A stretch of DNA of 64,000 bases, taken from Candidatus Poribacteria bacterium (GTDB lineage: Bacteria; Poribacteria; WGA-4E; WGA-3G). The position numbers were made by a program, and so were the translations under genes. Within the stretch, counting starts at the first letter, position 1. Every line of letters begins with the position of its first letter. The stretch is from positions 62,001 to 126,000 of the forward strand of contig JAPPII010000074.1 of the NCBI GenBank assembly GCA_028820845.1, written 5' to 3'. Shown piece by piece: positions 1-64,000 of this stretch. Under the pieces are notes generated by a model. It was not told the origin of the DNA, ran no database searches, and saw nothing but the letters and a program-made list of their open reading frames with translations.

Positions 1-1519
1 CTTCAGTGTTGCTATCTGCTCCTGGTCTCGTGAAAGGTGGATTTTGAATAACCACATCGAATTCACCGTGCTGGAACGCCTGCTGGAGTTTAACTACCGT
101 ATTCTCCTCGCCCCCAATTTGTTCAGCATCAATGTCCAATAGCGATACATCATCAAGCAACTCCAATGAGCCAATTGCGTAACTGCCATCATCCATAAGT
201 CCGTATGGTGCTGTAAGTATCCGGGTGCCAGCGATTTTGGTATCTGCATGTGTGCTTGCAAGCGCAGCTGCTGTCAAGTGTGTCGCGTTGGGCATAATGT
301 CTGCACCACCGATGTTTTCCTCAAGCATCCGCTGATGAATATTTTTACCGTTCCCACCTTGCTGTTCATACAGAGATAGGATACGCTGATAAACTCCATT
401 AAGAAGTGCTCCCGTTCCACAAGCAAAATCCGCCACTTTCGGAAGTTTACCTTTGGGCAGTTCAGGCAACACAAGCGTTGACAGCAGTACGGCACTTTCT
501 GGTAAGGTGTAATTCGCCTTAACATATTTCCTATCGGTGATGAGTTTTTGGAAAACGATGCCAGCGAGTTCGTGAATCTGTGCGATTCCGGTGTCAACGA
601 GGTCTCTGGCTGCTTCGCAGAGGAGGGTTAAGACGGGTTTGACTAACCTATCATCAGTGGCGAGTGCCTCAACGAGATAGCGAGCATCTTCAAAAATAGG
701 ACGGTAATTGACTTTTAGGATAGTGTTCCAGTCGGCGATAACATCGGCGTAGTCAATTGTTGGCAGGAGTTGCCGAAGTGAACGGACGGATTCCATCTCT
801 GCTTTGCCAGCAAGCGAACTCTGAAAAATGAAGGCATCCGTGATAATCAGGGCTGCCATGCGGAGGGTCTGTAAATTAAGTTTTTCTTCTTCGTCATTTT
901 TATCTTTGGAGAAAACTTCTTGGTGAAGAATCGTCTCAATTTTGGTCCCAATAGCACGATGATCGGCGATTGCGTCTTCAAGGAGGTGGGCTGCGCTGTC
1001 AATGCTATATTCTAAGTCCTTTGCTGCCTGTTCGAGTTGAGAGTTAGGCATTGCGCCGACGTGCAGCGCATTGGCAATGTCTCCCACTGTGCCTGTTGCC
1101 CATCCATTTTTAGGAAAGTGTCCGACGGTGCCTCTGAGAGTACTGATGAGTTTGTATTGTAGGTCGTCCGCCTCACGGAGTTGCAGATTGATGTCGCGTC
1201 CCGGCATCGTCTTAAAACGCTCAGGATACAGAATCGCCATGACGTTGTTCAGGGTTTTCGTGGCGGTATGGTATTCGGCTTCGAGTTCGTAGACGAGTCT
1301 GGTTTCGGCTTGTTTGATGAGGTTTTTGGCGTTGGTAGTTGTGGCGAATTTGGCTTCGATGCCGATGGGTTCTCTGCCGCGTTCAATCACGAGTGCGTCG
1401 AGTTCACTGTTGCCTTTGATGAAGGCGTTGACTTCTGTTTCGAGTTCCCATCCGTGACGCATGTTCCGTAAGATGTTCACCAATTCATTTGTAATTGTTG
1501 TTTCGCGTCGGTTTGGCAT
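1..1519 (-). CDS. N6-adenine DNA methyltransferase with N-terminal nuclease-like domain (partial)
   Basis: The reading frame is open from an ATG at 1519 to the window edge, so only the first ~506 residues are present. The first ~100 residues hold a PD-(D/E)xK-like pattern: Asp41, then Glu55-Ala-Lys57 in GIEAKF. A helical region follows. The Rossmann methylase core then shows motif I, DFACGTG (residues ~364-370), and motif IV, NPPF (~493-496), typical of gamma-class N6-adenine methylases. A nuclease domain fused in front of such a methylase is the layout of type IIG/IIL single-chain restriction-modification enzymes. The target-recognition part would lie beyond the edge. It follows the PhyH gene on the same strand with an 11-nt gap. 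The methylase call is firm; nuclease activity is inferred from the motif only. Confidence 0.85.
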   Translation of the reverse strand, partial: MPNRRETTITNELVNILRNMRHGWELETEVNAFIKGNSELDALVIERGREPIGIEAKFATTTNAKNLIKQAETRLVYELEAEYHTATKTLNNVMAILYPERFKTMPGRDINLQLREADDLQYKLISTLRGTVGHFPKNGWATGTVGDIANALHVGAMPNSQLEQAAKDLEYSIDSAAHLLEDAIADHRAIGTKIETILHQEVFSKDKNDEEEKLNLQTLRMAALIITDAFIFQSSLAGKAEMESVRSLRQLLPTIDYADVIADWNTILKVNYRPIFEDARYLVEALATDDRLVKPVLTLLCEAARDLVDTGIAQIHELAGIVFQKLITDRKYVKANYTLPESAVLLSTLVLPELPKGKLPKVADFACGTGALLNGVYQRILSLYEQQGGNGKNIHQRMLEENIGGADIMPNATHLTAAALASTHADTKIAGTRILTAPYGLMDDGSYAIGSLELLDDVSLLDIDAEQIGGEENTVVKLQQAFQHGEFDVVIQNPPFTRPGADSNTE

Positions 1520-1530
1520 GGTATTTCCTG

Positions 1531-2283
1531 TTACCTCGCGGGCTGATCCGGCGGTTGCGGTTGGGAATCGAATCCATAAATCCGACGCATCGTTGGTGTA
1601 GCGCGTTCAACGACTTCCGGTTTCAGGTGATGCACAAAATCGAACATCGGCTTCACAAAAGAACGACAACAGAAACATATTAACGCGATACGTTGTTTGT
1701 CGGTTTTATTCGCACCCGCAGAGTGCCAAATTGCACCGTTGAACAGGAACACAGAGCCTTTCGGAGCAGATAACCGGACTTCGTCGGGATGGTAGGTCGT
1801 GCCGGGAGGCGGTTTTTTCCGATGGAGATGGATGCCCGGGACATGACGTGTGCCGCCGTTTTCTGGCGTGAAATCGTCGAGAAGCCAGAGACTGTTAGCG
1901 ACCAACGGGAAACTGGGGAGCGGTTCCGGCATTGTTCCTACGATATGATCGACGTGGTAGCCGCCATCAGTTGCCCCCGGGGCGATGATGTTGGAGGTGA
2001 GTGTGCTGAGTGTATAGTCGGAACCGAGCAGGTGTTCAAAGAACGGCATTACCTTGGGATGGGCGACAAGCTTCTCGTACATCTGTCCTTTGTTTACTAA
2101 CCAGCGGACGTGCTGCCCATACCCATCGGTGTGTTGGCGCGCCAATCCGTTCTGCTTCTCTTCCGCTGCCAGTCGAAGTATATCGGCTCTGTAGACTTCA
2201 ATCTCCGCATCGGAGAGCACATCTGGGATGACGATGCATCCCTGCTCGTCTAACTGTTTCTTCTGTGCGTTGGTGATACCCAT
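1531..2283 (-). CDS. phytanoyl-CoA dioxygenase (PhyH) family protein
   Basis: A 250-residue Fe(II)/2-oxoglutarate oxygenase of the PhyH family. The iron ligands are visible: His110-x-Asp112 in YHVDH and His187 in GAIWHSAG, with Arg198 suited to bind 2-oxoglutarate. The N-terminal LDEQGCIVIPDVLS segment is the usual PhyH opening. I chose the ATG at 2283 because GGAG sits just upstream; a longer open frame to 2328 has no such signal. Such enzymes hydroxylate small substrates, but the substrate here cannot be read from sequence. It lies upstream of the methylase gene, possibly only by proximity. Confidence 0.9.
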   Translation of the reverse strand: MGITNAQKKQLDEQGCIVIPDVLSDAEIEVYRADILRLAAEEKQNGLARQHTDGYGQHVRWLVNKGQMYEKLVAHPKVMPFFEHLLGSDYTLSTLTSNIIAPGATDGGYHVDHIVGTMPEPLPSFPLVANSLWLLDDFTPENGGTRHVPGIHLHRKKPPPGTTYHPDEVRLSAPKGSVFLFNGAIWHSAGANKTDKQRIALICFCCRSFVKPMFDFVHHLKPEVVERATPTMRRIYGFDSQPQPPDQPAR

Positions 2284-2300
2284 TTTGTGTTCTCCTTTAA

Positions 2301-2425
2301 TAGGCGAGGTTAGGAATGCACATCGCATGAATCAGAATCAACGGTATGAAGTCCGTATGGACTTCACCGGGTATTCATGCCTTAGGGCATTCCCCGGGAG
2401 CGTGTACGCTGCAAAACCTCGCCTA
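2301..2425. repeat. MITE/REP-like palindromic element
   Basis: TAGGCGAGGTT (2301-2311) and its exact reverse complement AACCTCGCCTA (2415-2425) bound a 125-bp non-coding segment. Inside is a perfect 8-bp hairpin, TGAAGTCC/GGACTTCA (2347-2354 and 2359-2366, loop GTAT), and a weaker one around 2377-2393. The boundaries resemble a short non-autonomous repeat. Copy number cannot be judged from one window. Confidence 0.45.
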
Positions 2426-2580
2426 CCAGATGTTAGGTGAACGGTTCGGAACCTCGCCTACCAGATCCTTTTTCTCTCCAGAGGCACCCCTCCTTGCGAG
2501 ATAAAGAACGTTAATGCAGAAGCCTCTTAAAATCCGCGTCATCCGTGTCATCTGTGATAATCCGCGATTCAGACAGAGGA
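2416..2580. repeat. short intergenic direct repeats
   Basis: ACCTCGCCTACCAGAT occurs twice (2416-2431 and 2451-2466). It is followed by a segment built from degenerate copies of the phrase CCGCGTCATCCGTGTCATC (around 2530-2575), which has the look of a dispersed intergenic repeat. No convincing gene lies here. Confidence 0.4.
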
Positions 2581-2582
2581 AA

Positions 2583-3797
2583 TTATGCAGCAAAGGGTTT
2601 CAGACAATCTTCATAGACGTTAAAGCGTTCGCCTTCGTGCTCTTCGGCATCGACAAGTTTCAGCCAGAGTGCGCTGTCCTTCTTGTCACCACTCAACTGC
2701 CGACGGCTGCCGAGATTCGACGGATCCGGTCCGCTCCAGACGACTTGACCGTCTTGCATATAGATGAAGTTATCGCGATACCGGTCGATAAGGTCTCTCT
2801 GGTTTTCTTGATAGACTAACCCTTGTTCACACGTCGTCCGTCGCCAGTTAGCGACCGTTTCTGGCGTGTCCGTTTCTACTGAATCAAACTCCGCCAAAGG
2901 TGCCGTGACTTCGCTCTCCCAATCAATCTCATTGAGGTTGACAGTCCCATATCCACGTTGTGCAGCGATGAGGATATGGTTCCGATCGCGTTTGAACGGA
3001 GGTGTGGGCCAGTCGGACTGCGGATCGTGCCCCATCAGGTGCATACCGACAGCATCCGTAGTGATTGGGTGATCACCAGCAACGAGAGCATTACAGATTC
3101 TGCCTTCACCGCCCCACTCGCGTCCCCACTGTCCCGTCAATGCATCGATGATGTTGAGGCACGGCTTTGTGATGAGTGCCAAATCCGGGAGTACGTAGGA
3201 GAGACGGATGAGGTGGTGGTAATAACTCCGAGTTCTGCCTTCGGGGAGGATCATTGGTGGCAATCCGAAGAGATTCTTTGTGCATAGGGTGATACCCATG
3301 AAAGCGTGGTTCTTCATCTTTGCCACAGAGACGACCGCATCGGCATCGTCGAAGCAAGCACTCAGTGTATAGCGATTGAACATGGAGCCGCCACCCGGAA
3401 CGTCGTAGGTCTTAAACGGCGGTAGGTTGGAATCGACGAATTGTACGTCGAATTCTTTTAGGTGGTGTAGGTAGTTGAAGTTTGGAGGCATCCGATGCCC
3501 GTGGGTATACGGATTCGTATCGGTAGCGACAAGCTGCGCCGTGGTGTGTTCCTTGATGAGTCGCAGAACGGCGCGGCAGGTGGCATCGTCTACTAATTCT
3601 CGGCGACGCCCTTCGTAGTAGATAATCCGCTCAGGGGGCTTCATCATATTGAATTTCATGACTACCTTCTTGGCGGTTTCAATCGGTTTCCAAGCGCGAG
3701 TGAGCGGGTCAGTGATACGGCGGAGCGTCTGATAGATTTCCTCTTCCGTGGCACGATAATCGCAGTGCGCTGCTCTAACTTTGAACTGTTTTTCCAT
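2583..3797 (-). CDS. DUF362 domain-containing protein
   Basis: A ~404-residue DUF362 family protein. The family signature is visible in the VSVAKMKNHAFMGITLC region, followed by KNLFGLPP, and in the Asp/Thr-rich VATDTNPY loop. DUF362 proteins are widespread and often predicted to bind metal or an iron-sulfur centre, but their reaction is not established. I see no ferredoxin-type Cys cluster here. The start is set at the ATG at 3797 because GGAG lies inside the codons after an upstream ATG at 3809 and is well spaced from the second ATG. No signal peptide is evident. It stands alone between repeats and a Uma2 gene. Confidence 0.8.
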   Translation of the reverse strand: MEKQFKVRAAHCDYRATEEEIYQTLRRITDPLTRAWKPIETAKKVVMKFNMMKPPERIIYYEGRRRELVDDATCRAVLRLIKEHTTAQLVATDTNPYTHGHRMPPNFNYLHHLKEFDVQFVDSNLPPFKTYDVPGGGSMFNRYTLSACFDDADAVVSVAKMKNHAFMGITLCTKNLFGLPPMILPEGRTRSYYHHLIRLSYVLPDLALITKPCLNIIDALTGQWGREWGGEGRICNALVAGDHPITTDAVGMHLMGHDPQSDWPTPPFKRDRNHILIAAQRGYGTVNLNEIDWESEVTAPLAEFDSVETDTPETVANWRRTTCEQGLVYQENQRDLIDRYRDNFIYMQDGQVVWSGPDPSNLGSRRQLSGDKKDSALWLKLVDAEEHEGERFNVYEDCLKPFAA

Positions 3798-3876
3798 TGG
3801 GGTCTCCATTACAAATAGTTAATTCGCTAAAATAATATGAAATTTTGGACAATTTTTGGACCTCGCTCACGAAGCG

Positions 3877-4641
3877 TTAGTCATCTGACAAGCGTGCTTT
3901 GAGACGCTCGAGTTCTTCACGCAGGCGTGAGACTTCCGCTTCCGCTTCCGCGCGTGCGGCGGCTTCACGCGCGCGTGCGGCGGCTTCACGCGCGCGTGCG
4001 GCGGCTTCTTGTTCAACGCGCTGCTCTGCTGCCTCTGCAGCCTCTGCAGGGGTTTGCAGCCAGCGTCCTGTCGTCTCCTCATAAACGGCTAACCCCTCAT
4101 CTAACAGATGGAACGATACGCCTAACGTCACAGAAGGGATACTACCATCTGCGTTCTCGGGTATTCGCTCATAAGTTCCATCTTTGAGGCGAAACCCCAT
4201 CAGCGGTGTCGGCAAATAGCGTCTATCTATATCGCAGAGAAAATACTCCGGTATTCCCATTGACGCGTAATGTGCCTTTTTATGCCCTAAGTCATTTTGA
4301 AACGTCCCTTTGCTCGAAAACTCCATCACGAAGTCTGGCGGCTTCCCCTCTTCCCACGCCTTATAGGTGCGGCGGAGTTTCTTGCCTATGCCGAAAGAGA
4401 CGAGGATATCGGGCGAGACGGCGGTGCGGCCGGGACCCTCTATATCATACATCATGAGAGTCCCGGAGACATAAGTATCCGGGTTATCCGCGAAGAAGCC
4501 GTCAAAACGTTGCCGCAAGTCGATGATAGCCACTGCGTGCATATCCGTTTCAGCCATAGGTTTTCCATCCGATTCAGGATATAGGTCGGCAGTTTCTGTG
4601 GGAGCGTAAGGGATGTGGCGTGAATTCGGATACGTTTCCAT
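3877..4641 (-). CDS. Uma2 family (DUF820) endonuclease-like protein with Ala/Arg repeat tail
   Basis: A 254-residue Uma2/DUF820 protein, a PD-(D/E)xK nuclease fold widely amplified in some bacteria and of unproven function. The core pattern is PDILVSFG followed by FVMEFSSKGT and a YFLCDID strand. The last ~50 residues form a charged coiled coil containing three copies of a seven-residue unit rich in Ala, Arg and Glu, encoded by a 21-bp tandem repeat. The ATG at 4641 has a good Shine-Dalgarno (GGAGATG); the longer open frame to 4752 would run into the neighbouring gene. A second, shorter Uma2 gene lies at 6817-7422. Confidence 0.85.
   Translation of the reverse strand: METYPNSRHIPYAPTETADLYPESDGKPMAETDMHAVAIIDLRQRFDGFFADNPDTYVSGTLMMYDIEGPGRTAVSPDILVSFGIGKKLRRTYKAWEEGKPPDFVMEFSSKGTFQNDLGHKKAHYASMGIPEYFLCDIDRRYLPTPLMGFRLKDGTYERIPENADGSIPSVTLGVSFHLLDEGLAVYEETTGRWLQTPAEAAEAAEQRVEQEAAARAREAAARAREAAARAEAEAEVSRLREELERLKARLSDD
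3952..4010. repeat. 21-bp in-frame tandem repeat in Uma2 gene
   Basis: Three copies of a 21-bp unit containing GCGTGCGGCGGCTTC encode the Ala-Arg-Glu heptads of the coiled-coil tail. Unit length is a multiple of three, so copy-number change would keep the frame. Confidence 0.8.
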
Positions 4642-4748
4642 GAGAACATCTCCTTTTCCACAAAGTGATTGAAAGAACAAGTGTATGTCACTCGGGTGTC
4701 TGTTAAGTATACCTAAAAAAATTCCATAAGTCAATCTTTTTGAAAAGG

Positions 4749-6797
4749 TCACATCGCTTGCTGGCGCAAAAGGCGACGCATCACCTTGTTAGAAGCGGTT
4801 CGCGGTAACGCGTCTACGATAACGACATCGTGAATCCTAAACAACGGATTGAGGTGTTCGGAAAGTGAGGCTTGCAACATGGTGTGAAGTTCCTGTTTTG
4901 TGGGTGCCGATTCGGGTTGTATCAGCACGGCATAGATGACGAGTTGGCTCGCTCCCCCGTCTTTTGGTGAGACGGCAACCGCTGCGGTCTCTTGGATTTC
5001 GCTGACGACATTAAGGACTTCCTCAATCTCTGCGGAACTTATTTTAATACCACTCAGATTCATCGTATCGTCAACACGACCGAGTACCCGATACTTAGTC
5101 CCCTCCAGCCAAGGTTCAGTATCAAAGCCGTTACCTAACTGTTCAAGTGCATCGCCGTGACGACGCAGATTCGGTCCTGGCGTTCCTGCGAAGTAGACCT
5201 CATTGTGATCGGCGTTAAGGAGACTTGTAGAGAGACCGAGAGAGGGCGGAACAATAAAGACTTCGCCGTTGTCAACTGGGTTTCCCTCATCATCGCAGAG
5301 TAAGAAATCCAAACCGAGTGCCGGTGTTGTGAACGTCGAAGGTGCAGCGGGTTGAACCCGGGTCCCAGTAACATAACCGCCCCCGATTTCGGTGCCGCCG
5401 CAGTATTCAATTACCGGTTTGTAACCCGCCAAGGACATCAGGTACAGCATTTCCTCTGGGTTAGAGCATTCGCCTGTTGAACTAAACGCTCGGATTGCCT
5501 GCCAATCAAGTCCATGCATGCAGTCAGTATTTTTCCATGCCCGGACAAGCGTCGGCACGACACCGAGCATACTCACTTTCGCGTCCTGCACAAATACGCC
5601 AAAGTCGCGTCCTGTCGGTACGCCGTCGTACAAGGCGATAGTCGCTTTATTGATAAGGCTTGCGTAGATGAGCCATGGACCCATCATCCAACCGAGGTTT
5701 GTATACCACGCAAGCACGTCACCCGCATGAATGTCGTGGTGTAGGTGAGCATCCGCAGCGCATTTGATGGGGGTGGTATGTGTCCACGGAATCGCTTTAG
5801 GTTCGCCGGTGGTTCCAGAGGAAAATAAAATATTAGTATGTGCATCAGGATCGCACGGGACAGCAGTAAAAGTCTCTATTTCACTGAGAAAGTCGTTCCA
5901 CGTTATATCCTCCTCCCGCTCGTTCTGTGCGATGGTATTACTGCCTTCATTTGAAAAGAGAATGGCTTTCGGTGCGTTCGCAGCAATCACTTTCTCATAT
6001 AAAGGCAAGTGTTTCCCTGCCCTATTGATGTAATCCTGCGTGAAAATGGCTTTTGCTCTACCGATGCGGAGGCGCGTGGCTATCTCATCTGGTGCGAAAC
6101 TGTCGGCGATTCCGACGACAACACATCCTGCCTTAACGATTCCAAGATAAATGGCAACGGATTCAGCGTTCATCGGCATATCAATCGCCACCGCATCTCC
6201 GGGTTTTAGTCCAATATCTACAAGTCCATTTGCGACTCGATTCGTAAGGCATGCCAATTCGTGATAGGTAAGCGTTACGAGGTTATCGGTGCCTTCGCGT
6301 TGTGCAATAATCGCGATGGCATCATCGACGGCACTGAAGCAGCTATTGACGATGTTGAGTTTCGCGAGGTGTGTTGCAGTGCCTGTTGCGTCTTTTTGTG
6401 CTTCGGTATTTGTTTCAGTTGCGTTAATGCCCAGTCTGTCAATCATCATCTGCCAAAAGGTATCGCGATTGGCAATTGACCACGCGTGGAGTTCAGGGTA
6501 AGTTTTAATGGAGAGTTCCGTCATAAGATGCGTGATGTTCGCTTCGGTAATGTCTTCGTCGGTAGGAAACCACGCCGGTGGGGGGCCGTATGTTGCGTGA
6601 TCGAAGTCGGCGTACACGGTGTCGTAAAGGAGTTGGTGGAGTGCAAAGGGGTGTTCTGGTCTGAGGATATAGCGCGATATTTCGTACCAACAGGCTGTCG
6701 GCGACTGTGTTGACATGAGTCGGTTGACGGTTTCTGCTATCTTTGATGCTTCTACCTTTTCCAATCCGCAGGCGATGAGTTGTTCAGAGGTTAGCAT
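4749..6797 (-). CDS. AMP-dependent acyl-CoA synthetase (acetoacetyl-CoA synthetase-like)
   Basis: A ~682-residue member of the ANL (AMP-binding) superfamily that activates a carboxylate to its CoA thioester through an acyl-adenylate. Visible motifs are the P-loop-like FSSGTTGEPKAIPW, the NLGWMMGPW region, YCGGTEIGGGY, the hinge GRVDDTMNLSGIKIS, and the C-terminal catalytic Lys in RTASNKVMRR. The long N-terminal extension and these motifs fit acetate/acetoacetate/butyrate-CoA ligases better than fatty-acyl ligases; the substrate is not certain. A longer frame from a TTG at 6863 would overlap the Uma2 gene upstream, so I prefer the ATG at 6797, although its Shine-Dalgarno is weak. Confidence 0.85.
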   Translation of the reverse strand: MLTSEQLIACGLEKVEASKIAETVNRLMSTQSPTACWYEISRYILRPEHPFALHQLLYDTVYADFDHATYGPPPAWFPTDEDITEANITHLMTELSIKTYPELHAWSIANRDTFWQMMIDRLGINATETNTEAQKDATGTATHLAKLNIVNSCFSAVDDAIAIIAQREGTDNLVTLTYHELACLTNRVANGLVDIGLKPGDAVAIDMPMNAESVAIYLGIVKAGCVVVGIADSFAPDEIATRLRIGRAKAIFTQDYINRAGKHLPLYEKVIAANAPKAILFSNEGSNTIAQNEREEDITWNDFLSEIETFTAVPCDPDAHTNILFSSGTTGEPKAIPWTHTTPIKCAADAHLHHDIHAGDVLAWYTNLGWMMGPWLIYASLINKATIALYDGVPTGRDFGVFVQDAKVSMLGVVPTLVRAWKNTDCMHGLDWQAIRAFSSTGECSNPEEMLYLMSLAGYKPVIEYCGGTEIGGGYVTGTRVQPAAPSTFTTPALGLDFLLCDDEGNPVDNGEVFIVPPSLGLSTSLLNADHNEVYFAGTPGPNLRRHGDALEQLGNGFDTEPWLEGTKYRVLGRVDDTMNLSGIKISSAEIEEVLNVVSEIQETAAVAVSPKDGGASQLVIYAVLIQPESAPTKQELHTMLQASLSEHLNPLFRIHDVVIVDALPRTASNKVMRRLLRQQAM

Positions 6798-6816
6798 GCG
6801 ACGCGCGTTTCCTTTT

Positions 6817-7422
6817 TTAGACGTTACGGGTAGCTGGGAGGGTATCATCTGTTTCCAATTCAACGAATCTGTAGATTTGATTCAAGGAGAGTTCTGCTCC
6901 GATTGAAGTGAGGGGGAACACGTTCTCAAGCGCGCGAAATTCGCTGAGCAGCCACCGTTCGCCTTGACGAAGATAATGCTCAACGTGGACCTGATCCTGC
7001 GAAATTAGGATATATTCTTGCAGTGATTCTAATTGGCGATAGCGTGCGAATTTCTCGCCCCGGTCGTAGCTTTCGGTTGAATCAGAAAGCACTTCAACAA
7101 TGACTTGCGGATTGGTGAGTATGTCAAGAACGTCATCTTCAAAACGGGGCCTATCACAGGTAACAGCAATATCTGGATAGAAGTAGGAGACTCCCGCGCC
7201 AATGCCGACGCGCATATCACTGGCGTAGACTCTACATCCGCGTTCCGTCACTTGGTTGTAAAGTCCATTTGCCGTATTCATCGTAATAAGATTATGTTTA
7301 TTACTGGCACCCGACATTGCGACGATCTCGCCGCTGAGGTATTCGCTTTTGAGCGTCGCCTTGCGTTCGGCAGCGATGTATTCTTCGGGGGTTAGATAGG
7401 TTCGGGCTGCAATGGATGACAT
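6817..7422 (-). CDS. Uma2 family (DUF820) endonuclease-like protein
   Basis: A 201-residue standard-length Uma2 protein. It has the opening LTPEEYIAAER, then YPDIAVTCD and VIVEVLSDST (the usual PD...ExxS pattern), and the ARYRQLESLQEYILISQD helix-strand pair. The product is probably a small cytoplasmic nuclease-fold protein. It has no coiled-coil tail, unlike the paralogue at 3877-4641. The acyl-CoA synthetase gene follows at close spacing on the same strand. Confidence 0.9.
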   Translation of the reverse strand: MSSIAARTYLTPEEYIAAERKATLKSEYLSGEIVAMSGASNKHNLITMNTANGLYNQVTERGCRVYASDMRVGIGAGVSYFYPDIAVTCDRPRFEDDVLDILTNPQVIVEVLSDSTESYDRGEKFARYRQLESLQEYILISQDQVHVEHYLRQGERWLLSEFRALENVFPLTSIGAELSLNQIYRFVELETDDTLPATRNV

Positions 7423-7518
7423 GTGGGTATCCTGCTGTTATAGGCGTTAAATTTGACGATAGAAGTATAGCGTATTATCAGGAAAATTGCAACAGTTCTG
7501 CAAATTGGGCAATATCTT

Positions 7519-7548
7519 TTGCAATCTGAATTTGATCTATGCTATAAT
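7519..7548 (+). promoter_or_regulatory. sigma-70-type promoter of toxin-antitoxin-like pair
   Basis: TTGCAA (7519-7524) and a perfect TATAAT (7543-7548) are separated by 18 bp, 35 bp upstream of the first ATG. Confidence 0.55.
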
Positions 7549-7583
7549 TATTTTGACTTATCAAGAAAACGGTTAGGTAGTAA

Positions 7584-7871
7584 ATGAATATTCGCTTTTA
7601 CAGTGATCCCGAAACTGGCTTGCCCCATATTTATGACCATGGTGTTACCGAAGACGAAGTAGAAGAAGTCTTGTTAAATCCTGTTGAAAAGAGATCAGGG
7701 AGTAGACGATCGAAGGTTGTCATAGGTCAAACACAAAGTGGTCGTTACCTACGAGTTGTCTATGTTGAGGATCGACGGCCTGATAGTGTTTTTGTGGTTA
7801 CGGCTTATGAATTGAGTGGAAAACCTTTAACGGCATACCGTCGGCGACGAAGAAGGAAAGGCAGACGATGA
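7584..7871 (+). CDS. DUF4258-like putative toxin
   Basis: A 95-residue basic protein with the fold pattern of DUF4258/RelE-like small toxins: an early HIYDHGVTEDEVEEVL helix, then GQTQSGRYLRVVYVED and VFVVTAYEL strands, ending in an Arg-rich tail. The next gene overlaps its stop by 4 nt (ATGA), the usual toxin-antitoxin coupling. The order here is toxin first, as in hicAB and brnTA. Toxicity is inferred, not shown. Confidence 0.7.
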   Translation: MNIRFYSDPETGLPHIYDHGVTEDEVEEVLLNPVEKRSGSRRSKVVIGQTQSGRYLRVVYVEDRRPDSVFVVTAYELSGKPLTAYRRRRRRKGRR

Positions 7872-8095
7872 AAAAAAATGAATTTCCCCCAGGTTGGGAT
7901 GAAGAGCGCGTCCAGAGTGTTATTGCACACTACGAGCAGCAGACAGAGGATGAGGCCGTTGCCGAAGACGAGGCAGCATTCGCAGATGAATCCAGTGTGC
8001 TGATAGAAGTTCCCATCGAGCTCGTTCCTGCTGTGCGTGAATTGATTGCTAAGCACGCCGCAGAAAATCCACTACAGCCGGAACAAAGTTCCTAA
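7868..8095 (+). CDS. putative antitoxin partner
   Basis: A 75-residue acidic protein whose start overlaps the toxin-like gene by 4 nt. It opens with FPPGWDEERVQSVIAHYEQQ, has a very acidic middle (residues ~28-42), and ends in a helix VPIELVPAVRELIAKH. I recognise this as the usual partner of DUF4258-like proteins in cyanobacteria and related genomes. The acidic segment could mask the basic partner. No DNA-binding domain is obvious. Confidence 0.65.
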   Translation: MKKNEFPPGWDEERVQSVIAHYEQQTEDEAVAEDEAAFADESSVLIEVPIELVPAVRELIAKHAAENPLQPEQSS

Positions 8096-8102
8096 CGCTT
8101 TG

Positions 8103-9254
8103 CTATTCAGGTGCTAAAGCGCGTAACCGATTAACAACCTTTGTAACCTCATCAGCAACAATATCCACCTCTTCAGCTGTATTGTAGCGTCCCAGGCCGA
8201 AACGGACGGTCGTCAATGCCAATTCATTCGGAACTCCCATTGCAACCAAGACATGTGATGCCTTCACCGACTCCGAATCACATGCTGACCCTGTGGATAC
8301 CGCAACACGCTTAAGCCCCGTCAGTAAAGCGTGACTTTGCACACCCGCGAAACAGAGATTCAGATTGCCCGGGAGCCGTTGTTTCGGGTGTCCGTTGAGA
8401 TGAATGTCATCTAAGTTTTCTCTGAGTTTCTGATGAAGTGCGCCGCGTAAGGTAGACACATTACTTTTTCCCGATGCCATGTAACTTTTAGAAAGTTCGC
8501 ACGCCGCACCTAAACCGACAATCCCGGCGACGTTTAGCGTGCCGGGTCGCACCCCTGACTCCTGACCACCACCGTAGAAAAGCGAATGCGGTTGCGGAGT
8601 GCCTTGACGGATGTAAAGCGCACCGATCCCCTTCGGACCGTAAATTTTGTGTGCCGTCAAGGATGCCAAATCCACACCAAGCCCCTTCATATCCGACGGC
8701 AACTGTCCAATCCCCTGTACGGCATCTGAATGGAAAAGCACACCGTGTTTCGCAGCCACAACCGCAATATCGGATATCGGGTTTATCGTGCCGACCTCGT
8801 TATTCGCATACATGAAACTCATCACGGTCGTCTCTGAGGTTATCGCTGCTTCAACATCATCAGGATTGACCCTCCCATATTTATCCACAGGAAGGTACGT
8901 CGTCTTAAATCCTTCAGCCTCTAAGGCGTGGCATGTATCGAGGATGGCGTGATGTTCGGCTGTGCTTGTGATGATGTGGTTTCCCTTGTCTCTACAAGCG
9001 TAGGCGATTCCCCTGATGGCGAGGTTGTCCGATTCAGTCGCGCCACTGGTAAAGAAGATCTCTTCTGCTGAGCATCCGAGCAAGCCAGCGACTTGGTTAC
9101 GCGCCTTCTCTACAGCGTCTTTCGCCGTCGTGCCGAAGGGATGCGTGCTGGAAGCGTTGCCGAAGTGGGTCGTGAGATGGGGCAGCATGGCTTCCAACAC
9201 TTCGGGTGCGATTGGCGTTGTCGCATGGTTGTCCATGTAGATGAGGTTATTCAT
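8103..9254 (-). CDS. cysteine desulfurase (NifS/IscS-type aminotransferase class V)
   Basis: A 383-residue PLP enzyme that takes sulfur from cysteine for Fe-S cluster or thio-cofactor assembly. Hallmarks are MDNHATTP at the start, TSGATESDNLA, the PLP-Lys in LTAHKIYGPKG, the GGGQESGVRPGT loop, and the active-site Cys in STGSACDSES. Length and motifs match NifS/IscS group I. It is not next to an IscU-like scaffold in this window. It converges with the putative antitoxin gene. Confidence 0.95.
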   Translation of the reverse strand: MNNLIYMDNHATTPIAPEVLEAMLPHLTTHFGNASSTHPFGTTAKDAVEKARNQVAGLLGCSAEEIFFTSGATESDNLAIRGIAYACRDKGNHIITSTAEHHAILDTCHALEAEGFKTTYLPVDKYGRVNPDDVEAAITSETTVMSFMYANNEVGTINPISDIAVVAAKHGVLFHSDAVQGIGQLPSDMKGLGVDLASLTAHKIYGPKGIGALYIRQGTPQPHSLFYGGGQESGVRPGTLNVAGIVGLGAACELSKSYMASGKSNVSTLRGALHQKLRENLDDIHLNGHPKQRLPGNLNLCFAGVQSHALLTGLKRVAVSTGSACDSESVKASHVLVAMGVPNELALTTVRFGLGRYNTAEEVDIVADEVTKVVNRLRALAPE

Positions 9255-9303
9255 CGGTGTAATTTCTTTTGTAAAGCGTACTTATATTGAAAAGGTGGTG
9301 AAC

Positions 9304-9320
9304 GGCGCACGGAGTGCGCC
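9304..9320. terminator. GC-rich hairpin between convergent-direction units
   Basis: GGCGCAC/GTGCGCC form a perfect 7-bp stem with loop GGA, just downstream of the Gfo/Idh/MocA gene (minus strand). No T-run follows, so it may be a dispersed hairpin repeat rather than a true terminator. Confidence 0.4.
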
Positions 9321-9328
9321 TACTACTT

Positions 9329-10366
9329 TTAAAGCCGCTCTCTGAACATGTCAATCATACCATCAGGTGGGTCAAACGGCAATTCGACGATTGTGTTCGT
9401 TAGTCCACTGTAGTAAATGCCCAGAAGCAGGTTGAATTCAGCGAGGGATTGCTTGAGATGCGTCGGATGTACCTTACTCTCATCGTCAAGCCACTCAAAA
9501 ACCGCGTCGGTAAGTCCACCTTGCGCGATGACATCCTGATCGCCGTAGCTTAGGTCCCCGCCTTCATAGCCGGTTTCCGGTAGATTGCGTTCCCAACTCT
9601 CAAACCGCCAGTGGACGAACCCTGTCTCACCGAACACACAGACGCGTTTGTGTCTATTGTTTGAGGTATCGGGTAGCACACGGGGTGCCATTTCTGGACC
9701 GAATGCGACTGAAGCTTGCACGCCGTTTGCGTAAGTGACGAGTGCTGTAGCATTTGCAGGCGAAGGTTGCGCCGAATCGAGTTGGCCGGCTCCGGAGATT
9801 TGCCCCTGCACCTTCACCGGACGCGAATTATCAATGTAAGAGGACACGAGTTGTAGGACGTGTGGTGCCTGATCGACGGGTGGGTTGCGTGCGCTTGCTT
9901 CTATAAATTTAATCGCTCCGATTTTTCCTTCGGCGACATCTTGTTTGAGTGTGAGGTTCTGTGGGTGGAAATTGAGTTGTGTGTTAACGACGAACTTCGT
10001 TTTCGTGCGTTCGGCGAGTTCAGAGATCTGCCGCCAGTCTTCACTCTCGACAGCAATCGGTTTTTCGACGATAGCTGCAGGCACGCCGTGTTCAGAGGCT
10101 TGATTCATGAGTGGATAACGAATGCGTTCGTTGCTGCCTCGTAGGACGGGTGCGGTAACGATGTGTAGTAGATCCGGTTTTTCTTTTGATAGCATTTCGT
10201 CGAGGTCGGTATAACGGGCATCAATCCCGAATTCATCGCCGAAGTCGTTGAGCAGGTCTTCCTTCATATCGCAGATCGCAGCGAGTTTACCGCCCTTGAC
10301 GTGTTGATAGGCGCGAGCGTGCCCGCGTGCACGTCCCCGACACCCCAAAATCGCGCTTTTGTACAT
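9329..10366 (-). CDS. Gfo/Idh/MocA family oxidoreductase
   Basis: A 345-residue NAD(P)-dependent sugar or cyclitol dehydrogenase-like protein. The N-terminal Rossmann fold reads SAILGCRGRARGHARAY (atypical Gly spacing) with AICD at the second strand. The family motif EKPIAVES contains the expected Lys. The second domain continues to the C terminus (FNLLLGIYYSGL). The substrate is unknown. The gene is monocistronic, with a Shine-Dalgarno GGAG upstream of the ATG. Confidence 0.88.
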   Translation of the reverse strand: MYKSAILGCRGRARGHARAYQHVKGGKLAAICDMKEDLLNDFGDEFGIDARYTDLDEMLSKEKPDLLHIVTAPVLRGSNERIRYPLMNQASEHGVPAAIVEKPIAVESEDWRQISELAERTKTKFVVNTQLNFHPQNLTLKQDVAEGKIGAIKFIEASARNPPVDQAPHVLQLVSSYIDNSRPVKVQGQISGAGQLDSAQPSPANATALVTYANGVQASVAFGPEMAPRVLPDTSNNRHKRVCVFGETGFVHWRFESWERNLPETGYEGGDLSYGDQDVIAQGGLTDAVFEWLDDESKVHPTHLKQSLAEFNLLLGIYYSGLTNTIVELPFDPPDGMIDMFRERL

Positions 10367-10519
10367 AGTTTTCTCCTTTATACCTATAGATGCAGATAAT
10401 ACAATTATATGTCGGATGCGGTTTTAAAGCAACGGTTTTCACAAAATTCTGGTTCAAAGAAGAATGGAAATGTGGTATGATATTCTCCAAAAGCGGAAAC
10501 AGACAACAGGAGGCGGGAG

Positions 10520-11062
10520 ATGCGACGTTACCTCTTTATCTTACCAGCAATTTTCGCGGTTACAATCGTTTTAGGATGTCAGTCCAAAGTATTGCAGATG
10601 ATTTTTGAACCGCAGGAGCTTTACAACTACGCTGTCACGGAAGGCGTTACCTGTACTTCACCGGAGATGATAGACGGTGATGTCCAGACGAAAGGATATG
10701 CGGATGGCAGATGGATTCACCTAAACTTACCAACGCAAAAGGCGATTCATCGGATCGCGATCCGCGGGACTAACATCATAAACTGTATGATATACGAGAA
10801 ATTGGAGGGTGAAGGACATTGGCGCGCAATTCTGCAGGTTCAGAACAACGACAGTCCAGTCATTGAGGCACGCGTCAGTGGTGTTGTGACGGATACAATC
10901 CGTATCTACATCAGCGGGACTACTGAAGATAAAAAGAAAGCGGGTGAGTGGGATCCAAGGCGTGGCGGAATTGTGGCGTATACAGTGTTGGGTAAAGCCT
11001 TCATACACGAACTTGAAGTTTACGGGTTCGTCTCAAAGGAGAAACCTGAAGCCGTCCCATAG
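10520..11062 (+). CDS. lipoprotein with discoidin-like beta domain, function unknown
   Basis: A 180-residue protein with a lipoprotein signal: a hydrophobic stretch (residues ~4-18) ending in VLGC, so it is probably lipidated at Cys20. The rest contains YADGRWIHLNLPTQKAIHRIAIRG and DTIRIYISGT, which resembles a galactose-binding/discoidin (F5/8 type C) sandwich in which one face tracks solvent-exposed ligand. This resemblance is by eye and weak. It lies directly upstream of the MBL/cupin gene (25-nt gap) and may be co-transcribed. Confidence 0.65.
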   Translation: MRRYLFILPAIFAVTIVLGCQSKVLQMIFEPQELYNYAVTEGVTCTSPEMIDGDVQTKGYADGRWIHLNLPTQKAIHRIAIRGTNIINCMIYEKLEGEGHWRAILQVQNNDSPVIEARVSGVVTDTIRIYISGTTEDKKKAGEWDPRRGGIVAYTVLGKAFIHELEVYGFVSKEKPEAVP

Positions 11063-11087
11063 CAACTAATGTGTGAGGCATGTAGTA

Positions 11088-12149
11088 ATGAAACGTTTGA
11101 TTTTTGAAGATTTATACAGTTGGAGCGTCTTTAGTCCAGAACGGCAGGTAGACTTTAACGGGCATTTGTGGGTGCGTCCTGACGGAAATATCCTTATAGA
11201 TCCGGTTGCAATGTCAGATGCCGATCAGGAACACCTGACAGCACTCGGTGGCGTGAGGTCGATTGTGCTGACGAATGCCGATCATGAACGCGAAGCCGCT
11301 GCGCTTCGGGAGCAGACGGGTGCCGACGTGATTGTGCATGAAGCGGATGCTGACGCGCTGAGCATCAGACCCACAAGGACCGTGCAGGATCGAGAGGCGA
11401 TTGTCCCTGGCTTACATGCTGTCCATCTCGGTTATGGAAAAAGCCCAGGCGAAATCGCACTCTACTTTCCAGAGAAGGGGACCGTTCTGTTCGGCGATCT
11501 GGTGGTAGGCGCGCCGATGGGCGCGTTGACGCTACTCGCCGATGAAAAATTAGCTGATCCGCCTAAGGCAGCACTCGAATTGCGTAAGATTTTGGGGCTC
11601 CGCTTTAACACGATTCTCGTTGGCGATGGACACTCCATCTTTAAAGATGCCCGACAACACCTCGTTGACTGCCTCCAAGCGCGCCGCGACATCTACATCA
11701 ATCGTATCCATATTGATGAAGTAGAGTGGCAGTATAAAAATGCCCCACATCCTTATGATTTTGAGGACAAGGACATTGATCCGCTCATCGGTGGCAAGAA
11801 TTTAGGGTATCGCGTGATCCGTCTCCTACCCGGTAAGATGAGTTTCCCGATGCATTTTCACAATTTCGGCGAAGAGATGTGCTATGTGATGGAAGGAGCT
11901 TGCACGCTGAAAACCCCACGCGGCGATGCGGAAGTGCGGGAGGGAGATTTCATTGCGTTTCCGCCCGGCACAATCGGCGCGCATAAGTTTGTGAATAATA
12001 GTGATGCCCCAGTCGTGTTATTTATACTCGGAACCACTACACCTCACGATGTAAGCGAATATCCAGATTCTAACAAGGTGTTGCCTTATGTCGTCGGAAA
12101 GATTTACCGTAAGGATCCAAGTCTCAGTTACTGGGATGGCGAGGTTTAA
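11088..12149 (+). CDS. MBL-fold-like and cupin fusion protein
   Basis: A 353-residue protein with two parts. Residues ~1-200 follow a metallo-beta-lactamase fold (WVRPDGNILIDPV, VLFGDLVVG, LVGDGHSIF), but the HxHxDH metal motif is replaced by TNADHERE. Residues ~230-340 form a cupin with an intact ligand set, FPMHFHNFGEEMCYVMEG followed by GAHKF. The first half is thus probably non-catalytic, and the cupin carries any metal chemistry or ligand binding. The ATG at 11088 has a TGAGG signal; an in-frame GTG lies at 11073. It is followed 15 nt later by the tandem PhyH gene, so a shared pathway is plausible. Confidence 0.75.
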   Translation: MKRLIFEDLYSWSVFSPERQVDFNGHLWVRPDGNILIDPVAMSDADQEHLTALGGVRSIVLTNADHEREAAALREQTGADVIVHEADADALSIRPTRTVQDREAIVPGLHAVHLGYGKSPGEIALYFPEKGTVLFGDLVVGAPMGALTLLADEKLADPPKAALELRKILGLRFNTILVGDGHSIFKDARQHLVDCLQARRDIYINRIHIDEVEWQYKNAPHPYDFEDKDIDPLIGGKNLGYRVIRLLPGKMSFPMHFHNFGEEMCYVMEGACTLKTPRGDAEVREGDFIAFPPGTIGAHKFVNNSDAPVVLFILGTTTPHDVSEYPDSNKVLPYVVGKIYRKDPSLSYWDGEV

Positions 12150-12164
12150 TAACAGGAGGAACAG

Positions 12165-13898
12165 ATGGATAACGAACTCATGAGCAATGAAGAGAATTAC
12201 GCTTTTGATGTGGCGGGCTACCTACACGTTCCGGGTGTTCTCACTCAGGAAGAGGTGGCAGCACTGAACGAGGCGTTAGATGCTGTTGCGGACAGTGAGA
12301 TGCTCTTAGGCGGTCTACATCGTGAATTGTTCCGCGACCTACTCGTACACCCTAAAGTGGTGTGGTATCTCAACCAGATCGTCGGACACGGTTTTCGACT
12401 CGATCAAGCCCCGCGACTGCTGGGAAATCGAGAAGGCGAAGTCGGGATGACCCTCTTCGGTGGCGATGAGCCGAGAAATCCGTCCCAAGCCTATTTTCTA
12501 CAAAACGGTCAGCGAAGTTCCCAAGGTGTGAGAGCGATCTGGGTGCTGGATGATGTTGCAGAAGAAGACGGTGGATTGGTTGTCGTGCAGGCGAGCCACA
12601 AGAGCAATGTTGAAACCCCGCGCGACTTGACGACCGGTGTTGATGATATGGGGTTAGTGATACAACCCGAACTCAAGGCAGGCGATCTGTTTTTAGTCGC
12701 ATCCGCTACGCTCCAAGGCGTTCGACCGTGGAAAAATGGATCGAAAAAGTTGTTAACTTACTGGTATGCCGGACGTGCAGCAATTCAGTCGAATCCCGAT
12801 GGACCCAACGCAGAAACCGAGGCTTTGCCGAGATGGGCTGACGAAGCAACGCCTGCGCAAAAAGCGGTCATGTATGTCCCTGGGTTTAAGGGGTCAAGCC
12901 CGTCGCCGGTGCTAAATACAGATGGTGAGGAGACGTGGGTCGAGGAAGGGACATCCGTCATTCATCCATCGATTTATACCCGCGACCCGATTTCAGGGAT
13001 TGATGAAAAAGAGTTTTATTTCTGGGATCTGAACGGGTATCTCGTGATTCGCGGTGTGATGGATGAGGAGTGGTTGGCAGCTGCCAATGAGGCGGTGGAT
13101 AAATTCCAAGATCGCATCGTCGTTGGTAGCGAACTGGCGCGGGGTTCGATCAGTCAAGCCGGGACAGGACGGCCGCTCCTACCGGGTTTGTTAGACCTAC
13201 CCGATCCGTATAACGAACCGTTTCGGCGGATGATTGCACATCCGGCTGTCGTGCATCGCCTCAATTGGATGGGCGGTAGCGGCTATCGCACAGGGGGTGC
13301 GACGGTGTTCTGTGCTGTTCAAGGCACATCGGGGCACTCACTCCACGATGGAAATGAGCCGATGAGTCCATCGCGCGGTTATTATTTTAAGAACGGACGG
13401 AGTTATTGCGAGACCGTCACCATTACATGGCAATTGCGTGATGTCGAGCCAGAACTCGGCGGTTTCGCATGTGTGCCGGGATCTCACAAGACCCAGTATC
13501 CATCGCCCCGCGGGATTCGGACGTGTGATGACACGATGGGGTTGGTGGTGCAGCCGGTTATGAAAGCCGGGGATGTTCTCTTCTTTATGGACGGCGGTTG
13601 CACACACGGTGCCTTAGCGTGGAAGAATCCAATCCCGAGACGCGGCGTCCTGATTAAGTATCAGTCGAAAAATTCCAATTGGGGTGGCGGTGTGATTGAC
13701 CCACAAGATCGGTGGGGCGATATGGTTGAAGATATGACGGAGGCACAATTCGCTGTCATGCGGGGACCCGAACGCGATGGTCGCCACCGCACTGTACCCC
13801 GACTCGTTGTGCATGATGGACAGGTATCCGTTTCGTACGATCCGGATGGCGATAGCTATTCGTCGAAGTATCGCAAACCCGGTGAAAAGCGGGAATAA
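12165..13898 (+). CDS. tandem double phytanoyl-CoA dioxygenase-like protein
   Basis: A 577-residue protein made of two PhyH-like domains (about 1-270 and 285-577). The halves align through FDVAGYLHVPGVL / FWDLNGYLVIRGVM and the matching downstream blocks ending PWKNG / AWKNP. In the second half His394 (LHDG) and His481 (CTHGALAW) can serve as iron ligands, but the residue two after His394 is Gly, not Asp. In the first half both positions are changed (Phe98 and Gln184), so that half looks catalytically dead. The gene has a strong AGGAGGAA signal. Substrate unknown. Confidence 0.85.
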   Translation: MDNELMSNEENYAFDVAGYLHVPGVLTQEEVAALNEALDAVADSEMLLGGLHRELFRDLLVHPKVVWYLNQIVGHGFRLDQAPRLLGNREGEVGMTLFGGDEPRNPSQAYFLQNGQRSSQGVRAIWVLDDVAEEDGGLVVVQASHKSNVETPRDLTTGVDDMGLVIQPELKAGDLFLVASATLQGVRPWKNGSKKLLTYWYAGRAAIQSNPDGPNAETEALPRWADEATPAQKAVMYVPGFKGSSPSPVLNTDGEETWVEEGTSVIHPSIYTRDPISGIDEKEFYFWDLNGYLVIRGVMDEEWLAAANEAVDKFQDRIVVGSELARGSISQAGTGRPLLPGLLDLPDPYNEPFRRMIAHPAVVHRLNWMGGSGYRTGGATVFCAVQGTSGHSLHDGNEPMSPSRGYYFKNGRSYCETVTITWQLRDVEPELGGFACVPGSHKTQYPSPRGIRTCDDTMGLVVQPVMKAGDVLFFMDGGCTHGALAWKNPIPRRGVLIKYQSKNSNWGGGVIDPQDRWGDMVEDMTEAQFAVMRGPERDGRHRTVPRLVVHDGQVSVSYDPDGDSYSSKYRKPGEKRE

Positions 13899-13908
13899 TG
13901 GTTATTTC

Positions 13909-13949
13909 TCACCTACCGTTCCCGGACCAAATCCGAGAACGGTAGGTGA
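13909..13949 (+). terminator. 13-bp inverted repeat after tandem PhyH gene
   Basis: TCACCTACCGTTC (13909-13921) and its perfect reverse complement (13937-13949) surround a 15-nt loop, 10 bp after the stop codon. There is no T-run, so it may be a factor-dependent terminator, an mRNA-stabilising hairpin, or a repeat. Confidence 0.5.
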
Positions 13950-14004
13950 TAGCATAGATAAGTAAACGATTGTGTTTCGCACCGGATTCTACCAGCGGAA
14001 TCCG

Positions 14005-14814
14005 TCATTTATCATTACCGACTTTTAAGTCGCCCCAGGTCACTGCCAATTTGTCTGAAGGTTCGACAGCGAGTATACCGAGTGTCTCCTCCAAGCCGTC
14101 GTTCATGATGGCGTTGATGTCTTCTTCTTCCAAAGCGACGCTAAAAATCGCAGCCTCGTCGATAAGACCGTTTACTGGCTGAATGCCGGTTGGGTAATTG
14201 GTTCCAATGACTACAGGGGCGTTCGTGTCGGCAATGTCCGCAGAAAAGACCCGCGTGCCAGAAAGCACGCCGTCAACGTAAATCTGTGCTTCTTCGCCGG
14301 TATAGACACCAGCTACATGATACCATGTGTCATCTTCAGGTAGGATGTTGGATGCTGTCCAGACGGTATTGCCTGCTTCCCCGAAAGGCGCGAACTCGAA
14401 TTTGCCATTAGCAGCCCGTTGTAACAGGTAACACATGTCGACTTGCCATCCTTGTGCTTTTGTCACTAACCCGTGCCAGTCGTTCGGCCTGTAAGTGCCT
14501 TGAACCCAGATGACGATTGTGAGTGCCTCACTGAGTTCGGTATCCAAGGTTTTATGGTCAGGGACGCTGACGTAATCACCTGCACCATCCAATTCCAGGG
14601 CGTTGCCAAATTTGCCACCGGGGACCCAATTCGGGTCACCCTCCAGTGTGCCATCATTGCCGTTTCCAGAGGAATCGGATGCCGTGTCACCATCGGTCTC
14701 GTTAAAGAGCCATACGCCAACGGCAGTTGTTGGATCGATTTCAGCGTTGCTGTATCTCAAGGATATGGCAAGGCAGCACAGGATACCGAAAATTATGACT
14801 GTTAGACGCATCAT
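14005..14814 (-). CDS. secreted LamG domain protein
   Basis: A 269-residue exported protein. After a signal peptide (MRLTVIIFGILCCLAISL, cleavage near residue 24) comes one concanavalin-like LamG sandwich: VGVWLFNETDGDTASDSSG, NALELDGAGDYVSVPD, the WYHVAGVYTG strand, and ingress to GLIDEAAIFSVALEEEDI. LamG domains bind glycans or matrix proteins. The C terminus (KLAVTWGDLK) matches a conserved tail I associate with such secreted proteins in poribacterial genomes; it may be a sorting signal. Start chosen at tandem ATGs at 14814 with GGAGGTGA upstream. Confidence 0.85.
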   Translation of the reverse strand: MMRLTVIIFGILCCLAISLRYSNAEIDPTTAVGVWLFNETDGDTASDSSGNGNDGTLEGDPNWVPGGKFGNALELDGAGDYVSVPDHKTLDTELSEALTIVIWVQGTYRPNDWHGLVTKAQGWQVDMCYLLQRAANGKFEFAPFGEAGNTVWTASNILPEDDTWYHVAGVYTGEEAQIYVDGVLSGTRVFSADIADTNAPVVIGTNYPTGIQPVNGLIDEAAIFSVALEEEDINAIMNDGLEETLGILAVEPSDKLAVTWGDLKVGNDK

Positions 14815-15142
14815 TTGATTCACCTCCATTAGGTTCATCTGAAGTCTACTTTAGTCTTCGTTATGCCTGATATTTTCAAACGCAGAAAAAAATCGTCAAT
14901 TTCGCAGAGAAGTGATACAATATCCGTAGAGGCTATTTTTCTGAAATGTGAGTTCCCGCAATTATACCAAAGCGGTTCTCTTTTTACCATATTTTTCTGG
15001 AACTTACGTTTTAATGGCAAGATCCATTTTGTGCTGTTGTGTGGCATGGATGCGCCATTTTCCAATGCAGATGTCAAATTAGTACCCGTGTGTGATGCCT
15101 TACATACGGGTCAACAAACGTTAGAGATAAAAGGGTATTCAA
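14815..15142. other. intergenic region with a stem-loop upstream of desaturase
   Basis: This 328-bp gap between divergently oriented genes has no convincing gene. Its main feature is ACCCGTGTGT pairing with ACATACGGGT (15084-15093 and 15102-15111; 10 bp with one G-T pair). It lies 32 bp before the desaturase ATG and could be an operator or an mRNA hairpin. Confidence 0.4.
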
Positions 15143-16288
15143 ATGACTTATCAACCTCTTGCTGAAGTGCGAAAAACGCTGCGTGTCAAATGGTACCGGA
15201 GTAAAATAGACCACACAACCTTACGGAATTTATCAAAACGGAGCGACTCGCAAGGCTGGTTTCAGGCTGGTGGGCATCTTGCCCTCTGGTTATTGACGGG
15301 TAGTTTGGTTTACTTCTTTTGGTCACAAACGATATGGCTCGGTTTTTTCATTGCCTTGTTTGTGCATGGTACGGTCGCCAGTTTTTTCAAAGGGACAGCC
15401 AACCACGAATTGGGACACGGCACTGTGTTTCGTACCAAATGGCTGAACAAATTTTTCCTTTCCCTACTGAGCCTCATAAGTTGGTGGGATCATTTTGACT
15501 ACGCCAGTAGCCATACCTATCATCATCGCTACACCTTGTACCCCGAAGGCGATCGCGAAAATCTTCTCCCGCTTGAACCCAAGTTAGGTTCCTTGTTCGT
15601 CCTCCAACTATTCACCATAAATTTGCTCACGCAACCCGGTCGCACCTTTAGCAAAGGCGGGTTGATTGCTGCGGTTATCTGTACCATCCGCAGTGCGTTT
15701 GGTAAAGAGGGACCGCCAGAGGTTCCGAGTCAAGAGTGGTTGGCATCCTTACATACTGACCAACCCGAAGAGCATAAAAAATCGATGGGGTGGTCTCGGG
15801 TTCTACTCCTTTTTCACGGCACGCTGTTTGTCGTTTCACTCACTACTGGCTATTGGGTTTTTCCGCTTATCATCACTGCCAGCGCATTCATTGCAAACTG
15901 GGGATCCTATGTCGTTTCTCTGACCCAACATTGTGGTTTAAAGGAAAATGATCCTGACTTCCGCAAATCCACACGGTCAATCAAGCTCAATCCGTTGGCA
16001 GAGTTTTTGTATTGGCGTATGAATTGGCACATTGAGCATCACATGTTTGCAGGTGTGCCCTGCTACAATTTGAAAAAATTGCATCATCTGCTTGCCGAAG
16101 ATATGCCCGAACTGCGCACGCTTTTCGGAGCTTGGCGAGAAATGCGCGAAACTTGGCGGCGGCAAAAAACTGATCCCGACTACTTTTTTGATACGCCACT
16201 TCCACCAACGGCTCAGCATATACCCACGGAAGCATCTAATCTTCTGGAAAGTTCCATCGGGGAATTGGCACCTAAAGGGTTGAAATAA
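15143..16288 (+). CDS. membrane fatty acid desaturase
   Basis: A 381-residue integral membrane di-iron desaturase. All three histidine boxes are present: HELGHG (residues ~90-95), HTYHHRYT (~125-131) and HIEHHMF (~298-304). Hydrophobic segments lie near residues 45-90 and 215-265. It introduces a double bond into an acyl chain or modifies a carotenoid-like substrate; the long spacing and HIEHH box resemble acyl-lipid desaturases. Transcribed alone from the region with the 15084-15111 stem-loop. Confidence 0.9.
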   Translation: MTYQPLAEVRKTLRVKWYRSKIDHTTLRNLSKRSDSQGWFQAGGHLALWLLTGSLVYFFWSQTIWLGFFIALFVHGTVASFFKGTANHELGHGTVFRTKWLNKFFLSLLSLISWWDHFDYASSHTYHHRYTLYPEGDRENLLPLEPKLGSLFVLQLFTINLLTQPGRTFSKGGLIAAVICTIRSAFGKEGPPEVPSQEWLASLHTDQPEEHKKSMGWSRVLLLFHGTLFVVSLTTGYWVFPLIITASAFIANWGSYVVSLTQHCGLKENDPDFRKSTRSIKLNPLAEFLYWRMNWHIEHHMFAGVPCYNLKKLHHLLAEDMPELRTLFGAWREMRETWRRQKTDPDYFFDTPLPPTAQHIPTEASNLLESSIGELAPKGLK

Positions 16289-16333
16289 GGCATCTATAAG
16301 AGGTATTTTTCTGTTCTTGGAAAGGAGTATTGT

Positions 16334-17227
16334 ATGAGACATAATGAAGTGCGATGGGAACGGATGTTTCCTGATGAGTTAGAAGCGGCATTAGCGGCGT
16401 GTCCAATGGTGTATCTACCTTATGGGTTGTGCGAACCGCACGGTTGGCACAATGCAGTCGGAATGGATGCGATTCGGGCACACGAATGCTCCTGTCAGGC
16501 GGCGGAAGCACACGGTGGAATTGTGGCACCCCCATTTTATTGGCACTGCCATGAGATTGGTGGCTACGGTTCATGGGGACACAATCAAGTTAATCAAGAA
16601 CGACCCTGGCTAACAGCGATACCACCGTGGATGTTTTTGAAGAATATTTGCTATCACATTCGAGCGGTGGATGCATTGGGGTTCCAAGGTGCGATTCTGT
16701 TTTCGGGGCATTCGGGTCCGCATCGGTTAGACGTACCAATAGTGATTGACATTATGCAGGCACATGTCGGTGTTCGGATGTATTCGACGATGAGCATAGG
16801 CGCGGATATTGAGCGTTTCGAGGATGGTAAAGGATTGGGTGGACACGCCGGACGCGGCGAAACCTCTGTGCTTTGGGCAGTCGCTCCCGATTGTGTGGAT
16901 ATGTCGCGGATGCCGACGGATGATACACGCGCCCCTCATTTTGCAATGGGGTCTTTCAACGAGTCCTCGAGCCGTCGCGTTGGAGAACAGATGGTCGCAG
17001 ATATTGTGGCGCATTTTGGTGAAAAGACGAAGGAGTTGCTGTCTGCTTATGAAGCGGAGGTGTCGAATCGAACACCGTTGACGTTTGATGATGTCGAAGG
17101 GATTTGGGAAGACGAAATCCGACCGAAGTTGGCTGAGTTTGCTTCTCTGCAGCCTCCCGAACCATCACCACCCGCTAATTCTCGGTGGTATCCCAACTCA
17201 CAACCTCCCAAAGGACGGGTCCTGTAG
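16334..17227 (+). CDS. creatininase family amidohydrolase
   Basis: A 297-residue protein of the creatininase/arginine N-methyl-mycofactocin peptide hydrolase group (metal-dependent amidase). The first metal block is PYGLCEPHGWHNAVGMDA with the Glu-x-His and Asp ligands; ILFSGHSGPH gives the second His region; and GGHAGRGETS gives the last Glu. Function in cyclic amide or small-amide hydrolysis is family-level only. It has a good GGAAAGGAG signal and follows the desaturase by 45 bp on the same strand. Confidence 0.85.
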   Translation: MRHNEVRWERMFPDELEAALAACPMVYLPYGLCEPHGWHNAVGMDAIRAHECSCQAAEAHGGIVAPPFYWHCHEIGGYGSWGHNQVNQERPWLTAIPPWMFLKNICYHIRAVDALGFQGAILFSGHSGPHRLDVPIVIDIMQAHVGVRMYSTMSIGADIERFEDGKGLGGHAGRGETSVLWAVAPDCVDMSRMPTDDTRAPHFAMGSFNESSSRRVGEQMVADIVAHFGEKTKELLSAYEAEVSNRTPLTFDDVEGIWEDEIRPKLAEFASLQPPEPSPPANSRWYPNSQPPKGRVL

Positions 17228-17440
17228 AACGCAAAGTGATTTTCAGCATTAAAACTTCAGTTTTGATCTGCTGCCGGATTGGAAGCGTGGAAGTATGGAA
17301 GCAAACAAACAGATTTTCTTGAAACCCTAAAATTTATCAAATTCTTTAGAGGCAAAACTCTGGCTTTCAAGCCAGAGATGTAGCCTCTGCGGATGGCGTA
17401 GTTAAACTGGTATTTCTCAAAAGATTGTTTGTTTCAATAG
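17228..17440. other. intergenic region with nested hairpin
   Basis: CTCTGGCTT/AAGCCAGAG form a perfect 9-bp stem (17358-17366, 17369-17377) nested in AGAGGC/GCCTCT (17348-17353, 17383-17388). The shape resembles the right-end hairpin of the tnpB element at 23807-23826 and could be a solo end of a related element, or a terminator downstream of the transposase. Nothing else is seen here. Confidence 0.4.
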
Positions 17441-18598
17441 TTATATGTGTTCTTGTGGGTAGGGTTCATGAAAATGCGCGGCGATGACAGACAAGAGCTG
17501 CCTATCTCCGGAAAGTTGAAGTTTTATGTGATGAAAAGTGAGTCGTGTTGAGCGACTGACTTGCTGTATCATGAGATAACTGAGAACCTTTATGCCCAAT
17601 GTGCCATAGGCACCATTTCGGTGATGCAAACTCATTGCCGAAAGTCGGAGATCGGTCTTCAGATGTCGCCAAAACTGTTCAATGCCATGGTGTTGGGCCC
17701 AAATATGCAGGGTCTCTGCGGCGCGTAAAGGTCTCCCAAAGACCAGCATTGTTTGCGTCTTAGCGTTGGCTGAAAAGCAGAGGAGCACGAGTTGCCGAAA
17801 AGTCGGACTTTTTGCTCGAAAACGCCGCACGGGTTTATCACACCCCCATTGCTGGGTCAGCAACTTCACGGTCTTCTTATGTGCTGAAAGTTTGGCAGTT
17901 TTAGCGTCAATCTCCATAACGTAGTTGCTTTTACCATGAACAAGGATGCGAGTAAATCCTAAATCTAACAACGTTTCAATGAGAGTTTTACTGCCATACC
18001 AAGAATCAAAGGTGATTGGATACTTTCTCAAATCAATGCCTTGTGCATCGAAGACTTCAAGAACTTCTTGGATCATCGTCCGAAAGCACGTCGGTTTATC
18101 GGTGTTCCCTCTGCCTTGTTTAGAGACGATACGGATGTTTAACGGGAGAATGACATCACCTATCTTGAGAGTGATTGCCAATATATTTCGACCTTTGATA
18201 GCCTGCTTCTGCTGTGTTGACCACCATTTATAGCCATAAGAGAGCGTCTTAGCATATCGCGGGTCGTTGGTGTCATCAACACTTATCGTGATACAGCGTC
18301 GAGATTGTGTCGATGCTGACTTTGATTCAGTCTGACGGATCGCTTCAATAGCGATTGTAGAGGCGACACCGACTAACAGAGACTTCCACTGATAAAGACT
18401 CATCTCTTTCAGGTCTCGATAGCGTTTATTTTTCGAGATGCTGAGAGCATCTGCGACTTGATTCGGATTGTAAAGTCCAAAGAGATGTCCCGTTGAAAGG
18501 AGCAGCAAGGTTTCAGCGAGTTCGGATGTCATCTTCGGAGCGGTTGCGTAGAAAGCGGATTGAAAAAACCCCGCTGCTCTGATAATATGGTGTCGCAT
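17441..18598 (-). CDS. IS4-like DDE transposase
   Basis: A 385-residue full-length transposase. The DDE/RNase-H core is suggested by ISVDDTND, the second strand PITFDSWYGS, and the late IEQFWRHLKTDLRLS (a YREK-like helix with Glu). It belongs to the broad IS4/IS701-like group; the family assignment is by eye. The Shine-Dalgarno AGGAGG is strong. Flanking inverted repeats are not certain: ATGAAAATGCGC at 17468-17479 is inverted at about 18681-18692, which would place one end inside the reading frame. Confidence 0.8.
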   Translation of the reverse strand: MRHHIIRAAGFFQSAFYATAPKMTSELAETLLLLSTGHLFGLYNPNQVADALSISKNKRYRDLKEMSLYQWKSLLVGVASTIAIEAIRQTESKSASTQSRRCITISVDDTNDPRYAKTLSYGYKWWSTQQKQAIKGRNILAITLKIGDVILPLNIRIVSKQGRGNTDKPTCFRTMIQEVLEVFDAQGIDLRKYPITFDSWYGSKTLIETLLDLGFTRILVHGKSNYVMEIDAKTAKLSAHKKTVKLLTQQWGCDKPVRRFRAKSPTFRQLVLLCFSANAKTQTMLVFGRPLRAAETLHIWAQHHGIEQFWRHLKTDLRLSAMSLHHRNGAYGTLGIKVLSYLMIQQVSRSTRLTFHHIKLQLSGDRQLLSVIAAHFHEPYPQEHI

Positions 18599-18780
18599 GA
18601 GATGTCCTCCTGAAAAGTTGAGTTAACTCTTAGGATGGCATCTCATGTGCTAAAAATCAAGCAACTTTTTGAAAATAAAGCGCATTTTCATAACATGACA
18701 CGCTCTTAGGCAACGCTTTTAGTAGACCGACTATAACTTTGATAGATGTCAGGTGTATTACAAGTTTGGAGGTGAACTAT

Positions 18781-19008
18781 ATGGAAAATCCGACTCTTGA
18801 GGATTTACAGTCACCAGACTCTAAAATACTCTATCAGTTGTTATCTGAAAAGATAGACGAGAGGGTAGAGAGTCTGGAAGAATTTATGAAAGACACTACA
18901 AAAGCGCTTGCTGATGACCTTTCTAATGTCAAGGACGACGTTGATATGATTGCATCTGTCTTTGGTTTCGTTAGAAATGGCGAAGGCAAACTGCATCGTC
19001 CTATTTGA
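18781..19008 (+). CDS. small hypothetical coiled-coil protein
   Basis: A 75-residue protein I do not recognise. It has a helical middle (LSEKIDERVESLEEFMKD, then a Lys/Asp-rich helix) suggestive of a coiled coil. The ATG has a strong GGAGGTGA signal, which supports a real gene. It sits at the start of an AT-rich run of small ORFs downstream of the IS4-like element, and is closed by a terminator at 19015-19049. Confidence 0.6.
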   Translation: MENPTLEDLQSPDSKILYQLLSEKIDERVESLEEFMKDTTKALADDLSNVKDDVDMIASVFGFVRNGEGKLHRPI

Positions 19009-19014
19009 AAGTAG

Positions 19015-19049
19015 AAGGTGTGGGTTATAGTTGCCCGCACCTTTTTTTT
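19015..19049 (+). terminator. intrinsic terminator
   Basis: AAGGTGTGGG and CCCGCACCTT form a 10-bp stem (one G-T type mismatch) followed by a run of eight T, just after the stop at 19008. Confidence 0.8.
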
Positions 19050-19068
19050 GCGAAAGAAAGGAATTGAT

Positions 19069-19347
19069 ATGACAGTCAAAACACTGGCACATATTGGTAT
19101 TGTTCATATAGAAGAAGCTATTGCGACAATCTTATTTGGATCCTATCCTGAATGGACACGTGCTGTTGATTTGAACAGAATGCTTGGCTATAAAGATTGG
19201 GACACAGCAGATTGGATAGTCGGTGTTATTTTACCCAAAATGGAATCAGCGGGACGGCTTATGCACCGTAGGGAAGGTGGCAGAGCAACTGGCTGGAAAC
19301 TGACAGAAACCGAGTATAATCGGTTGAACGGAGATAATAATGAGTAG
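19069..19347 (+). CDS. putative winged-helix small protein
   Basis: A 92-residue protein with helices followed by RLMHRREGGRATGWKLTETEY, a pattern that resembles a winged helix-turn-helix with its beta wing. The start has an AAAGGAATTG signal. It might regulate the island, but family membership is a guess from the pattern. It sits 20 bp after a terminator, so it needs its own promoter. Confidence 0.55.
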   Translation: MTVKTLAHIGIVHIEEAIATILFGSYPEWTRAVDLNRMLGYKDWDTADWIVGVILPKMESAGRLMHRREGGRATGWKLTETEYNRLNGDNNE

Positions 19348-19614
19348 CAAAAGGAGTTATCTATGCTTTTCGGAGTATTTTCTTGCGTAATGGTGCTATT
19401 GTAAAGGCTTGGAGTTGATATGTGGGGTAAATACTTTATCTACAGAGGCATCGTAGAGGCTATAAGGGGCAACGGCTATAAACGCTATAAAGATGACGGG
19501 TGGGGTTTTTGGAGTTTCGCGTTCTTTGTTCTTATTGTTTGCATAATACTGTTCGCCCTTGTCTATGTGGTCATTCCGCTTGCGACTGGGTTTCTGTTAT
19601 ACTTGTTTTTAAAA

Positions 19615-20704
19615 CGACTTGTGCTAAATAGAATTAAGGTTGAATAGGTCCATGCTTATGTTATCCTATAAGTTCAGCTAAGAAAAGGAAACATAAGGAT
19701 GGAGTTACAGTCTACTTTAGAAGCCTATGCGTTGCAACTGAAAAATGTGCCCTGCACGCTCATAGCCGTCGCAGGCGTGGTGCGGCAGGTCATGAAACTC
19801 CTTTATGAGACGCATTTTCGAGATGCCGAGGATCATAGACCCGGTCGCAACCCCGACTGCCCCGACAGCGACATCCTCGCCATCGGGTGGCTCTTGGAAT
19901 CCATCGGAGCAGCGCGTGAAAGTTCGGGGTATCGACGTTTGAAATCTCAACTCCGCACGGTTTTCCCGTGTTTACCTGAACGCTCGCGTTTCAATAGGGG
20001 GAGACGCAATCTCTGGGGTGCCTCTGAAGTCATCCGTCGGACTTTGACGCAGGTCTTACCCAAGTCGGATGTCTTTATCGTGGATTCTTTTCCGATGCCC
20101 ATCTGCGATGTGAAACGTGCCACAGCGTCAAAGTCCGACCTGAAGTGGGCAGACGGTTCGGGAACACTTGCCACTTATGGACATGCTGCCACGAAAAGTC
20201 TCGGAACGTTCTTTGGATTTCGGGGACATCTGATAACCACCCGGGACGGCGTGCCTGTTGACTTCGCCATCGCTTCTGCACATATAGACGACCGAGAAGT
20301 CCTGCGCGTGATGGCTGAAAACCGTGGGTACCCCATCGTTCTCGGGGATAAAGGTTATGTCTCTAAGGCACTTCAGCAAGAGTTGCTTGAAACTGAAAAT
20401 ACCTGTTTGCTGGCGACGCTGCGCCGGAATCAGAAGCAGCAGTATCCAGAAGACTTTAGCAAATGCCACGTCAAAATGCGGAGACGCATTGAGACGACGA
20501 TGAGTCAACTCACAGAGCAGTTCGGGGTTTCTCGCGTGCGTGCGCGAACGCATTGGGACTTCAAACCCGCATGGGTTTCCATAAGATCGGTGCCTGTCTG
20601 ATTGGTGTTTTCCTCAATAAGTGTTTCGGACGCCCTTTGATGCAACTCAAAGACCTCGTCCTCGCATAAACTGAAATCTCGAAAAATCTAATTAGCACAA
20701 GTCG
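19615..20704 (+). mobile_element. IS982-like insertion sequence, 1090 bp
   Basis: Both ends carry matching inverted repeats beginning CGACTTGTGCTAA (left 19615; right, read from 20704), identical at 19 of 21 bp. They are flanked by exact 9-bp direct repeats TTTTTAAAA (19606-19614 and 20705-20713). The element encodes one frameshifted transposase. Crisp ends and target duplication suggest a recent insertion. Confidence 0.85.
19699..20669 (+). pseudogene. IS982-like transposase with a frameshift near the 3' end
   Basis: The frame runs 300 residues and then loses register near 20563-20568 (FKPAW...). Reading on in another frame gives RMGFHKIGACLIGVFLNK and LMQLKDLVLA to a TAA at 20667-20669, which is the normal end of such transposases. 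A single missing base, probably an A in the run before CCC, explains the break. Catalytic strands VDSFPMP and GDKGY are present. The protein is probably inactive unless rescued. Confidence 0.8.
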
Positions 20705-20942
20705 TTTTTAAAAAAACTGATTACGTCCGCCACTTTCCGACGCGGCGTATGGTGTGTCTTGTTATGTATATTCGCAGTGGCTTGTGTAATTGCCATTGCA
20801 CGCGGTGTGGCATATCTATTTTTCTCATGATACGGTTGGATACTAAAGTCCATAGAGAAAAAAATCTTTGCCTTACTGTGTGAAATCCGATTTAACTAAT
20901 TCCGAATCTACTGAATGCGAAAAGAATAAATAGGAGAATGCT

Positions 20943-21506
20943 ATGTTAGAAACAACAGCGAAAGATAATGTGAATCTATTATCAAAAGAAGCCTTGCATA
21001 ACGTGATACAAGGCAATTTAGGGCTTTTGTGCCAATATGTTAAAGGCACAGTTGCTAATAAATGGGCGTGCGTTATTCTGCTGTTACAATTTATAGAATA
21101 CTTGCTAAAGCATCAGATACAAAATGATGGCAACAAGTTTCCAAAAGGGAGCGATGGACACAACCTCAAAAAGTTGTATGGGATGCTCGAAGATCATCAG
21201 GAGCGCATAGAAACGCATTTTAACAGATTAATGGCACATAAGAAACAGATCGATCCAGAAAGTTTTGGCACAGTAGAGGACTTTGTTGAAAACTATCACA
21301 ACTCTTACACGCTTTTTCGCTATTGGATATTGGAAGAAAACTTTGAAACGGAGGTACCATATTTTTACATTACAGACACATTCCTTGTGCTTATCACGCT
21401 TATGGAATGCTCGGATATTGATTTTGACTTTTCCGAAGCGCATAGTGTGCTACAGGAGAGAATAGCTTTAGACAAAGTATTAAAGGCGGGCATAATAAAT
21501 TCTTAG
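20943..21506 (+). CDS. hypothetical helical protein, possibly HEPN-like
   Basis: A 187-residue, mostly helical protein. It contains KWACVILLLQFIEYLLKH, GHNLKKLYGML and NSYTLFRYW, a pattern reminiscent of HEPN domains (all-helical proteins that often act as RNases or pair with nucleotidyltransferases). The RxxxxH motif expected of catalytic HEPN is not visible, so I do not assign activity. Shine-Dalgarno AGGAG precedes the ATG. It lies in the AT-rich island among small ORFs. Confidence 0.5.
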   Translation: MLETTAKDNVNLLSKEALHNVIQGNLGLLCQYVKGTVANKWACVILLLQFIEYLLKHQIQNDGNKFPKGSDGHNLKKLYGMLEDHQERIETHFNRLMAHKKQIDPESFGTVEDFVENYHNSYTLFRYWILEENFETEVPYFYITDTFLVLITLMECSDIDFDFSEAHSVLQERIALDKVLKAGIINS

Positions 21507-21554
21507 CACGTCAAGGTATCAACAGTGCAAGTAGAATAAGAATGAAGGGAAATT

Positions 21555-21800
21555 ATGAACTACTGGCGACTTTTAGGAAATATCCTCCTGTTTATCTGTA
21601 GGGCACTTTTTGATACGCACCACCTTGCAAAAGACGTGCTATTGGTTTAGGCTGAATACGTTGGCACGCAAAGACCATCACTTCCTGTTTACATGCTTGC
21701 CGTTATACGCTTGGTCATCTTTGGTGTGTTTTACGTATGTTGGATGTCCGTTTACTTCATTATCAACCGTGCAATAACTGGCACGTGGAGATTATCCTAA
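21555..21800 (+). pseudogene. small membrane protein gene broken by an in-frame amber codon
   Basis: An 82-codon frame starting at ATG 21555 (GAAGGG upstream) encodes a protein beginning MNYWRLLGNILLF. TAG occurs at codon 32 (21648-21650). The same frame then continues with a clear membrane segment (VYMLAVIRLVIFGVFYVCW) to TAA at 21798-21800. A single CAG to TAG change would explain it. It is similar in size and style to the IS-split gene at 19420 but shows no evident identity. Confidence 0.55.
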
Positions 21801-21838
21801 TCTTCACGCGCTTTCGCGTTTAAAAGGAAAGGTAAATT

Positions 21839-22384
21839 ATGTTTTACAAAAGTCTTTTTTTAACAATAGTTCTTATGGTTAGTCTAATCGGTTGCCAACA
21901 GCCCGACAATTCCGCATATATAAAAGCGTTAGAGGATCAAATTCAGACGCTGGAAGATCGCGTAGATATATTGGAGAGTAAGCAAACCGAGCAAACTACA
22001 ACTGATATGTCCAGTGACACCTCTAAAGAATTTGAACGTATCAATTTACAAATTCAAGACCTCTATTATATGACAGAACCCTTGCGAACACAGGTTATAG
22101 ACAAAATGGAAGGTAATTATTCTTATGCGTTTTATGGTCGGACAGTTAGAGGAATGTTACCGTCTCAGCTCAAAATGGCTGAACTCTATTACAAAATTCG
22201 CTCACATGAAATGTCCGATTTAGGGTTCTCTGAAGATGAAGTTAAGGCGTTGACAGCGGAATTAGAAAGTTATATGAGTAATCCGTACTTCACACGCTAC
22301 AAAGCAAAATATCTATATGATATGAGTGAGTTGACTTATCACCCGGACTTACGAGCCTATGTAGAAAGTTTTAGAGGTAAATAA
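21839..22384 (+). CDS. lipoprotein with coiled-coil region
   Basis: A 181-residue protein with a lipoprotein signal peptide ending LIGC (Cys19). Residues ~30-55 form a heptad-rich coiled coil (ALEDQIQTLEDRVDILES), and the remainder is helical and Tyr-rich. It is not a family I recognise. Good AAAGGAAAGG signal before the ATG; an intrinsic terminator follows at 22468-22511. It is probably anchored to a membrane as a structural or scaffold lipoprotein. Confidence 0.7.
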   Translation: MFYKSLFLTIVLMVSLIGCQQPDNSAYIKALEDQIQTLEDRVDILESKQTEQTTTDMSSDTSKEFERINLQIQDLYYMTEPLRTQVIDKMEGNYSYAFYGRTVRGMLPSQLKMAELYYKIRSHEMSDLGFSEDEVKALTAELESYMSNPYFTRYKAKYLYDMSELTYHPDLRAYVESFRGK

Positions 22385-22467
22385 GAATCCGTTACAATTT
22401 TCACACAAATTGTTGTGAAAATTAATTTAACCAAGTCCGAAACTACTTATTGCGAATATTTTTGAGT

Positions 22468-22511
22468 AAAGCACTGCCAATGTAGCGACTGCTATCTTAG
22501 CAGTGCTTTTT
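22468..22511 (+). terminator. intrinsic terminator
   Basis: AAAGCACTGC (22468-22477) pairs with GCAGTGCTTT (22500-22509), and T residues follow. It serves the lipoprotein gene at 21839. Confidence 0.75.
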
Positions 22512-22522
22512 ACTTGAATTAC

Positions 22523-22551
22523 TTGAATTCAGAATTTATATGTGATATAAT
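22523..22551 (+). promoter_or_regulatory. promoter upstream of tnpB element
   Basis: TTGAAT (22523-22528) and TATAAT (22546-22551), 17-bp spacer, 32 bp upstream of the first ATG of the element at 22584. Confidence 0.5.
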
Positions 22552-22583
22552 ATAAGTAAATCTATGTGAGGTATTGGTAAAAA

Positions 22584-22757
22584 ATGCGAACTTTCAAGAT
22601 CAAGATACCATATTCGGAGCAGTTGGATGTATTGAATTCTGCTTCTGCGTCGGTTTGGGGTGAATGTCTCAAGCTTCAGGAGATGTGGTGTTATGCTCAT
22701 GGTTCTTGGGGTTATTTTCCGAATATTAAGGAATGTGAATTATGGATAAAAGATTAA
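22584..22757 (+). pseudogene. N-terminal fragment of TnpB in the other frame
   Basis: A 57-codon ORF starts at ATG 22584 with MRTFKIKIPYSEQLDVLN, the usual opening of a TnpB wedge region, and stops at 22755-22757. The main tnpB frame begins at 22742 in the -1 frame relative to this ORF and overlaps it by 16 nt. The most likely explanation is a single-base frameshift; a programmed slip or separate start is possible. Confidence 0.55.
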
Positions 22758-23773
22758 CAAAGTCACAGCCTTTGCATTCACAGAGTATTCAGGAGGTGCG
22801 TTCGCGGTATTTCAAGAATTGGCAAGGTTTTCGTGTATTGCGTCGTAATGGTGATAAGACTGCGAGGCCTCCGTATAAAAAGAAACGTTTTCAAACAACC
22901 ACTTGGAAGAAGTCAGCGATACGTTTCAAAGAGGGTTTGTTTGGTAAGCAGGTTGTTCTATCTAATGGCAGGCGTGGTAAGCCTTTGGTGGTGGATTTGC
23001 CAAAGCGGTTTGATATAAAGAATATTCCTGCTATCATCAATCTTGTGTATAATAGGGGTCAGTATGAATTGCATTTTGTTTACAAAACTGATAAAGCTGT
23101 AAAAACAGAAGCGAAGGGTATTGTTGGCGTTGACATTGGCGAAATACACCCTATGGTAAGTCATGATGGCATGGTTACTGAAATCTTTAATGGACGGTAT
23201 ATTAGAAGTTTATACCGGTTGAGGAATAAGGTGATTGCGTCTATGGACAAGAAGATAGATAGGTGTGAGCGTCATAGCAACCGCTGGTGGCACTTAGTAA
23301 AACACAAATGGAAACACATCAGAACAATTGACAATCAAATCATGGACGGCTTGCATAAACACACTACAAAGTTTGTGAAGTTGTGTGAGTCACGGGGTAT
23401 TGGTACGATTGTTCTTGGTGATTTGACGGGTATACGCAATAATATCAAGGCGAGGAAAAAAGAACGTCAAAAGTTGCATCAGTGGGCTTTTGGCAAAATT
23501 ACGCAAATGATTACCTACAAAGCAAAGGCTTTAGGTATCAAGGTGGAATTAATTAATGAGGCGTATACTTCGCAGACTTGCTTGAATTGCGGCAAGAGGA
23601 ACAAACCACAAAAGCGTTCTTACAAGTGCAAATGTGGATTTGAACATCATCGCGATGGCGTTGGTGCGACTAATATAAGACAAAAGTATCTTGGGTGTTT
23701 CGGCACCCCAGTAGCGGCGACTATGGCATCGCCCGTTGGTATTCGCTTAGAATGCCGACGTTGCTCCGCCTGA
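22742..23773 (+). CDS. tnpB: TnpB-like RNA-guided nuclease (IS605/IS1341 group)
   Basis: A 343-residue TnpB core. RuvC-I Asp131 lies in GIVGVDIGEIHP; the zinc ribbon is CLNCG (Cys280, Cys283) with CKCG (Cys296, Cys298); the last RuvC Asp305 is in HHRDGVGATN. At the usual RuvC-II Glu site the sequence is VLGDLTG, with Gly226-Asp227; a Glu273 in NEAYTSQTC could instead supply the acid, a rearranged site known in some TnpB groups. The N terminus lies in another frame (22584-22757). No tnpA transposase gene is nearby. TnpB cuts DNA guided by a short RNA from the element's right end. Confidence 0.85.
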   Translation: MDKRLTKSQPLHSQSIQEVRSRYFKNWQGFRVLRRNGDKTARPPYKKKRFQTTTWKKSAIRFKEGLFGKQVVLSNGRRGKPLVVDLPKRFDIKNIPAIINLVYNRGQYELHFVYKTDKAVKTEAKGIVGVDIGEIHPMVSHDGMVTEIFNGRYIRSLYRLRNKVIASMDKKIDRCERHSNRWWHLVKHKWKHIRTIDNQIMDGLHKHTTKFVKLCESRGIGTIVLGDLTGIRNNIKARKKERQKLHQWAFGKITQMITYKAKALGIKVELINEAYTSQTCLNCGKRNKPQKRSYKCKCGFEHHRDGVGATNIRQKYLGCFGTPVAATMASPVGIRLECRRCSA

Positions 23774-23835
23774 GCGGAGAATATTCCCACGAGGAACAAA
23801 AGGAATCTCCAGACTTTAGTCTGGAGAGGGTTCAA
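23764..23835 (+). ncRNA. candidate omega-RNA right-end scaffold
   Basis: The tnpB stop lies in a CTCCGC/GCGGAG hairpin (23764-23769, 23774-23779). A second perfect hairpin, CTCCAGACT/AGTCTGGAG (23807-23815, 23818-23826), is followed by AGGGTTCAA (23827-23835). TnpB guide RNAs overlap the 3' end of the gene and run through such a right end, and the guide is the sequence just after it. The guide here would begin near 23836. The exact 5' start of the RNA is not visible. Confidence 0.5.
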
Positions 23836-23848
23836 TTTCTGATATTGT

Positions 23849-25216
23849 TTAACTGTTCCTACTATTCAATCTACGCACCCTTTGGTTTTCTTTTGCGCGT
23901 GCATCTTCTCGTTCTGGATCGAGAATCGCGCGCAAGGCGGTTTCCAGTTCGCTACGTCTTGCTGCATATTCAGGTTTTGCTGCTAAATTGTTGTTCTCCC
24001 GTGGGTCAGTGTCTATGTTAAACAGCTGCGGTTCGCTCCCGACGTAGTGACACAATTTGTAATTCCCGCGCTTGAGCATAAAACCTGCGTTAAGCATACC
24101 CATGTGATGGTATTCAGAAAAGACAGTGCGCGTCGTTTCGTTTGGTTGGTTTCGGGCTATCCGCAGCAGGCTATCCCCCGGTAAATCAGACGGTGTTTCC
24201 AGACCGGCGACTTCCAACAGGGTGGGCAAAACATCTACCAGAGAGACGTTTTGTGCCACACGACCGTTCTCACCTGAAGGTAGGCGCACCATTAATGGCA
24301 CCCTCACTGCAGGTTCGTAGAAACACTGCTTCTGCCAGATGCCGTGGTGCCCTGCCATCTCGCCATGGTCACTCGTATAGAGGACGAGTGTATTTTCGCG
24401 TAGTGGCGACGTATCAATCGCCTCAAGTATCCGTCCGATGTGCGCATCGAGACACGAGACAAGGGCATAGTAGGAGGCTAACGCGCAACGGACAACGGCT
24501 TCAGGGGGTGGGATGTCGTTCCGCCACGACCAACGGTGGTGTCGGATGATGGGGTGTTGGGATTCAAGTGCTTCGTTCCATGTCTCAGGTAATTCCAGTG
24601 TGTCTGGGTCGTATAGTGCGTAGAATTCCGGTGGTGCAATCAATGGAAAGTGTGGGTGCATGAACCCGCAGTAAAGTAGGAAAGGGTTATTGTCAGGAGA
24701 TGCAGCTTTTTCTTGAAGGAAATCCACTGCTAAGTCTGTGACGTTTCTGTCGTATCTCGTGTGTTCGTGATCTCCCGGTCCACATTCGGCGACGTGTGAG
24801 TTAGAGCCTCGACGGGCATCCGGCGTGCGCCGTGGTGGACGACCGGTTGTGTGCCGCCATCGATGTAGGTCATCCAGCAAGCGATGGGAGAAACCGAGCA
24901 ACCGATCTGTTCCGTTGAAATGCGTCCGTCCACATAGCACGGTCTCATAATCTGCCCTCGCCAAATAATCTCCCCACGTCTGGTACTGTCGATCGGCGAT
25001 TGCACCCAAATCCCAGGCTTCAATCTGATGTGGGTAGCGTCCTGTAAGCATGGACAAGCGTGAGGGTGTACAGATTGGATAATTGCAATAAGCGTTATCG
25101 AATGTGTAACTCTGTTCAGCGAGGCGGTCGAGATGCGGGGTCTGGACAACGGGATGTCCGCTGTTTCCCATGATACTACCGGCGTGTTCGTCTGAGAATA
25201 GAAAAACGATATTCAT
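23849..25216 (-). CDS. sulfatase (arylsulfatase A family)
   Basis: A 455-residue type I sulfatase. Cys49 in CTPSRLSMLTGR is the residue converted to formylglycine. Metal-site and core motifs are SDEHAG near the N terminus and TSDHGEMAGHHG with HHGIWQKQ in the middle. There is no signal peptide from the ATG at 25216, so it may act in the cytoplasm, unless a longer frame to 25312 is used. Such enzymes remove sulfate from sulfated glycans or phospho-/sulfo-esters; the substrate cannot be told here. An anaerobic or formylglycine-generating partner is not in the window. Confidence 0.9.
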   Translation of the reverse strand: MNIVFLFSDEHAGSIMGNSGHPVVQTPHLDRLAEQSYTFDNAYCNYPICTPSRLSMLTGRYPHQIEAWDLGAIADRQYQTWGDYLARADYETVLCGRTHFNGTDRLLGFSHRLLDDLHRWRHTTGRPPRRTPDARRGSNSHVAECGPGDHEHTRYDRNVTDLAVDFLQEKAASPDNNPFLLYCGFMHPHFPLIAPPEFYALYDPDTLELPETWNEALESQHPIIRHHRWSWRNDIPPPEAVVRCALASYYALVSCLDAHIGRILEAIDTSPLRENTLVLYTSDHGEMAGHHGIWQKQCFYEPAVRVPLMVRLPSGENGRVAQNVSLVDVLPTLLEVAGLETPSDLPGDSLLRIARNQPNETTRTVFSEYHHMGMLNAGFMLKRGNYKLCHYVGSEPQLFNIDTDPRENNNLAAKPEYAARRSELETALRAILDPEREDARAKENQRVRRLNSRNS

Positions 25217-25333
25217 AGATAGGATACTCCGTTCGCTGCAAAGTCGCGCAATGGACGATTCTCTGGTAGCACCTTGTAGAAGTATACCCGATTTCGAGAA
25301 AGAAAGCGACAATTTTTCTCAGAAAATATCCGA

Positions 25334-25362
25334 TTGATTTTATAGGGAATCTGTGGTATAAT
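25334..25362 (+). promoter_or_regulatory. promoter of the 25.4-26.2 kb small-gene operon
   Basis: TTGATT (25334-25339) and TATAAT (25357-25362) with a 17-bp spacer, 80 bp upstream of the ATG at 25443. Confidence 0.55.
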
Positions 25363-25442
25363 TCTCCTAATTGGTTAGGTTACACTCCTAATGGGCATCG
25401 CACGCTATTTTTGCCCCTTGCAGTAAGGAAGGAAATTAATCA

Positions 25443-25670
25443 ATGGAAGAGCAAAATATTAGTCTCAAAGATATAAATTCATTAGGGTATGACGTTATAG
25501 CGACAGTGTACCAAACAGGCGCGTTCAAAGCAGGTATAAAGTTTGACAATAACGGTAAACTACTGATAATTCATGAAGGTCGCGTTATATGCTCGTTCCA
25601 TGCTGAAAAATCCGAAAGCGAGGAAGGAAAAGTCTCAGCGGCTTTTAGCCAGAAGGCATATGATGGATGA
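25443..25670 (+). CDS. hypothetical protein near hicAB
   Basis: A 75-residue beta-rich protein with YDVIATVYQTGAFKAGIKFDNN and LLIIHEGRVICSF. I do not recognise it. AAGGAAGG precedes the ATG, and it is the first gene after the promoter at 25334-25362. It is followed by a tiny overlapping ORF and hicAB, so it is probably co-transcribed with them. Confidence 0.55.
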   Translation: MEEQNISLKDINSLGYDVIATVYQTGAFKAGIKFDNNGKLLIIHEGRVICSFHAEKSESEEGKVSAAFSQKAYDG

Positions 25671-25743
25671 TTATGGCACAAGGAGCTGGACCCGTCATTT
25701 TCTTCCAATTAGTGAACTTAAAACCGACAAAAGCCTACTATGA
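25660..25743 (+). CDS. possible 27-residue ORF coupled to hicA
   Basis: ATG at 25660 overlaps the end of the preceding gene, and its TGA (25741-25743) overlaps the hicA ATG as ATGA. The product (MMDDYGTRSWTRHFLPISE...) is too short to recognise. The double overlap fits translational coupling, and hicA lacks its own strong ribosome-binding site. It could equally be chance. Confidence 0.3.
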   Translation: MMDDYGTRSWTRHFLPISELKTDKSLL

Positions 25744-25928
25744 AGGTTCGATTGCTCATAAAACTGATTCAAGACGATGGTTGGTATCTCGTCCGGACGC
25801 GAGGTAGCCATCGACAATTTAAACATCCAACAAAAAAGGGCACCGTGACAGTTGCCGGAAAATTGAGTGCGGATGTCCGTCCGGGCACACTCAACAGTGT
25901 TCTAAGGCAAGCTGGACTCAGATGGTGA
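25740..25928 (+). CDS. hicA: HicA-like mRNA interferase toxin
   Basis: A 62-residue HicA toxin with the double-stranded-RNA-binding-like fold: LIKLIQDDGWYLVRTRGSHRQFKHP (the catalytic-type GSHR with His) and GTVTVAGK. The HicB-like gene follows 13 nt after its stop. Such toxins cleave mRNA when released from HicB. The start has no strong Shine-Dalgarno, so translation may depend on coupling with the upstream ORF. Confidence 0.88.
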   Translation: MKVRLLIKLIQDDGWYLVRTRGSHRQFKHPTKKGTVTVAGKLSADVRPGTLNSVLRQAGLRW

Positions 25929-25941
25929 GGTGAATAAATCC

Positions 25942-26175
25942 ATGGAATACGTTGTTATTTTTGAAGAAGGAGAAAATGGTTGCAGTGCTTATGTCCCCGA
26001 TCTTCCTGGGTGCATTGCGGCAGGTGATACAATAGAGACAGTGCGGACATTGGTCGCTGAAGCCATTGCGTTTCATATTGAAGGTCTGCGCGAAGATGGA
26101 GACGTTGTTCCATTGCCGTCGTCAAGTTCACCCATTCCAATAGATCCGGGCATGTTGGTGGAACTTAGAATCTGA
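25942..26175 (+). CDS. hicB: HicB-like antitoxin
   Basis: A 77-residue HicB antitoxin of the short type, with YVVIFEEGENGCSAYVPDLPGC and the helix ETVRTLVAEAIAFHIEGL. It lacks a C-terminal DNA-binding extension, so autoregulation is not assured. The ATG at 25942 has AGGTGA upstream; an in-frame GTG lies at 25930. Partner of the preceding HicA. Confidence 0.88.
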   Translation: MEYVVIFEEGENGCSAYVPDLPGCIAAGDTIETVRTLVAEAIAFHIEGLREDGDVVPLPSSSSPIPIDPGMLVELRI

Positions 26176-26258
26176 TGCCGGAGGGAAAGCCTTACGCTGT
26201 GCTAAACCTCATCAGTGCTTGAATCTGAAATATGCCAATTAGTATTTGAGGTAGAAGT

Positions 26259-26642
26259 ATGAAAGAAACAATCGAAGTCGAAATCATGGAAGTGCTTGAT
26301 ACGTGGATGGAAGCCTTTAATCGTCTTGATATAGTGGCATGGGAGAAGACGTTTCACTTTCCGCACTACCGTCTCGCGTCTGGCAATATGCGAGTCCTCA
26401 ACAAACCGGGTGAGCAGGATATGGAGAGAATAAGACACAACCTAACCACAAGAGGCTGGCACCATAGTGATTGGGACAGACGCAACATTGTCCATGCGTC
26501 GGAGTCTAAGGTCCACGTTGATACGCAATTCACGCGCTATCGCGCCGATGGTACAGTCATTGCCTCCTACGAATCGCTTTATATCTTAACCTACGAAGCG
26601 GGACGCTGGAGCATCAAGCTGCGATCGAGTTTCGCGCCGTAA
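26259..26642 (+). CDS. NTF2-like/SnoaL-fold protein
   Basis: A 127-residue protein with the NTF2-like cone fold: EVLDTWMEAFNRLDIVAWEKTFHFPHYRLASG at the start, then TQFTRYRADGTVIASYESLYILTYEAGRWSIKLRSSF. The family includes SnoaL-like cyclases, steroid isomerases and non-catalytic partners; no reaction can be assigned. It sits just after hicAB and before the convergent GH32 gene. Confidence 0.75.
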   Translation: MKETIEVEIMEVLDTWMEAFNRLDIVAWEKTFHFPHYRLASGNMRVLNKPGEQDMERIRHNLTTRGWHHSDWDRRNIVHASESKVHVDTQFTRYRADGTVIASYESLYILTYEAGRWSIKLRSSFAP

Positions 26643-26665
26643 TAGACTAAGGAAAATTCAACATC

Positions 26666-28156
26666 TCACCAAGGGTTGGTTGCGTCCATCTCCCATTTAA
26701 CGATATTTCTGACCGCAATTCGCCCATCTTCGCAAAACAATCTCACCTGTTTGCTGTCGGGGCGCGTCGGATAAACCCGTTGAACAATGCACATCTCGGT
26801 GTTGACGAACATTTCAATTACCGACCTGTCAACAAAGATATCGAGTTCAAGTACTTGGTCGTCTCCCAATGCATAAGGCACTGTTTGCTTGAACCTTCCG
26901 GGTTTCAACACTTCCCGTCCACAACGGTATGAGAGGGTCCAGTCGTTACTTGCTTTTTCAAAATCGACAACAAAGGCTTGCTGTCCCACATCGTAGCGAA
27001 TCACCGTTTCCTCCTCAAGATCTGGCGAACAGAACAATTTTAACCCAAAGCGTTGCGCAGAACGTGGCTCTATCGTCAGTTTCAGTTCCATACAGTCCGA
27101 AGCAAGCCCTTCAACGGTGATCTCCTGCTTTGCCTCTAAAAATATATCTTCAGTTTGAAATGGGTTGTATCTCAAGGACTGTAATTCTGGAACCGGTTCA
27201 ATGTTTAAGTGGTTGTCCGAAGTCGGCTTTAGATGCCAAGGAAGCGTCATGATGCTCTGCCAACCGTGTCTATCTGCATCGTGGGCATCGGCGATCCACC
27301 CCCAAAAGATGCGTCTCCCTTTATCGTCAATCAGGGTTTCGGGACCCGCGAGCATACTGCCGAGATGGCTGAGTTGTCCGTTAGCTTCTGGGTAGAAGGT
27401 CTCGTTTTCATAGTGTCCAATATAATATTGGCACTTATTGAACGGAAAGTGTGTGTGCATCAGGAGCATGTATTTCTCCCCAAAGCGGAAGAAGTCGGAG
27501 CATGCGCAATCTTCAACCGCTGCTGTCCATCTACGCGAGGATTTATAGAAGGGGCCAACGTAGTTCCATTGCTTGAGATCTTCCGACTTAAACAGGCTCG
27601 TCGAATCGCCTTCATACCCGGGGCGATGGTTTTTATTGCCGATTAAGGCGTAATAGATATCCCCTTCTTTCCAGCCACTCGGATCGAAAATCACGCATTC
27701 GGGGAATTCGTCGGTATCGATTGGAATTACTGGGTTTTCTGCCAACGGGGTCCAGTGTGAGAGATTGGCATCGTGACATTGGTAGATACAGATTCCCCTT
27801 CTCGGCATATTGGTAATGATCGTCGGAATTTCCATTCCTTCCATAATGTCGCCGCTGTTGAAATAATCGCCCTTTTTCCCTTCAAGCGGTTCATCAAGAT
27901 ATGCTGTGTGATAGGTCCAATGTAGTAGATCTCGACTCGAAATGTGTTGCCAACTCGAAAAGTCTCTCTCATCGGGCCCGTTTCTTATCTTTTGGAGGTA
28001 GCCAATATGATACCTACCGTTGAAGAAGATCGCACCGTTGATGTCATTCCAACGGCCATAAGGTGGTAAGAAGTGATATTTCGGGCGAAATTTATCGGCG
28101 ACCATCTTTTCCCTAAATTGATACGACTCCATTAAAAAATCGTCATACGTACGCAT
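26666..28156 (-). CDS. glycoside hydrolase family 32-like (beta-fructosidase-type)
   Basis: A 496-residue enzyme of clan GH-J. The nucleophile block is WNDINGAIFFNGRYHIGY, with NSGDIMEG, the second acid FDP in CVIFDPSGW, and the acid/base Glu in AVEDCACSDFF. The C-terminal module ends with FVDRSVIEMFVN, typical of GH32 beta-sandwich domains. It would split terminal fructose from sucrose, levan or inulin-type sugars. No signal peptide is seen, so the substrate is probably imported. It shares an operon with the DUF6785-type membrane protein (22-nt gap), likely the uptake partner. Confidence 0.85.
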   Translation of the reverse strand: MRTYDDFLMESYQFREKMVADKFRPKYHFLPPYGRWNDINGAIFFNGRYHIGYLQKIRNGPDERDFSSWQHISSRDLLHWTYHTAYLDEPLEGKKGDYFNSGDIMEGMEIPTIITNMPRRGICIYQCHDANLSHWTPLAENPVIPIDTDEFPECVIFDPSGWKEGDIYYALIGNKNHRPGYEGDSTSLFKSEDLKQWNYVGPFYKSSRRWTAAVEDCACSDFFRFGEKYMLLMHTHFPFNKCQYYIGHYENETFYPEANGQLSHLGSMLAGPETLIDDKGRRIFWGWIADAHDADRHGWQSIMTLPWHLKPTSDNHLNIEPVPELQSLRYNPFQTEDIFLEAKQEITVEGLASDCMELKLTIEPRSAQRFGLKLFCSPDLEEETVIRYDVGQQAFVVDFEKASNDWTLSYRCGREVLKPGRFKQTVPYALGDDQVLELDIFVDRSVIEMFVNTEMCIVQRVYPTRPDSKQVRLFCEDGRIAVRNIVKWEMDATNPW

Positions 28157-28178
28157 AGTTTACCTTTCTTTTTTTATT

Positions 28179-30227
28179 TCAATCCAACAAGATGCGATAG
28201 CCGGTTTGAACGCCGGTTATCATCCCAACGATTGACCAGAGCCCGGCACACGTCATCTCACCGAGGATCAATCCAAGAAACAGCGGACGTGCTTCCCTAT
28301 ACGCCCTGAGGCCCCCATATTTCACAACACCATATTTGAGAAAATAACCGAGCATGATAGAGAACCATAGCTTAAACGATGCCCATGAGCTGAGCATCGT
28401 ATACCCAATCGGATGAATCGGCCACCAGACAAAAACTTTTCGTATCCACATCAATCCGATTGTAAACGTGCTCCCGAAAAGCGTCCAACCGGTATTCGCC
28501 CAGTCGGTTCCCTCCGTAGGGCTCGTAAGGACAGCACTCAACCAGCGCGCCCCGCCGCTACCGCCTGTATGCACGAATAGTGCGCCGTGTTGGTAGCTGA
28601 CTTTCAGCACGGAATAATATGAGACAAACAGTCCGAGCACCATCGCCACACCCATCGCCATGAGGAGTCGCCGCCGGTTGGTTCTAACGGTGTCCGCTGC
28701 CTTTAGCCCGTTCATCACATTCGGCATCATAAATTCTCTCAGGTGTGAGGTTAAGCCGGTCGGTTGCATGAACAGCCACGTTGTCGTTGAGGGAGTGATA
28801 TGTGCCGTCCCAAGTGTTGTCAGGAAGAAACTTTGCGGTGAAAATGAAGGATTGATAAAAGGGATACCGCCGTTGATAATCTGCCATGTCAAAGCAACGA
28901 ACACGCCAATTGAAAAGATTACAAAGAGCACCGCAAATCCGAGCGACATTCCCATCAGGACGCTTAGGTATATCAAGACGGATAAACCTCCGAGCAACCC
29001 AAAAACTGTCAACCCGGCGGACATCGGTTCGTTCTGAGCGTCAGATTGGTGGGATCCGCGTCCGAAGCCGCTTAGAAAGAGTTGCTTGATGTGTGTTCTG
29101 GCTTTGAAGAGTGCCCAAGCCCCAAGCGTCAGACACGCACCCGCTTCCTGTGCTGCACTGAACGAATACGCTGTCCATTTTACACCCGGACCCTTCGTTA
29201 TGAAGAAACCGAGCATACTGCCGATGAGACATTGTAGTTTGAAAAACAAAAAGAAAAACCAGAGACTAAAGGCGACCTCAAGTGTGAGCAAGTAGCTGAA
29301 TCCTACCATGGACATCAATATCACAATCTGAAAAGGTCTCAAGGCGTTGAGGGGTCTACCGACGAGGAACGGGTCGAGCCAATATCGGATGGGGATATTG
29401 GGTAGCGTCGGAAAATACGCATGAAGTCCGTTCAACGTGTGAACAAACGCCGGTATCGCGAACCCGACCCACATCTTTCTGTTTTTAAAAAATGAATTGA
29501 CCACCCCTGATTGGTGGACAGAGATTTCCACGGGCAGTTGAACGAGTGGAAACGTGCATTTCTCGTATTCGATCCACTGTTTTCGGAGCATCACAGCGAG
29601 ACAAACCATAACAAAGTAGGCGGTTAGAACATACAAGGCCCACACAGAGAGCGGTTTCAGCCATGCCCCCCAAGGGATCCGCTCGCCGACGGATAGGCCT
29701 TCATAGAAGGAGACAATCGCGGTTTCATCTCGTACGACGCGCCATTCGGGGATATATTGAAAGAAAAGGGATCGCCATTCATTCTCTGGGGTGGCGAAAT
29801 AGTTGTAAGCTGCGAAAGTAGATAGCGCGTCTCGCATCATGCCTGATGACGGGATACCCGCGACGGCAATCATGATGCACCAGATAACGACGAGTTCTTG
29901 GGCGGAGAGGGCGAGTTTCGGATGCAGAAGCCTTAGGACAGAATTAACAACCAACGCCAAAGCGGTCAAGACAAAAAATGGGGCAAGCGGAAAATGACCG
30001 CCTGCCAAAAATGTGTTCCGAATGACAAAATCGTTATAGGGCGCGATTAAACACTCTAAAACTGCTAAGGCGAGTCCAATGACCAACGCCCTTTTTGACC
30101 ATACGGTTTGATATTGGGTGCGTACTGATGACACGTTACCCGTATCACCGGCTCGATGGTATTCCAGGTTTCCCCTATTTTTCCCCATTTTTTGACCAAG
30201 ATTTTTATGATTTACGTGATTTGCCAT
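28179..30227 (-). CDS. DUF6785-type polytopic membrane protein
   Basis: A 682-residue protein with about 12-14 hydrophobic segments after a soluble ~45-residue N terminus. A family mark is the short loop YEKCTFPLVQLPVEIS, equal to EKLAYPIIQLP in the paralogue at 37312-39234. The family is uncharacterised; the E-K-x-x-x-P loop recalls oligopeptide-transporter-like families, so a solute carrier role is a reasonable inference. It is upstream of GH32 in the same operon, which suggests that it imports the GH32 substrate. The start is the ATG at 30227. Confidence 0.75.
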   Translation of the reverse strand: MANHVNHKNLGQKMGKNRGNLEYHRAGDTGNVSSVRTQYQTVWSKRALVIGLALAVLECLIAPYNDFVIRNTFLAGGHFPLAPFFVLTALALVVNSVLRLLHPKLALSAQELVVIWCIMIAVAGIPSSGMMRDALSTFAAYNYFATPENEWRSLFFQYIPEWRVVRDETAIVSFYEGLSVGERIPWGAWLKPLSVWALYVLTAYFVMVCLAVMLRKQWIEYEKCTFPLVQLPVEISVHQSGVVNSFFKNRKMWVGFAIPAFVHTLNGLHAYFPTLPNIPIRYWLDPFLVGRPLNALRPFQIVILMSMVGFSYLLTLEVAFSLWFFFLFFKLQCLIGSMLGFFITKGPGVKWTAYSFSAAQEAGACLTLGAWALFKARTHIKQLFLSGFGRGSHQSDAQNEPMSAGLTVFGLLGGLSVLIYLSVLMGMSLGFAVLFVIFSIGVFVALTWQIINGGIPFINPSFSPQSFFLTTLGTAHITPSTTTWLFMQPTGLTSHLREFMMPNVMNGLKAADTVRTNRRRLLMAMGVAMVLGLFVSYYSVLKVSYQHGALFVHTGGSGGARWLSAVLTSPTEGTDWANTGWTLFGSTFTIGLMWIRKVFVWWPIHPIGYTMLSSWASFKLWFSIMLGYFLKYGVVKYGGLRAYREARPLFLGLILGEMTCAGLWSIVGMITGVQTGYRILLD

Positions 30228-30519
30228 TCATCTCATCTGCCTCTTTTGCGTTAAAAATTCTATGCAGTCACTACATTAGCGAACCATAACGTAATTCTCA
30301 AGATTATAACATACGTCAGTTAAAATGTGGATTTTTGTTTTTTATCAGAGGACAACCACAAGGGCTGCTTCTACTACACCCCACCTACATAGGAGCATTC
30401 GATTTTTCTGTAGGAGGGATTTCCGAATCCTGACACACCGCGACACCAAAAAGATTGCTAAAAACCAAAGAATCGTGATAACATAACCCGCATATTAAGG
30501 AAACAACGAACACACCGAC
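30228..30519. other. intergenic region between divergent membrane-protein genes
   Basis: This 290-bp gap holds no convincing gene. It contains degenerate short repeat-like phrases, such as TCTGTAGGAGGGATTTCC near 30408, typical of dispersed intergenic repeats. No clear promoter could be fixed by eye. Confidence 0.4.
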
Positions 30520-31893
30520 ATGCTTATTCTGCAACTTAAACATCTCAGTCAATCAGAACTCGCGAAGAAGAGAGCCTTATGGGTACTATCCATCGGACTC
30601 CTATTTCTTGGGTTTCTCTTTAACGTATGGCATGTCGCCGAACAGGAATGGTTTGACACGCATCAACGGGACACCGAAAGCCTTATTGTCGGAAGAATGG
30701 TCAAATCCCGCCAAGACGGCCTCTTCTCGGCAGGCGGACTGACGGGGGCAGGAATTGCGACGAATATTCAGCAGGACTGGATATCTGAAAATCAGATTGA
30801 CAATCAATATGCAGCCTATCTTAACAGCGGATCCTTTGATAAATTCTCGCCGTACATGTCCCAACCCGGTGGACAAGGCATAATTTTCAGTCTACTCGAT
30901 GGACTCATCCCCCTCTCACCCCAAATCAAACTCTGGTTGTTCTATGTATTGACGGCTCTACTCTCGGCAATCGCATTGACCTTAATTGTAAACTGGTTTT
31001 ATGAGGCGTTTGGCGGCTGGGTCGCGATCTTCGTCTTATGTTCGGTGGTGCTCTCGCAATGGTTGACAGTCTTTGGGAAGAATCTTTGGTGGAGTCTATG
31101 GGCGTTCTATCTGCCTATGATTGCTGTCTTGTACTTCCTTAAACACCACAGAGTTCCAGCGAACCTTCAGGGCATCAGACTTGGAATCCTAATCTTCATC
31201 ACCGTTTCTATTAAGTGTTTCATCAACGGCTATGAGTACATTACAACCACGCTGTTAATGATGATGGTGCCGTTCGTCTATTATGTTGTCCTTGACAAGT
31301 GGAGCAAACAACAGTGTGTGAAATCGGTCCTTGCAGCCGGACTGGGATCAGGGGTCGCAATTTTTGTCAGTCTCATCATGTTATGTGTCCAAATAGGTGC
31401 TGTCAAGGATGGGTTCATGGATGGCGTGGCGCATGTGATCTGGTCTTTTGGGAAGCGCACGTATGGAGAGACGGGAGACTATCCGGCTGTATATGCTGCC
31501 AGTCTGGAAGCCGGTACAATAGGCGTGGTCATTACCTACATGAACGGTATCTTCTTTGATCTCAACAACTATCTATCTGTTACTAATTCCTTTGTCTCTA
31601 ATTTCCTATTCAAAATCCGCTATGTCTACCTGATAGTTCTGTTTATAGCGATGTCTGCGCTGCTGTTTCGGCGTAGCACTGAAGAGCGGCAACAACATTT
31701 CATCGCTTTAATCTGGACGACGTGGTTTTCGATTCTGGCACCTTTATCGTGGTATGTCATCTTCAAGGCGCACTCATATATCCACATACACATGAGTTTT
31801 CTTCTCTGGCAGATGCCCTTTACTTTCTTCGGCTTTGCCGTGTTCGGTGCTGCCGTGCTGCAAAAAACTTGTAGGGCAAGCACCACGCCTTAA
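30520..31893 (+). CDS. polytopic membrane protein, possible GT-C glycosyltransferase
   Basis: A 457-residue protein with about 10 hydrophobic segments. After the first span the loop carries QRDTESLIVGRMV and GLTGAGIATN; an acidic motif in the first loop is the usual place of the active site in GT-C glycosyltransferases. The long first loop with DKFSPYMSQPGGQG also fits that class. I cannot name a family with certainty. It is a single-gene unit whose terminator overlaps the stop codon. Confidence 0.55.
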   Translation: MLILQLKHLSQSELAKKRALWVLSIGLLFLGFLFNVWHVAEQEWFDTHQRDTESLIVGRMVKSRQDGLFSAGGLTGAGIATNIQQDWISENQIDNQYAAYLNSGSFDKFSPYMSQPGGQGIIFSLLDGLIPLSPQIKLWLFYVLTALLSAIALTLIVNWFYEAFGGWVAIFVLCSVVLSQWLTVFGKNLWWSLWAFYLPMIAVLYFLKHHRVPANLQGIRLGILIFITVSIKCFINGYEYITTTLLMMMVPFVYYVVLDKWSKQQCVKSVLAAGLGSGVAIFVSLIMLCVQIGAVKDGFMDGVAHVIWSFGKRTYGETGDYPAVYAASLEAGTIGVVITYMNGIFFDLNNYLSVTNSFVSNFLFKIRYVYLIVLFIAMSALLFRRSTEERQQHFIALIWTTWFSILAPLSWYVIFKAHSYIHIHMSFLLWQMPFTFFGFAVFGAAVLQKTCRASTTP

Positions 31894-31906
31894 CCCTACA
31901 AGTTTT
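31864..31906 (+). terminator. terminator overlapping the membrane-protein stop
   Basis: AAAACTTGTAGGG (31864-31876) pairs perfectly with CCCTACAAGTTTT (31894-31906). The stem starts inside the last codons and ends in T residues. It may act in both directions for the convergent VOC gene. Confidence 0.7.
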
Positions 31907-31938
31907 AATAAGTATTGCGTCCCGAACGAAAGTTATTT

Positions 31939-32349
31939 TTATTGTGAATAATCGTTCCGTTTCGCTGGATCATCCGTGAAGTATTCAACGAACTCCCATT
32001 CAAAACCATCCGCATCCATGAAATAGATTCGCTTTCGGTAGGGATGTGGTTCGACTTTATAACCTTCTTTATATCCGGCAGCCAGCATACGTTCCCTGAT
32101 ACCTTCAGCGTCATCAACAGCAAAACCGAGATGGTTCACATAAGTCCCTTTCCGGTCTCCTGTGAACGGATGCTTGCGGTCTGACAATGCAATGTAAAAA
32201 TCGTCAGTCCCAAGATGACACCATTTCGTCCCGTTTGCATTATCACCACCGCCCCTGACTCGAAAATCTGGAAAGGCGGTTGTTAGAAAATCGATCGCTT
32301 TTTCAAGGTCGTTCACGCTCATGTTCGCATGTTCAAGATAACGGCTCAT
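31939..32349 (-). CDS. VOC/glyoxalase fold protein
   Basis: A 136-residue vicinal-oxygen-chelate protein with a single beta-alpha-beta-beta-beta repeat pair: LEHANMSVNDLEKAIDFLTTAFP, then VNHLGFAVDDAEGIRERM and YFMDADGFEWEFVEY. Metal-ligand candidates are His7, His in VNHLG and the last Glu of EFVEY. It lies 27 bp after the M24-like gene in the same operon, under the sigma-54-type promoter at 33553-33568. The likely role is isomerase or dioxygenase chemistry on the same substrate. Confidence 0.85.
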   Translation of the reverse strand: MSRYLEHANMSVNDLEKAIDFLTTAFPDFRVRGGGDNANGTKWCHLGTDDFYIALSDRKHPFTGDRKGTYVNHLGFAVDDAEGIRERMLAAGYKEGYKVEPHPYRKRIYFMDADGFEWEFVEYFTDDPAKRNDYSQ

Positions 32350-32376
32350 TTCTTAATCCTCCTGAAAAATTGAGAG

Positions 32377-33495
32377 TTATAGTGGTTGTGGCAATTTTAA
32401 TTCGGCAGGGAAAGCTGTCAACGGCTTCGCGATGCTCCCCGAAATATGGCAAGTATCCTCCAACCGAACGCCTCCCGTTCCCTGAACAGAAAGTACGGAA
32501 TGTCCGACGGTCACCGTCATTCCGTCAGAAATCTGGATACCAGAATCACCGGGATGGATTGTTGGTGCCGGGGTCTCCTCAAAACTAAGTCCGATGCTAT
32601 GACTGATCCCCGCGACGTAGAATTCACCATAGCCGTTTTCAGTGTAAACTTTCTTTGCCGCTGCGTCAATATCTCGCATCTTCCTCCCTGGTCTCAACGC
32701 TGCGATCCCTGCGGCTTGGGCACTTTTATAAGTCTCGAACATATCCATCTGTTTCGCTGTTGGTGTCCCAATCGCAAATGTCCGGCAGAGGTTTGCACAA
32801 TACCCTTTATAACGCGGCACCAAATCCAGAACGACCAGGTCCCCCGCCTCAATAACTTTGTCAGAAGCAGTGCCGTGTAGCCATCCCGAACGGACTCCCG
32901 AATTCACAAACACAGGCGTTGCAACACCATGTCCACCGGCTTTCCGCATAGCGTACTCAACTTCCGCTGCGACCTCATTTTCCGTTATACCCGGTCTAAG
33001 CGTTTTGACTGCCGTCTCCATGCCGATGCCAGCAATTTCTGCAGCACGCTGCATGAGTGCTATCTCGGTGTTATCTTTCACCATACGGAGGGCATCCATA
33101 ACCGGGGCGATATCCATGACATCAACAATCGGATTCGCTCTTTGGAACATGTTCAATAGGAAGGCAGGGGTGCCGAACCACATCTGGACACCAATTTTGA
33201 GTTTCTCCTTATCTCCTATCATACCACGCATCACCTGAACAACGTCCTTAATCTGTTGACCGACAGAGCCGAAAATCCGGACATCTTCGACACCCAATGA
33301 TTCTTTAACCTCTTCCTCTTCTCCAGCAAAAGTGACAACAATTGGCACCCCGTGTGCGGGGATAATAGCGCGCGGTTGATACCGATCCTCTCCGAAAAAG
33401 TAGATATAATCATCGTGCGTCAGAATAAGATAGGCATCAATCCCTTGCTGCTTCATCCTGTCCTGCGCTTTCTGAATCCTCTTTCTATTTACCAT
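32377..33495 (-). CDS. M24 peptidase/creatinase-fold hydrolase with altered metal site
   Basis: A 372-residue protein of the Xaa-Pro aminopeptidase/creatinase fold: an N-terminal domain (DAYLILTHDDYIYFFGE) and a pita-bread domain with VVLDLVPRYKGYCANLCRTF, ISHSIGLSFEE and GVRLEDT. In the usual five-ligand site, Asp of the SDITRT-type motif is Asn here (ANLCRT) and the Glu of the EPG motif is Gly (TVGHSV). Two of five ligands are thus gone, as in creatinase, which works without metal. A C-N hydrolase of that kind is plausible; the substrate is not. It heads the sigma-54-controlled operon; AGGAGG precedes the ATG. Confidence 0.8.
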   Translation of the reverse strand: MVNRKRIQKAQDRMKQQGIDAYLILTHDDYIYFFGEDRYQPRAIIPAHGVPIVVTFAGEEEEVKESLGVEDVRIFGSVGQQIKDVVQVMRGMIGDKEKLKIGVQMWFGTPAFLLNMFQRANPIVDVMDIAPVMDALRMVKDNTEIALMQRAAEIAGIGMETAVKTLRPGITENEVAAEVEYAMRKAGGHGVATPVFVNSGVRSGWLHGTASDKVIEAGDLVVLDLVPRYKGYCANLCRTFAIGTPTAKQMDMFETYKSAQAAGIAALRPGRKMRDIDAAAKKVYTENGYGEFYVAGISHSIGLSFEETPAPTIHPGDSGIQISDGMTVTVGHSVLSVQGTGGVRLEDTCHISGSIAKPLTAFPAELKLPQPL

Positions 33496-33552
33496 CGTAA
33501 TTTCCTCCTGTTAGGATAGTTACCGTTCTCTTGTCGTATTAAAGCATAGTAT

Positions 33553-33568
33553 TGCAAATTTCGTGCCA
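33553..33568 (-). promoter_or_regulatory. sigma-54 (-24/-12) promoter of the M24/VOC operon
   Basis: Read on the minus strand the sequence is TTGGCACGAAATTTGCA: TGGCACG (33568-33562), 4-nt AAAT, then TTGCA (33557-33553). This equals the -24/-12 consensus TGGCACG-N4-TTGCW. It lies about 58 bp upstream of the ATG at 33495. Sigma-54 promoters need an enhancer-binding ATPase, and the divergent gene at 33817 encodes one. Confidence 0.85.
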
Positions 33569-33643
33569 AATGTTCAGCACCTGTCCAATTGAGATATATC
33601 AGCGTTTTACGGGCTAAAATGAAATTTCAGATTTTGCCGATAT

Positions 33644-33735
33644 GTTTCAAATCTGAAACAAAACCTGAATTAATTGCTGAGAAGCCTCGTAAATAAAAGT
33701 TATTTCACAAATGAAACAAATTTCATTTATGAAAC
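33644..33735. promoter_or_regulatory. three palindromic operator/enhancer sites TTTCA-N4-TGAAAC
   Basis: Sites are 33644-33659 (GTTTCA-AATC-TGAAAC), 33702-33717 (ATTTCA-CAAA-TGAAAC) and 33720-33735 (ATTTCA-TTTA-TGAAAC). A TGAAATTTCA palindrome near 33620 may be a fourth half-match. The third site lies 7 bp before the -35 of the regulator promoter, and the set is ~90-180 bp upstream of the divergent sigma-54 promoter. The HTH of the activator is the natural binder. Confidence 0.7.
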
Positions 33736-33742
33736 AAAATTC

Positions 33743-33771
33743 TTGACATCCGCTGCACTATGTGATAATCT
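33743..33771 (+). promoter_or_regulatory. sigma-70-type promoter of the sigma-54 activator gene
   Basis: TTGACA (33743-33748) and TAATCT (33766-33771) with a 17-bp spacer; the alternative GATAAT gives 15 bp. Palindromic operators lie just upstream. Confidence 0.6.
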
Positions 33772-33816
33772 GTAACCTATAGGGAACAAATCTTGTGCAC
33801 GCGTGGGGGGGAAATA

Positions 33817-35640
33817 GTGAAGTGGATTAATACCGATCAGGTCTATGGAATCCTTGAGCAGATTCAGATCGGAAAGACACTCGATGAAGTATTTGAGAAC
33901 ATCTACGCTGGACTTCAGAATATAGTGCCACATAACCGGTTAGGCATCGCACTCATTGACGAATCCTCCGGCGATTTAGTGCAGTGCAAAACGAAATCGA
34001 ACAAAAAAATTTTGCTGGACAACGGGTTTTCAGCAAAAATCGAGGGGTCAAGCCTTGAACCTATCCTCAATTCAGGTGAAGCACGAATTATTGACGATTT
34101 TAGGGAAATTCTTGCAAGGAGACCGGCGCACTGGACACGATTAATGGTCCAAGAGGGGATGCGCTCAAACCTGACCCTTCCGCTCAAGGTGCAGGGTAAA
34201 CCCATTGGGGTCGTCTTTTTCACCAGTGAAAAACCCCGAGCATTCTCCGAGGCACATATTGGGCGGCTCAAACCTATTGCCGGACAACTCTCGATTCTGA
34301 TTGAAAAAGGGAGTTGGACAGACAAACTCGCCGAAAGCAATAAACGGTATCGCACACTTTTTGAGATGTCCAATGACGCAATCTTCATAGTTCCATCACT
34401 CACAGAAGCGTTTGTTACCGTAAACGAAAATTTCTGTGCCTGGCTCGGTTACACACACCAAGAACTCGTCAATCTGTCGCTGCGTGACCTAATGCATCCC
34501 GATGAATTTCAAAACACCCGCGAAACCCTCAAAAGCCTCGATCAACAGAATCCGATTACCTTCCAAACCGAACTGTTCCGTAAAAACAAGAATCGCTTGC
34601 CAGTGGAAATTCGCGCAATCCGAATTGTGCATGACGATCGGGGATTCATCCAAGGGTTCGCCCGGGACCTCTCAGAGGTAAAGGCACTCAATGCCCAACT
34701 CAAGGAACGCCATTCGTTTGGGAATCTCATCGGAAAAAATCGGAAAATGCGGGAGATTTTCGAGTTAATTCAACTCGTCGCCCCTATGAAAACGACGGTC
34801 CTGATTCAAGGCGAAAGCGGCACCGGCAAAGAACCGATTGCCCACGCAATCCACGACAATAGCGAGCGGGCAAAACAACCCTTCATCCGCGTCAATTGTG
34901 CTGGCTTGGTTGATAATTTGTTAGAGAGCGAACTCTTTGGACATGTCAAAGGTGCGTTTACGGATGCCATTGCGACCCGCGAAGGACGGTTCGCAGCTGC
35001 GGACGGCGGCACGCTTTTCCTTGATGAAATTGGCGAATTAAGTCTCGGAACACAAGCGAAGTTGCTCCGTGTTTTACAAGAGGGCGAATATGAGATGGTC
35101 GGTTCAACGGAGACAAAAAAAGTAGATGTCCGCGTCATTGCAGCGACAAATCGAATCCTGAAAACAGAAATTGAGGCTGGACGGTTCCGCGAGGATTTAT
35201 ACTATAGACTCAACGTCGTCCCGATTACCCCGCCGCCACTCCGTGAAAGGCGAGACGACCTTCCACTTCTCATTGAACACTTCATCGAAAAATTCAGTCA
35301 ACAGACACAGAAACCTATTCATCGCGCCTCACCCGAGGTCCTTGAAATCTTAATGGATTATGCCTACCCTGGCAACGTGCGGGAGTTGGAAAATATCATA
35401 GAGCATGCCTTCGTTAAGTGTCAGGGTGGCAGCATTGAAAAGCAACATCTACCGCTTGACCTTATTGCGTCGAGGGACGATATTGTTACGCAGGCACTCC
35501 GGGAAAGCAACCCGCTTGCTGCATTGGAACGTGAGTTAGTCCAACGGGTTTTGGAGGAGTCTGATGGGAAACCACAACTCGCTGCACAACGCTTGGGGAT
35601 TAGTCGGACAACCCTATGGCGCAAACTTAAGACAGTATAG
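33817..35640 (+). CDS. sigma-54-dependent activator: GAF-PAS-AAA+-HTH
   Basis: A 607-residue enhancer-binding protein. An N-terminal GAF domain (residues ~10-160) and a PAS domain (~180-295, LFEMSNDAIFIV and FARDLSEVK) sense a signal. The AAA+ domain (~305-540) has Walker A GESGTGKE, the motif ESELFGHVKGAFTDA, DGGTLFLDEIGEL (Walker B) and RFREDLYYRLNV. A Fis-type HTH closes the protein (AAQRLGISRTTLWRKL). GAFTDA replaces the normal GAFTGA that contacts sigma-54. Start: GTG at 33817 after GGGGGGAA. It is divergent from, and presumably activates, the M24/VOC operon. Confidence 0.9.
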   Translation: MKWINTDQVYGILEQIQIGKTLDEVFENIYAGLQNIVPHNRLGIALIDESSGDLVQCKTKSNKKILLDNGFSAKIEGSSLEPILNSGEARIIDDFREILARRPAHWTRLMVQEGMRSNLTLPLKVQGKPIGVVFFTSEKPRAFSEAHIGRLKPIAGQLSILIEKGSWTDKLAESNKRYRTLFEMSNDAIFIVPSLTEAFVTVNENFCAWLGYTHQELVNLSLRDLMHPDEFQNTRETLKSLDQQNPITFQTELFRKNKNRLPVEIRAIRIVHDDRGFIQGFARDLSEVKALNAQLKERHSFGNLIGKNRKMREIFELIQLVAPMKTTVLIQGESGTGKEPIAHAIHDNSERAKQPFIRVNCAGLVDNLLESELFGHVKGAFTDAIATREGRFAAADGGTLFLDEIGELSLGTQAKLLRVLQEGEYEMVGSTETKKVDVRVIAATNRILKTEIEAGRFREDLYYRLNVVPITPPPLRERRDDLPLLIEHFIEKFSQQTQKPIHRASPEVLEILMDYAYPGNVRELENIIEHAFVKCQGGSIEKQHLPLDLIASRDDIVTQALRESNPLAALERELVQRVLEESDGKPQLAAQRLGISRTTLWRKLKTV

Positions 35641-35783
35641 CTGAGCTATAGGACAATCGATTTGTGGTGGACCTGAGAAGAAATCCAGTACCAACATATT
35701 TTTTTATTGACAACTTCGCTGAGGTTAACATACCATAGCAATAAGCGTTGACCCATTGCTACCGTCCGAAAGGAGTACTGAAA

Positions 35784-36587
35784 ATGGCGAAGGAACTCTC
35801 ACTCGTTGCCTATAACGATTTAGAAAGCCAAGTTGAGGCACTGGAAAGGGATGGGTATGTCTATTTCCCCAACGTGCTTGATACCAATGAGATTGCTGAA
35901 TTGCGTGCGACTATGGATCAATTGCCAGCAATCCCAGCGTCTCATGACAGGGACGAAACACTTGAAAATGGTGACGCATTCCTCCACAAACTCATTAGCA
36001 ACGCCTTTAATCGCGACCCCTTGTATCTCCAATTCCTTGACAGATCCCCCGTTTTTGAAGTCGCCGAAGCAGCGCACGGTGAGGATTGCCATTGCATCGG
36101 TATGCATTCGTGGTTGACGGGACCGGGCCGCCCGGATCAGGGATTACATACGGATTGGCTGCCGATTCGTCTACCTGCAGATGTTCGTTCCGATCCACGC
36201 GTCAAAATCCCAATCTTCATCACGACTGCCCATTACTACCTCAACGATATGTACGAAGAATTGGGTCCGACGAAGTTTGTGCCGGGCAGTCATTTCTCTG
36301 GGTGTTCTCCAAACGGCGCAACAGAATGGAATAATCGGGGAGAAGAGAGTATCCTATGCAATGCGGGGGACGTGGTGCTTTTCCGCAGTGAAGTCTGGCA
36401 TCGTGGCTCAGCCAACACGAGCGACGAAACCCGTTATCTCTTGCAGGTACACTATGCGATGCGGATGATTACACAGAAATATCCGCCCTATCTGAATAAG
36501 TTTCAGTTTGATCCCTCAATTCTTGCCCAAGCGAATCCTCGACAAAGACGACTCCTCGGCGACCATCGACCCAGCAATTATGATTGA
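35784..36587 (+). CDS. phytanoyl-CoA dioxygenase (PhyH) family protein
   Basis: A 267-residue Fe(II)/2-oxoglutarate oxygenase. The opening is ALERDGYVYFPNVLDTNE; ligands are His-x-Asp in GLHTDWLPIRLP and the distal His in EVWHRGSANTSDETR, with the following Arg for 2-oxoglutarate. The segment KFVPGSHF is typical. The start is ATG 35784 with a GAAAGGAG signal. It follows the activator gene by 143 bp and precedes a truncated paralogue. Confidence 0.9.
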   Translation: MAKELSLVAYNDLESQVEALERDGYVYFPNVLDTNEIAELRATMDQLPAIPASHDRDETLENGDAFLHKLISNAFNRDPLYLQFLDRSPVFEVAEAAHGEDCHCIGMHSWLTGPGRPDQGLHTDWLPIRLPADVRSDPRVKIPIFITTAHYYLNDMYEELGPTKFVPGSHFSGCSPNGATEWNNRGEESILCNAGDVVLFRSEVWHRGSANTSDETRYLLQVHYAMRMITQKYPPYLNKFQFDPSILAQANPRQRRLLGDHRPSNYD

Positions 36588-36698
36588 AAGCACATGTAAT
36601 GTTGTTCTAAAGCGTAAGCAGCTCAAACCCAGTAGCGAATTAATCGGGAACCTGCCTGAAACGAAGTGGAAGGCAGACCGGAAACCTAACAATAAAAA

Positions 36699-36947
36699 AT
36701 GAATACACAACGGACAGGCGATCAGATTGAATTTTACCGCGAAAATGGATTTCTGGTTATTGACGACTTTCTGACGGGTGCCGAGTTGTCAGTGTGGCAG
36801 GATGCTGTTGACGAGGCTATCACAGAACATGTGAGCCGTGATGATGCCTACCACAATCGAAAGGGAGAAGACAATTACTACAAAGATGAACATCTGCCGT
36901 TGGTTTTCTCATATCAAAACGGTAGCACGTTGTCAAATCAGTCTTAA
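36699..36947 (+). pseudogene. truncated PhyH family N-terminal fragment
   Basis: 82 residues that match only the PhyH N terminus (QIEFYRENGFLVIDDFLTGAEL, then a Tyr/Asp-rich loop). The iron-binding core is absent and the frame ends at 36947. Such a short PhyH cannot be active. It is probably a decayed duplicate. Confidence 0.7.
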
Positions 36948-36976
36948 ATCGAAAACCAAATATCAGGAGTTTTCTC

Positions 36977-37312
36977 ATGTTGCGCGCAATTGTGAATGAA
37001 AAAATCATCGTGTTGATTCTATTGACGATATTATTTCTTACCGCTTGTGGTAGTGATGTCGATTATCTTGGGGACTCCTACTCGCCTACCGCCCATGTAG
37101 ATGTTTACTTCTCGGAGGATGATATAATCAAAGACTATCTGGTGATGGGACATGCTACTATAGAGGGAGGTGAGGCGGAGGCGTTACAAGAAAAGTTAAT
37201 GGAAAAGGCACGCGAGAGCGGCGCCGATGGAATCGTATTTGAAGAACTTCGAGTAGAGACCGGAGTATTACAAGTTAGATCTATTTTTATCAAGTATAAG
37301 AAGAATCAGTAA
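36977..37312 (+). CDS. small lipoprotein upstream of DUF6785 gene
   Basis: A 111-residue protein with a lipoprotein signal peptide ending LTAC (Cys24). The mature part contains VDVYFSEDDIIKDYLVMGHATIEGG and a helix with RESGADGIVFEEL, resembling small periplasmic-facing lipoproteins of unknown role. TAATG joins its stop to the next start (1-nt overlap), so it is translationally coupled with the DUF6785 protein. A role as an accessory lipoprotein for that membrane protein is an inference. Confidence 0.7.
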   Translation: MLRAIVNEKIIVLILLTILFLTACGSDVDYLGDSYSPTAHVDVYFSEDDIIKDYLVMGHATIEGGEAEALQEKLMEKARESGADGIVFEELRVETGVLQVRSIFIKYKKNQ

Positions 37313-39234
37313 TGTCGGACATAAAACCGACCCTATCCTTATCAAAACCGCCCTCACCAATCCGTTGGCGGTCTATCGCAGTTGGACTTCTTCTCATCCC
37401 CATCAATTGCTATTGGATTACCTATATTGAACTCGTCCAGTATTCCGCGCAGCCCACAATCGTCTCGTTGATTTTCACGGTTGTTTTCAACCTGCTTGTG
37501 TTGATAGGATTCAACCAGATATTCAAGCGATTCGTGCCTCGATTGGTGCTATCCCAAGGTGAACTCCTCGTCATCTATGTCATGTTATCTGTAGCGTCCG
37601 CCACAGCGGGGCACAGCATGATGGAGATTTTGGTCTCCACACTGGGGCACGCTTTCTGGTTCGCAACGCCAGAGAACGATTGGAAAGACCTGTTTTGGCG
37701 ATATATCCCGAGTTGGCTTGCTGTGACCGACAAGAACGTTCTTTCCGGCTACTACGAGGGTGATTCTACACTGCACACAAAGCAGCATCTGTTGGGGTGG
37801 CTAACGCCTGTGATGAATTGGTTCGCCTTTCTCTTTGTAATGCTGTTTGTGATGGTTTGTATCACTGTCATCGTGCGGAGACCATGGACGGAAGATGAGA
37901 AACTGGCGTATCCGATTATCCAACTTCCATCTCGAATGACAAGCGATGGTTTTTTTACGAATCGACTCATGTGGATTGCTTTCGGAATTGTAGCAGCTTT
38001 CGACATCATTAACGGTCTCCACCACGTCTTTCCTGCGATACCTTCTGTGTACGAGAAGGCATACCGTTTCAGATTCACAGAGAAGCCTTTCTCCGCGATG
38101 GGGTGGCTGAGATTAGGGATTTACCCGTTTGTGTTGGGCATCGGATTTCTGATTCCGTTGGATCTATTGTTTTCGACGTGGTTTTTCTTTTGGGTGTGGA
38201 AAGGACAACAGATCGTCGGAAGCGTTATGGGATTGGAAGGGACGGGTTATCCTTACATCAACTATCAGGGATTCGGGGCATATATGGGCATCTTTCTGAT
38301 TGCGGTGTGGAGGAGTCGAAAACACCTTCAGAATTTGTTGGGCGTGAAAACCCAGTCTGTGTCCACGCGGGATGAACCGATGTCGCCCCGGACTGTTGTT
38401 CTTGCACTTATTTTTGGCATTGCATTTCTGACCTTCTTTTGCTTGAGGGCAGGTATGTCCTTCTGGGCGATACTCGTTTTCTTTGGACTCTATTTTGCCT
38501 TTTCGACGGCGGTTTCCCGGATGCGCGCCGAACTCGGATCGCCGATGCACGACTTGCACTACACGGGACCCGAACGGGTCATGGTTGCGGCTGTAGGCAC
38601 CCGTCCGCTGGGACCGATGAATCTTTCGATGTTCTCTTTTTTCTGGTTCTTTACACGCACCTTCGATTCGCACCCGATGCCCCATCAACTTGAAGGATTC
38701 AAACTTGCCGCAACGTCAGGAGTCCGAAGTCGTTTCATGCTATTTGCGATCCTGATAGCACTGTTCGTCGGCATCCTCTCGCAATTTTGGGCACTTATAT
38801 CCATCCCTTATCGACTCGGTGCTTTACACGAGATGTCCCGCGTGCCAATCGTCTACGGGTCTGAACCGTGGACGCATCTACAGAAATGGTTAACACACCC
38901 ATTACCTCCGGATTATTGGGCGTTAGGATTTACTGGGATAGGGCTATTGTTCGCACTTTTCCTGATGCTAATGCGAATGAAGTTTTTTTGGTTCCCGTTT
39001 CATCCCGCAGCGTATGCCGCTGTGTGTGGGAGTTGGGCGGTCAATTACATCTGGTTCAGTCTTGGGATCGTGTGGGTGCTGAAATTGGTTCTGCTGAAAT
39101 ACGGCGGGAGAAATGCCCATCGAAAGGCGATGCCATTTTTTCTCGGCTTGATACTCGGACAATTTACCGTCGGGAGTCTGTGGACAATATTGGGGATGGT
39201 GTTTAACATACCTGCTTATGGAATTTGGCCATAG
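37312..39234 (+). CDS. DUF6785-type polytopic membrane protein, paralogue of 28179
   Basis: A 640-residue protein with 12-14 hydrophobic segments. It shares the PENDWKDLFWRYIPSWLAV / PENEWRSLFFQYIPEW motif, the EKLAYPIIQLPS loop and a C-terminal GRNAHRKAMPFFLGLILG block with the protein at 28179-30227. The first is next to GH32 and this one is followed 89 bp later by an enolase-superfamily dehydratase, so a shared role in solute uptake for sugar-type catabolism is plausible. Start overlaps the lipoprotein stop. Confidence 0.75.
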   Translation: MSDIKPTLSLSKPPSPIRWRSIAVGLLLIPINCYWITYIELVQYSAQPTIVSLIFTVVFNLLVLIGFNQIFKRFVPRLVLSQGELLVIYVMLSVASATAGHSMMEILVSTLGHAFWFATPENDWKDLFWRYIPSWLAVTDKNVLSGYYEGDSTLHTKQHLLGWLTPVMNWFAFLFVMLFVMVCITVIVRRPWTEDEKLAYPIIQLPSRMTSDGFFTNRLMWIAFGIVAAFDIINGLHHVFPAIPSVYEKAYRFRFTEKPFSAMGWLRLGIYPFVLGIGFLIPLDLLFSTWFFFWVWKGQQIVGSVMGLEGTGYPYINYQGFGAYMGIFLIAVWRSRKHLQNLLGVKTQSVSTRDEPMSPRTVVLALIFGIAFLTFFCLRAGMSFWAILVFFGLYFAFSTAVSRMRAELGSPMHDLHYTGPERVMVAAVGTRPLGPMNLSMFSFFWFFTRTFDSHPMPHQLEGFKLAATSGVRSRFMLFAILIALFVGILSQFWALISIPYRLGALHEMSRVPIVYGSEPWTHLQKWLTHPLPPDYWALGFTGIGLLFALFLMLMRMKFFWFPFHPAAYAAVCGSWAVNYIWFSLGIVWVLKLVLLKYGGRNAHRKAMPFFLGLILGQFTVGSLWTILGMVFNIPAYGIWP

Positions 39235-39323
39235 TCAAAGTATAGTGAGTTTACGGGCACCCACAAGGGATGTCCCTACATATTTCTATAATTCACCACA
39301 ATCTAAAAGGAGAGAAAAATAGA

Positions 39324-40451
39324 ATGAGGATTCAAAAAATTCAGGCGTTTCCGCTTGCGTATCCTGAGCCACACTACAAAGGTATCGAACGCTACATCAC
39401 GCTCGCTCGCGTGGAGAGCGACGACGGTCTTGTGGGTTGGGGGGAGTGTATCTCACAATTTCGAGAAGCAACACTCGCGACACAGATAATCATTGAACAG
39501 GGATTCGCACCGTTAATTATTGGTGAAGACGGTTTAGATGTGGAACGGCACTGGCGTAAAATGCTTGATCACATCTGGTGGTATGGTCCCGAAGGCATTG
39601 CTGCTTTTGCTGTCAGTGCTGTAGATATGGCGTTATGGGACTTAAAGGGCAAAGCACTCGGTTTGCCGGTTTGTCAACTCCTTGGCGGTCAGCTCCACGA
39701 CAAAATCGTTGCTATGGCATCAATCATTTTTGATATGGAAGATTTGGATTGGACGCTCAACGAATTTCAGTGGATGCGCGAGGAAAACTACCGCGTCGTT
39801 AAAGGGGGTTGGGGAATGCGACCAGAAGCGGTCTTCGGTCTCGACCGCCAGCGCGACCTTGAGATGATTCGGCGTGTGCGTGAAGTGATCGGAGACGAGC
39901 TTGAGTTTGTCATTGATACACCTGGCCACCGTCGTATATGGGATGTCCCGACCGCCATTCAACGTTTCCGAGACCTTGAGCCTTATCGACTCAAATGGAT
40001 TGAGCAACCCCTGCCTCCTGAAAACTTTGAAGCATACGCTCAGCTGCGGTCAGCGGTTATGACCCCCATCGGGACCGGTGAAGATGAGTGGAATGTCGAA
40101 AGTTACAAACGACTCATCCAGTCCGGTGGTGTCGATATTGTCCAAATTGATCCGGGACGCTGCCACGGACTCACTGGCAGCCGACACGTCATCAAACTCG
40201 TTGAGGCTGAGAACCTTCTGTTCAGCGCGCATTCGTGGAGTAGTGCCTTAAACACCGCTGCGAGTCTGCACATGTTAGCGAGTTCGACACATGCCGATTG
40301 CTCGGATTTTAAGCCCCACGAATCCCCGATGCAGCATGAATTGGTCAGCGATCCGTGGGGGCAAGAGGATGGTTACGTCGCTCTTCGCGATGTTCCAGGA
40401 TTGGGAGTCACCGTACGGGAAGATGTTGTGCAAAAATATCTGTTTGGATAG
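39324..40451 (+). CDS. enolase-superfamily (mandelate racemase/muconate lactonising-like) enzyme
   Basis: A 375-residue member of the enolase superfamily: N-terminal capping domain (IERYITLARVESDDGLVGWGE) and TIM barrel. Metal-site acids are Asp in EFVIDTPGH, Glu in WIEQPLPPENF and Glu in GTGEDEWN; a barrel Lys is in VVKGGWGM and His in AHSW. The ends fit the mandelate-racemase subgroup, likely a sugar-acid dehydratase or racemase. ATG 39324 follows AAAGGAGAG. It is followed by a convergent alcohol dehydrogenase gene. Confidence 0.88.
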   Translation: MRIQKIQAFPLAYPEPHYKGIERYITLARVESDDGLVGWGECISQFREATLATQIIIEQGFAPLIIGEDGLDVERHWRKMLDHIWWYGPEGIAAFAVSAVDMALWDLKGKALGLPVCQLLGGQLHDKIVAMASIIFDMEDLDWTLNEFQWMREENYRVVKGGWGMRPEAVFGLDRQRDLEMIRRVREVIGDELEFVIDTPGHRRIWDVPTAIQRFRDLEPYRLKWIEQPLPPENFEAYAQLRSAVMTPIGTGEDEWNVESYKRLIQSGGVDIVQIDPGRCHGLTGSRHVIKLVEAENLLFSAHSWSSALNTAASLHMLASSTHADCSDFKPHESPMQHELVSDPWGQEDGYVALRDVPGLGVTVREDVVQKYLFG

Positions 40452-40454
40452 CCA

Positions 40455-41384
40455 TTACGTCCCTGCTACGACCCCCTTGATATAACTGCCGTCTCCATTT
40501 GTTGCGTCCTTGAGAAGTGCAGGATAATCTTCAAGCGGTACGATATGCGTTACAAGCGGTCTTAGGTCGATGTGGCCACGCTCAAGCATCCGAATTGCGG
40601 GTGGAAATGTATCCCTAATCTTTGCGCCCGGCGATGAGCTCACCAAGTTAAACGCACCGCCGTGCCACTCGGAACCGTTGATGGTCACCTCTTCTCGGAT
40701 GCAACCGAAGAGGTTGATGTGTCCGCCTCTACGAACGATTTTCGTCGCGAGGTTTAACCCATCAGGCTTCCCCGAACAGTCAAATACCACATCAATTGGA
40801 AATGCTTTCAGCTCCGATATGAGTTCAGAGGCGGAAATTTCCTTAGGGTTGTACGTGAGGTCAGCCCCTAACGACTTCGCCAGTTGCAGCCGTTTCTCAA
40901 CAATATCAATAGCGATAAGGTTAGATGTATAAAAGCGGCTGAGTGCTTGGACGAACATCATCCCCATAAAACCACATCCGATGACTGCGACGTTATCAGC
41001 CGGTAGCAGCGGTGCCGTGTCGAGTCCTGTTACAACACATGAGACGGGTTCAACTAACCAGTATTCGTCTGGAATGTCCGATTCTGGAACGATGTATATC
41101 TGATCCGCTGGGCAGTTTTTGAGACCATCAAACCCTAACACGCTGCCCGTAACACGCATCCCTTCCTCAATACCTTGAACACCGCTCCCAACTTTAGTAA
41201 CATAGCCGACACCTTCATGACCCGGCGGCGCGTACCCGCCGTCCCGAAAGGTCGCTAAGTCCCATGCGCAGACCCCACATGCAGCGCGCTGGACTTGCAC
41301 TTCTCCCACTTGCGGGTCGCGGACATCAATATCAATGATCTCAACTCCGCCGTTTTCTCCATACCTAATCGTTTGTGTCTTCAT
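40455..41384 (-). CDS. zinc-type (MDR) alcohol dehydrogenase
   Basis: A 309-residue medium-chain dehydrogenase. Residues CGVCAWDLATF and GHEGVGYVTKVG are the catalytic zinc and GHE motifs. The structural-zinc loop usual in alcohol dehydrogenases is absent, as in shorter threonine/sorbitol types. The Rossmann motif is VAVIGCGFMGMMFVQALS. The N-terminal region is short. The ATG at 41384 has an AGGGAGG signal and lies inside the end of the brnA-like gene (20-nt overlap). Confidence 0.88.
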   Translation of the reverse strand: MKTQTIRYGENGGVEIIDIDVRDPQVGEVQVQRAACGVCAWDLATFRDGGYAPPGHEGVGYVTKVGSGVQGIEEGMRVTGSVLGFDGLKNCPADQIYIVPESDIPDEYWLVEPVSCVVTGLDTAPLLPADNVAVIGCGFMGMMFVQALSRFYTSNLIAIDIVEKRLQLAKSLGADLTYNPKEISASELISELKAFPIDVVFDCSGKPDGLNLATKIVRRGGHINLFGCIREEVTINGSEWHGGAFNLVSSSPGAKIRDTFPPAIRMLERGHIDLRPLVTHIVPLEDYPALLKDATNGDGSYIKGVVAGT

Positions 41385-41688
41385 TTGATATGCCTCCCTG
41401 TCCGTTTGCTTCCATGTATGACCGGAGTACCGTATTAATTTGTGCTTCGTAATCAACGTTACGGGCTTTGAACCACTTTAAGATATCCTGATCGATACTC
41501 GCAAAGTGTGAAGGGAGAGGCGCGGTTTTCCAAAAAGTTTCATCGGTAGGTTGGGCATCTTTATCATTAAGCGCGTCCTGATAAACTTCCTCATCGGTCA
41601 TGGCATCGACCTTTTCCCAATCTGTTTCATCGGGAACATGTGCAAGTTCTTCACGCGTATATTTGACTAAAGTAGATTTGTCTTTCAT
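41365..41688 (-). CDS. brnA: BrnA-like antitoxin
   Basis: A 107-residue protein. The C-terminal part DQDILKWFKARNVDYEAQINTVLRSYM is the BrnA ribbon-helix-helix region (D.DVL.WFK..G pattern). N-terminal half: Lys/Asp rich with TREELAHVPDETDWEKV. It overlaps its BrnT partner (38 nt) and the downstream dehydrogenase start. Likely autorepressor and antitoxin. Confidence 0.85.
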   Translation of the reverse strand: MKDKSTLVKYTREELAHVPDETDWEKVDAMTDEEVYQDALNDKDAQPTDETFWKTAPLPSHFASIDQDILKWFKARNVDYEAQINTVLRSYMEANGQGGISNEDTND

Positions 41689-41929
41689 TTTTCGTTGCCT
41701 TCCTTGCTGAAATAATGCGACGCCTGCTGCCGCGCCACGTATAAACCACATACAAGAGACTACTTGCGCTTCGACCAAGGACAACGATTCTTTTTTCATC
41801 GTAGTCGTATCGAGCATCTACGCGCTCTATCCGATCCGGATCATCAAAGACGAGGGAAGCGCGTTTGAAACTAATTCCACGTTTTTGGATACATTCTTGA
41901 TTCTTCTGCTCGTCCCATTCGAATTCCAT
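41651..41929 (-). CDS. brnT: BrnT-like ribonuclease toxin
   Basis: A 92-residue BrnT family toxin: FEWDEQKNQECIQKRGISFKRA, ARYDYDEKRIVVLGRS and RIISARKATKNERQIYF. The fold is RelE/ParE-like RNase. It precedes the BrnA-like gene with a 38-nt overlap. The usual arrangement brnT-brnA is conserved. Confidence 0.88.
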   Translation of the reverse strand: MEFEWDEQKNQECIQKRGISFKRASLVFDDPDRIERVDARYDYDEKRIVVLGRSASSLLYVVYTWRGSRRRIISARKATKNERQIYFSQIYA

Positions 41930-42024
41930 TATGGCAGGTTTGAGGCGTGTCTTATTCTAATTCTTACAAATTGTCTGAACTTTAATGCAGTATAACATAT
42001 TTTGTGTGAATAGTTAAGAGAAAT

Positions 42025-42930
42025 CTAATCGGACAAATTCGCGTTACTTCCACAACCGGCAGTCTCCGTGAGGTAGGGAACTTGCCAGTCAGTGTTCCGA
42101 ATATAGTGTTTCCAGAAGAAGATAGCAAACGGTGTAATGATTGTGAACCCTATGAGTCCTATCCACCAGAGTTCTTGAAATTCTTCGAGCGTCGTTTCTG
42201 AAGGAGAGGCATCAGACAGTATCTCAAACCACTCCATAATTGATGGAATGCTGTTATTTGCTATATGGATGACCATTGGAATAAAAAGCGACTTCGTTCG
42301 GATATAAAAAACAGCCATCACACAACCGAAACAAAATGCACCAATAGGGTCGAGATGCAAAATGGCGAAAACCAATGATGACGCAAAAATGCTTCGCAAC
42401 ACACCCCACTTGACAGCCCATCGCGTTAATAAGATACCGCGAAAGAAAAATTCTTCAACCATAGGTGCGATAAAAACAGCCGTTAAAAAGACCAACAGAT
42501 TCGCCAGCACATGTTTATCGCTACTCAACGAGATTGTAGAGTGGTCACTTTCAATAAATCGCTCTTGGAAGAATTCAGGCATGAAGAAGGCTATGGGAAA
42601 GTAAAGGAGAAAGAAGGTTGATAAGGAGAAAATGACCTGGGGGAATGCCCAGAGACTATACAATCCAAGTCTACGCCACGTCGGGAACTCTCCACACAGT
42701 TGCCTGTAAGACAGACCTGCACGCCCTAACATTCCGAAGGTAAACAGACAGAAGAAAACATACAATAGTGGTAGTATCACGGATCCTCGAAGTGGTGCCG
42801 ACTTACCTTTAAACCAGGCAGGTAAGAATGCTCCGAGGATAACAACGGTAAAACCAGTCGCGATAAAGGCGAGAATGGCGTAGCCAACTAATGCCCTAAA
42901 CCGAATTTTTTCAAAAGGATTGATGTACAT
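42025..42930 (-). CDS. CPBP family intramembrane metalloprotease
   Basis: A 301-residue polytopic protein with ~8 hydrophobic segments. The catalytic motifs are APMVEEFFFRGILL (EExxxR), VFAILHLDP (FxxxH) and VIHIANN (HxxxN/D). CPBP proteases cleave membrane peptides, in some bacteria to give immunity or process signals. No bacteriocin-like neighbour is visible. Monocistronic. Confidence 0.9.
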   Translation of the reverse strand: MYINPFEKIRFRALVGYAILAFIATGFTVVILGAFLPAWFKGKSAPLRGSVILPLLYVFFCLFTFGMLGRAGLSYRQLCGEFPTWRRLGLYSLWAFPQVIFSLSTFFLLYFPIAFFMPEFFQERFIESDHSTISLSSDKHVLANLLVFLTAVFIAPMVEEFFFRGILLTRWAVKWGVLRSIFASSLVFAILHLDPIGAFCFGCVMAVFYIRTKSLFIPMVIHIANNSIPSIMEWFEILSDASPSETTLEEFQELWWIGLIGFTIITPFAIFFWKHYIRNTDWQVPYLTETAGCGSNANLSD

Positions 42931-43013
42931 GTTAATATCTATCTAATGCCTCTGTCCTCTAATCAGAGAAGATAGGTGAGACTCTGACGCAAACTAACAG
43001 TTTATGCTACATA

Positions 43014-43045
43014 CAAAAAAGAGGCTCGCGTTCGGCGCGCCTCTT
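43014..43045 (-). terminator. intrinsic terminator of the enolase-superfamily gene at 43058
   Basis: On the minus strand, AAGAGGCGCGC pairs imperfectly with the segment ending GCCTCTT, then T6. The arms AAGAGGC and GCCTCTT lie at 43019-43025 and 43039-43045; the A6 in the plus strand precedes them. Confidence 0.7.
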
Positions 43046-43057
43046 GGTAGAGATGTG

Positions 43058-44218
43058 CTACCAATTCGTATGGGATCCGTCCCGTCGGCGGAGGTGTGGC
43101 GGTTCCGAGAATTTGAACGTCTGCGCCATTACGAGTTCTTCATTAACCTCAACACCCAAACCGGGACCATCCGGTACGGGTATCGCTGCCCCTTCAAGTT
43201 TGTGCTGCACAGGAAACAGATCTTCATCATAGTGTCCAGAGGCTTCTGTTGGAGAGACCCGGATTTCCAACCATGCAAAGTTTGGAACCGCTGCTGCGAG
43301 ATGAACCGTCGCAGCCGTGCATATAGGACCTAACGGGTTATGGGGCATTAAATCGATATAGTGTGCCTCTGCCAAGCTCGCGACTTTCATCGATTCCGTC
43401 AGTCCACCAACATTACAGACATCAAGGCGGGCAAAGTTGGTGATACCGCGTTCCAGATACGGGAGAAACTGCCACTTACTGGAGAATTCTTCTCCGATAG
43501 CGAATGGGACATCGGTCATCGTCCGGAGGGATTCATAAGCCTCTGGGGTCTCGTCTCGAATTGGCTCTTCCAAAAAATCAAGTGTGCCAGACGGCATACG
43601 CTGACAAAAGGACGCTGCTTCCGCAACACTGAGTCGGTGGTGATAGTCAATACCGAGAACAGGTTCCGATCCAATGGCTTCTCGCAGTGCTGTCAACCAC
43701 TCCGCTGCGAGGCTGATCGACTCACGCGGTTCAAAGATGTTTTCCTCACCCAGTTTCGCACGATGCAGTACGTTTGTGCGGATGACGTTCCAACCGTTGT
43801 CAAGTAATAATTGGGCGTTTTCGATCAACTGCTCAACCGATGCTGCACCTGTCGTAGCAAAGCACGGCACACGGTCTCGCTGTTTCCCACCGAGGAGTTG
43901 GTAGACCGGCACGTTCAGTGCTTTTCCTACAATATCGTGGAGTGCGATATCGATCGCTGAGATTGCTCCTGTCAAGGCACGGCCTCCCTCAAAATACTGG
44001 CTTCGGTACATCTCCTGCCACAAGCCACCAATCCGCATCGGATCGCGCCCAATGAGGAATTCGCGATAGTGTTTCACCGCACCCGCAACAGCCAATTCTC
44101 GGCTTGAAAGTCCAGATTCACCCCACCCGTAAATGCCTTCGTCGGTCTCTACTTTAACGATGTGTTGATTCCTGTGTCCTACCCAAACAGGAAACGGTTT
44201 GATGTCGGTAATTTTCAT
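43058..44218 (-). CDS. enolase-superfamily dehydratase-like enzyme (galactonate dehydratase-type)
   Basis: A 386-residue enolase-superfamily enzyme. Capping domain: VKVETDEGIYGWGESGLSS. Barrel ligands: Asp in GIDYHHRLSV, Glu in FLEEPIRDE, Glu in AIGEEFSSKW; acid/base His in LMPHNPLGP. The pattern DYHHR... EEP ... GEE ... PHNPLGP is that of galactonate/mannonate dehydratases. In this protein the Lys-x-Lys usually on the second strand is RTNV, unlike the paralogue at 49683. ATG 44218 has AAGGAGAA. Confidence 0.9.
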   Translation of the reverse strand: MKITDIKPFPVWVGHRNQHIVKVETDEGIYGWGESGLSSRELAVAGAVKHYREFLIGRDPMRIGGLWQEMYRSQYFEGGRALTGAISAIDIALHDIVGKALNVPVYQLLGGKQRDRVPCFATTGAASVEQLIENAQLLLDNGWNVIRTNVLHRAKLGEENIFEPRESISLAAEWLTALREAIGSEPVLGIDYHHRLSVAEAASFCQRMPSGTLDFLEEPIRDETPEAYESLRTMTDVPFAIGEEFSSKWQFLPYLERGITNFARLDVCNVGGLTESMKVASLAEAHYIDLMPHNPLGPICTAATVHLAAAVPNFAWLEIRVSPTEASGHYDEDLFPVQHKLEGAAIPVPDGPGLGVEVNEELVMAQTFKFSEPPHLRRRDGSHTNW

Positions 44219-44405
44219 AATGTCTTTCTCCTTGGATTTTGTGCTCAATTTCTAATCCTTATACCAAATCGCTTGGCAATTGTCAACCGATTTTTGTATG
44301 TTGACCATTGATGGCTGACTGCTGATTGCTGAAAACCTATCGCGCCACTTGAATTAGATTCGCAGGTCTGATACAATGGCGAAAATGGAAAGAGGAGGTA
44401 TTAAG

Positions 44406-45248
44406 ATGGCGAATAACCAGATTAAGGTCGCAGCAGGTCAGCTGCTAACAAGTGAAGACGTTTCCGCCAACACCATCAAGGTATTAGATCAAATCGAAGC
44501 GTGTGCAGAGATCGGGGTTCAGATTGCGGCGTTCCCGGAAGGGTGTCTGTTCGGCTACTGCTGCCGGACAGATTATTGGGAACGGACCTCGCCGCAAGTC
44601 TTTAAAGAGGCTGAGGCTGAAATTGCCGAAGCAGCACGTCGGCACGGAATAGCCGTTGTCGTCGGTTCAGCACATCACGATGGTGAGAATTGGCACAACG
44701 ACCTTGCCGTATTTAATCAAGAGGGTCTCCTGAAATACCGTTATGGCAAGACCTTTCTCGCTGGGGAGAAATGGTGCATCAACAATCGGGGTCCGTTGCC
44801 GATTGTCGAACTCGCCGGTGTTGCGTGTTGTTTTATCATCTGCCACGATGTACGTTATCCTGAATTAGTTAAACTTCCTGCAGCAATGGGGGCACAACTC
44901 TGCATTTTCTGCTCGTGTGAATCCGGACTGCTCTCAGAATATAAACTCTCCGCTTACCGCGCTATGCCGATTTCGCGTGCGACAGAAAACGGCATCTATC
45001 TCCTAATGGCGAACACACCTGCGAACCCTGATGACATTCGGGCACCCGGTTCATCACACGGAAACTCGAAGATTATCCATCCAGATGGCAACGTCATCAA
45101 AGAGGCAGGGTTTTTTGGAGACACCATCATCGCTGAAACAATAGACCTCTCACAAGCAACGGGTTCACAGGCGAAACGGACTTATGATGAAGATACGATC
45201 TTGCGGGAGTGGTTCCTACAAGGCTGTGAGTTTGTTGTGAAGGTTTAA
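44406..45248 (+). CDS. carbon-nitrogen hydrolase (nitrilase superfamily)
   Basis: A 280-residue amidase/nitrilase-fold protein. The catalytic triad is Glu in AAFPEGCLFG, Lys in YRYGKTFLAGE, and Cys in ICHDVRYPE. The family covers aliphatic amidases, N-carbamoylases and nitrilases; the exact substrate is unknown. ATG 44406 has GAGGAGG. It is followed 25 nt later by an amidohydrolase and then a Nudix gene, likely one operon for breakdown of a small amide compound. Confidence 0.88.
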   Translation: MANNQIKVAAGQLLTSEDVSANTIKVLDQIEACAEIGVQIAAFPEGCLFGYCCRTDYWERTSPQVFKEAEAEIAEAARRHGIAVVVGSAHHDGENWHNDLAVFNQEGLLKYRYGKTFLAGEKWCINNRGPLPIVELAGVACCFIICHDVRYPELVKLPAAMGAQLCIFCSCESGLLSEYKLSAYRAMPISRATENGIYLLMANTPANPDDIRAPGSSHGNSKIIHPDGNVIKEAGFFGDTIIAETIDLSQATGSQAKRTYDEDTILREWFLQGCEFVVKV

Positions 45249-45273
45249 AGCAAGCATTTAAGGAAGAAGATTC

Positions 45274-46527
45274 ATGTCAGATCAAATCGTTTGTATCCGT
45301 GCCAATTCGCTTGTTGATGGGATAAGCACATCTGCCAAATCCAATCAGGCAATCCTTGTGACTAACGGACGCATTGATGCAGTAGGCGATCAAGAAGAGA
45401 TTGCGAAAAAGACACCGCCTGACGCAGAGGTTATTGACCTCGGCGATGCGTGTCTCGCGCCGGGTCTCATTGATGGACATACACACTTGAGCCTGGCAGG
45501 CGATGGACGGAACTATGTTCAAATGTTCTCTGAGACGGATGAGATGATGGTGTTGACCGGCGCGATGAATCTACAACGCCATCTCGCCGCAGGGATTACA
45601 ACGATCCGTGAACACGGCGCGCGGAACAAGGTAGGATTCACGCTTAAGGAAGGACTTGAACGCGGTTATATTCCGGGTCCACGCGCCTTGGTCAGCGGAC
45701 GACCGATTACCTGTACAGGTGGACACTTCCATGTATGCAACGAGACAGCGGATGGCGAGGCGGAGATGCGGCGTTCAGTGCGTCGCTTAGTTCATGAAGG
45801 CGCGGATTATATCAAGATTATGGCGTCAGGCGGTGGAACTGCCGGAACGATTCCCGGACGCGCCAGTTACACCGTCGCCGAATTGCACGCCGCTGTCCAC
45901 GAGGCACACCATTTCCATCGGCTCACGGTGGCGCATTGCCGTGCCAGTGAGTCGATGGTACGCGCCGTTGAAGCAGGTATTGATCTGATGGAGCATGCGG
46001 AATTTCTTGATCCGGACGGTGAACTCCGGTTTGATCCGAAAATTGCGGAGATGATGGCAGAATCGGGTATCTGGATTAGTCCGACGCTCCAAGCGTGGAC
46101 GGGATATCCACGCATCGTTGAACTCCGAGCAAAACGGGACAATGGGACGATTTCTGCCGATGAAACAGCCGAATTGCAACGAAGTGAGGCGCGAGCAGAA
46201 GTCCGATTGGATGTGATGCGGCGTATGCTCGACTACGACCTCCGGGACCGGATTGTTCCCGGCACGGATTCAGGTGTCGGTAATCTTGCATTCGGACATC
46301 TCGATTACGATTTGCAGCTACTTGTCGAAGTTGGGTTTACACCCGCAGAGGCACTCATCTCAGCAACCCGCATCTCCGCCGAAGCAATCGGGATGGCAGA
46401 TGAGATTGGAACTATCGCGCCGGGCAAAATCGCCGATCTCGTTGCTTTTGAGAGCGATCCGACAAATGATGTTGGGGTGGTGAGTCGAGTGATTGCGGTA
46501 TTTCAAGCAGGGCAACGCGTAAAATGA
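45274..46527 (+). CDS. amidohydrolase family protein
   Basis: A 417-residue metal-dependent amidohydrolase. Features are VIDLGDACLAPGLIDGHTHL (metal HxH site), TVAHCRASESM, LMEHAEFLDPDGE, and PGTDSGVGNL, with a composite C-terminal IAPGKIADLVAFESDP. The closest general class is imidazolonepropionase-like or Xaa-Pro dipeptidase-like. The next gene starts inside its stop (ATGA), showing coupling with Nudix. Confidence 0.9.
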   Translation: MSDQIVCIRANSLVDGISTSAKSNQAILVTNGRIDAVGDQEEIAKKTPPDAEVIDLGDACLAPGLIDGHTHLSLAGDGRNYVQMFSETDEMMVLTGAMNLQRHLAAGITTIREHGARNKVGFTLKEGLERGYIPGPRALVSGRPITCTGGHFHVCNETADGEAEMRRSVRRLVHEGADYIKIMASGGGTAGTIPGRASYTVAELHAAVHEAHHFHRLTVAHCRASESMVRAVEAGIDLMEHAEFLDPDGELRFDPKIAEMMAESGIWISPTLQAWTGYPRIVELRAKRDNGTISADETAELQRSEARAEVRLDVMRRMLDYDLRDRIVPGTDSGVGNLAFGHLDYDLQLLVEVGFTPAEALISATRISAEAIGMADEIGTIAPGKIADLVAFESDPTNDVGVVSRVIAVFQAGQRVK

Positions 46528-47000
46528 CGCACAATATGCAGTCAAACATTGACCCCACTATCTTTCAACGGTTGTTGATCGATGCTGAAAAAGACGGTGT
46601 GCAAAAACTGGTTGTGGGCGCGGTCATCCGTAAAAACAGCAAATTCCTACTTTTGGAACGAGTTCCGTCTGATTCCATGGGTGGATTTGTTGGAATTCCG
46701 AGTGGTACCGTGGAGGATGAGGAAGACCTACTTACAGCACTCGCTCGAGAAGTGCAGGAAGAAACGGGACTCATTGTAACATCAATCCTTGAATATCTCG
46801 GCTCCTTTGATTGGACATCCAGTTCTGGGAAAAAAACGAGACATTTCAACTTTTTTATTCAGGTTGAGGATGGTGAAATCAAACTTAGTCCTACCGAACA
46901 TCAAGCATACTATTGGGTTGCGTTGTCCGACGCAGCTTACACAACGCTTAACATCTCAGATGCTACTAAGCAGATTCTCAAAACTACAGTACAACAATAA
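46524..47000 (+). CDS. Nudix hydrolase
   Basis: A 158-residue Nudix protein. The Nudix box is GTVEDEEDLLTALAREVQEETG, intact in all key acids. Sequence VVGAVIRKNSKFLLLERVPS leads the fold. The gene starts with a 4-nt ATGA overlap with the amidohydrolase. Role: hydrolysis of a nucleoside-diphosphate-linked compound. Confidence 0.9.
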   Translation: MTHNMQSNIDPTIFQRLLIDAEKDGVQKLVVGAVIRKNSKFLLLERVPSDSMGGFVGIPSGTVEDEEDLLTALAREVQEETGLIVTSILEYLGSFDWTSSSGKKTRHFNFFIQVEDGEIKLSPTEHQAYYWVALSDAAYTTLNISDATKQILKTTVQQ

Positions 47001-47018
47001 CACGAGCGTTTGGTGCGA

Positions 47019-47771
47019 TTAAAATTCATAGATGTCAGCGCGTCGTTTTGCGACCTTATGTCGAACAAGTGCTTGGAGGTCTTCCGGCATCCGCGCAAAC
47101 GTCTCTGGAAAAACGGGTTGATGACCACCCTCACGCATGAGATTCCACCAAGCAGGATAGTAAGCGATATTCAACGCCATGCGATGTTGATCGTCGGTTG
47201 TATTTGCCCCTTGCCCGTGCCATGTTCCGCCGTGCCACAATAACACAGAACCTTTTTGCCCGCAGACCGGCACTGGATGGCTTTCTACAATGTCGGATTG
47301 TGTAGGTCTGCGCCGTGCGCGATGGCTAAACGGCACAACGAGCGTCGCGCCGTTCTCGATAGTAAAATCCGTTATCATCCAGATGGAGTTAATCATCCAT
47401 GGCGTTTCGGGAAGGCGTGATGGCAAGTCGTGCGTCGAATCGGAGTGTATACCACCTTGGGGTGCCCTTGGCTTGACCCACTTGGTGCAAGCCTCACCCA
47501 GTCGCGCACTATCGCCGAGAAAATGACGGACGACTTGTAGCACTTGTGGATGTGCGATACATTCCCAACACATCTCATCGAGGTTGACTACACCGAAAAG
47601 CGTTTGATAGAGTTCAGCGTTCGGGTCCTGAAAAGCATCCCGATTCTTTGGGTCTCGGTGGAGTTGGAAGTATTTCTCTGCCATCGCGTCTGCTTGTACT
47701 GTGGGGATTGCATCTTCAATCAGACAGTAACCGAACGTTTCGAGATGTTCTATCGCTTCTTGTTGCAGCAT
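47019..47771 (-). CDS. phytanoyl-CoA dioxygenase (PhyH) family protein
   Basis: A 250-residue oxygenase with HLETFGYCLIEDAIPTV at the N terminus. Iron ligands are His-x-Asp in GIHSDSTHD and His in GGTWHGQGANTT, with Arg in HRMALN. The insertion ENGATLVVPFSHRARRR is the normal turn before the core. It is directly downstream of the methyltransferase gene (same strand, adjacent stop/start), suggesting an operon with a modification role. Confidence 0.9.
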   Translation of the reverse strand: MLQQEAIEHLETFGYCLIEDAIPTVQADAMAEKYFQLHRDPKNRDAFQDPNAELYQTLFGVVNLDEMCWECIAHPQVLQVVRHFLGDSARLGEACTKWVKPRAPQGGIHSDSTHDLPSRLPETPWMINSIWMITDFTIENGATLVVPFSHRARRRPTQSDIVESHPVPVCGQKGSVLLWHGGTWHGQGANTTDDQHRMALNIAYYPAWWNLMREGGHQPVFPETFARMPEDLQALVRHKVAKRRADIYEF

Positions 47772-48557
47772 TTACAGACCTCCGTTTCTCTTTTTGTTAC
47801 GGAACACCAACATAAATCTGTTTTCTTCTATTTGCGCAACGCGTTCAAAAAGAAAGTACTTCTCAATAATGTGCTTCGCAAAGGGGACTGTCCAAAAGTA
47901 GGATGGATACGCGTACGTACCTTTGTCAGGAATTGTCCTACTGCCTCCTATCAAACCGGTCTGCACGTCGTATCGATCTGGAAGGGTTTCCTCTCCCACT
48001 CTCTTCACCAATTCATCGTGCATTATTACAAGGAAGATGCCATTGTCCGATAGAATTTCTTTAAGTTGAACTGTTAAGCACTCCAGCATCTGATATGATA
48101 AGTAAATGTTATTTTGAGGAAGCAGCGCGAGGTCGAAAGAATTCTCTTTGTAAGGTAGCGCAGCCATATCCCCAATATTGAATCGACATCTGCTCTTTCT
48201 TTTCTCTGCGACCTCTTTTGCGTGACGGAGTGGAATCTCCGCGCAGTCAATACCTGTTGCTATCGCGCCCATGTCTTCCATGGCAAAGGTAAAGCGTCCA
48301 GCATTGCAACCTAAATCCAAGGCGCGCATGCCGGGTCTTATGAGTTTACGCAGGTGGTCTTCATATCTGTCAACGGCAAATTGTGATCTTGGGTTATCAG
48401 GGTCAGTCGTCGGATGGACCCCCGCTGCATTGTAATGTTTCCGAGTTGCATCGAATACGTTCATATATTTCTTTGCCTTCAAATATGGCTTGCATTGTCC
48501 GGTGTTATCGTGTAAATTGGTCGGATAGGATATACCGAACATTTTGCCATAATTCAT
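47772..48557 (-). CDS. class I SAM-dependent methyltransferase
   Basis: A ~261-residue methyltransferase. Motif I is ALDLGCNAGRFTFAMED; acidic strand GIDCAEIPL; GDMAALPYKENSFDLALL is motif II-III. The acceptor cannot be predicted. The start is unsure: ATG 48557 is open, but an internal ATG (MNVFDATRKH...) 31 codons later also fits, because the SD signals are weak and a TTG start lies at 48599. It precedes PhyH with no gap and diverges from the sialidase-like gene. Confidence 0.8.
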   Translation of the reverse strand: MNYGKMFGISYPTNLHDNTGQCKPYLKAKKYMNVFDATRKHYNAAGVHPTTDPDNPRSQFAVDRYEDHLRKLIRPGMRALDLGCNAGRFTFAMEDMGAIATGIDCAEIPLRHAKEVAEKRKSRCRFNIGDMAALPYKENSFDLALLPQNNIYLSYQMLECLTVQLKEILSDNGIFLVIMHDELVKRVGEETLPDRYDVQTGLIGGSRTIPDKGTYAYPSYFWTVPFAKHIIEKYFLFERVAQIEENRFMLVFRNKKRNGGL

Positions 48558-48599
48558 TATGTAGGACAAGAGAAATTTACTGTAAAGGGAGTCCAGCAA

Positions 48600-49664
48600 A
48601 TGCTCTCAACCGAAAATATGGGTGGCGTTGTCGTCACGCCAAATCAATTAAGTGAGATGCAAGCGGGTGATTATATTCTGCATGCCCGCGATGGTCTGCT
48701 AAACAAGGTTCCAGTAGAGAAAATCCGCATGCCGTTGGATCCGCAAGGGCACTATCAGGGATTGAATTTCGTTCAGGCTCCCGATGGTACTATCTATGCA
48801 GTCCAGCACACCATTATCTCTAAGTCCACAGATGGTGGCAGGAGTTGGGAACATCTCAACAGGGTCCCTGCTGCTTTCGGTTTCAACGGATGGTTGTTGC
48901 AAGCCAATAGGCATGGGCAGCTTATTCACGTGAGTCAACATGGAGAAGAACAGCCAACCACCGTCTGGGTTTCTGATGATGAAGGTGAGACATGGGAGCA
49001 GACGAGCGAAATAGATGTCGCGCCGTTTCAGAAAACCGTCGCTGGTTCAAGTCTGACCCGACTCAACGATGGCACGCTGCTCCTACCAATTAAAAGAAGA
49101 GACGACCCGTTTTACGAAGGCACGAACCCGACTTATGTCTTTGTTTCCGAAGATGATGGATACACCTTCTCGAACCGCTTCTTTTTGTCGGATTATGGCA
49201 ATGAAGTCAACATCGCAGAACTTTTTTCTGGCAGACTGCTCGCGGTCATCCGATACCAACCGGGACACCCAGACCAACCGCATACAAACAAAACGGTTTT
49301 TCTTGCAGATTCAGTAGATAGCGGTGTTACGTGGACAAATCTCCGTCAGTTAACGAGTGTGCATGGGCAGTGCCACGGCGCGGCTGTCGGACTTTCCAAT
49401 AAGCGTGCTGTTGTGGCTTATGATCACCGGTATCCGAGGGAACTCGGCAGCGGTAGGGCAATGGTAAGCGACAACAACGGCGAAAGTTGGCGTGATGAAG
49501 TCTATTACCTCTGTCATGGGCATGTTGCTGGCTTTCCGAGACACATCACCTTAGATGGCGAGGAAATCCTAACCTTTATCGGTTCCTGCTACGGCGATGT
49601 CAGCAAATGGGAGAACGCCACAGGGAACTCACACTTCTGTATTATCCGGTGGCGACCGGTTTAG
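48600..49664 (+). CDS. sialidase-like (BNR/Asp-box) protein
   Basis: A 354-residue beta-propeller with five Asp boxes: STDGGRSW, SDDEGETW, SEDDGYTF, SVDSGVTW and SDNNGESW. Exo-sialidase catalytic Arg triad is not obvious, so it is a sialidase-fold protein or a related glycosidase, not proven sialidase. No secretion signal is present. It lies 18 bp ahead of the enolase-superfamily gene at 49683. Confidence 0.85.
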   Translation: MLSTENMGGVVVTPNQLSEMQAGDYILHARDGLLNKVPVEKIRMPLDPQGHYQGLNFVQAPDGTIYAVQHTIISKSTDGGRSWEHLNRVPAAFGFNGWLLQANRHGQLIHVSQHGEEQPTTVWVSDDEGETWEQTSEIDVAPFQKTVAGSSLTRLNDGTLLLPIKRRDDPFYEGTNPTYVFVSEDDGYTFSNRFFLSDYGNEVNIAELFSGRLLAVIRYQPGHPDQPHTNKTVFLADSVDSGVTWTNLRQLTSVHGQCHGAAVGLSNKRAVVAYDHRYPRELGSGRAMVSDNNGESWRDEVYYLCHGHVAGFPRHITLDGEEILTFIGSCYGDVSKWENATGNSHFCIIRWRPV

Positions 49665-49682
49665 GACGAAAGAAAGGATACT

Positions 49683-50807
49683 ATGAAAATTACCGGATTT
49701 GAAACAATACCTATTCAAGGTCGGGCGATGATCTTGAAAATGTTCACAGACGAAGGAATCATCGGCTACGGTGAACCGATGAACTATGAGCATTGGCGCG
49801 TCGTTGCCCAAGCCGTAGACGACATGGCGGAATACCTAGTCGGCAAAGACCCACTGCAGATTGAAGCGCACTGGCAAGCGATGTACAGGTCGAGTTACAG
49901 CCGGAGCATGCCTGTATTGGTCGGAGCACTCAGCGGTATTGAGATGGCGATGTGGGATGTATTCGGCAAGGTCGTCGGAATGCCGGTCTGGAAACTATTA
50001 GGCGGTTCCGTGCGGGATCGGATTCGCGTCTATACCGGTATAGGGGGTACAACACCTGAAGCGTGTGCAGAGCATGCGAGGAAGGCAGTGGCTGCAGGAT
50101 TTCGGGCAGTAAAGATGGGAGCCTCGCCGCAACCTGTTCGATTTGTTGATACCCCAAAGGCGATTGGCACGATGGTGACACGGGTGGCAGCCGTGCGAGA
50201 GGCAGTCGGTGATAAGGTCGATATTGCTGTTGATCTGCATCGACGCTTGAGTCCAACGATGGCAGTCATCTTGGTAAAGGAATTAGAACCCTTCCGTCTC
50301 CTGTTTGCCGAGGAGCCGTGCCATCCTGAAAACAATGAGCCGCTTTTGATCTTATCCCGGTCCACAACAGTACCCATCGCGACGGGTGAACGGCATTTAA
50401 CACGATGGGGTTTCCGGGAGATAATTGAACGTGAGATGTGCGCGATTTTGCAACCCGATATCCGACACTGCGGTGGGATACTGGAACTGAAGAAGATAGC
50501 CGCGATGGCGGAAATCCACAATATGGCGATTGCACCGCACAACGCTGCCGGTCCTGTCGGAGTGGCCGCATCGGTACACGTCATGGCGACCGTGCCGAAT
50601 TTGCTGATATGTGAGGGCGGACACCGACGCGGAGAAGGACTGTTTCAAACACCTTTGGTTTTCAAAGATGGATTCATTGAACTCCCGACAGCACCCGGAC
50701 TCGGTGTGGATATGGACGATACAGCTATTGAAGCGATTCGAGATGAAACATTTCGGCTGCGTGGAATGTTCTGGCACGCAGACGACGGGGCTTTCGCAGA
50801 TTACTAA
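49683..50807 (+). CDS. enolase-superfamily dehydratase-like enzyme (galactonate dehydratase-type)
   Basis: A 374-residue paralogue. Capping domain: KMFTDEGIIGYGEPMNYE. Barrel residues are Lys in AVKMGASP, Asp in AVDLHRRLSP, Glu in FAEEPCHPEN, Glu in ATGERHLTRWGF, and His in IAPHNAAGPVG. GERxxxRWGF/E fits galactonate dehydratase-type enzymes. It follows the sialidase-like gene, an arrangement consistent with sugar-acid catabolism. Shine-Dalgarno AGAAAGGA. Confidence 0.9.
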   Translation: MKITGFETIPIQGRAMILKMFTDEGIIGYGEPMNYEHWRVVAQAVDDMAEYLVGKDPLQIEAHWQAMYRSSYSRSMPVLVGALSGIEMAMWDVFGKVVGMPVWKLLGGSVRDRIRVYTGIGGTTPEACAEHARKAVAAGFRAVKMGASPQPVRFVDTPKAIGTMVTRVAAVREAVGDKVDIAVDLHRRLSPTMAVILVKELEPFRLLFAEEPCHPENNEPLLILSRSTTVPIATGERHLTRWGFREIIEREMCAILQPDIRHCGGILELKKIAAMAEIHNMAIAPHNAAGPVGVAASVHVMATVPNLLICEGGHRRGEGLFQTPLVFKDGFIELPTAPGLGVDMDDTAIEAIRDETFRLRGMFWHADDGAFADY

Positions 50808-50818
50808 CCACGCGCACT

Positions 50819-51109
50819 TTACGTCATTTTATTTTGATCATTCGGTCGTGTGGAAAGATTTGTTTTCGGAGGAATGTCCCATGAAATGTGTCCACAGCGC
50901 GGGCATCGCATCTCAAATTCGACGAGATTTCTGACTGTGCCGGTTTTTTCGGGTTTCCGTCGGGTTTGACATTGTGGACACCGGACAGCCCGAAATTCGT
51001 CGGCATCGCTTTTGCCAAAGTAAGCACCTATCTTAAAGAGAATAAATAGCAACACAACGATGAAAATGCAGAAGAGGCTGAAAATGAGAAAAGGGACAAG
51101 CGTTGGCAT
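50819..51109 (-). CDS. single-pass membrane zinc-ribbon protein
   Basis: A 96-residue protein with one N-terminal transmembrane segment (LVPFLIFSLFCIFIVVLLF) and a soluble zinc ribbon: CPQC near residue 45 and CPRC near residue 70. Function unknown; such proteins may bind zinc or nucleic acid at the membrane. It lies just after the enolase-superfamily gene on the opposite strand. Confidence 0.65.
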   Translation of the reverse strand: MPTLVPFLIFSLFCIFIVVLLFILFKIGAYFGKSDADEFRAVRCPQCQTRRKPEKTGTVRNLVEFEMRCPRCGHISWDIPPKTNLSTRPNDQNKMT

Positions 51110-51164
51110 GTGGCTTTCCTCACAAGGGTCAAGGCTGGAAAATAAATGTGGTTGTCGGTCGGTG

Positions 51165-51734
51165 TTAACCTGTCAGCAATATGAGCGGTTTAACAGAGTT
51201 CTGAAGATACGTGGTTTCTGTGACATTGTCGGCGAAGAAAGGGGCGAAAAATGCATCAGCGATTTCCAAGAATGCGGGCAAGTCGAGTCCCATATAGTTT
51301 CCGAAAGCATCGTCACACTCAACGACAACCTGCCTCAATTTGTCCCGTCCCGCAGTGGAAAGTGTGCGCAAGGGTCGCAGCATTCGCATGTGATATTTGA
51401 TGAGGGATGCTGAAACCTGAATCAGTCCTTGAAGAAAAAGACGATACGTGTCCTCTGCTTGGTGCCACAACCCTTCCCACGCTTCATGTGCTTCCCACCA
51501 ATAGGCAAAGTTATATAAATCTATCCCGTAGAGATAGTCCTCGTTTTCTCGCCAGAGTTCTGGAGGTAGCGGATCAGCATCGTGTTCTTCTTCGAGGCCA
51601 TAACTGTGTCCGCGCGGATCTCGGATGGGATGCGGTGTGACACCAGGGATATGTCGATACGGCGGGAACGGTTTTTGTGGACAATATCGATGCCAATTTG
51701 CATCAAAAGGTTCGGGTTGTTTAATAGTGTCCAT
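51165..51734 (-). CDS. DUF309 domain protein
   Basis: A 189-residue protein with the DUF309 signature YWWEAHEAWEGLWH followed by LFLQGLIQVSASLIKYH. DUF309 proteins are small helical proteins, uncharacterised. This copy has a long, Pro-rich N-terminal extension of about 75 residues. It lies just after UDP-glucose dehydrogenase on the same strand. Confidence 0.85.
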   Translation of the reverse strand: MDTIKQPEPFDANWHRYCPQKPFPPYRHIPGVTPHPIRDPRGHSYGLEEEHDADPLPPELWRENEDYLYGIDLYNFAYWWEAHEAWEGLWHQAEDTYRLFLQGLIQVSASLIKYHMRMLRPLRTLSTAGRDKLRQVVVECDDAFGNYMGLDLPAFLEIADAFFAPFFADNVTETTYLQNSVKPLILLTG

Positions 51735-51749
51735 ATCGTCAGCGGCATT

Positions 51750-53129
51750 CTATATTCTGCCGACCCCGATGTAATGAAAACCCGCAGCTTTTGCTTCTTC
51801 CGGCGAATAGACATTACGTCCATCAATGAGGATGCGGGTCTTCATCTGTTTGGCGAGTTTACGGAGTTCGAGTCTGTGATAGAGTTCCCATTCAGTGACA
51901 AGCACTAACGCATCCGCATTGTAGGCGAGTTCATCTATATTTTTTGTGAAGTAGAGGTTGGTGTTAGCAGATGGATCCCTTCCACTCAAAGCACGCTGCG
52001 CATTTTCAATAGCGATCGGATCGTGTGCGCGAACGGTTGCACCCTCAGCAATAAGTTCACGAATAATGTCAAGCGACGGGGCTTCTCTAACGTCATCCGT
52101 GTTAGGCTTGAATGCGAGACCGAGGATACCGATAGTTTTACCTTTGAGCGTCTTCAGAGCACCTTGCAATTTTTCGATGATATGCGCGCGTTGGCGAAAA
52201 TTAACGGTACGCGCGGCTTCCGTGATAGGCATCTCGTAGCCGGATTGCGCTGCGACCCCTAACAACGCTGAAGTATCTTTAGGGTAACAACTCCCACCCC
52301 ATCCGAGACCGGCACGGAGAAACTGATTTCCGATGCGAGCGTCGAGTCCAATACCACGCGCAACCTCCGTCACGTCTGCACTGACCTTTTCACAGAGTCC
52401 TCCAATTTCATTGATAAAACTGATCTTGAGGGCGAGGAATGTGTTCGCAGCATATTTAATCATCTCTGCACTGTTTGGATCGGTGGTCATCATCGGTGGC
52501 AAGTGGTAAGCCGACGGACGTGGAAATCCACTCGGTGGATCAAACGTCTGTTCGAGGATCGGTTTATAGAGGCGACGGAGGGTATCAATCGCTTCATCGC
52601 TATTGGCACCAACAACAATCCGATCCGGATACAGTGCGCCTTGTAACGCTAAACCTTCTTGTAAGAACTCCGGGTTTGAAGCAACGGACACATTTCCCTG
52701 AATACCACGTGTCGAAAAAACAGACTCGACAACCTTAGCGACGCGTTGGTTGGTGCCGATGGGAACCGTGGACTTAACGACGAGCGTATAGTGTCTATCG
52801 GGCAGACAGACTTCTGCAACTTCCCTCGCTGCTTGTTCAACGTGCTGTGTATCAGCTTCTCCATTCTTTTTCGGTGGTGTCCCGACAGCAATCAGAATCA
52901 GCTCTGAATCGGGGACGACCTCAGCGACGTTTGGCGTAAAACGGATGGTGTGCTGCACTTCTTCAAGAAGGTTCTGGATGCCGGGTTCGTGAATAGGGCT
53001 TTTCCCTTCGTGCAGAAGGTCTAATTTACTTTCGTCTTTCTCTACTATTGCGACATTGTGATTGAGGTAAGCGAGGACGACACCCGTGGTCAAACCGACG
53101 TATCCTGCTCCTATAATTGCAATCTTCAT
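51750..53129 (-). CDS. ugd: UDP-glucose 6-dehydrogenase
   Basis: A 459-residue enzyme oxidising UDP-glucose to UDP-glucuronate with two NAD+. The Rossmann motif IIGAGYVGLTTGVVLAYLNH opens the protein; VKSTVPIGTNQ, NPEFLQEG, and the active Cys in GWGGSCYPKDTSALL are conserved, with FKPNTDDVREAPS at the end. It makes glucuronate precursors for polysaccharides or glycosylation. Overlaps no neighbour; a MoxR ATPase and GHMP kinase gene follow upstream in the same direction. Confidence 0.95.
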   Translation of the reverse strand: MKIAIIGAGYVGLTTGVVLAYLNHNVAIVEKDESKLDLLHEGKSPIHEPGIQNLLEEVQHTIRFTPNVAEVVPDSELILIAVGTPPKKNGEADTQHVEQAAREVAEVCLPDRHYTLVVKSTVPIGTNQRVAKVVESVFSTRGIQGNVSVASNPEFLQEGLALQGALYPDRIVVGANSDEAIDTLRRLYKPILEQTFDPPSGFPRPSAYHLPPMMTTDPNSAEMIKYAANTFLALKISFINEIGGLCEKVSADVTEVARGIGLDARIGNQFLRAGLGWGGSCYPKDTSALLGVAAQSGYEMPITEAARTVNFRQRAHIIEKLQGALKTLKGKTIGILGLAFKPNTDDVREAPSLDIIRELIAEGATVRAHDPIAIENAQRALSGRDPSANTNLYFTKNIDELAYNADALVLVTEWELYHRLELRKLAKQMKTRILIDGRNVYSPEEAKAAGFHYIGVGRI

Positions 53130-53160
53130 TTTTTTTGCTATTGAATCTGGTCATCGTTCC

Positions 53161-53229
53161 TTTAACTTGGTGTGAATTCAACAACTTCAAGAACTCTTTG
53201 AAGTCGTTCGGTAGTTGGATCGTAGCCAT
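53161..53229 (-). pseudogene. N-terminal remnant of a nucleotidyltransferase gene
   Basis: The frame starting at ATG 53229 reads MATIQLPNDFKEFLKLLNSH, the conserved start of a nucleotidyltransferase family commonly paired with the protein at 53162-53389 and followed by VEYLLIGGYAV. Here the match stops after ~23 codons and the next gene is ugd. It overlaps its partner out of frame, as in intact pairs. Confidence 0.6.
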
Positions 53230-53389
53230 AATTAATCTGTCGCATCAATTCGAGGGCTGCCATACGTTCTTGTGGGGTTTTGGAATGCCAATATGCTTTA
53301 TCAGCCACATCTGCTTCTTCAAAAGAGGATAAAACTGAAAATTCCTCCTTATCCACTCTAAAACTATCAATCGCTCGCATTGCTTTCAT
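53162..53389 (-). CDS. small protein of nucleotidyltransferase-linked pair (putative antitoxin)
   Basis: A 75-residue acidic protein with EEADVADKAYWHSKTPQERMAALELMRQINYGYDPTTERLQRV. I know this type as the gene upstream of a nucleotidyltransferase in many genomes, so it may be an antitoxin-like partner. The partner here is only a remnant, so this one is an orphan. Its start is ATG 53389; the internal ATG at 53380 is also possible. Confidence 0.7.
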   Translation of the reverse strand: MKAMRAIDSFRVDKEEFSVLSSFEEADVADKAYWHSKTPQERMAALELMRQINYGYDPTTERLQRVLEVVEFTPS

Positions 53390-53398
53390 ATCCTCTAT

Positions 53399-54418
53399 TT
53401 ATTCAACCGGTGGGGGTTCAACGCTTTCCAGCAACCTATTGATAATATCTAAACTCGTGATACCGTCAGCCTCGGCGTTGAAATTCGTCAGAATTCGGTG
53501 GCGTAGGACGGGGATCGCAACAGCTTTAATATCTTCATAAGCGACATGATAGCGTCCGTGGAGGATGGCTCGCGCCTTTGCACCGAGAACGAGATATTGC
53601 GATGCTCGGGGGCCTGCTCCCCATTGGACCCAATCCTGAATGAAGTCGTATGCATCTGGGGCAGGACGCGTCTGCCTATTCAATTCCACGGCATACTCTA
53701 CAATCGCTTCAGCGATGGGGACTTTCCGGACGACCTGCTGTATTTGTAGGACCTCTTCTCCGGTGATAACGGCATTGATTTCCGGTTCATAAGCCGCTGT
53801 TGTTGTCATCACAATCTCTTTTTCAGAAGTTTTGTCTGGATAATCGAGGGTGATATGGAACATAAAGCGATCAAGTTGTGCTTCTGGTAGTGGGTAAGTC
53901 CCTTCTTGTTCAATTGGGTTCTGTGTCGCTAAAACAAAAAACGGGCGTTCCAAGAAATATGTTCTACCGCCTGCGGTGACCTGATATTCTTGCATGGCTT
54001 GTAAAAGTGCGGCTTGTGTTTTCGGAGGTGTTCGATTGATTTCATCGGCGAGAACGATATTGGCAAACACTGGACCCTTAATAAATCGGAAGGCACGTTT
54101 ACCGGTTCCATCTTCTTCAATAATATCGGTCCCTATAATGTCGGACGGCATTAGGTCTGGTGTAAATTGGATGCGGTTAAATGGCAATTTGAGAATTTGT
54201 GCGAATGTGCTAATGAGCAGCGTTTTTGCCAACCCCGGTACCCCAACCAACAAGCAGTGTCCCTGCGAAAAGAGCGCAATCAGGAGCTGCTCAATGACCT
54301 CGTTTTGTCCGATGATACGTTTTTTGAGTTCAGTTAGAATATTTTCTTTGGCTGTTTTTAATGTTTCAGCGATTTCTATATCAGTTGCAGGTTGCGTGGA
54401 GGGCATATCGTTTTTCAT
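53399..54418 (-). CDS. MoxR family AAA+ ATPase
   Basis: A 339-residue MoxR ATPase. Walker A is LVGVPGLAKTLL; Walker B is ILADEINRTPPKTQAALLQAMQE, sensor 1 is FVLATQNPIEQEGTYPLPEAQLDRF. C-terminal lid helix is present. MoxR ATPases act as chaperones for protein complexes, often with a vWA-domain partner; none lies next door. It directly follows the GHMP kinase gene (11-nt gap). Confidence 0.92.
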   Translation of the reverse strand: MKNDMPSTQPATDIEIAETLKTAKENILTELKKRIIGQNEVIEQLLIALFSQGHCLLVGVPGLAKTLLISTFAQILKLPFNRIQFTPDLMPSDIIGTDIIEEDGTGKRAFRFIKGPVFANIVLADEINRTPPKTQAALLQAMQEYQVTAGGRTYFLERPFFVLATQNPIEQEGTYPLPEAQLDRFMFHITLDYPDKTSEKEIVMTTTAAYEPEINAVITGEEVLQIQQVVRKVPIAEAIVEYAVELNRQTRPAPDAYDFIQDWVQWGAGPRASQYLVLGAKARAILHGRYHVAYEDIKAVAIPVLRHRILTNFNAEADGITSLDIINRLLESVEPPPVE

Positions 54419-54429
54419 ATATTTAAGGT

Positions 54430-55488
54430 TTAGTAGTTTGAGACTCTCCACATTTGGAGACCATCGAAATCGAAGTTGACATCAATAACGCGTGCACCAG
54501 CGTCTTCGAGTTTCTGGCGCACACTATGTTCGCGTGTCGGTTCACAGTAGAACAGGAGACACCCGCCACCACCGGCACCACACGCTTTTCCGCCGATGGC
54601 ACCGTGTGCTGTCGCGATTTTAAAAAGCTGCTCAATCTGCTCGTTTGTAACAGACGGGTGTAACTTTTTCTGATTCCGCCAATTTTGGGTGAGTAATTCG
54701 CCGAATTCGGTCAATCTGCCGCGCATCAGTGCCGTTTTTGTCGCCTCAGCGGTGGCTTTGAGCGTCTCTAAGGCATCGCGGACACTTGGATCGGCACTTT
54801 TATAGGCGGTTGTCACGTTCTGATGGATGTTGCCCGAGAGTCTCGGTTGCCCGGTATAACAAAGGACGAGATTTTTTTCAAGTTCGTAGCGGATCTGAGG
54901 AGGGAGTCTCAGCGGCGAAGTTTTGACCTCTTCCCCTTGGAATTCCATAAAATGAATACCACCGAGGGCACTCGCGTAATGGTCTTGCTTCCCACCGAGT
55001 ATACCGAGTTCATGGCGTTCGATAGTGCTGGCGAGTTCGGCGTATTCATACGGAAGATAGGTGGCTTCTTTGAGTGCGCCGAGGACGCTGACGAGGGCAA
55101 CTCCCATTGCTGCCGAAGTTCCCAATCCACTCCCAGGAGGGGCATTGGACTGTGTGATCAGGTCGAATCCACCGATCTGTATAGACATGCGCCGGACCCC
55201 TGCCTTTACTAAATCGATATTTCCATCGTATTCGAGTTGACGGACATCGTCGGCTTCAATGAAGGTATCGAAATCTGCGGAATAGATACGAATACTTTTA
55301 TCTAAAATCCGCTGCAGTTCAACGGAATCGTCCTGCGTTGTCTGACTTTCACAGCGGAGCGTGGCGTAAGCATACCGGTTGATTGCTCCGTTAACGACCA
55401 GCCCCTTTGAATGCTCGGTGAATAGGGCTACGTCGCTCCACCCCCCAGCAAAGTCAATTCGGACTGGAGCTCTCGCTCGGATTAGCAT
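54430..55488 (-). CDS. GHMP family sugar kinase (heptose/fucose kinase-like)
   Basis: A 352-residue GHMP kinase. N-terminal RAPVRIDFAGGWSDV, the Gly-rich ATP loop NAPPGSGLGTSAAMGVA, and C-terminal GAGGGGCLLFYCEP are diagnostic. The closest class is D-glycero-D-manno-heptose 7-phosphate kinase or L-fucokinase. With ugd downstream, it fits nucleotide-sugar or capsule/LPS precursor synthesis. ATG 55488 has CAGGAG. Confidence 0.88.
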   Translation of the reverse strand: MLIRARAPVRIDFAGGWSDVALFTEHSKGLVVNGAINRYAYATLRCESQTTQDDSVELQRILDKSIRIYSADFDTFIEADDVRQLEYDGNIDLVKAGVRRMSIQIGGFDLITQSNAPPGSGLGTSAAMGVALVSVLGALKEATYLPYEYAELASTIERHELGILGGKQDHYASALGGIHFMEFQGEEVKTSPLRLPPQIRYELEKNLVLCYTGQPRLSGNIHQNVTTAYKSADPSVRDALETLKATAEATKTALMRGRLTEFGELLTQNWRNQKKLHPSVTNEQIEQLFKIATAHGAIGGKACGAGGGGCLLFYCEPTREHSVRQKLEDAGARVIDVNFDFDGLQMWRVSNY

Positions 55489-55811
55489 GACGAGTCTCCT
55501 GACATCGGTTTTTACGAGCACGCTTGCAAAGAATATGTATAAAATAGTGCGAAAAGTAGACAAGCGAAACTACAGATCGGACAAACCGGAAATAGACACA
55601 TGCCCTCGCAAAAGATGATGAATACAAAAAATTGTGGCGAAGGTTAGCCGATAGTCGTATTGAAATATTTGGCAAGGGCAGTCTCTGTCGAGAAAGTGGT
55701 TAAAATAGTTGATGGTAGATGTAACGTGGAAAAGCCGCAGCTACCCCCGATTCGGAAACGGGGCATAGCCCCGCGGCTTTTCCCAGAAACTGAGCGAAAT
55801 AACCGCTAATC
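55489..55811. other. intergenic region between GHMP kinase and HU genes
   Basis: About 320 bp with only the HU terminator at 55728-55783 visible. No convincing ORF or promoter could be set by eye. Confidence 0.5.
55728..55783 (-). terminator. terminator of HU gene
   Basis: GGAAAAGCCGC (55728-55738) pairs exactly with GCGGCTTTTCC (55773-55783); an inner GGGGCATAGCCCC hairpin lies near the centre. On the minus strand the stem ends in CTTTTCC after the HU stop. Confidence 0.75.
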
Positions 55812-56093
55812 TTAGGCAGCAGCGTCGCGAAGCTTCTTACCAGCTTTGAAGACAGGGACGGTCTTCTCAGGAATACTGAGCGGTTCGCCAGTCTGTGGAT
55901 TGCGACCTGTACGGGCTGGCCGAACTTTGGCTTCAAATGTTCCGAAACCGATCAACCCAACGGAATCGCCGTTACTCAAAGCATCGCAAACAGTCGCAGC
56001 AAAAGCGTCAACAGCGGCTGTTGCCTCTTTCTTGCTAAGACCCGTCTGTTCGACAATACTGCTGACGACATCGTTCTTCATTAATTTTGCCAT
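55812..56093 (-). CDS. hup: HU family DNA-binding protein
   Basis: A 93-residue nucleoid protein: MAKLMKNDVVSSIVEQTGLSKKEATAAVDAFA, GLIGFGTFEAKVRPARTGRNPQTGEPLSIPE, and FKAGKKLRD. The GRNPQTGE motif is the DNA-binding arm of HU. It binds and bends DNA as a dimer. GAGG precedes the ATG at 56093; a consensus promoter lies upstream at 56220-56248. Confidence 0.95.
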   Translation of the reverse strand: MAKLMKNDVVSSIVEQTGLSKKEATAAVDAFAATVCDALSNGDSVGLIGFGTFEAKVRPARTGRNPQTGEPLSIPEKTVPVFKAGKKLRDAAA

Positions 56094-56219
56094 GTCAAAT
56101 GTTCCTCTAATTTTCAGCCCGAACAAGAAAACAATACGTCTGCTAAATAATTAAGAAACGTGGGTTCTCCCATATCGAGCGTAAATTGGATTTAACAAAA
56201 AACTAATAGTAGTAATTAT

Positions 56220-56248
56220 ATTATACTATACAAATATAGATATGTCAA
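56220..56248 (-). promoter_or_regulatory. consensus promoter for HU gene
   Basis: On the minus strand, TTGACA (56248-56243), a 17-bp spacer, and TATAAT (56225-56220). It lies ~125 bp before the HU ATG. Confidence 0.8.
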
Positions 56249-56255
56249 GATGAAT

Positions 56256-56420
56256 AGCACCCACAACCTGAAGATTGGGGCTTCGGCTTCGTAGCAACTG
56301 CGGTTTTCTCAAAGAGTCAACCGTCTTAGTATCGCTCCACCCGTAGGCAATTCCCCTATACCCTGAAAGAAATAGGTAAGGGCATATCGTGCGGAAACTT
56401 TCACGGCTATTCCTGCCTAC
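56256..56420 (-). other. structured non-coding segment downstream of the pseudoknot RNA
   Basis: On the minus strand, GTAGGCA/TGCCTAC (56420-56414 with 56349-56343), CGGTT/AACCG around a CTC-AAA-GAG hairpin (56323-56301), and a final CCCCAA...TTGTGGG hairpin (near 56280-56260). The 3' end with CTACGAAGCC and its hairpin resembles right-end RNA of IS605/IS1341 elements. No tnpB remains are visible, so the identity is tentative. Confidence 0.4.
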
Positions 56421-56606
56421 AAAAAAAAAGGAGAGTAGCAGTAATGCAACGTGCTGGCTTTCACCTCCGCTCCGAAACTTACGCGTGAACTGCTACCGAT
56501 ACATGTTTTTTACAAGGTCTCACTTGACACCCGCCACACACCATACGACTGGTGAGGATAGGACTCTCTCAAATGAGAGAGGTCGTATTCCTATCCAGCA
56601 AGTGTA
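56421..56606 (-). ncRNA. candidate structured RNA with 5' pseudoknot and terminator
   Basis: Transcription should start near 56605 from the promoter at 56612-56640. GGATAGGA/TCCTATCC (56596-56589 with 56563-56556) encloses CTCTCTC/GAGAGAG with a 4-nt loop, and ATACGAC (56588-56582) pairs with GTCGTAT (56549-56543), so the helices form a pseudoknot. CACTTG/CAAGTG (56604-56599 with 56526-56521) closes the domain. A further 8-bp helix, GTAGCAGT/ACTGCTAC (56496-56489 with 56442-56435), is followed by CTCC and T9 (56429-56421), an intrinsic terminator. No match to tmRNA, RNase P, 6S or SRP RNA motifs was recognised. Length ~185 nt. Confidence 0.55.
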
Positions 56607-56611
56607 ATATC

Positions 56612-56640
56612 ATTATACTACATTTTTAGGTGAATAACAA
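56612..56640 (-). promoter_or_regulatory. promoter of candidate structured RNA
   Basis: TTGTTA (56640-56635), 17-bp spacer, TATAAT (56617-56612) on the minus strand. Confidence 0.65.
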
Positions 56641-56935
56641 GTTTATTTTTCAATAACGCCATTAGTTTCCGCCTACATCCCGCAAACGAAAGCATAGAAT
56701 TCGATGCCGAATGTTAAAATTAATACCATAGATTGCGGAATTTGTCAAATTTTTTCTTTACAGCCATAAATCAAATTTTTAGCGGAATGATTGATTTTCA
56801 ATAGTTCCTTTGCCTGCCGATATTGAGTGGCTTGACCGAAATATTTGCTTTAAGCGGTACGTTTGTGGTAAAATTAATAAAATATAGTTTACTGAAGATT
56901 CCGCTTGAGTAACACAATAAAGGAAAATATCAAAA
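56641..56935. other. AT-rich intergenic region upstream of asd
   Basis: About 295 bp, AT rich. No gene seen; a weak TAAAAT-like -10 near 56868-56873 may serve asd. Confidence 0.4.
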
Positions 56936-57937
56936 ATGCATGAAAGTTATCGTGTAGCAGTTGTAGGCGCGACCGGTGCTGTCGGCAACACGATGTTGCA
57001 AATTTTAGAAGAACGAGGCTTCCCTATTGCCTCCTTGAAACTTCTGGCATCGCACCGTTCCGCTGGTGAGATTCTGTCCTTTAAAGATGCCCCAATTATC
57101 GTTGAAGAATTAACGCATGATTCCTTTGGAGATGTGGATGTCGTCTTTTCATCGGCGGGTGGGTCTGTCAGTCGCGAGTTCATTCCGACAGCTGTCGAAA
57201 AAGGAGCACTCGTCATTGACAACACAAGTGCCTTCCGTATGGATCCAGACACACCATTGGTTGTCCCTGAAGTTAATATGGATGCTGCACGGACACATAA
57301 CGGACTCATTGCCAATCCGAATTGTTCCACCATTCAGATGATGGTAGCACTTAAACCAATTTATGATGCCGTTGGTATCAAGAGGATCGTTGTTTCGACC
57401 TATCAGAGCGTTTCTGGCAAAAGTGGACGCGCTGTTATAGAATTGGTTCAGCAAACAAAGGACGCTCTCGAAGGGATACCGGTTACTTTAGATAAATTTC
57501 CACACCAGATGGCGTTCAACGTCGCCTTTGATTGGCCCTTTTTAGATGGCGGGGACAATGAGGAAGAGGTCAAAATGATCAATGAGACTCGGAAAATACT
57601 CGCCGATGACACAATTGGGGTCTCTGCTACAACCGTTCGAGTCCCAGTCTTCTACGCACATTCCGAATCCATAAACCTTGAAACACACGGAAAACTCACC
57701 GCAGCTGAAGCGAGAGAATGTCTCGCCACTGCTCCGGGTGTGAAACTTGTGGATGATCCGAGCAATCAGCAGTACCCACTTGCTATAGATGCTGCAGGCA
57801 AAGATGATGTTTACGTAGGTAGAATCCGGGATGATGCCTCGATAGAAAACGGTTTGAATCTTTGGGTCGTTGCGGACAACTTACGGAAAGGCGCAGCCTT
57901 AAATGCTATTCAGATAGCTGAGAACCTGCTGTTATAG
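56936..57937 (+). CDS. asd: aspartate-semialdehyde dehydrogenase
   Basis: A 333-residue enzyme: reduces aspartyl phosphate to aspartate semialdehyde for lysine, threonine, methionine and diaminopimelate. Motifs are VAVVGATGAVGNTMLQIL (NADP binding), SSAGGSVS, IANPNCSTIQMM (active Cys), and VYVGRIRDD near the end. It is followed at 15 nt by mtnK and then a DnaJ-like gene, forming a probable operon. AAAGGAAA precedes the ATG. Confidence 0.95.
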   Translation: MHESYRVAVVGATGAVGNTMLQILEERGFPIASLKLLASHRSAGEILSFKDAPIIVEELTHDSFGDVDVVFSSAGGSVSREFIPTAVEKGALVIDNTSAFRMDPDTPLVVPEVNMDAARTHNGLIANPNCSTIQMMVALKPIYDAVGIKRIVVSTYQSVSGKSGRAVIELVQQTKDALEGIPVTLDKFPHQMAFNVAFDWPFLDGGDNEEEVKMINETRKILADDTIGVSATTVRVPVFYAHSESINLETHGKLTAAEARECLATAPGVKLVDDPSNQQYPLAIDAAGKDDVYVGRIRDDASIENGLNLWVVADNLRKGAALNAIQIAENLLL

Positions 57938-57952
57938 TCGGGTGAAAAAGAT

Positions 57953-59089
57953 ATGGAACTCACCCTTGCGACTCTCCAAGACTACTTGTGTAGACGAGGG
58001 ACGGAGATAGGTGCATTTGAACCTGATACGGAGTTCCACATAGAAGAGATTGGTGATGGGAACCTTAATACAGTCTATCGCGTCTCGGATGCAACGCGCC
58101 CAGAGCATTCTCTCGTCTTAAAACATGCCCCACCATATATTAAGATATTGGGGCCCGATTACCCATTATCTACCAAACGTTTGATTTATGAATCCCGCGC
58201 ATTGGACGTTTACAATCGGTTGGTGAGTGGGGCTGTGCCTGTGCAATACAGCTTTGATGCAGATATGGCGGTCATAGCGATGGAAGACCTCCGAGACGCA
58301 CACGTGCTCCGAGACGATCTGATTGCTGGTATAGTGGACCTCACAATCCCTGAACAAATTGGACGGTTTATGGCGGTTGTGCATAGTCAGACGTATGTTG
58401 AGAACCTTGATAGTAAGACCGCGCAGCACTATAAACAGCAGTTTGCCAACACCACTATGCAGTTGATAACTGCCGATTATGTGTTCACCTTTCCCTATAC
58501 TGAACACGAGACGAACTTCTGGACTCCCGGATTAGCGTCTGATGTTCAGCAGTTGAAAATGGATACGGACTTTTTGCAGCGGGCAGCGCATCTAAAACAG
58601 GTTTTTCTGACTGCGCAGCAGGGCGTTACCCATGGTGACCTACATACAGGTAGCGTTCTGGTCCAAGACGACACAGCTAAAGTTATTGATGCCGAATTTG
58701 CCTTTTACGGTCCCGTTGGGTTTGACCTCGGATTATATTGGGCGAATTATCTGTTATCCTATTTTTCGCATCAAGGTGCCTTGCGCGTCCAATCGGCACT
58801 TAAAGCGGCGATTGTGCAAACGTGGCATACCTATAGTGCTGAGTTCAAAATGGTTAATGCTGCGTTGAAGGCGCAAATATTGCAGAATATCTTTCACGAT
58901 GCAGTTGGGTTTGCAGGATTGGAAATGCTACGTCGTCTCATCGGTGCCGCGCATGTCAAAGATATAGAAGGTATCGCTGATATGTCTCGGAAATTACGTA
59001 TAGAAAGAGCAGCCCTTCAATTCGGAACGCGACTGGTCAAACAACACCAATCTTTACATGATGTCGCATCGGTCATAGTGATGCTTTAA
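57953..59089 (+). CDS. mtnK: S-methyl-5-thioribose kinase
   Basis: A 378-residue kinase of the APH-like fold. It phosphorylates methylthioribose in the methionine salvage pathway. Motifs: GDGNLNTVYRVSD, VLKHAPPYIKILG, THGDLHTGSVLV (catalytic loop) and VIDAEFAFYGPVGFDLG. Length matches MtnK (~390-400). Its place after asd links methionine synthesis with salvage. No other mtn gene is in the window. Confidence 0.92.
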   Translation: MELTLATLQDYLCRRGTEIGAFEPDTEFHIEEIGDGNLNTVYRVSDATRPEHSLVLKHAPPYIKILGPDYPLSTKRLIYESRALDVYNRLVSGAVPVQYSFDADMAVIAMEDLRDAHVLRDDLIAGIVDLTIPEQIGRFMAVVHSQTYVENLDSKTAQHYKQQFANTTMQLITADYVFTFPYTEHETNFWTPGLASDVQQLKMDTDFLQRAAHLKQVFLTAQQGVTHGDLHTGSVLVQDDTAKVIDAEFAFYGPVGFDLGLYWANYLLSYFSHQGALRVQSALKAAIVQTWHTYSAEFKMVNAALKAQILQNIFHDAVGFAGLEMLRRLIGAAHVKDIEGIADMSRKLRIERAALQFGTRLVKQHQSLHDVASVIVML

Positions 59090-59134
59090 GATAATTGCGT
59101 ATGTACCGCGCAGCCTTTACAAGATAACATATTT

Positions 59135-60004
59135 ATGAGAGATTACTACGAAATCCTCGGTGTAGACCGAAGAGCAACTCCAGAAGAGATTAAAAAAGCC
59201 TATCGCAAACTTGCTGTTCAGTATCATCCGGATAAAAATCCGGGTGACAAAGGGGCAGAAGAGAAATTCAAGGAAGCATCGAATGCCTATTCGGTCCTTT
59301 CTGATCCAGAGAAGCGACGCGTCTATGATACGCGCGGGCATGCTGGCGTGAACAATATGGGATTTGAAGGTTATACGACGATGGACGACATCTTCGCGAA
59401 TCTGAACCTCGACGATATTTTTGGGCGCGGTGGGTTTGGTGGATTCGGTGGGTTCGGCGATGCGTTTGGTGATGCTTTTGGACAACGACGCACAACCGCT
59501 CCCACACGTGGACGCGACATTCGTATGAACATCAGTATCCCTTTCGGGGATGCCGTATTGGGTAGCAAGAAAGAGGTGACTGTCCGAGGAAAGCGGATCA
59601 CCCTTACAATTCCACCAAGTATTGAGAATGGGAAAACCTTACGCATTCGCGGGCAAGGCGAATCTCTCGGTATTGGTACTTCCGGCGATTTATTGGTGAC
59701 AGTTTCTGTGCAACCGCATCCGACGTTGACACGTGATGGCTTAGATCTGCTGACAGACGCAAAAATCTCTATGACAACTGCCGCATTAGGGGGTGCGGTT
59801 CGGGTGAAGACGCTAACTGAGGATGTGGATCTGAAGGTCCCACCAGGAGCGCAACCTGGGCAGCAGCTGCGTCTGCGTGGCCGAGGGGGAACGGATCCCT
59901 CTGGACGGAAAGGGGATTTACGGGTGCGATTGGTTGTGGAGATACCGAGATCGCTGTCGCGCAAGCAGCGGAATTTATTGAAGGAACTTGAGAAGACACT
60001 GTGA
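59135..60004 (+). CDS. CbpA-like DnaJ family protein
   Basis: A 289-residue type B J-domain protein. The J domain (residues ~1-70) has [20 protein letters not shown] and the HPD in [10 protein letters not shown] Gly/Phe-rich linker follows, then two beta domains ([33 protein letters not shown]). No Cys-rich zinc domain is present, so it is CbpA/DnaJ-B type, a DnaK co-chaperone. It follows mtnK by 45 bp. Confidence 0.92.
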
Positions 60005-60101
60005 CAAATACAAACCAGCTAGCACCAAGCCTCAGCGTAATACGTGATTCAGAAAATAAAAATTGCTGATATGCATTGACAAATCGGTGTGTGGGCTTCG
60101 T

Positions 60102-61049
60102 ATGCAAAATATCTTACGCGACTTCTTTGAAAACTTACCTCACAACCGGTTCGATATTGTAAGTAAAGACATCTTCGGGACGTTCACCGAAGATTTGTTG
60201 AAGAAACTCACCAATATCCCCGGACTGAAGTTCGTAGAACAACTTGAGACAGAATTGACGACCGTTGAAATACGGCGTATGGATATTTTATCGAAAGTAG
60301 CGGTTGACGATAAAGAAGTTTTGGTGCATATTGAGTTCCAAGTGAGTCGTGAGAGTACATCAGAGATACTAAAGCGAAAAGTGGGCTATTTCGGAAGGTG
60401 CTTTGAGAGATACGGCTTGCCGATTTTGTCTTTCACCATCTATCTCCGTTCAGATGCCGGTGGAAACGACCCGGGTGAGTATAGCCAAGATTTTCCAGGA
60501 CATAATGCTCTGATAGAGTATCAGGTGATCCGACTAAGCGAGTTTGATGGGCAATCCATCTTTGACACCGACCAGACCAGTCTGATAGCATTTACACCGT
60601 TGATGCGACCACCGGAAGGCATATCCAGGGTTGAATGGGTTGAGGAGTGTCATAAGATGACGTTTGCTCTCCCGCTTGCGCCGGCTCTACAGAATAACTT
60701 ATTGATATGGCAATGGATTTTGAGTGGTTTGATCGTTGATCCTGCCGAAATTCGCCATCTGTTGGAGGGACCCATGTTAGAATCATCAACTTACCAATAT
60801 ATCCTGCAACAAGGTATTGAACAAGGTATTGAACAAGGTATTGAACAAGGTGAGAGGAAAAATGCTGTCAAAAGTATCCTTAACGTTCTTGATGCTCGAT
60901 TCCACGTAGGAGCAGAGCAAACCTTAAAGCTATCTCTTGAGGGTATTGAAGATTTGAAACGCCTTGAGCAATTACTCCGGACAGCCGCACAAGCAGAGAG
61001 CCTGGAGGCGTTCATGCGGACTTTGATGACAAACGGCAATTCCACTTGA
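60102..61049 (+). CDS. Rpn-like (PD-(D/E)xK) nuclease family protein
   Basis: A 315-residue protein resembling recombination-promoting nuclease/transposase-like proteins (DUF4351 type). The core RRMDILSKVAVDDKEVLVHIEFQ contains the Asp...Glu-x-Gln of a PD-(D/E)xK fold. Near residue 240 it has three perfect IEQG repeats, common in this family. Function in the cell is not known. The ATG at 60102 has no clear ribosome-binding site. Confidence 0.8.
   Translation: MQNILRDFFENLPHNRFDIVSKDIFGTFTEDLLKKLTNIPGLKFVEQLETELTTVEIRRMDILSKVAVDDKEVLVHIEFQVSRESTSEILKRKVGYFGRCFERYGLPILSFTIYLRSDAGGNDPGEYSQDFPGHNALIEYQVIRLSEFDGQSIFDTDQTSLIAFTPLMRPPEGISRVEWVEECHKMTFALPLAPALQNNLLIWQWILSGLIVDPAEIRHLLEGPMLESSTYQYILQQGIEQGIEQGIEQGERKNAVKSILNVLDARFHVGAEQTLKLSLEGIEDLKRLEQLLRTAAQAESLEAFMRTLMTNGNST
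60812..60851 (+). repeat. in-frame IEQG tandem repeat
   Basis: CAAGGTATTGAA-type units of 12 bp repeat three times, encoding IEQG. Copy number can change without breaking the frame. Confidence 0.75.
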
Positions 61050-61117
61050 TATTCAATTTCTCTTCGTTCAATTCAACCGACAGCTATACGTAAAAACCTA
61101 TTTTCAAAGGAGAAAGA

Positions 61118-62305
61118 ATGATCGCATTATCACAACGAAGTCAAAGTGTAACACCCTCATCTACCTTAGCAATCACTGCGAAAATTAACGCCTTGATTGC
61201 CGATGGCGTAGACGTTGTCAAATTCGGGGCAGGCGAACCCGATTTTGATACACCCGATTATATCAAAGATGCCGCAGTCAAAGCACTCAGTGAGGGTTTT
61301 ACGAAGTACACCCCAGTCCCCGGCACCCCCGAGCTCCGAGAGGCAATCACGGAGAAATTCAAAAGGGACAACGGACTGAGTTATGAATCCTCTGAAGTCA
61401 TCGTCTCGTGCGGTGCAAAACACACCATCTATAACATCTTCCAAGCCATCTGCGACCCAGGCGACGAGGTTATCTTCGCCGCGCCGTATTGGGTAAGCTA
61501 CCCAGAACAGGTTAAACTTGCAGGCGCAGTGCCAAGCGTCATTGAGACGACCCCCGCACAGAACTTCTGCATGGCACCCGATCAGGTCGAAGCAGCCATT
61601 ACCCCGAAGACAAAGGCAATCCTCGTTAACAGTCCAAGCAACCCCACCGGTACAACTTACGATGTGGACACGCTCAAAGCCATTGCTGAGATTGCCGTTA
61701 AACACCAAATTTACCTTATCTCCGATGAAATCTACGAAGCGTTGCTTTACGACGGGGCAACCCATCAGAGTCCGGCTGCCTTCAATGAAGAGATCAAGGC
61801 GATTACCTTTGTTGTCAACGGCGTTTCTAAGGCCTACTCTATGACAGGGTGGCGGATTGGGTATACCGCAGGTCCCGAAGACGCTGTTTCGGCGATGTCG
61901 CGTATCCAATCCCATAGCACTTCAAACCCGACATCCATTGCACAGAGAGCCGCACTGGCCGCACTCAATGAACCGCAAGACGCTGTCGAAGAGATGCGAA
62001 AAGCGTTTGAGGAACGCCGAGATGTAATCTGTCAACGTTTTGACGAGATTGAAGGGGTCAGTTATGCCAGACCACAAGGCGCGTTCTATATCTTCCCCGA
62101 TTTTTCCGCACATTATGGTAGAACACTTGGTGGGAACAAGGTCGAAAATTCGATGGATATGACCGATTATTTATTAAATTCTGCAGGTGTTGGTGTTGTG
62201 CCGGGAGACGGTTTCGGTGCCGACAATCATTTGCGACTCTCCTTTGCGACTTCATTGACGGAGATTAACCGCGGATTGGATCGCATCAAAAAGGCGTTGC
62301 AGTAA
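61118..62305 (+). CDS. aspartate aminotransferase-like class I/II PLP enzyme
   Basis: A 395-residue PLP aminotransferase of the 1-beta aspartate/prephenate aminotransferase type. Motifs: VKFGAGEPDFDTPDYIK, SCGAKHTIYN, NSPSNPTGTTY, SDEIYEALLYDG, and the PLP Lys in VNGVSKAYSMTGWRIGY. Predicted to convert oxaloacetate to aspartate and perhaps tyrosine/phenylalanine routes. GGAGAAAG precedes the ATG. A hairpin GTTGGGT/ACCCAAC follows at 62343-62370. Confidence 0.92.
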   Translation: MIALSQRSQSVTPSSTLAITAKINALIADGVDVVKFGAGEPDFDTPDYIKDAAVKALSEGFTKYTPVPGTPELREAITEKFKRDNGLSYESSEVIVSCGAKHTIYNIFQAICDPGDEVIFAAPYWVSYPEQVKLAGAVPSVIETTPAQNFCMAPDQVEAAITPKTKAILVNSPSNPTGTTYDVDTLKAIAEIAVKHQIYLISDEIYEALLYDGATHQSPAAFNEEIKAITFVVNGVSKAYSMTGWRIGYTAGPEDAVSAMSRIQSHSTSNPTSIAQRAALAALNEPQDAVEEMRKAFEERRDVICQRFDEIEGVSYARPQGAFYIFPDFSAHYGRTLGGNKVENSMDMTDYLLNSAGVGVVPGDGFGADNHLRLSFATSLTEINRGLDRIKKALQ

Positions 62306-62342
62306 GTGAATGCTGTATCAAGTTTGAGTTTATGGGGAGTAG

Positions 62343-62370
62343 GTTGGGTGGAGCGCGAGCAAAACCCAAC
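62343..62370 (+). terminator. hairpin after aminotransferase gene
   Basis: GTTGGGT (62343-62349) pairs with ACCCAAC (62364-62370). Such hairpins are common short repeats between genes; it may act as a terminator, although there is no T-run. Confidence 0.5.
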
Positions 62371-62406
62371 ATAATTCCCCGACATCCGATGAAAAAACGA
62401 AAAAAC

Positions 62407-62435
62407 TTGACACCTATCCGAAAGTATGATATAAT
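62407..62435 (+). promoter_or_regulatory. perfect sigma-70 consensus promoter
   Basis: TTGACA (62407-62412), 17-bp spacer, TATAAT (62430-62435). It leads a ~230-nt untranslated region before the ATG at 62666. Confidence 0.85.
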
Positions 62436-62665
62436 TATACTACACTGGGAATAAGTTAGACGTTAATCTTGGAAAGTTCACAATCGCTAAAATGTTACAC
62501 TTTTGGCAAAATTGCTTTTTTTCACACAAGAGAAAATCGGAAATTAAACGTCAACGAACCCTTACGGGGACTGGTTTCTTTAACGTTGTAGGCAACACAC
62601 CCTAATGATACACGGGTGTAACTTTAGTGTAACATTTTTAAGACGAATCTATTAACTCAAGGAAA
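62436..62665 (+). promoter_or_regulatory. structured 5' leader with alternative helices
   Basis: AAAATGTTACACT (62489-62501) is the exact complement of AGTGTAACATTTT (62626-62638). A second GTGTAAC at 62616-62622 can pair with the same GTTACAC, but then it competes with the hairpin ACACCC/GGGTGT (62597-62602, 62614-62619). A further hairpin CAACG/CGTTG (62552-62556, 62584-62588) lies inside. TTTTT follows the last helix. This could be a transcription or translation switch. No known riboswitch was recognised. Confidence 0.5.
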
Positions 62666-63157
62666 ATGATGATGTTGAACGGACGCGTAATGCTGTGGAG
62701 CATTTTCGGAGTACTCTTTATTTTTTCGATCGCCTTTACTGCTTATGCACAGCAGGAGCAACAATCTGATGCCGCCCTGTCACAATCCCAATTTATGCAG
62801 ATTATTGATAGGATAGACAAATCTAAAGAAGAAATACGTGAGCATGTAGACGAAAGATTTGAAAAACTTGACAAGAAAATTGATGAAAAATTTGGTGAAC
62901 TTGACAAGAAGATTGATGAACTTAACACAGATGTTGCCTTTATAAACGGACAATTGACCGTTATAAAATGGAGTATTACAATATTTGGTGCCCCTCTTCT
63001 TGTTGGTTTGCTAATTTATTCCTTGCAAAACCGTAAGAAGACGGTTAATACAACTGCTGATGTAGCAACTAAAATCCCCGCTGAAAGCAGAGAAGAATCG
63101 GATAAAGATGTCATACGAAGAAATTTAACAGATGATCAACAATCCGAAGCCGCGTAG
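62666..63157 (+). CDS. exported coiled-coil protein with membrane anchor
   Basis: A 163-residue protein with a signal peptide (ending near AYAQ, residue ~28), a heptad coiled coil (residues ~45-90, rich in DKKIDE repeats), and a C-terminal transmembrane span (IKWSITIFGAPLLVGLLIYSL). It probably faces the periplasm and anchors in the membrane. Function unknown. Start is one of three consecutive ATGs at 62666-62674. The TPR gene starts 11 nt after its stop. Confidence 0.7.
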   Translation: MMMLNGRVMLWSIFGVLFIFSIAFTAYAQQEQQSDAALSQSQFMQIIDRIDKSKEEIREHVDERFEKLDKKIDEKFGELDKKIDELNTDVAFINGQLTVIKWSITIFGAPLLVGLLIYSLQNRKKTVNTTADVATKIPAESREESDKDVIRRNLTDDQQSEAA

Positions 63158-63167
63158 GAATAGTCAG

Positions 63168-63860
63168 ATGAAAAAAGATAATTCCCCTAAGAACGTTGAC
63201 AAATCAGCAAAAAACTACTTTGATAAAGGTAAACAATTATATGAACAAAAGTATTATAGCACTGCTATATCTACGCTTGACGAGGCGATCCGTTTAGACC
63301 CTAAATATGCCCGTGCCTATAATGGCAGAGGTGCCGCAAAAAGCCGTTTAGAACAATATTTTGAAGCCCTCTCCGATTTTGACGAGGCTATTCGTTTAGA
63401 CCCTAACCTTGCACTCGCCTATCATAACAGAGGTCTCGCAAAATACAAATTAGGACACCCTCAAGAGGCTATCTCGGACTATGATGAGGCTATTCGACTT
63501 GACTCAGGGTATGTAAACGCCTATCGCAATCGTTCCCTTGCAAAAAGCGAGATAGGACAACATTTTGAATCCATATCCGACCTGGACATGGTCATCCGTT
63601 TAGAACCTGAAAATGACGCAGCATACAACAATAGAGGAGCCGATAAAGCACGTCTAGGACACCATGAAGCTGCTGTACTTGACTTCGACGCGGCTATTCG
63701 CATAAATTCCAAAGAGGCAGATGTATACTTCAACCGTGGGCTTTCCAAAAAGAAATTAGGACGCACGGCAGAGGCAGAACAAGATTTTCAGAAAGCACTC
63801 AGTTTAGCACAAGAAGCAGGAGATGCGGAACTTATAACCACAATTAAGAAGTATATATAA
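63168..63860 (+). CDS. tetratricopeptide repeat (TPR) protein
   Basis: A 230-residue protein with at least six TPR units: each includes Ala/Tyr-rich helix AYNGRGAAKSRL, YHNRGLAKYKLG, YRNRSLAKSEIG, YNNRGADKARLG, YFNRGLSKKKLG. It should scaffold protein-protein contacts. The ATG at 63168 is preceded by TAGGAA. It is probably in an operon with the coiled-coil gene, both driven from the promoter at 62407. Confidence 0.9.
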   Translation: MKKDNSPKNVDKSAKNYFDKGKQLYEQKYYSTAISTLDEAIRLDPKYARAYNGRGAAKSRLEQYFEALSDFDEAIRLDPNLALAYHNRGLAKYKLGHPQEAISDYDEAIRLDSGYVNAYRNRSLAKSEIGQHFESISDLDMVIRLEPENDAAYNNRGADKARLGHHEAAVLDFDAAIRINSKEADVYFNRGLSKKKLGRTAEAEQDFQKALSLAQEAGDAELITTIKKYI

Positions 63861-63918
63861 TCTGCCCATAATTGACCTATCGTGCAGGAGCGGTTTTCAA
63901 CCCCGATAACAAAACCCC

Positions 63919-64000
63919 ATGAATGTCCAAAACCGAACCATCTTCTCAAACGACAACCTACCCGTCTTGCGTGGTATAGACACAGAATCCATTGACCTGA
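63919..64000 (+). CDS. DNA methyltransferase, 5' end only
   Basis: Only 27 codons are present: NVQNRTIFSNDNLPVLRGI then DTESIDL, the usual opening of site-specific N4/N6 DNA methyltransferases (a DPPF-type motif should follow outside the window). It suggests a restriction-modification or orphan methylase gene just beyond the edge. Confidence 0.6.
   Translation, partial: MNVQNRTIFSNDNLPVLRGIDTESIDL

Follow-up and report, generated by a model that had tools for sequence, protein, structure and literature searches.

Transposons of the IS200/IS605 group move as folded single-stranded DNA. Little is known of the control of TnpB expression or of the supply of omegaRNA. ORF-less derivatives of IS200/IS605 are termed PATEs (PMC3119063, PMC7290912), IStrons are described as a group I intron combined with an IS element (PMC4227781), TnpB is described as processing its own mRNA into omegaRNA (PMC10278001), and RAGATH-18 (RF03064) is given as the reRNA of IS607 TnpB (PMC11061315). 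No leader of the kind presented below is described in the published papers covered, which are part of the literature and weak evidence on this point. To our knowledge, no counterpart has been described for a conserved leader before tnpB that has both a pseudoknot and an alternative strand in tandem.

The window analysed here is a 64,000-nucleotide stretch of a Candidatus Poribacteria genome, in which the pseudoknot locus lies on the minus strand between hup (HU DNA-binding protein; 55812-56092, minus strand, counted from its ATG) and asd (aspartate-semialdehyde dehydrogenase; 56936-57937, plus strand). An IS200/IS605-type element, of a kind dispersed in multiple copies, has inserted at this locus. 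The element has no ORF, is approximately 460 bp (56256-56713, minus strand) and follows the sequence ATTTTAA, as judged from empty sites and dispersed copies. The hup-asd site is empty in 12 of the 17 aligned relatives, and the spacing of the two genes in relatives with an empty site is 445 to 471 bp (n=11), or 596 bp in the closest relative, compared to 842 bp in the window. Four further relatives have different elements between hup and asd after the same ATTTTAA (or ATATTAA/ATTAT). The gap is an insertion hotspot, with different IS605-type elements at one place (window 56251-56720; loci L237, L238, L239, and L242). The hup promoter, TTGACA-17-TATAAT (56220-56248, minus strand), now abuts the element, whose right tip appears to have been deleted along with roughly 110-150 bp of native flank. 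Having lost these, the window copy is probably immobile.

The element begins with a hairpin at its left end, followed by a promoter and the pseudoknot; a further hairpin module then leads to the omegaRNA-like 3' domain. In the alignment of copies, the left end is an imperfect hairpin (56678-56702, minus strand), a decayed copy of AAATCCCCATGCTTTAGCTTGTGGGATG, which we take to be an IS605-type end. Copies of the element are found in 32 of the 98 related genomes searched, several per genome. All share the hairpin of the left end as well as the promoter and pseudoknot, followed by a swappable module, and their 3' segment ends in an IS605-like right end. Genome G018 has three copies that are 99% identical over approximately 483 bp, with unrelated flanks. 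The palindromic left and right ends are shared with autonomous tnpB elements, and Y1_Tnp genes are present in the same genome as the window. The region of the left end and promoter is 76% identical over 84 nt to the TnpB locus L062, and the right-end region is 90% identical over 73 nt to the sequence just 3' of the tnpB of this locus. The 3' domain (56256-56420, minus strand; core from 56341, with the right-end hairpin at its end, approximately 56281-56256) is homologous to the 3' end of tnpB and the guide scaffold, and its stems covary in homologues; the right tip is missing from the window copy. The covarying stems and the identity of up to 90% with sequence downstream of tnpB make this an omegaRNA-like domain. 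The ATG of the tnpB leaders has been exchanged in the ORF-less copies, which read ACC-ACT or ACC-TTG there and lack a tnpB ORF downstream; in the window, comparison with tnpB leaders places a TTG at the start codon position (56513-56515, minus strand), and the next codon is TAA. At locus L034, an element-type leader lies before a 151-codon open frame that is not TnpB and that has a signal-peptide-like start (MKFRLIALLIAV...); counted from where the element starts, this lies 84-536 bases downstream on the minus strand. A T-box leader (RF00230) is found near one ORF-less element (L013, 944-1223, minus strand).

The fold of the leader is compact. The earlier note had reported that, apart from a 4-nt loop, 41 consecutive bases (56556-56596) are paired, with an 8-bp helix around a 7-bp hairpin and a 7-bp strand that pairs outside it to give a pseudoknot. 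The pairing is as stated there, on the minus strand, and the arrangement is confirmed by covariation in homologues. Between 56596 and 56543, the 5' strand of P2 (GGATAGGA, 56589-56596) forms 8 bp with its 3' strand (TCCTATCC, 56556-56563), enclosing the 5' pseudoknot strand ATACGAC (56582-56588) and the 7-bp P3 hairpin CTCTCTC-ATTT-GAGAGAG (56564-56581) with its 4-nt loop ATTT, all assigned on covariation. The 3' pseudoknot strand, GTCGTAT (56543-56549), covaries likewise, making a pseudoknot of 7 bp. Two further helices extend the structure as first seen. P4, formed by CACC (56551-56554) and GGTG (56539-56542), surrounds the 3' pseudoknot strand, which thus lies within its loop; all 4 of its pairs have compensatory changes in element-type leaders. 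P1 pairs the extreme 5' end, ACACTTGC (56598-56605), with the first of two repeats, GCGGGTGT (P1a, 56527-56534), on the evidence of the fold and of P1a covariation in tnpB leaders, while the same 5' strand can instead pair with the second repeat, CAAGTG (P1b, 56521-56526). All of these features are on the minus strand. With the pseudoknot left out of the energy, the minimum free energy of the leader fold has a z of -4.1 and none of 200 shuffles is equally stable; its structural score is 25.7, against a maximum of 22.5 in 100 shuffled 400-nt regions. Together with the covariation, these values bear out the expectation that such pairing is unlikely by chance.

Compensatory changes support every helix of the leader. 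Among 26 ORF-less leaders, 98.8% of cells are paired and 20 of the 26 pairs show compensatory change; among 21 tnpB leaders, 92% of cells are paired, with equal support for P1a and P1b. For the pseudoknot, a search model built without it returned 105 matches, 89 of them distinct, and in these 89 homologues the pseudoknot pairs in 98.9% of 623 cells. Its covariation score is 0.79, compared to 0.15 when shuffled and no more than 0.10 when slid. The middle pseudoknot pairs are nearly sequence-free, showing that it is the pairing itself that is conserved. Covariation in homologues had been proposed as a check in the earlier note; helices and pseudoknot both covary, and a structured RNA with a pseudoknot is strongly supported, as are its own promoter and the lack of an Rfam match. 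Given the transposition of IS200/IS605 elements via folded single-stranded DNA, the fold might act in DNA during TnpA transposition rather than in RNA. This is very unlikely, since at non-Watson-Crick cells G.U far exceeds A.C (26:3 and 30:12, the cells not being independent), which indicates that selection acts on the RNA transcript, and the fold keeps its register with both promoter and start codon.

The promoter scan identifies a -35 box, TTGTTA (56635-56640, minus strand), and a -10 box, TATAAT (56612-56617, minus strand), separated by a 17-nt spacer, both conserved in the copies. The promoter was thus correctly recognised at the outset (56640-56612); it scores 10 of 12 and is kept in homologous copies, with 9 to 12 of 12 in all of the tnpB leaders and in all but one of the ORF-less copies. 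The -10 box is a near-constant 4 nt before the start of the aligned leader in homologues, and from this near-constant distance transcription should begin at P1. Downstream of the pseudoknot is module 2, a hairpin domain of approximately 64 nt with the loop AGGTGAAA (56434-56497, minus strand), whose outer and inner stems covary. The loop is conserved, and in other copies unrelated modules take the place of this one. The run of nine T (56421-56429, minus strand) is not conserved and is not a canonical terminator.

These features bear on the proposal that the pseudoknot belongs to a stand-alone small RNA gene of about 185 nt near hup and asd, ended by an 8-bp hairpin and T9. A stem of 8-9 bp and the T9 run do exist in the window copy, as does the promoter; the role assigned to them as a terminator is not sustained. 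The 8-bp stem is the closing stem of the approximately 64-nt module 2, TCTCC precedes the T9, the terminator scan made no call, and the T9 is unconserved. Moreover, the conserved unit of the homologous copies extends past the T9 as far as the right end, and the main context of the leader is tnpB. A stand-alone RNA is quite improbable for these reasons, the locus being a dispersed element whose leader is common to tnpB genes.

The source genome has 26 TnpB genes, and 23 of these have a strong promoter with the leader fold between it and the start codon (21 from the structural scan, plus L068 and L069, which were read by eye and are both in alignment A1). Of the three TnpB genes without a leader, at least two are truncated. 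The TnpBs with leaders fall into clusters with identity as low as 17%. In other genomes, 27 of the best 30 model loci have a TnpB ORF downstream, a few of these being short or cut by a contig end, and that of L085 lying further downstream. The pseudoknot is a 5' leader common to tnpB genes and ORF-less copies. Elsewhere in the window, the N-terminal frame of a TnpB-like ORF (22739-23773, plus strand) has apparently been lost, with the start in another frame, and no leader pseudoknot was seen upstream. Two left-end hairpins are interrupted by a short palindrome (around GAATCAACGGTATGAATGCC...GGCATTCCCCGG), and a variant of this repeat is downstream of a third tnpB (L010, L068, and L069). One Poribacteria genome, G039, has 66 TnpB matches.

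By model R1, the leader is found in 52 of 85 genomes of Poribacteria, which live in association with sponges. A sequence-pattern search across 84,980 species returned 110 stretches, and the 80 matches listed are all from Candidatus Poribacteria. The same fold with a different sequence is present at L272 and L278, which come respectively from a different family within the order and a different genus within the family; this means that the sequence model underestimates the spread. Outside Poribacteria, the leaders of three TnpBs from another lineage score at chance and the leaders of three plasmid TnpBs have no such fold by eye. Five other plasmid TnpBs are directly after, or overlap, an upstream gene, mostly the IS607 transposase, leaving no room for a leader. 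TnpBs were sought in viral contigs and none were found.

Searches of Rfam gave zero matches in the window region at E<=1, and the leaders were likewise unmatched in 20 loci of ORF-less copies and in 20 further loci, mostly tnpB. This agrees with the earlier reading by eye that there is no RNase P, tmRNA, 6S, or SRP match, and completes the Infernal/Rfam-type check suggested with it, the leader having no match to any Rfam family. Identity as a group I intron or IStron was also considered and set aside, with no Rfam match in the ORF-less-copy or tnpB loci. A compact nested pseudoknot within a TnpB element could be a self-cleaving ribozyme of a new fold, and the strand order of P2, pseudoknot, and P3 resembles that of P1, P2, and P3 in HDV, a likeness that is a lead and not a test. 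However, a ribozyme is very improbable. The same Rfam searches (window, 20 ORF-less-copy loci, and 20 further loci) gave zero ribozyme matches, the 3' pseudoknot strand is inside the P4 loop, unlike HDV, and a conserved unpaired catalytic core is absent across both leader groups. An HDV-like ribozyme in particular, with its nested double pseudoknot, catalytic C, and P1.1, was rejected, as the strand order differs and Rfam gives no match in these regions.

Binding of TnpB, or of its RNP, to the leader for autoregulation or processing, in the ORF-less copies as well, is also conceivable but unlikely. The leader is common to tnpB genes and to ORF-less copies bearing the omegaRNA domain, P2 and the stretch CCCA...GGGGTTAAA are conserved in sequence among tnpB-type leaders, and the processing of its own mRNA into omegaRNA is an established TnpB activity (PMC10278001). 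Against this, the sequences of P2 and P4 differ in the ORF-less group, and a single conserved protein contact is less likely where one fold serves TnpBs less than 20% identical.

The 5' end of the leader has a choice of partners. After P4 there is a tandem 7-nt repeat, each copy of which can pair with the 5' strand, as P1a or P1b, and both pairings are supported by covariation in tnpB leaders. Two partner sites of at least 5 bp are present in 12 of the 21 tnpB leaders and 10 of the 26 ORF-less leaders, compared to 2.3 expected per set; L061 and L076 have a single P1 3' strand each. A few bases separate the end of the second repeat from the tnpB ATG that follows. Two mutually exclusive P1 pairings in a leader position would suit a ligand-binding riboswitch for tnpB. 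That is nonetheless very unlikely, there being few invariant unpaired nucleotides and no Rfam riboswitch match, and the leader being kept in ORF-less copies.

The reading preferred here, with moderate confidence, is that the pseudoknot is a conserved 5' leader of a Poribacteria TnpB-transposon lineage, which locks the 5' end of the transcript and gates the tnpB start. At hup-asd it is carried by an ORF-less derivative that retains it together with the omegaRNA-like 3' domain. Most likely it would act in cis, sequestering the transcript 5' end, gating tnpB translation, or both. Transcription would begin at the P1 5' strand, as predicted from the promoter, and the leader folds, as the covariation shows, into P1-P2-P3-P4 with the 7-bp pseudoknot. 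Locking the 5' end in a helix may protect the long tnpB-omegaRNA transcript. The 5' end could pair with the first repeat or with the second, beside the tnpB start codon, and such a strand swap would gate access to the start codon while the 5' end stays paired. Where there is no ORF, the only effect of the leader would be on how stable the RNA carrying the omegaRNA domain is, or on how that RNA is processed, and TnpB made in trans could use it. As the fold, and often the repeat, persists in these ORF-less copies, translation gating is not its whole function, and the phasing of the fold to the ATG argues against a pure role in RNA stability. A 5'-end lock with an alternative strand fits both. 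More tentatively, this may be a new class of pseudoknotted leader that is standard in the TnpB-type transposons of one phylum, with a 5' strand switch, and with ORF-less copies delivering guide RNAs in trans. The leader would be a new RNA family for the catalogues. It is strongly covarying, present in dozens per genome, and a directly testable cis-element, and the leader-bearing ORF-less copies are a natural setting in which to test the supply of guide RNA in trans.

Compared with known IS200/IS605 transposons carrying tnpB and omegaRNA (reRNA), the Poribacteria elements likewise have ends that are imperfect palindromes, insert behind a short target rich in T and A, and carry a tnpB ORF with a putative guide scaffold overlapping its 3' end and the right end; what they add, between the promoter and tnpB, is the conserved leader with its pseudoknot and tandem alternative strand. 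RAGATH-18 matches weakly (27.1 bits, cut-off 44.9) beyond the 3' end of one TnpB gene, and is a guide RNA at the 3' end and not a leader. IStrons likewise have a structured RNA on a TnpB-type element, whereas there is no group I intron match here and the leader is only approximately 90 nt. Elements of the window type share with PATEs and other ORF-less derivatives their shortness, the lack of an ORF, the palindromic ends of the autonomous relative, and dispersal, but add a promoter of their own, a covarying leader pseudoknot, an extra structured module, and an omegaRNA-like domain.
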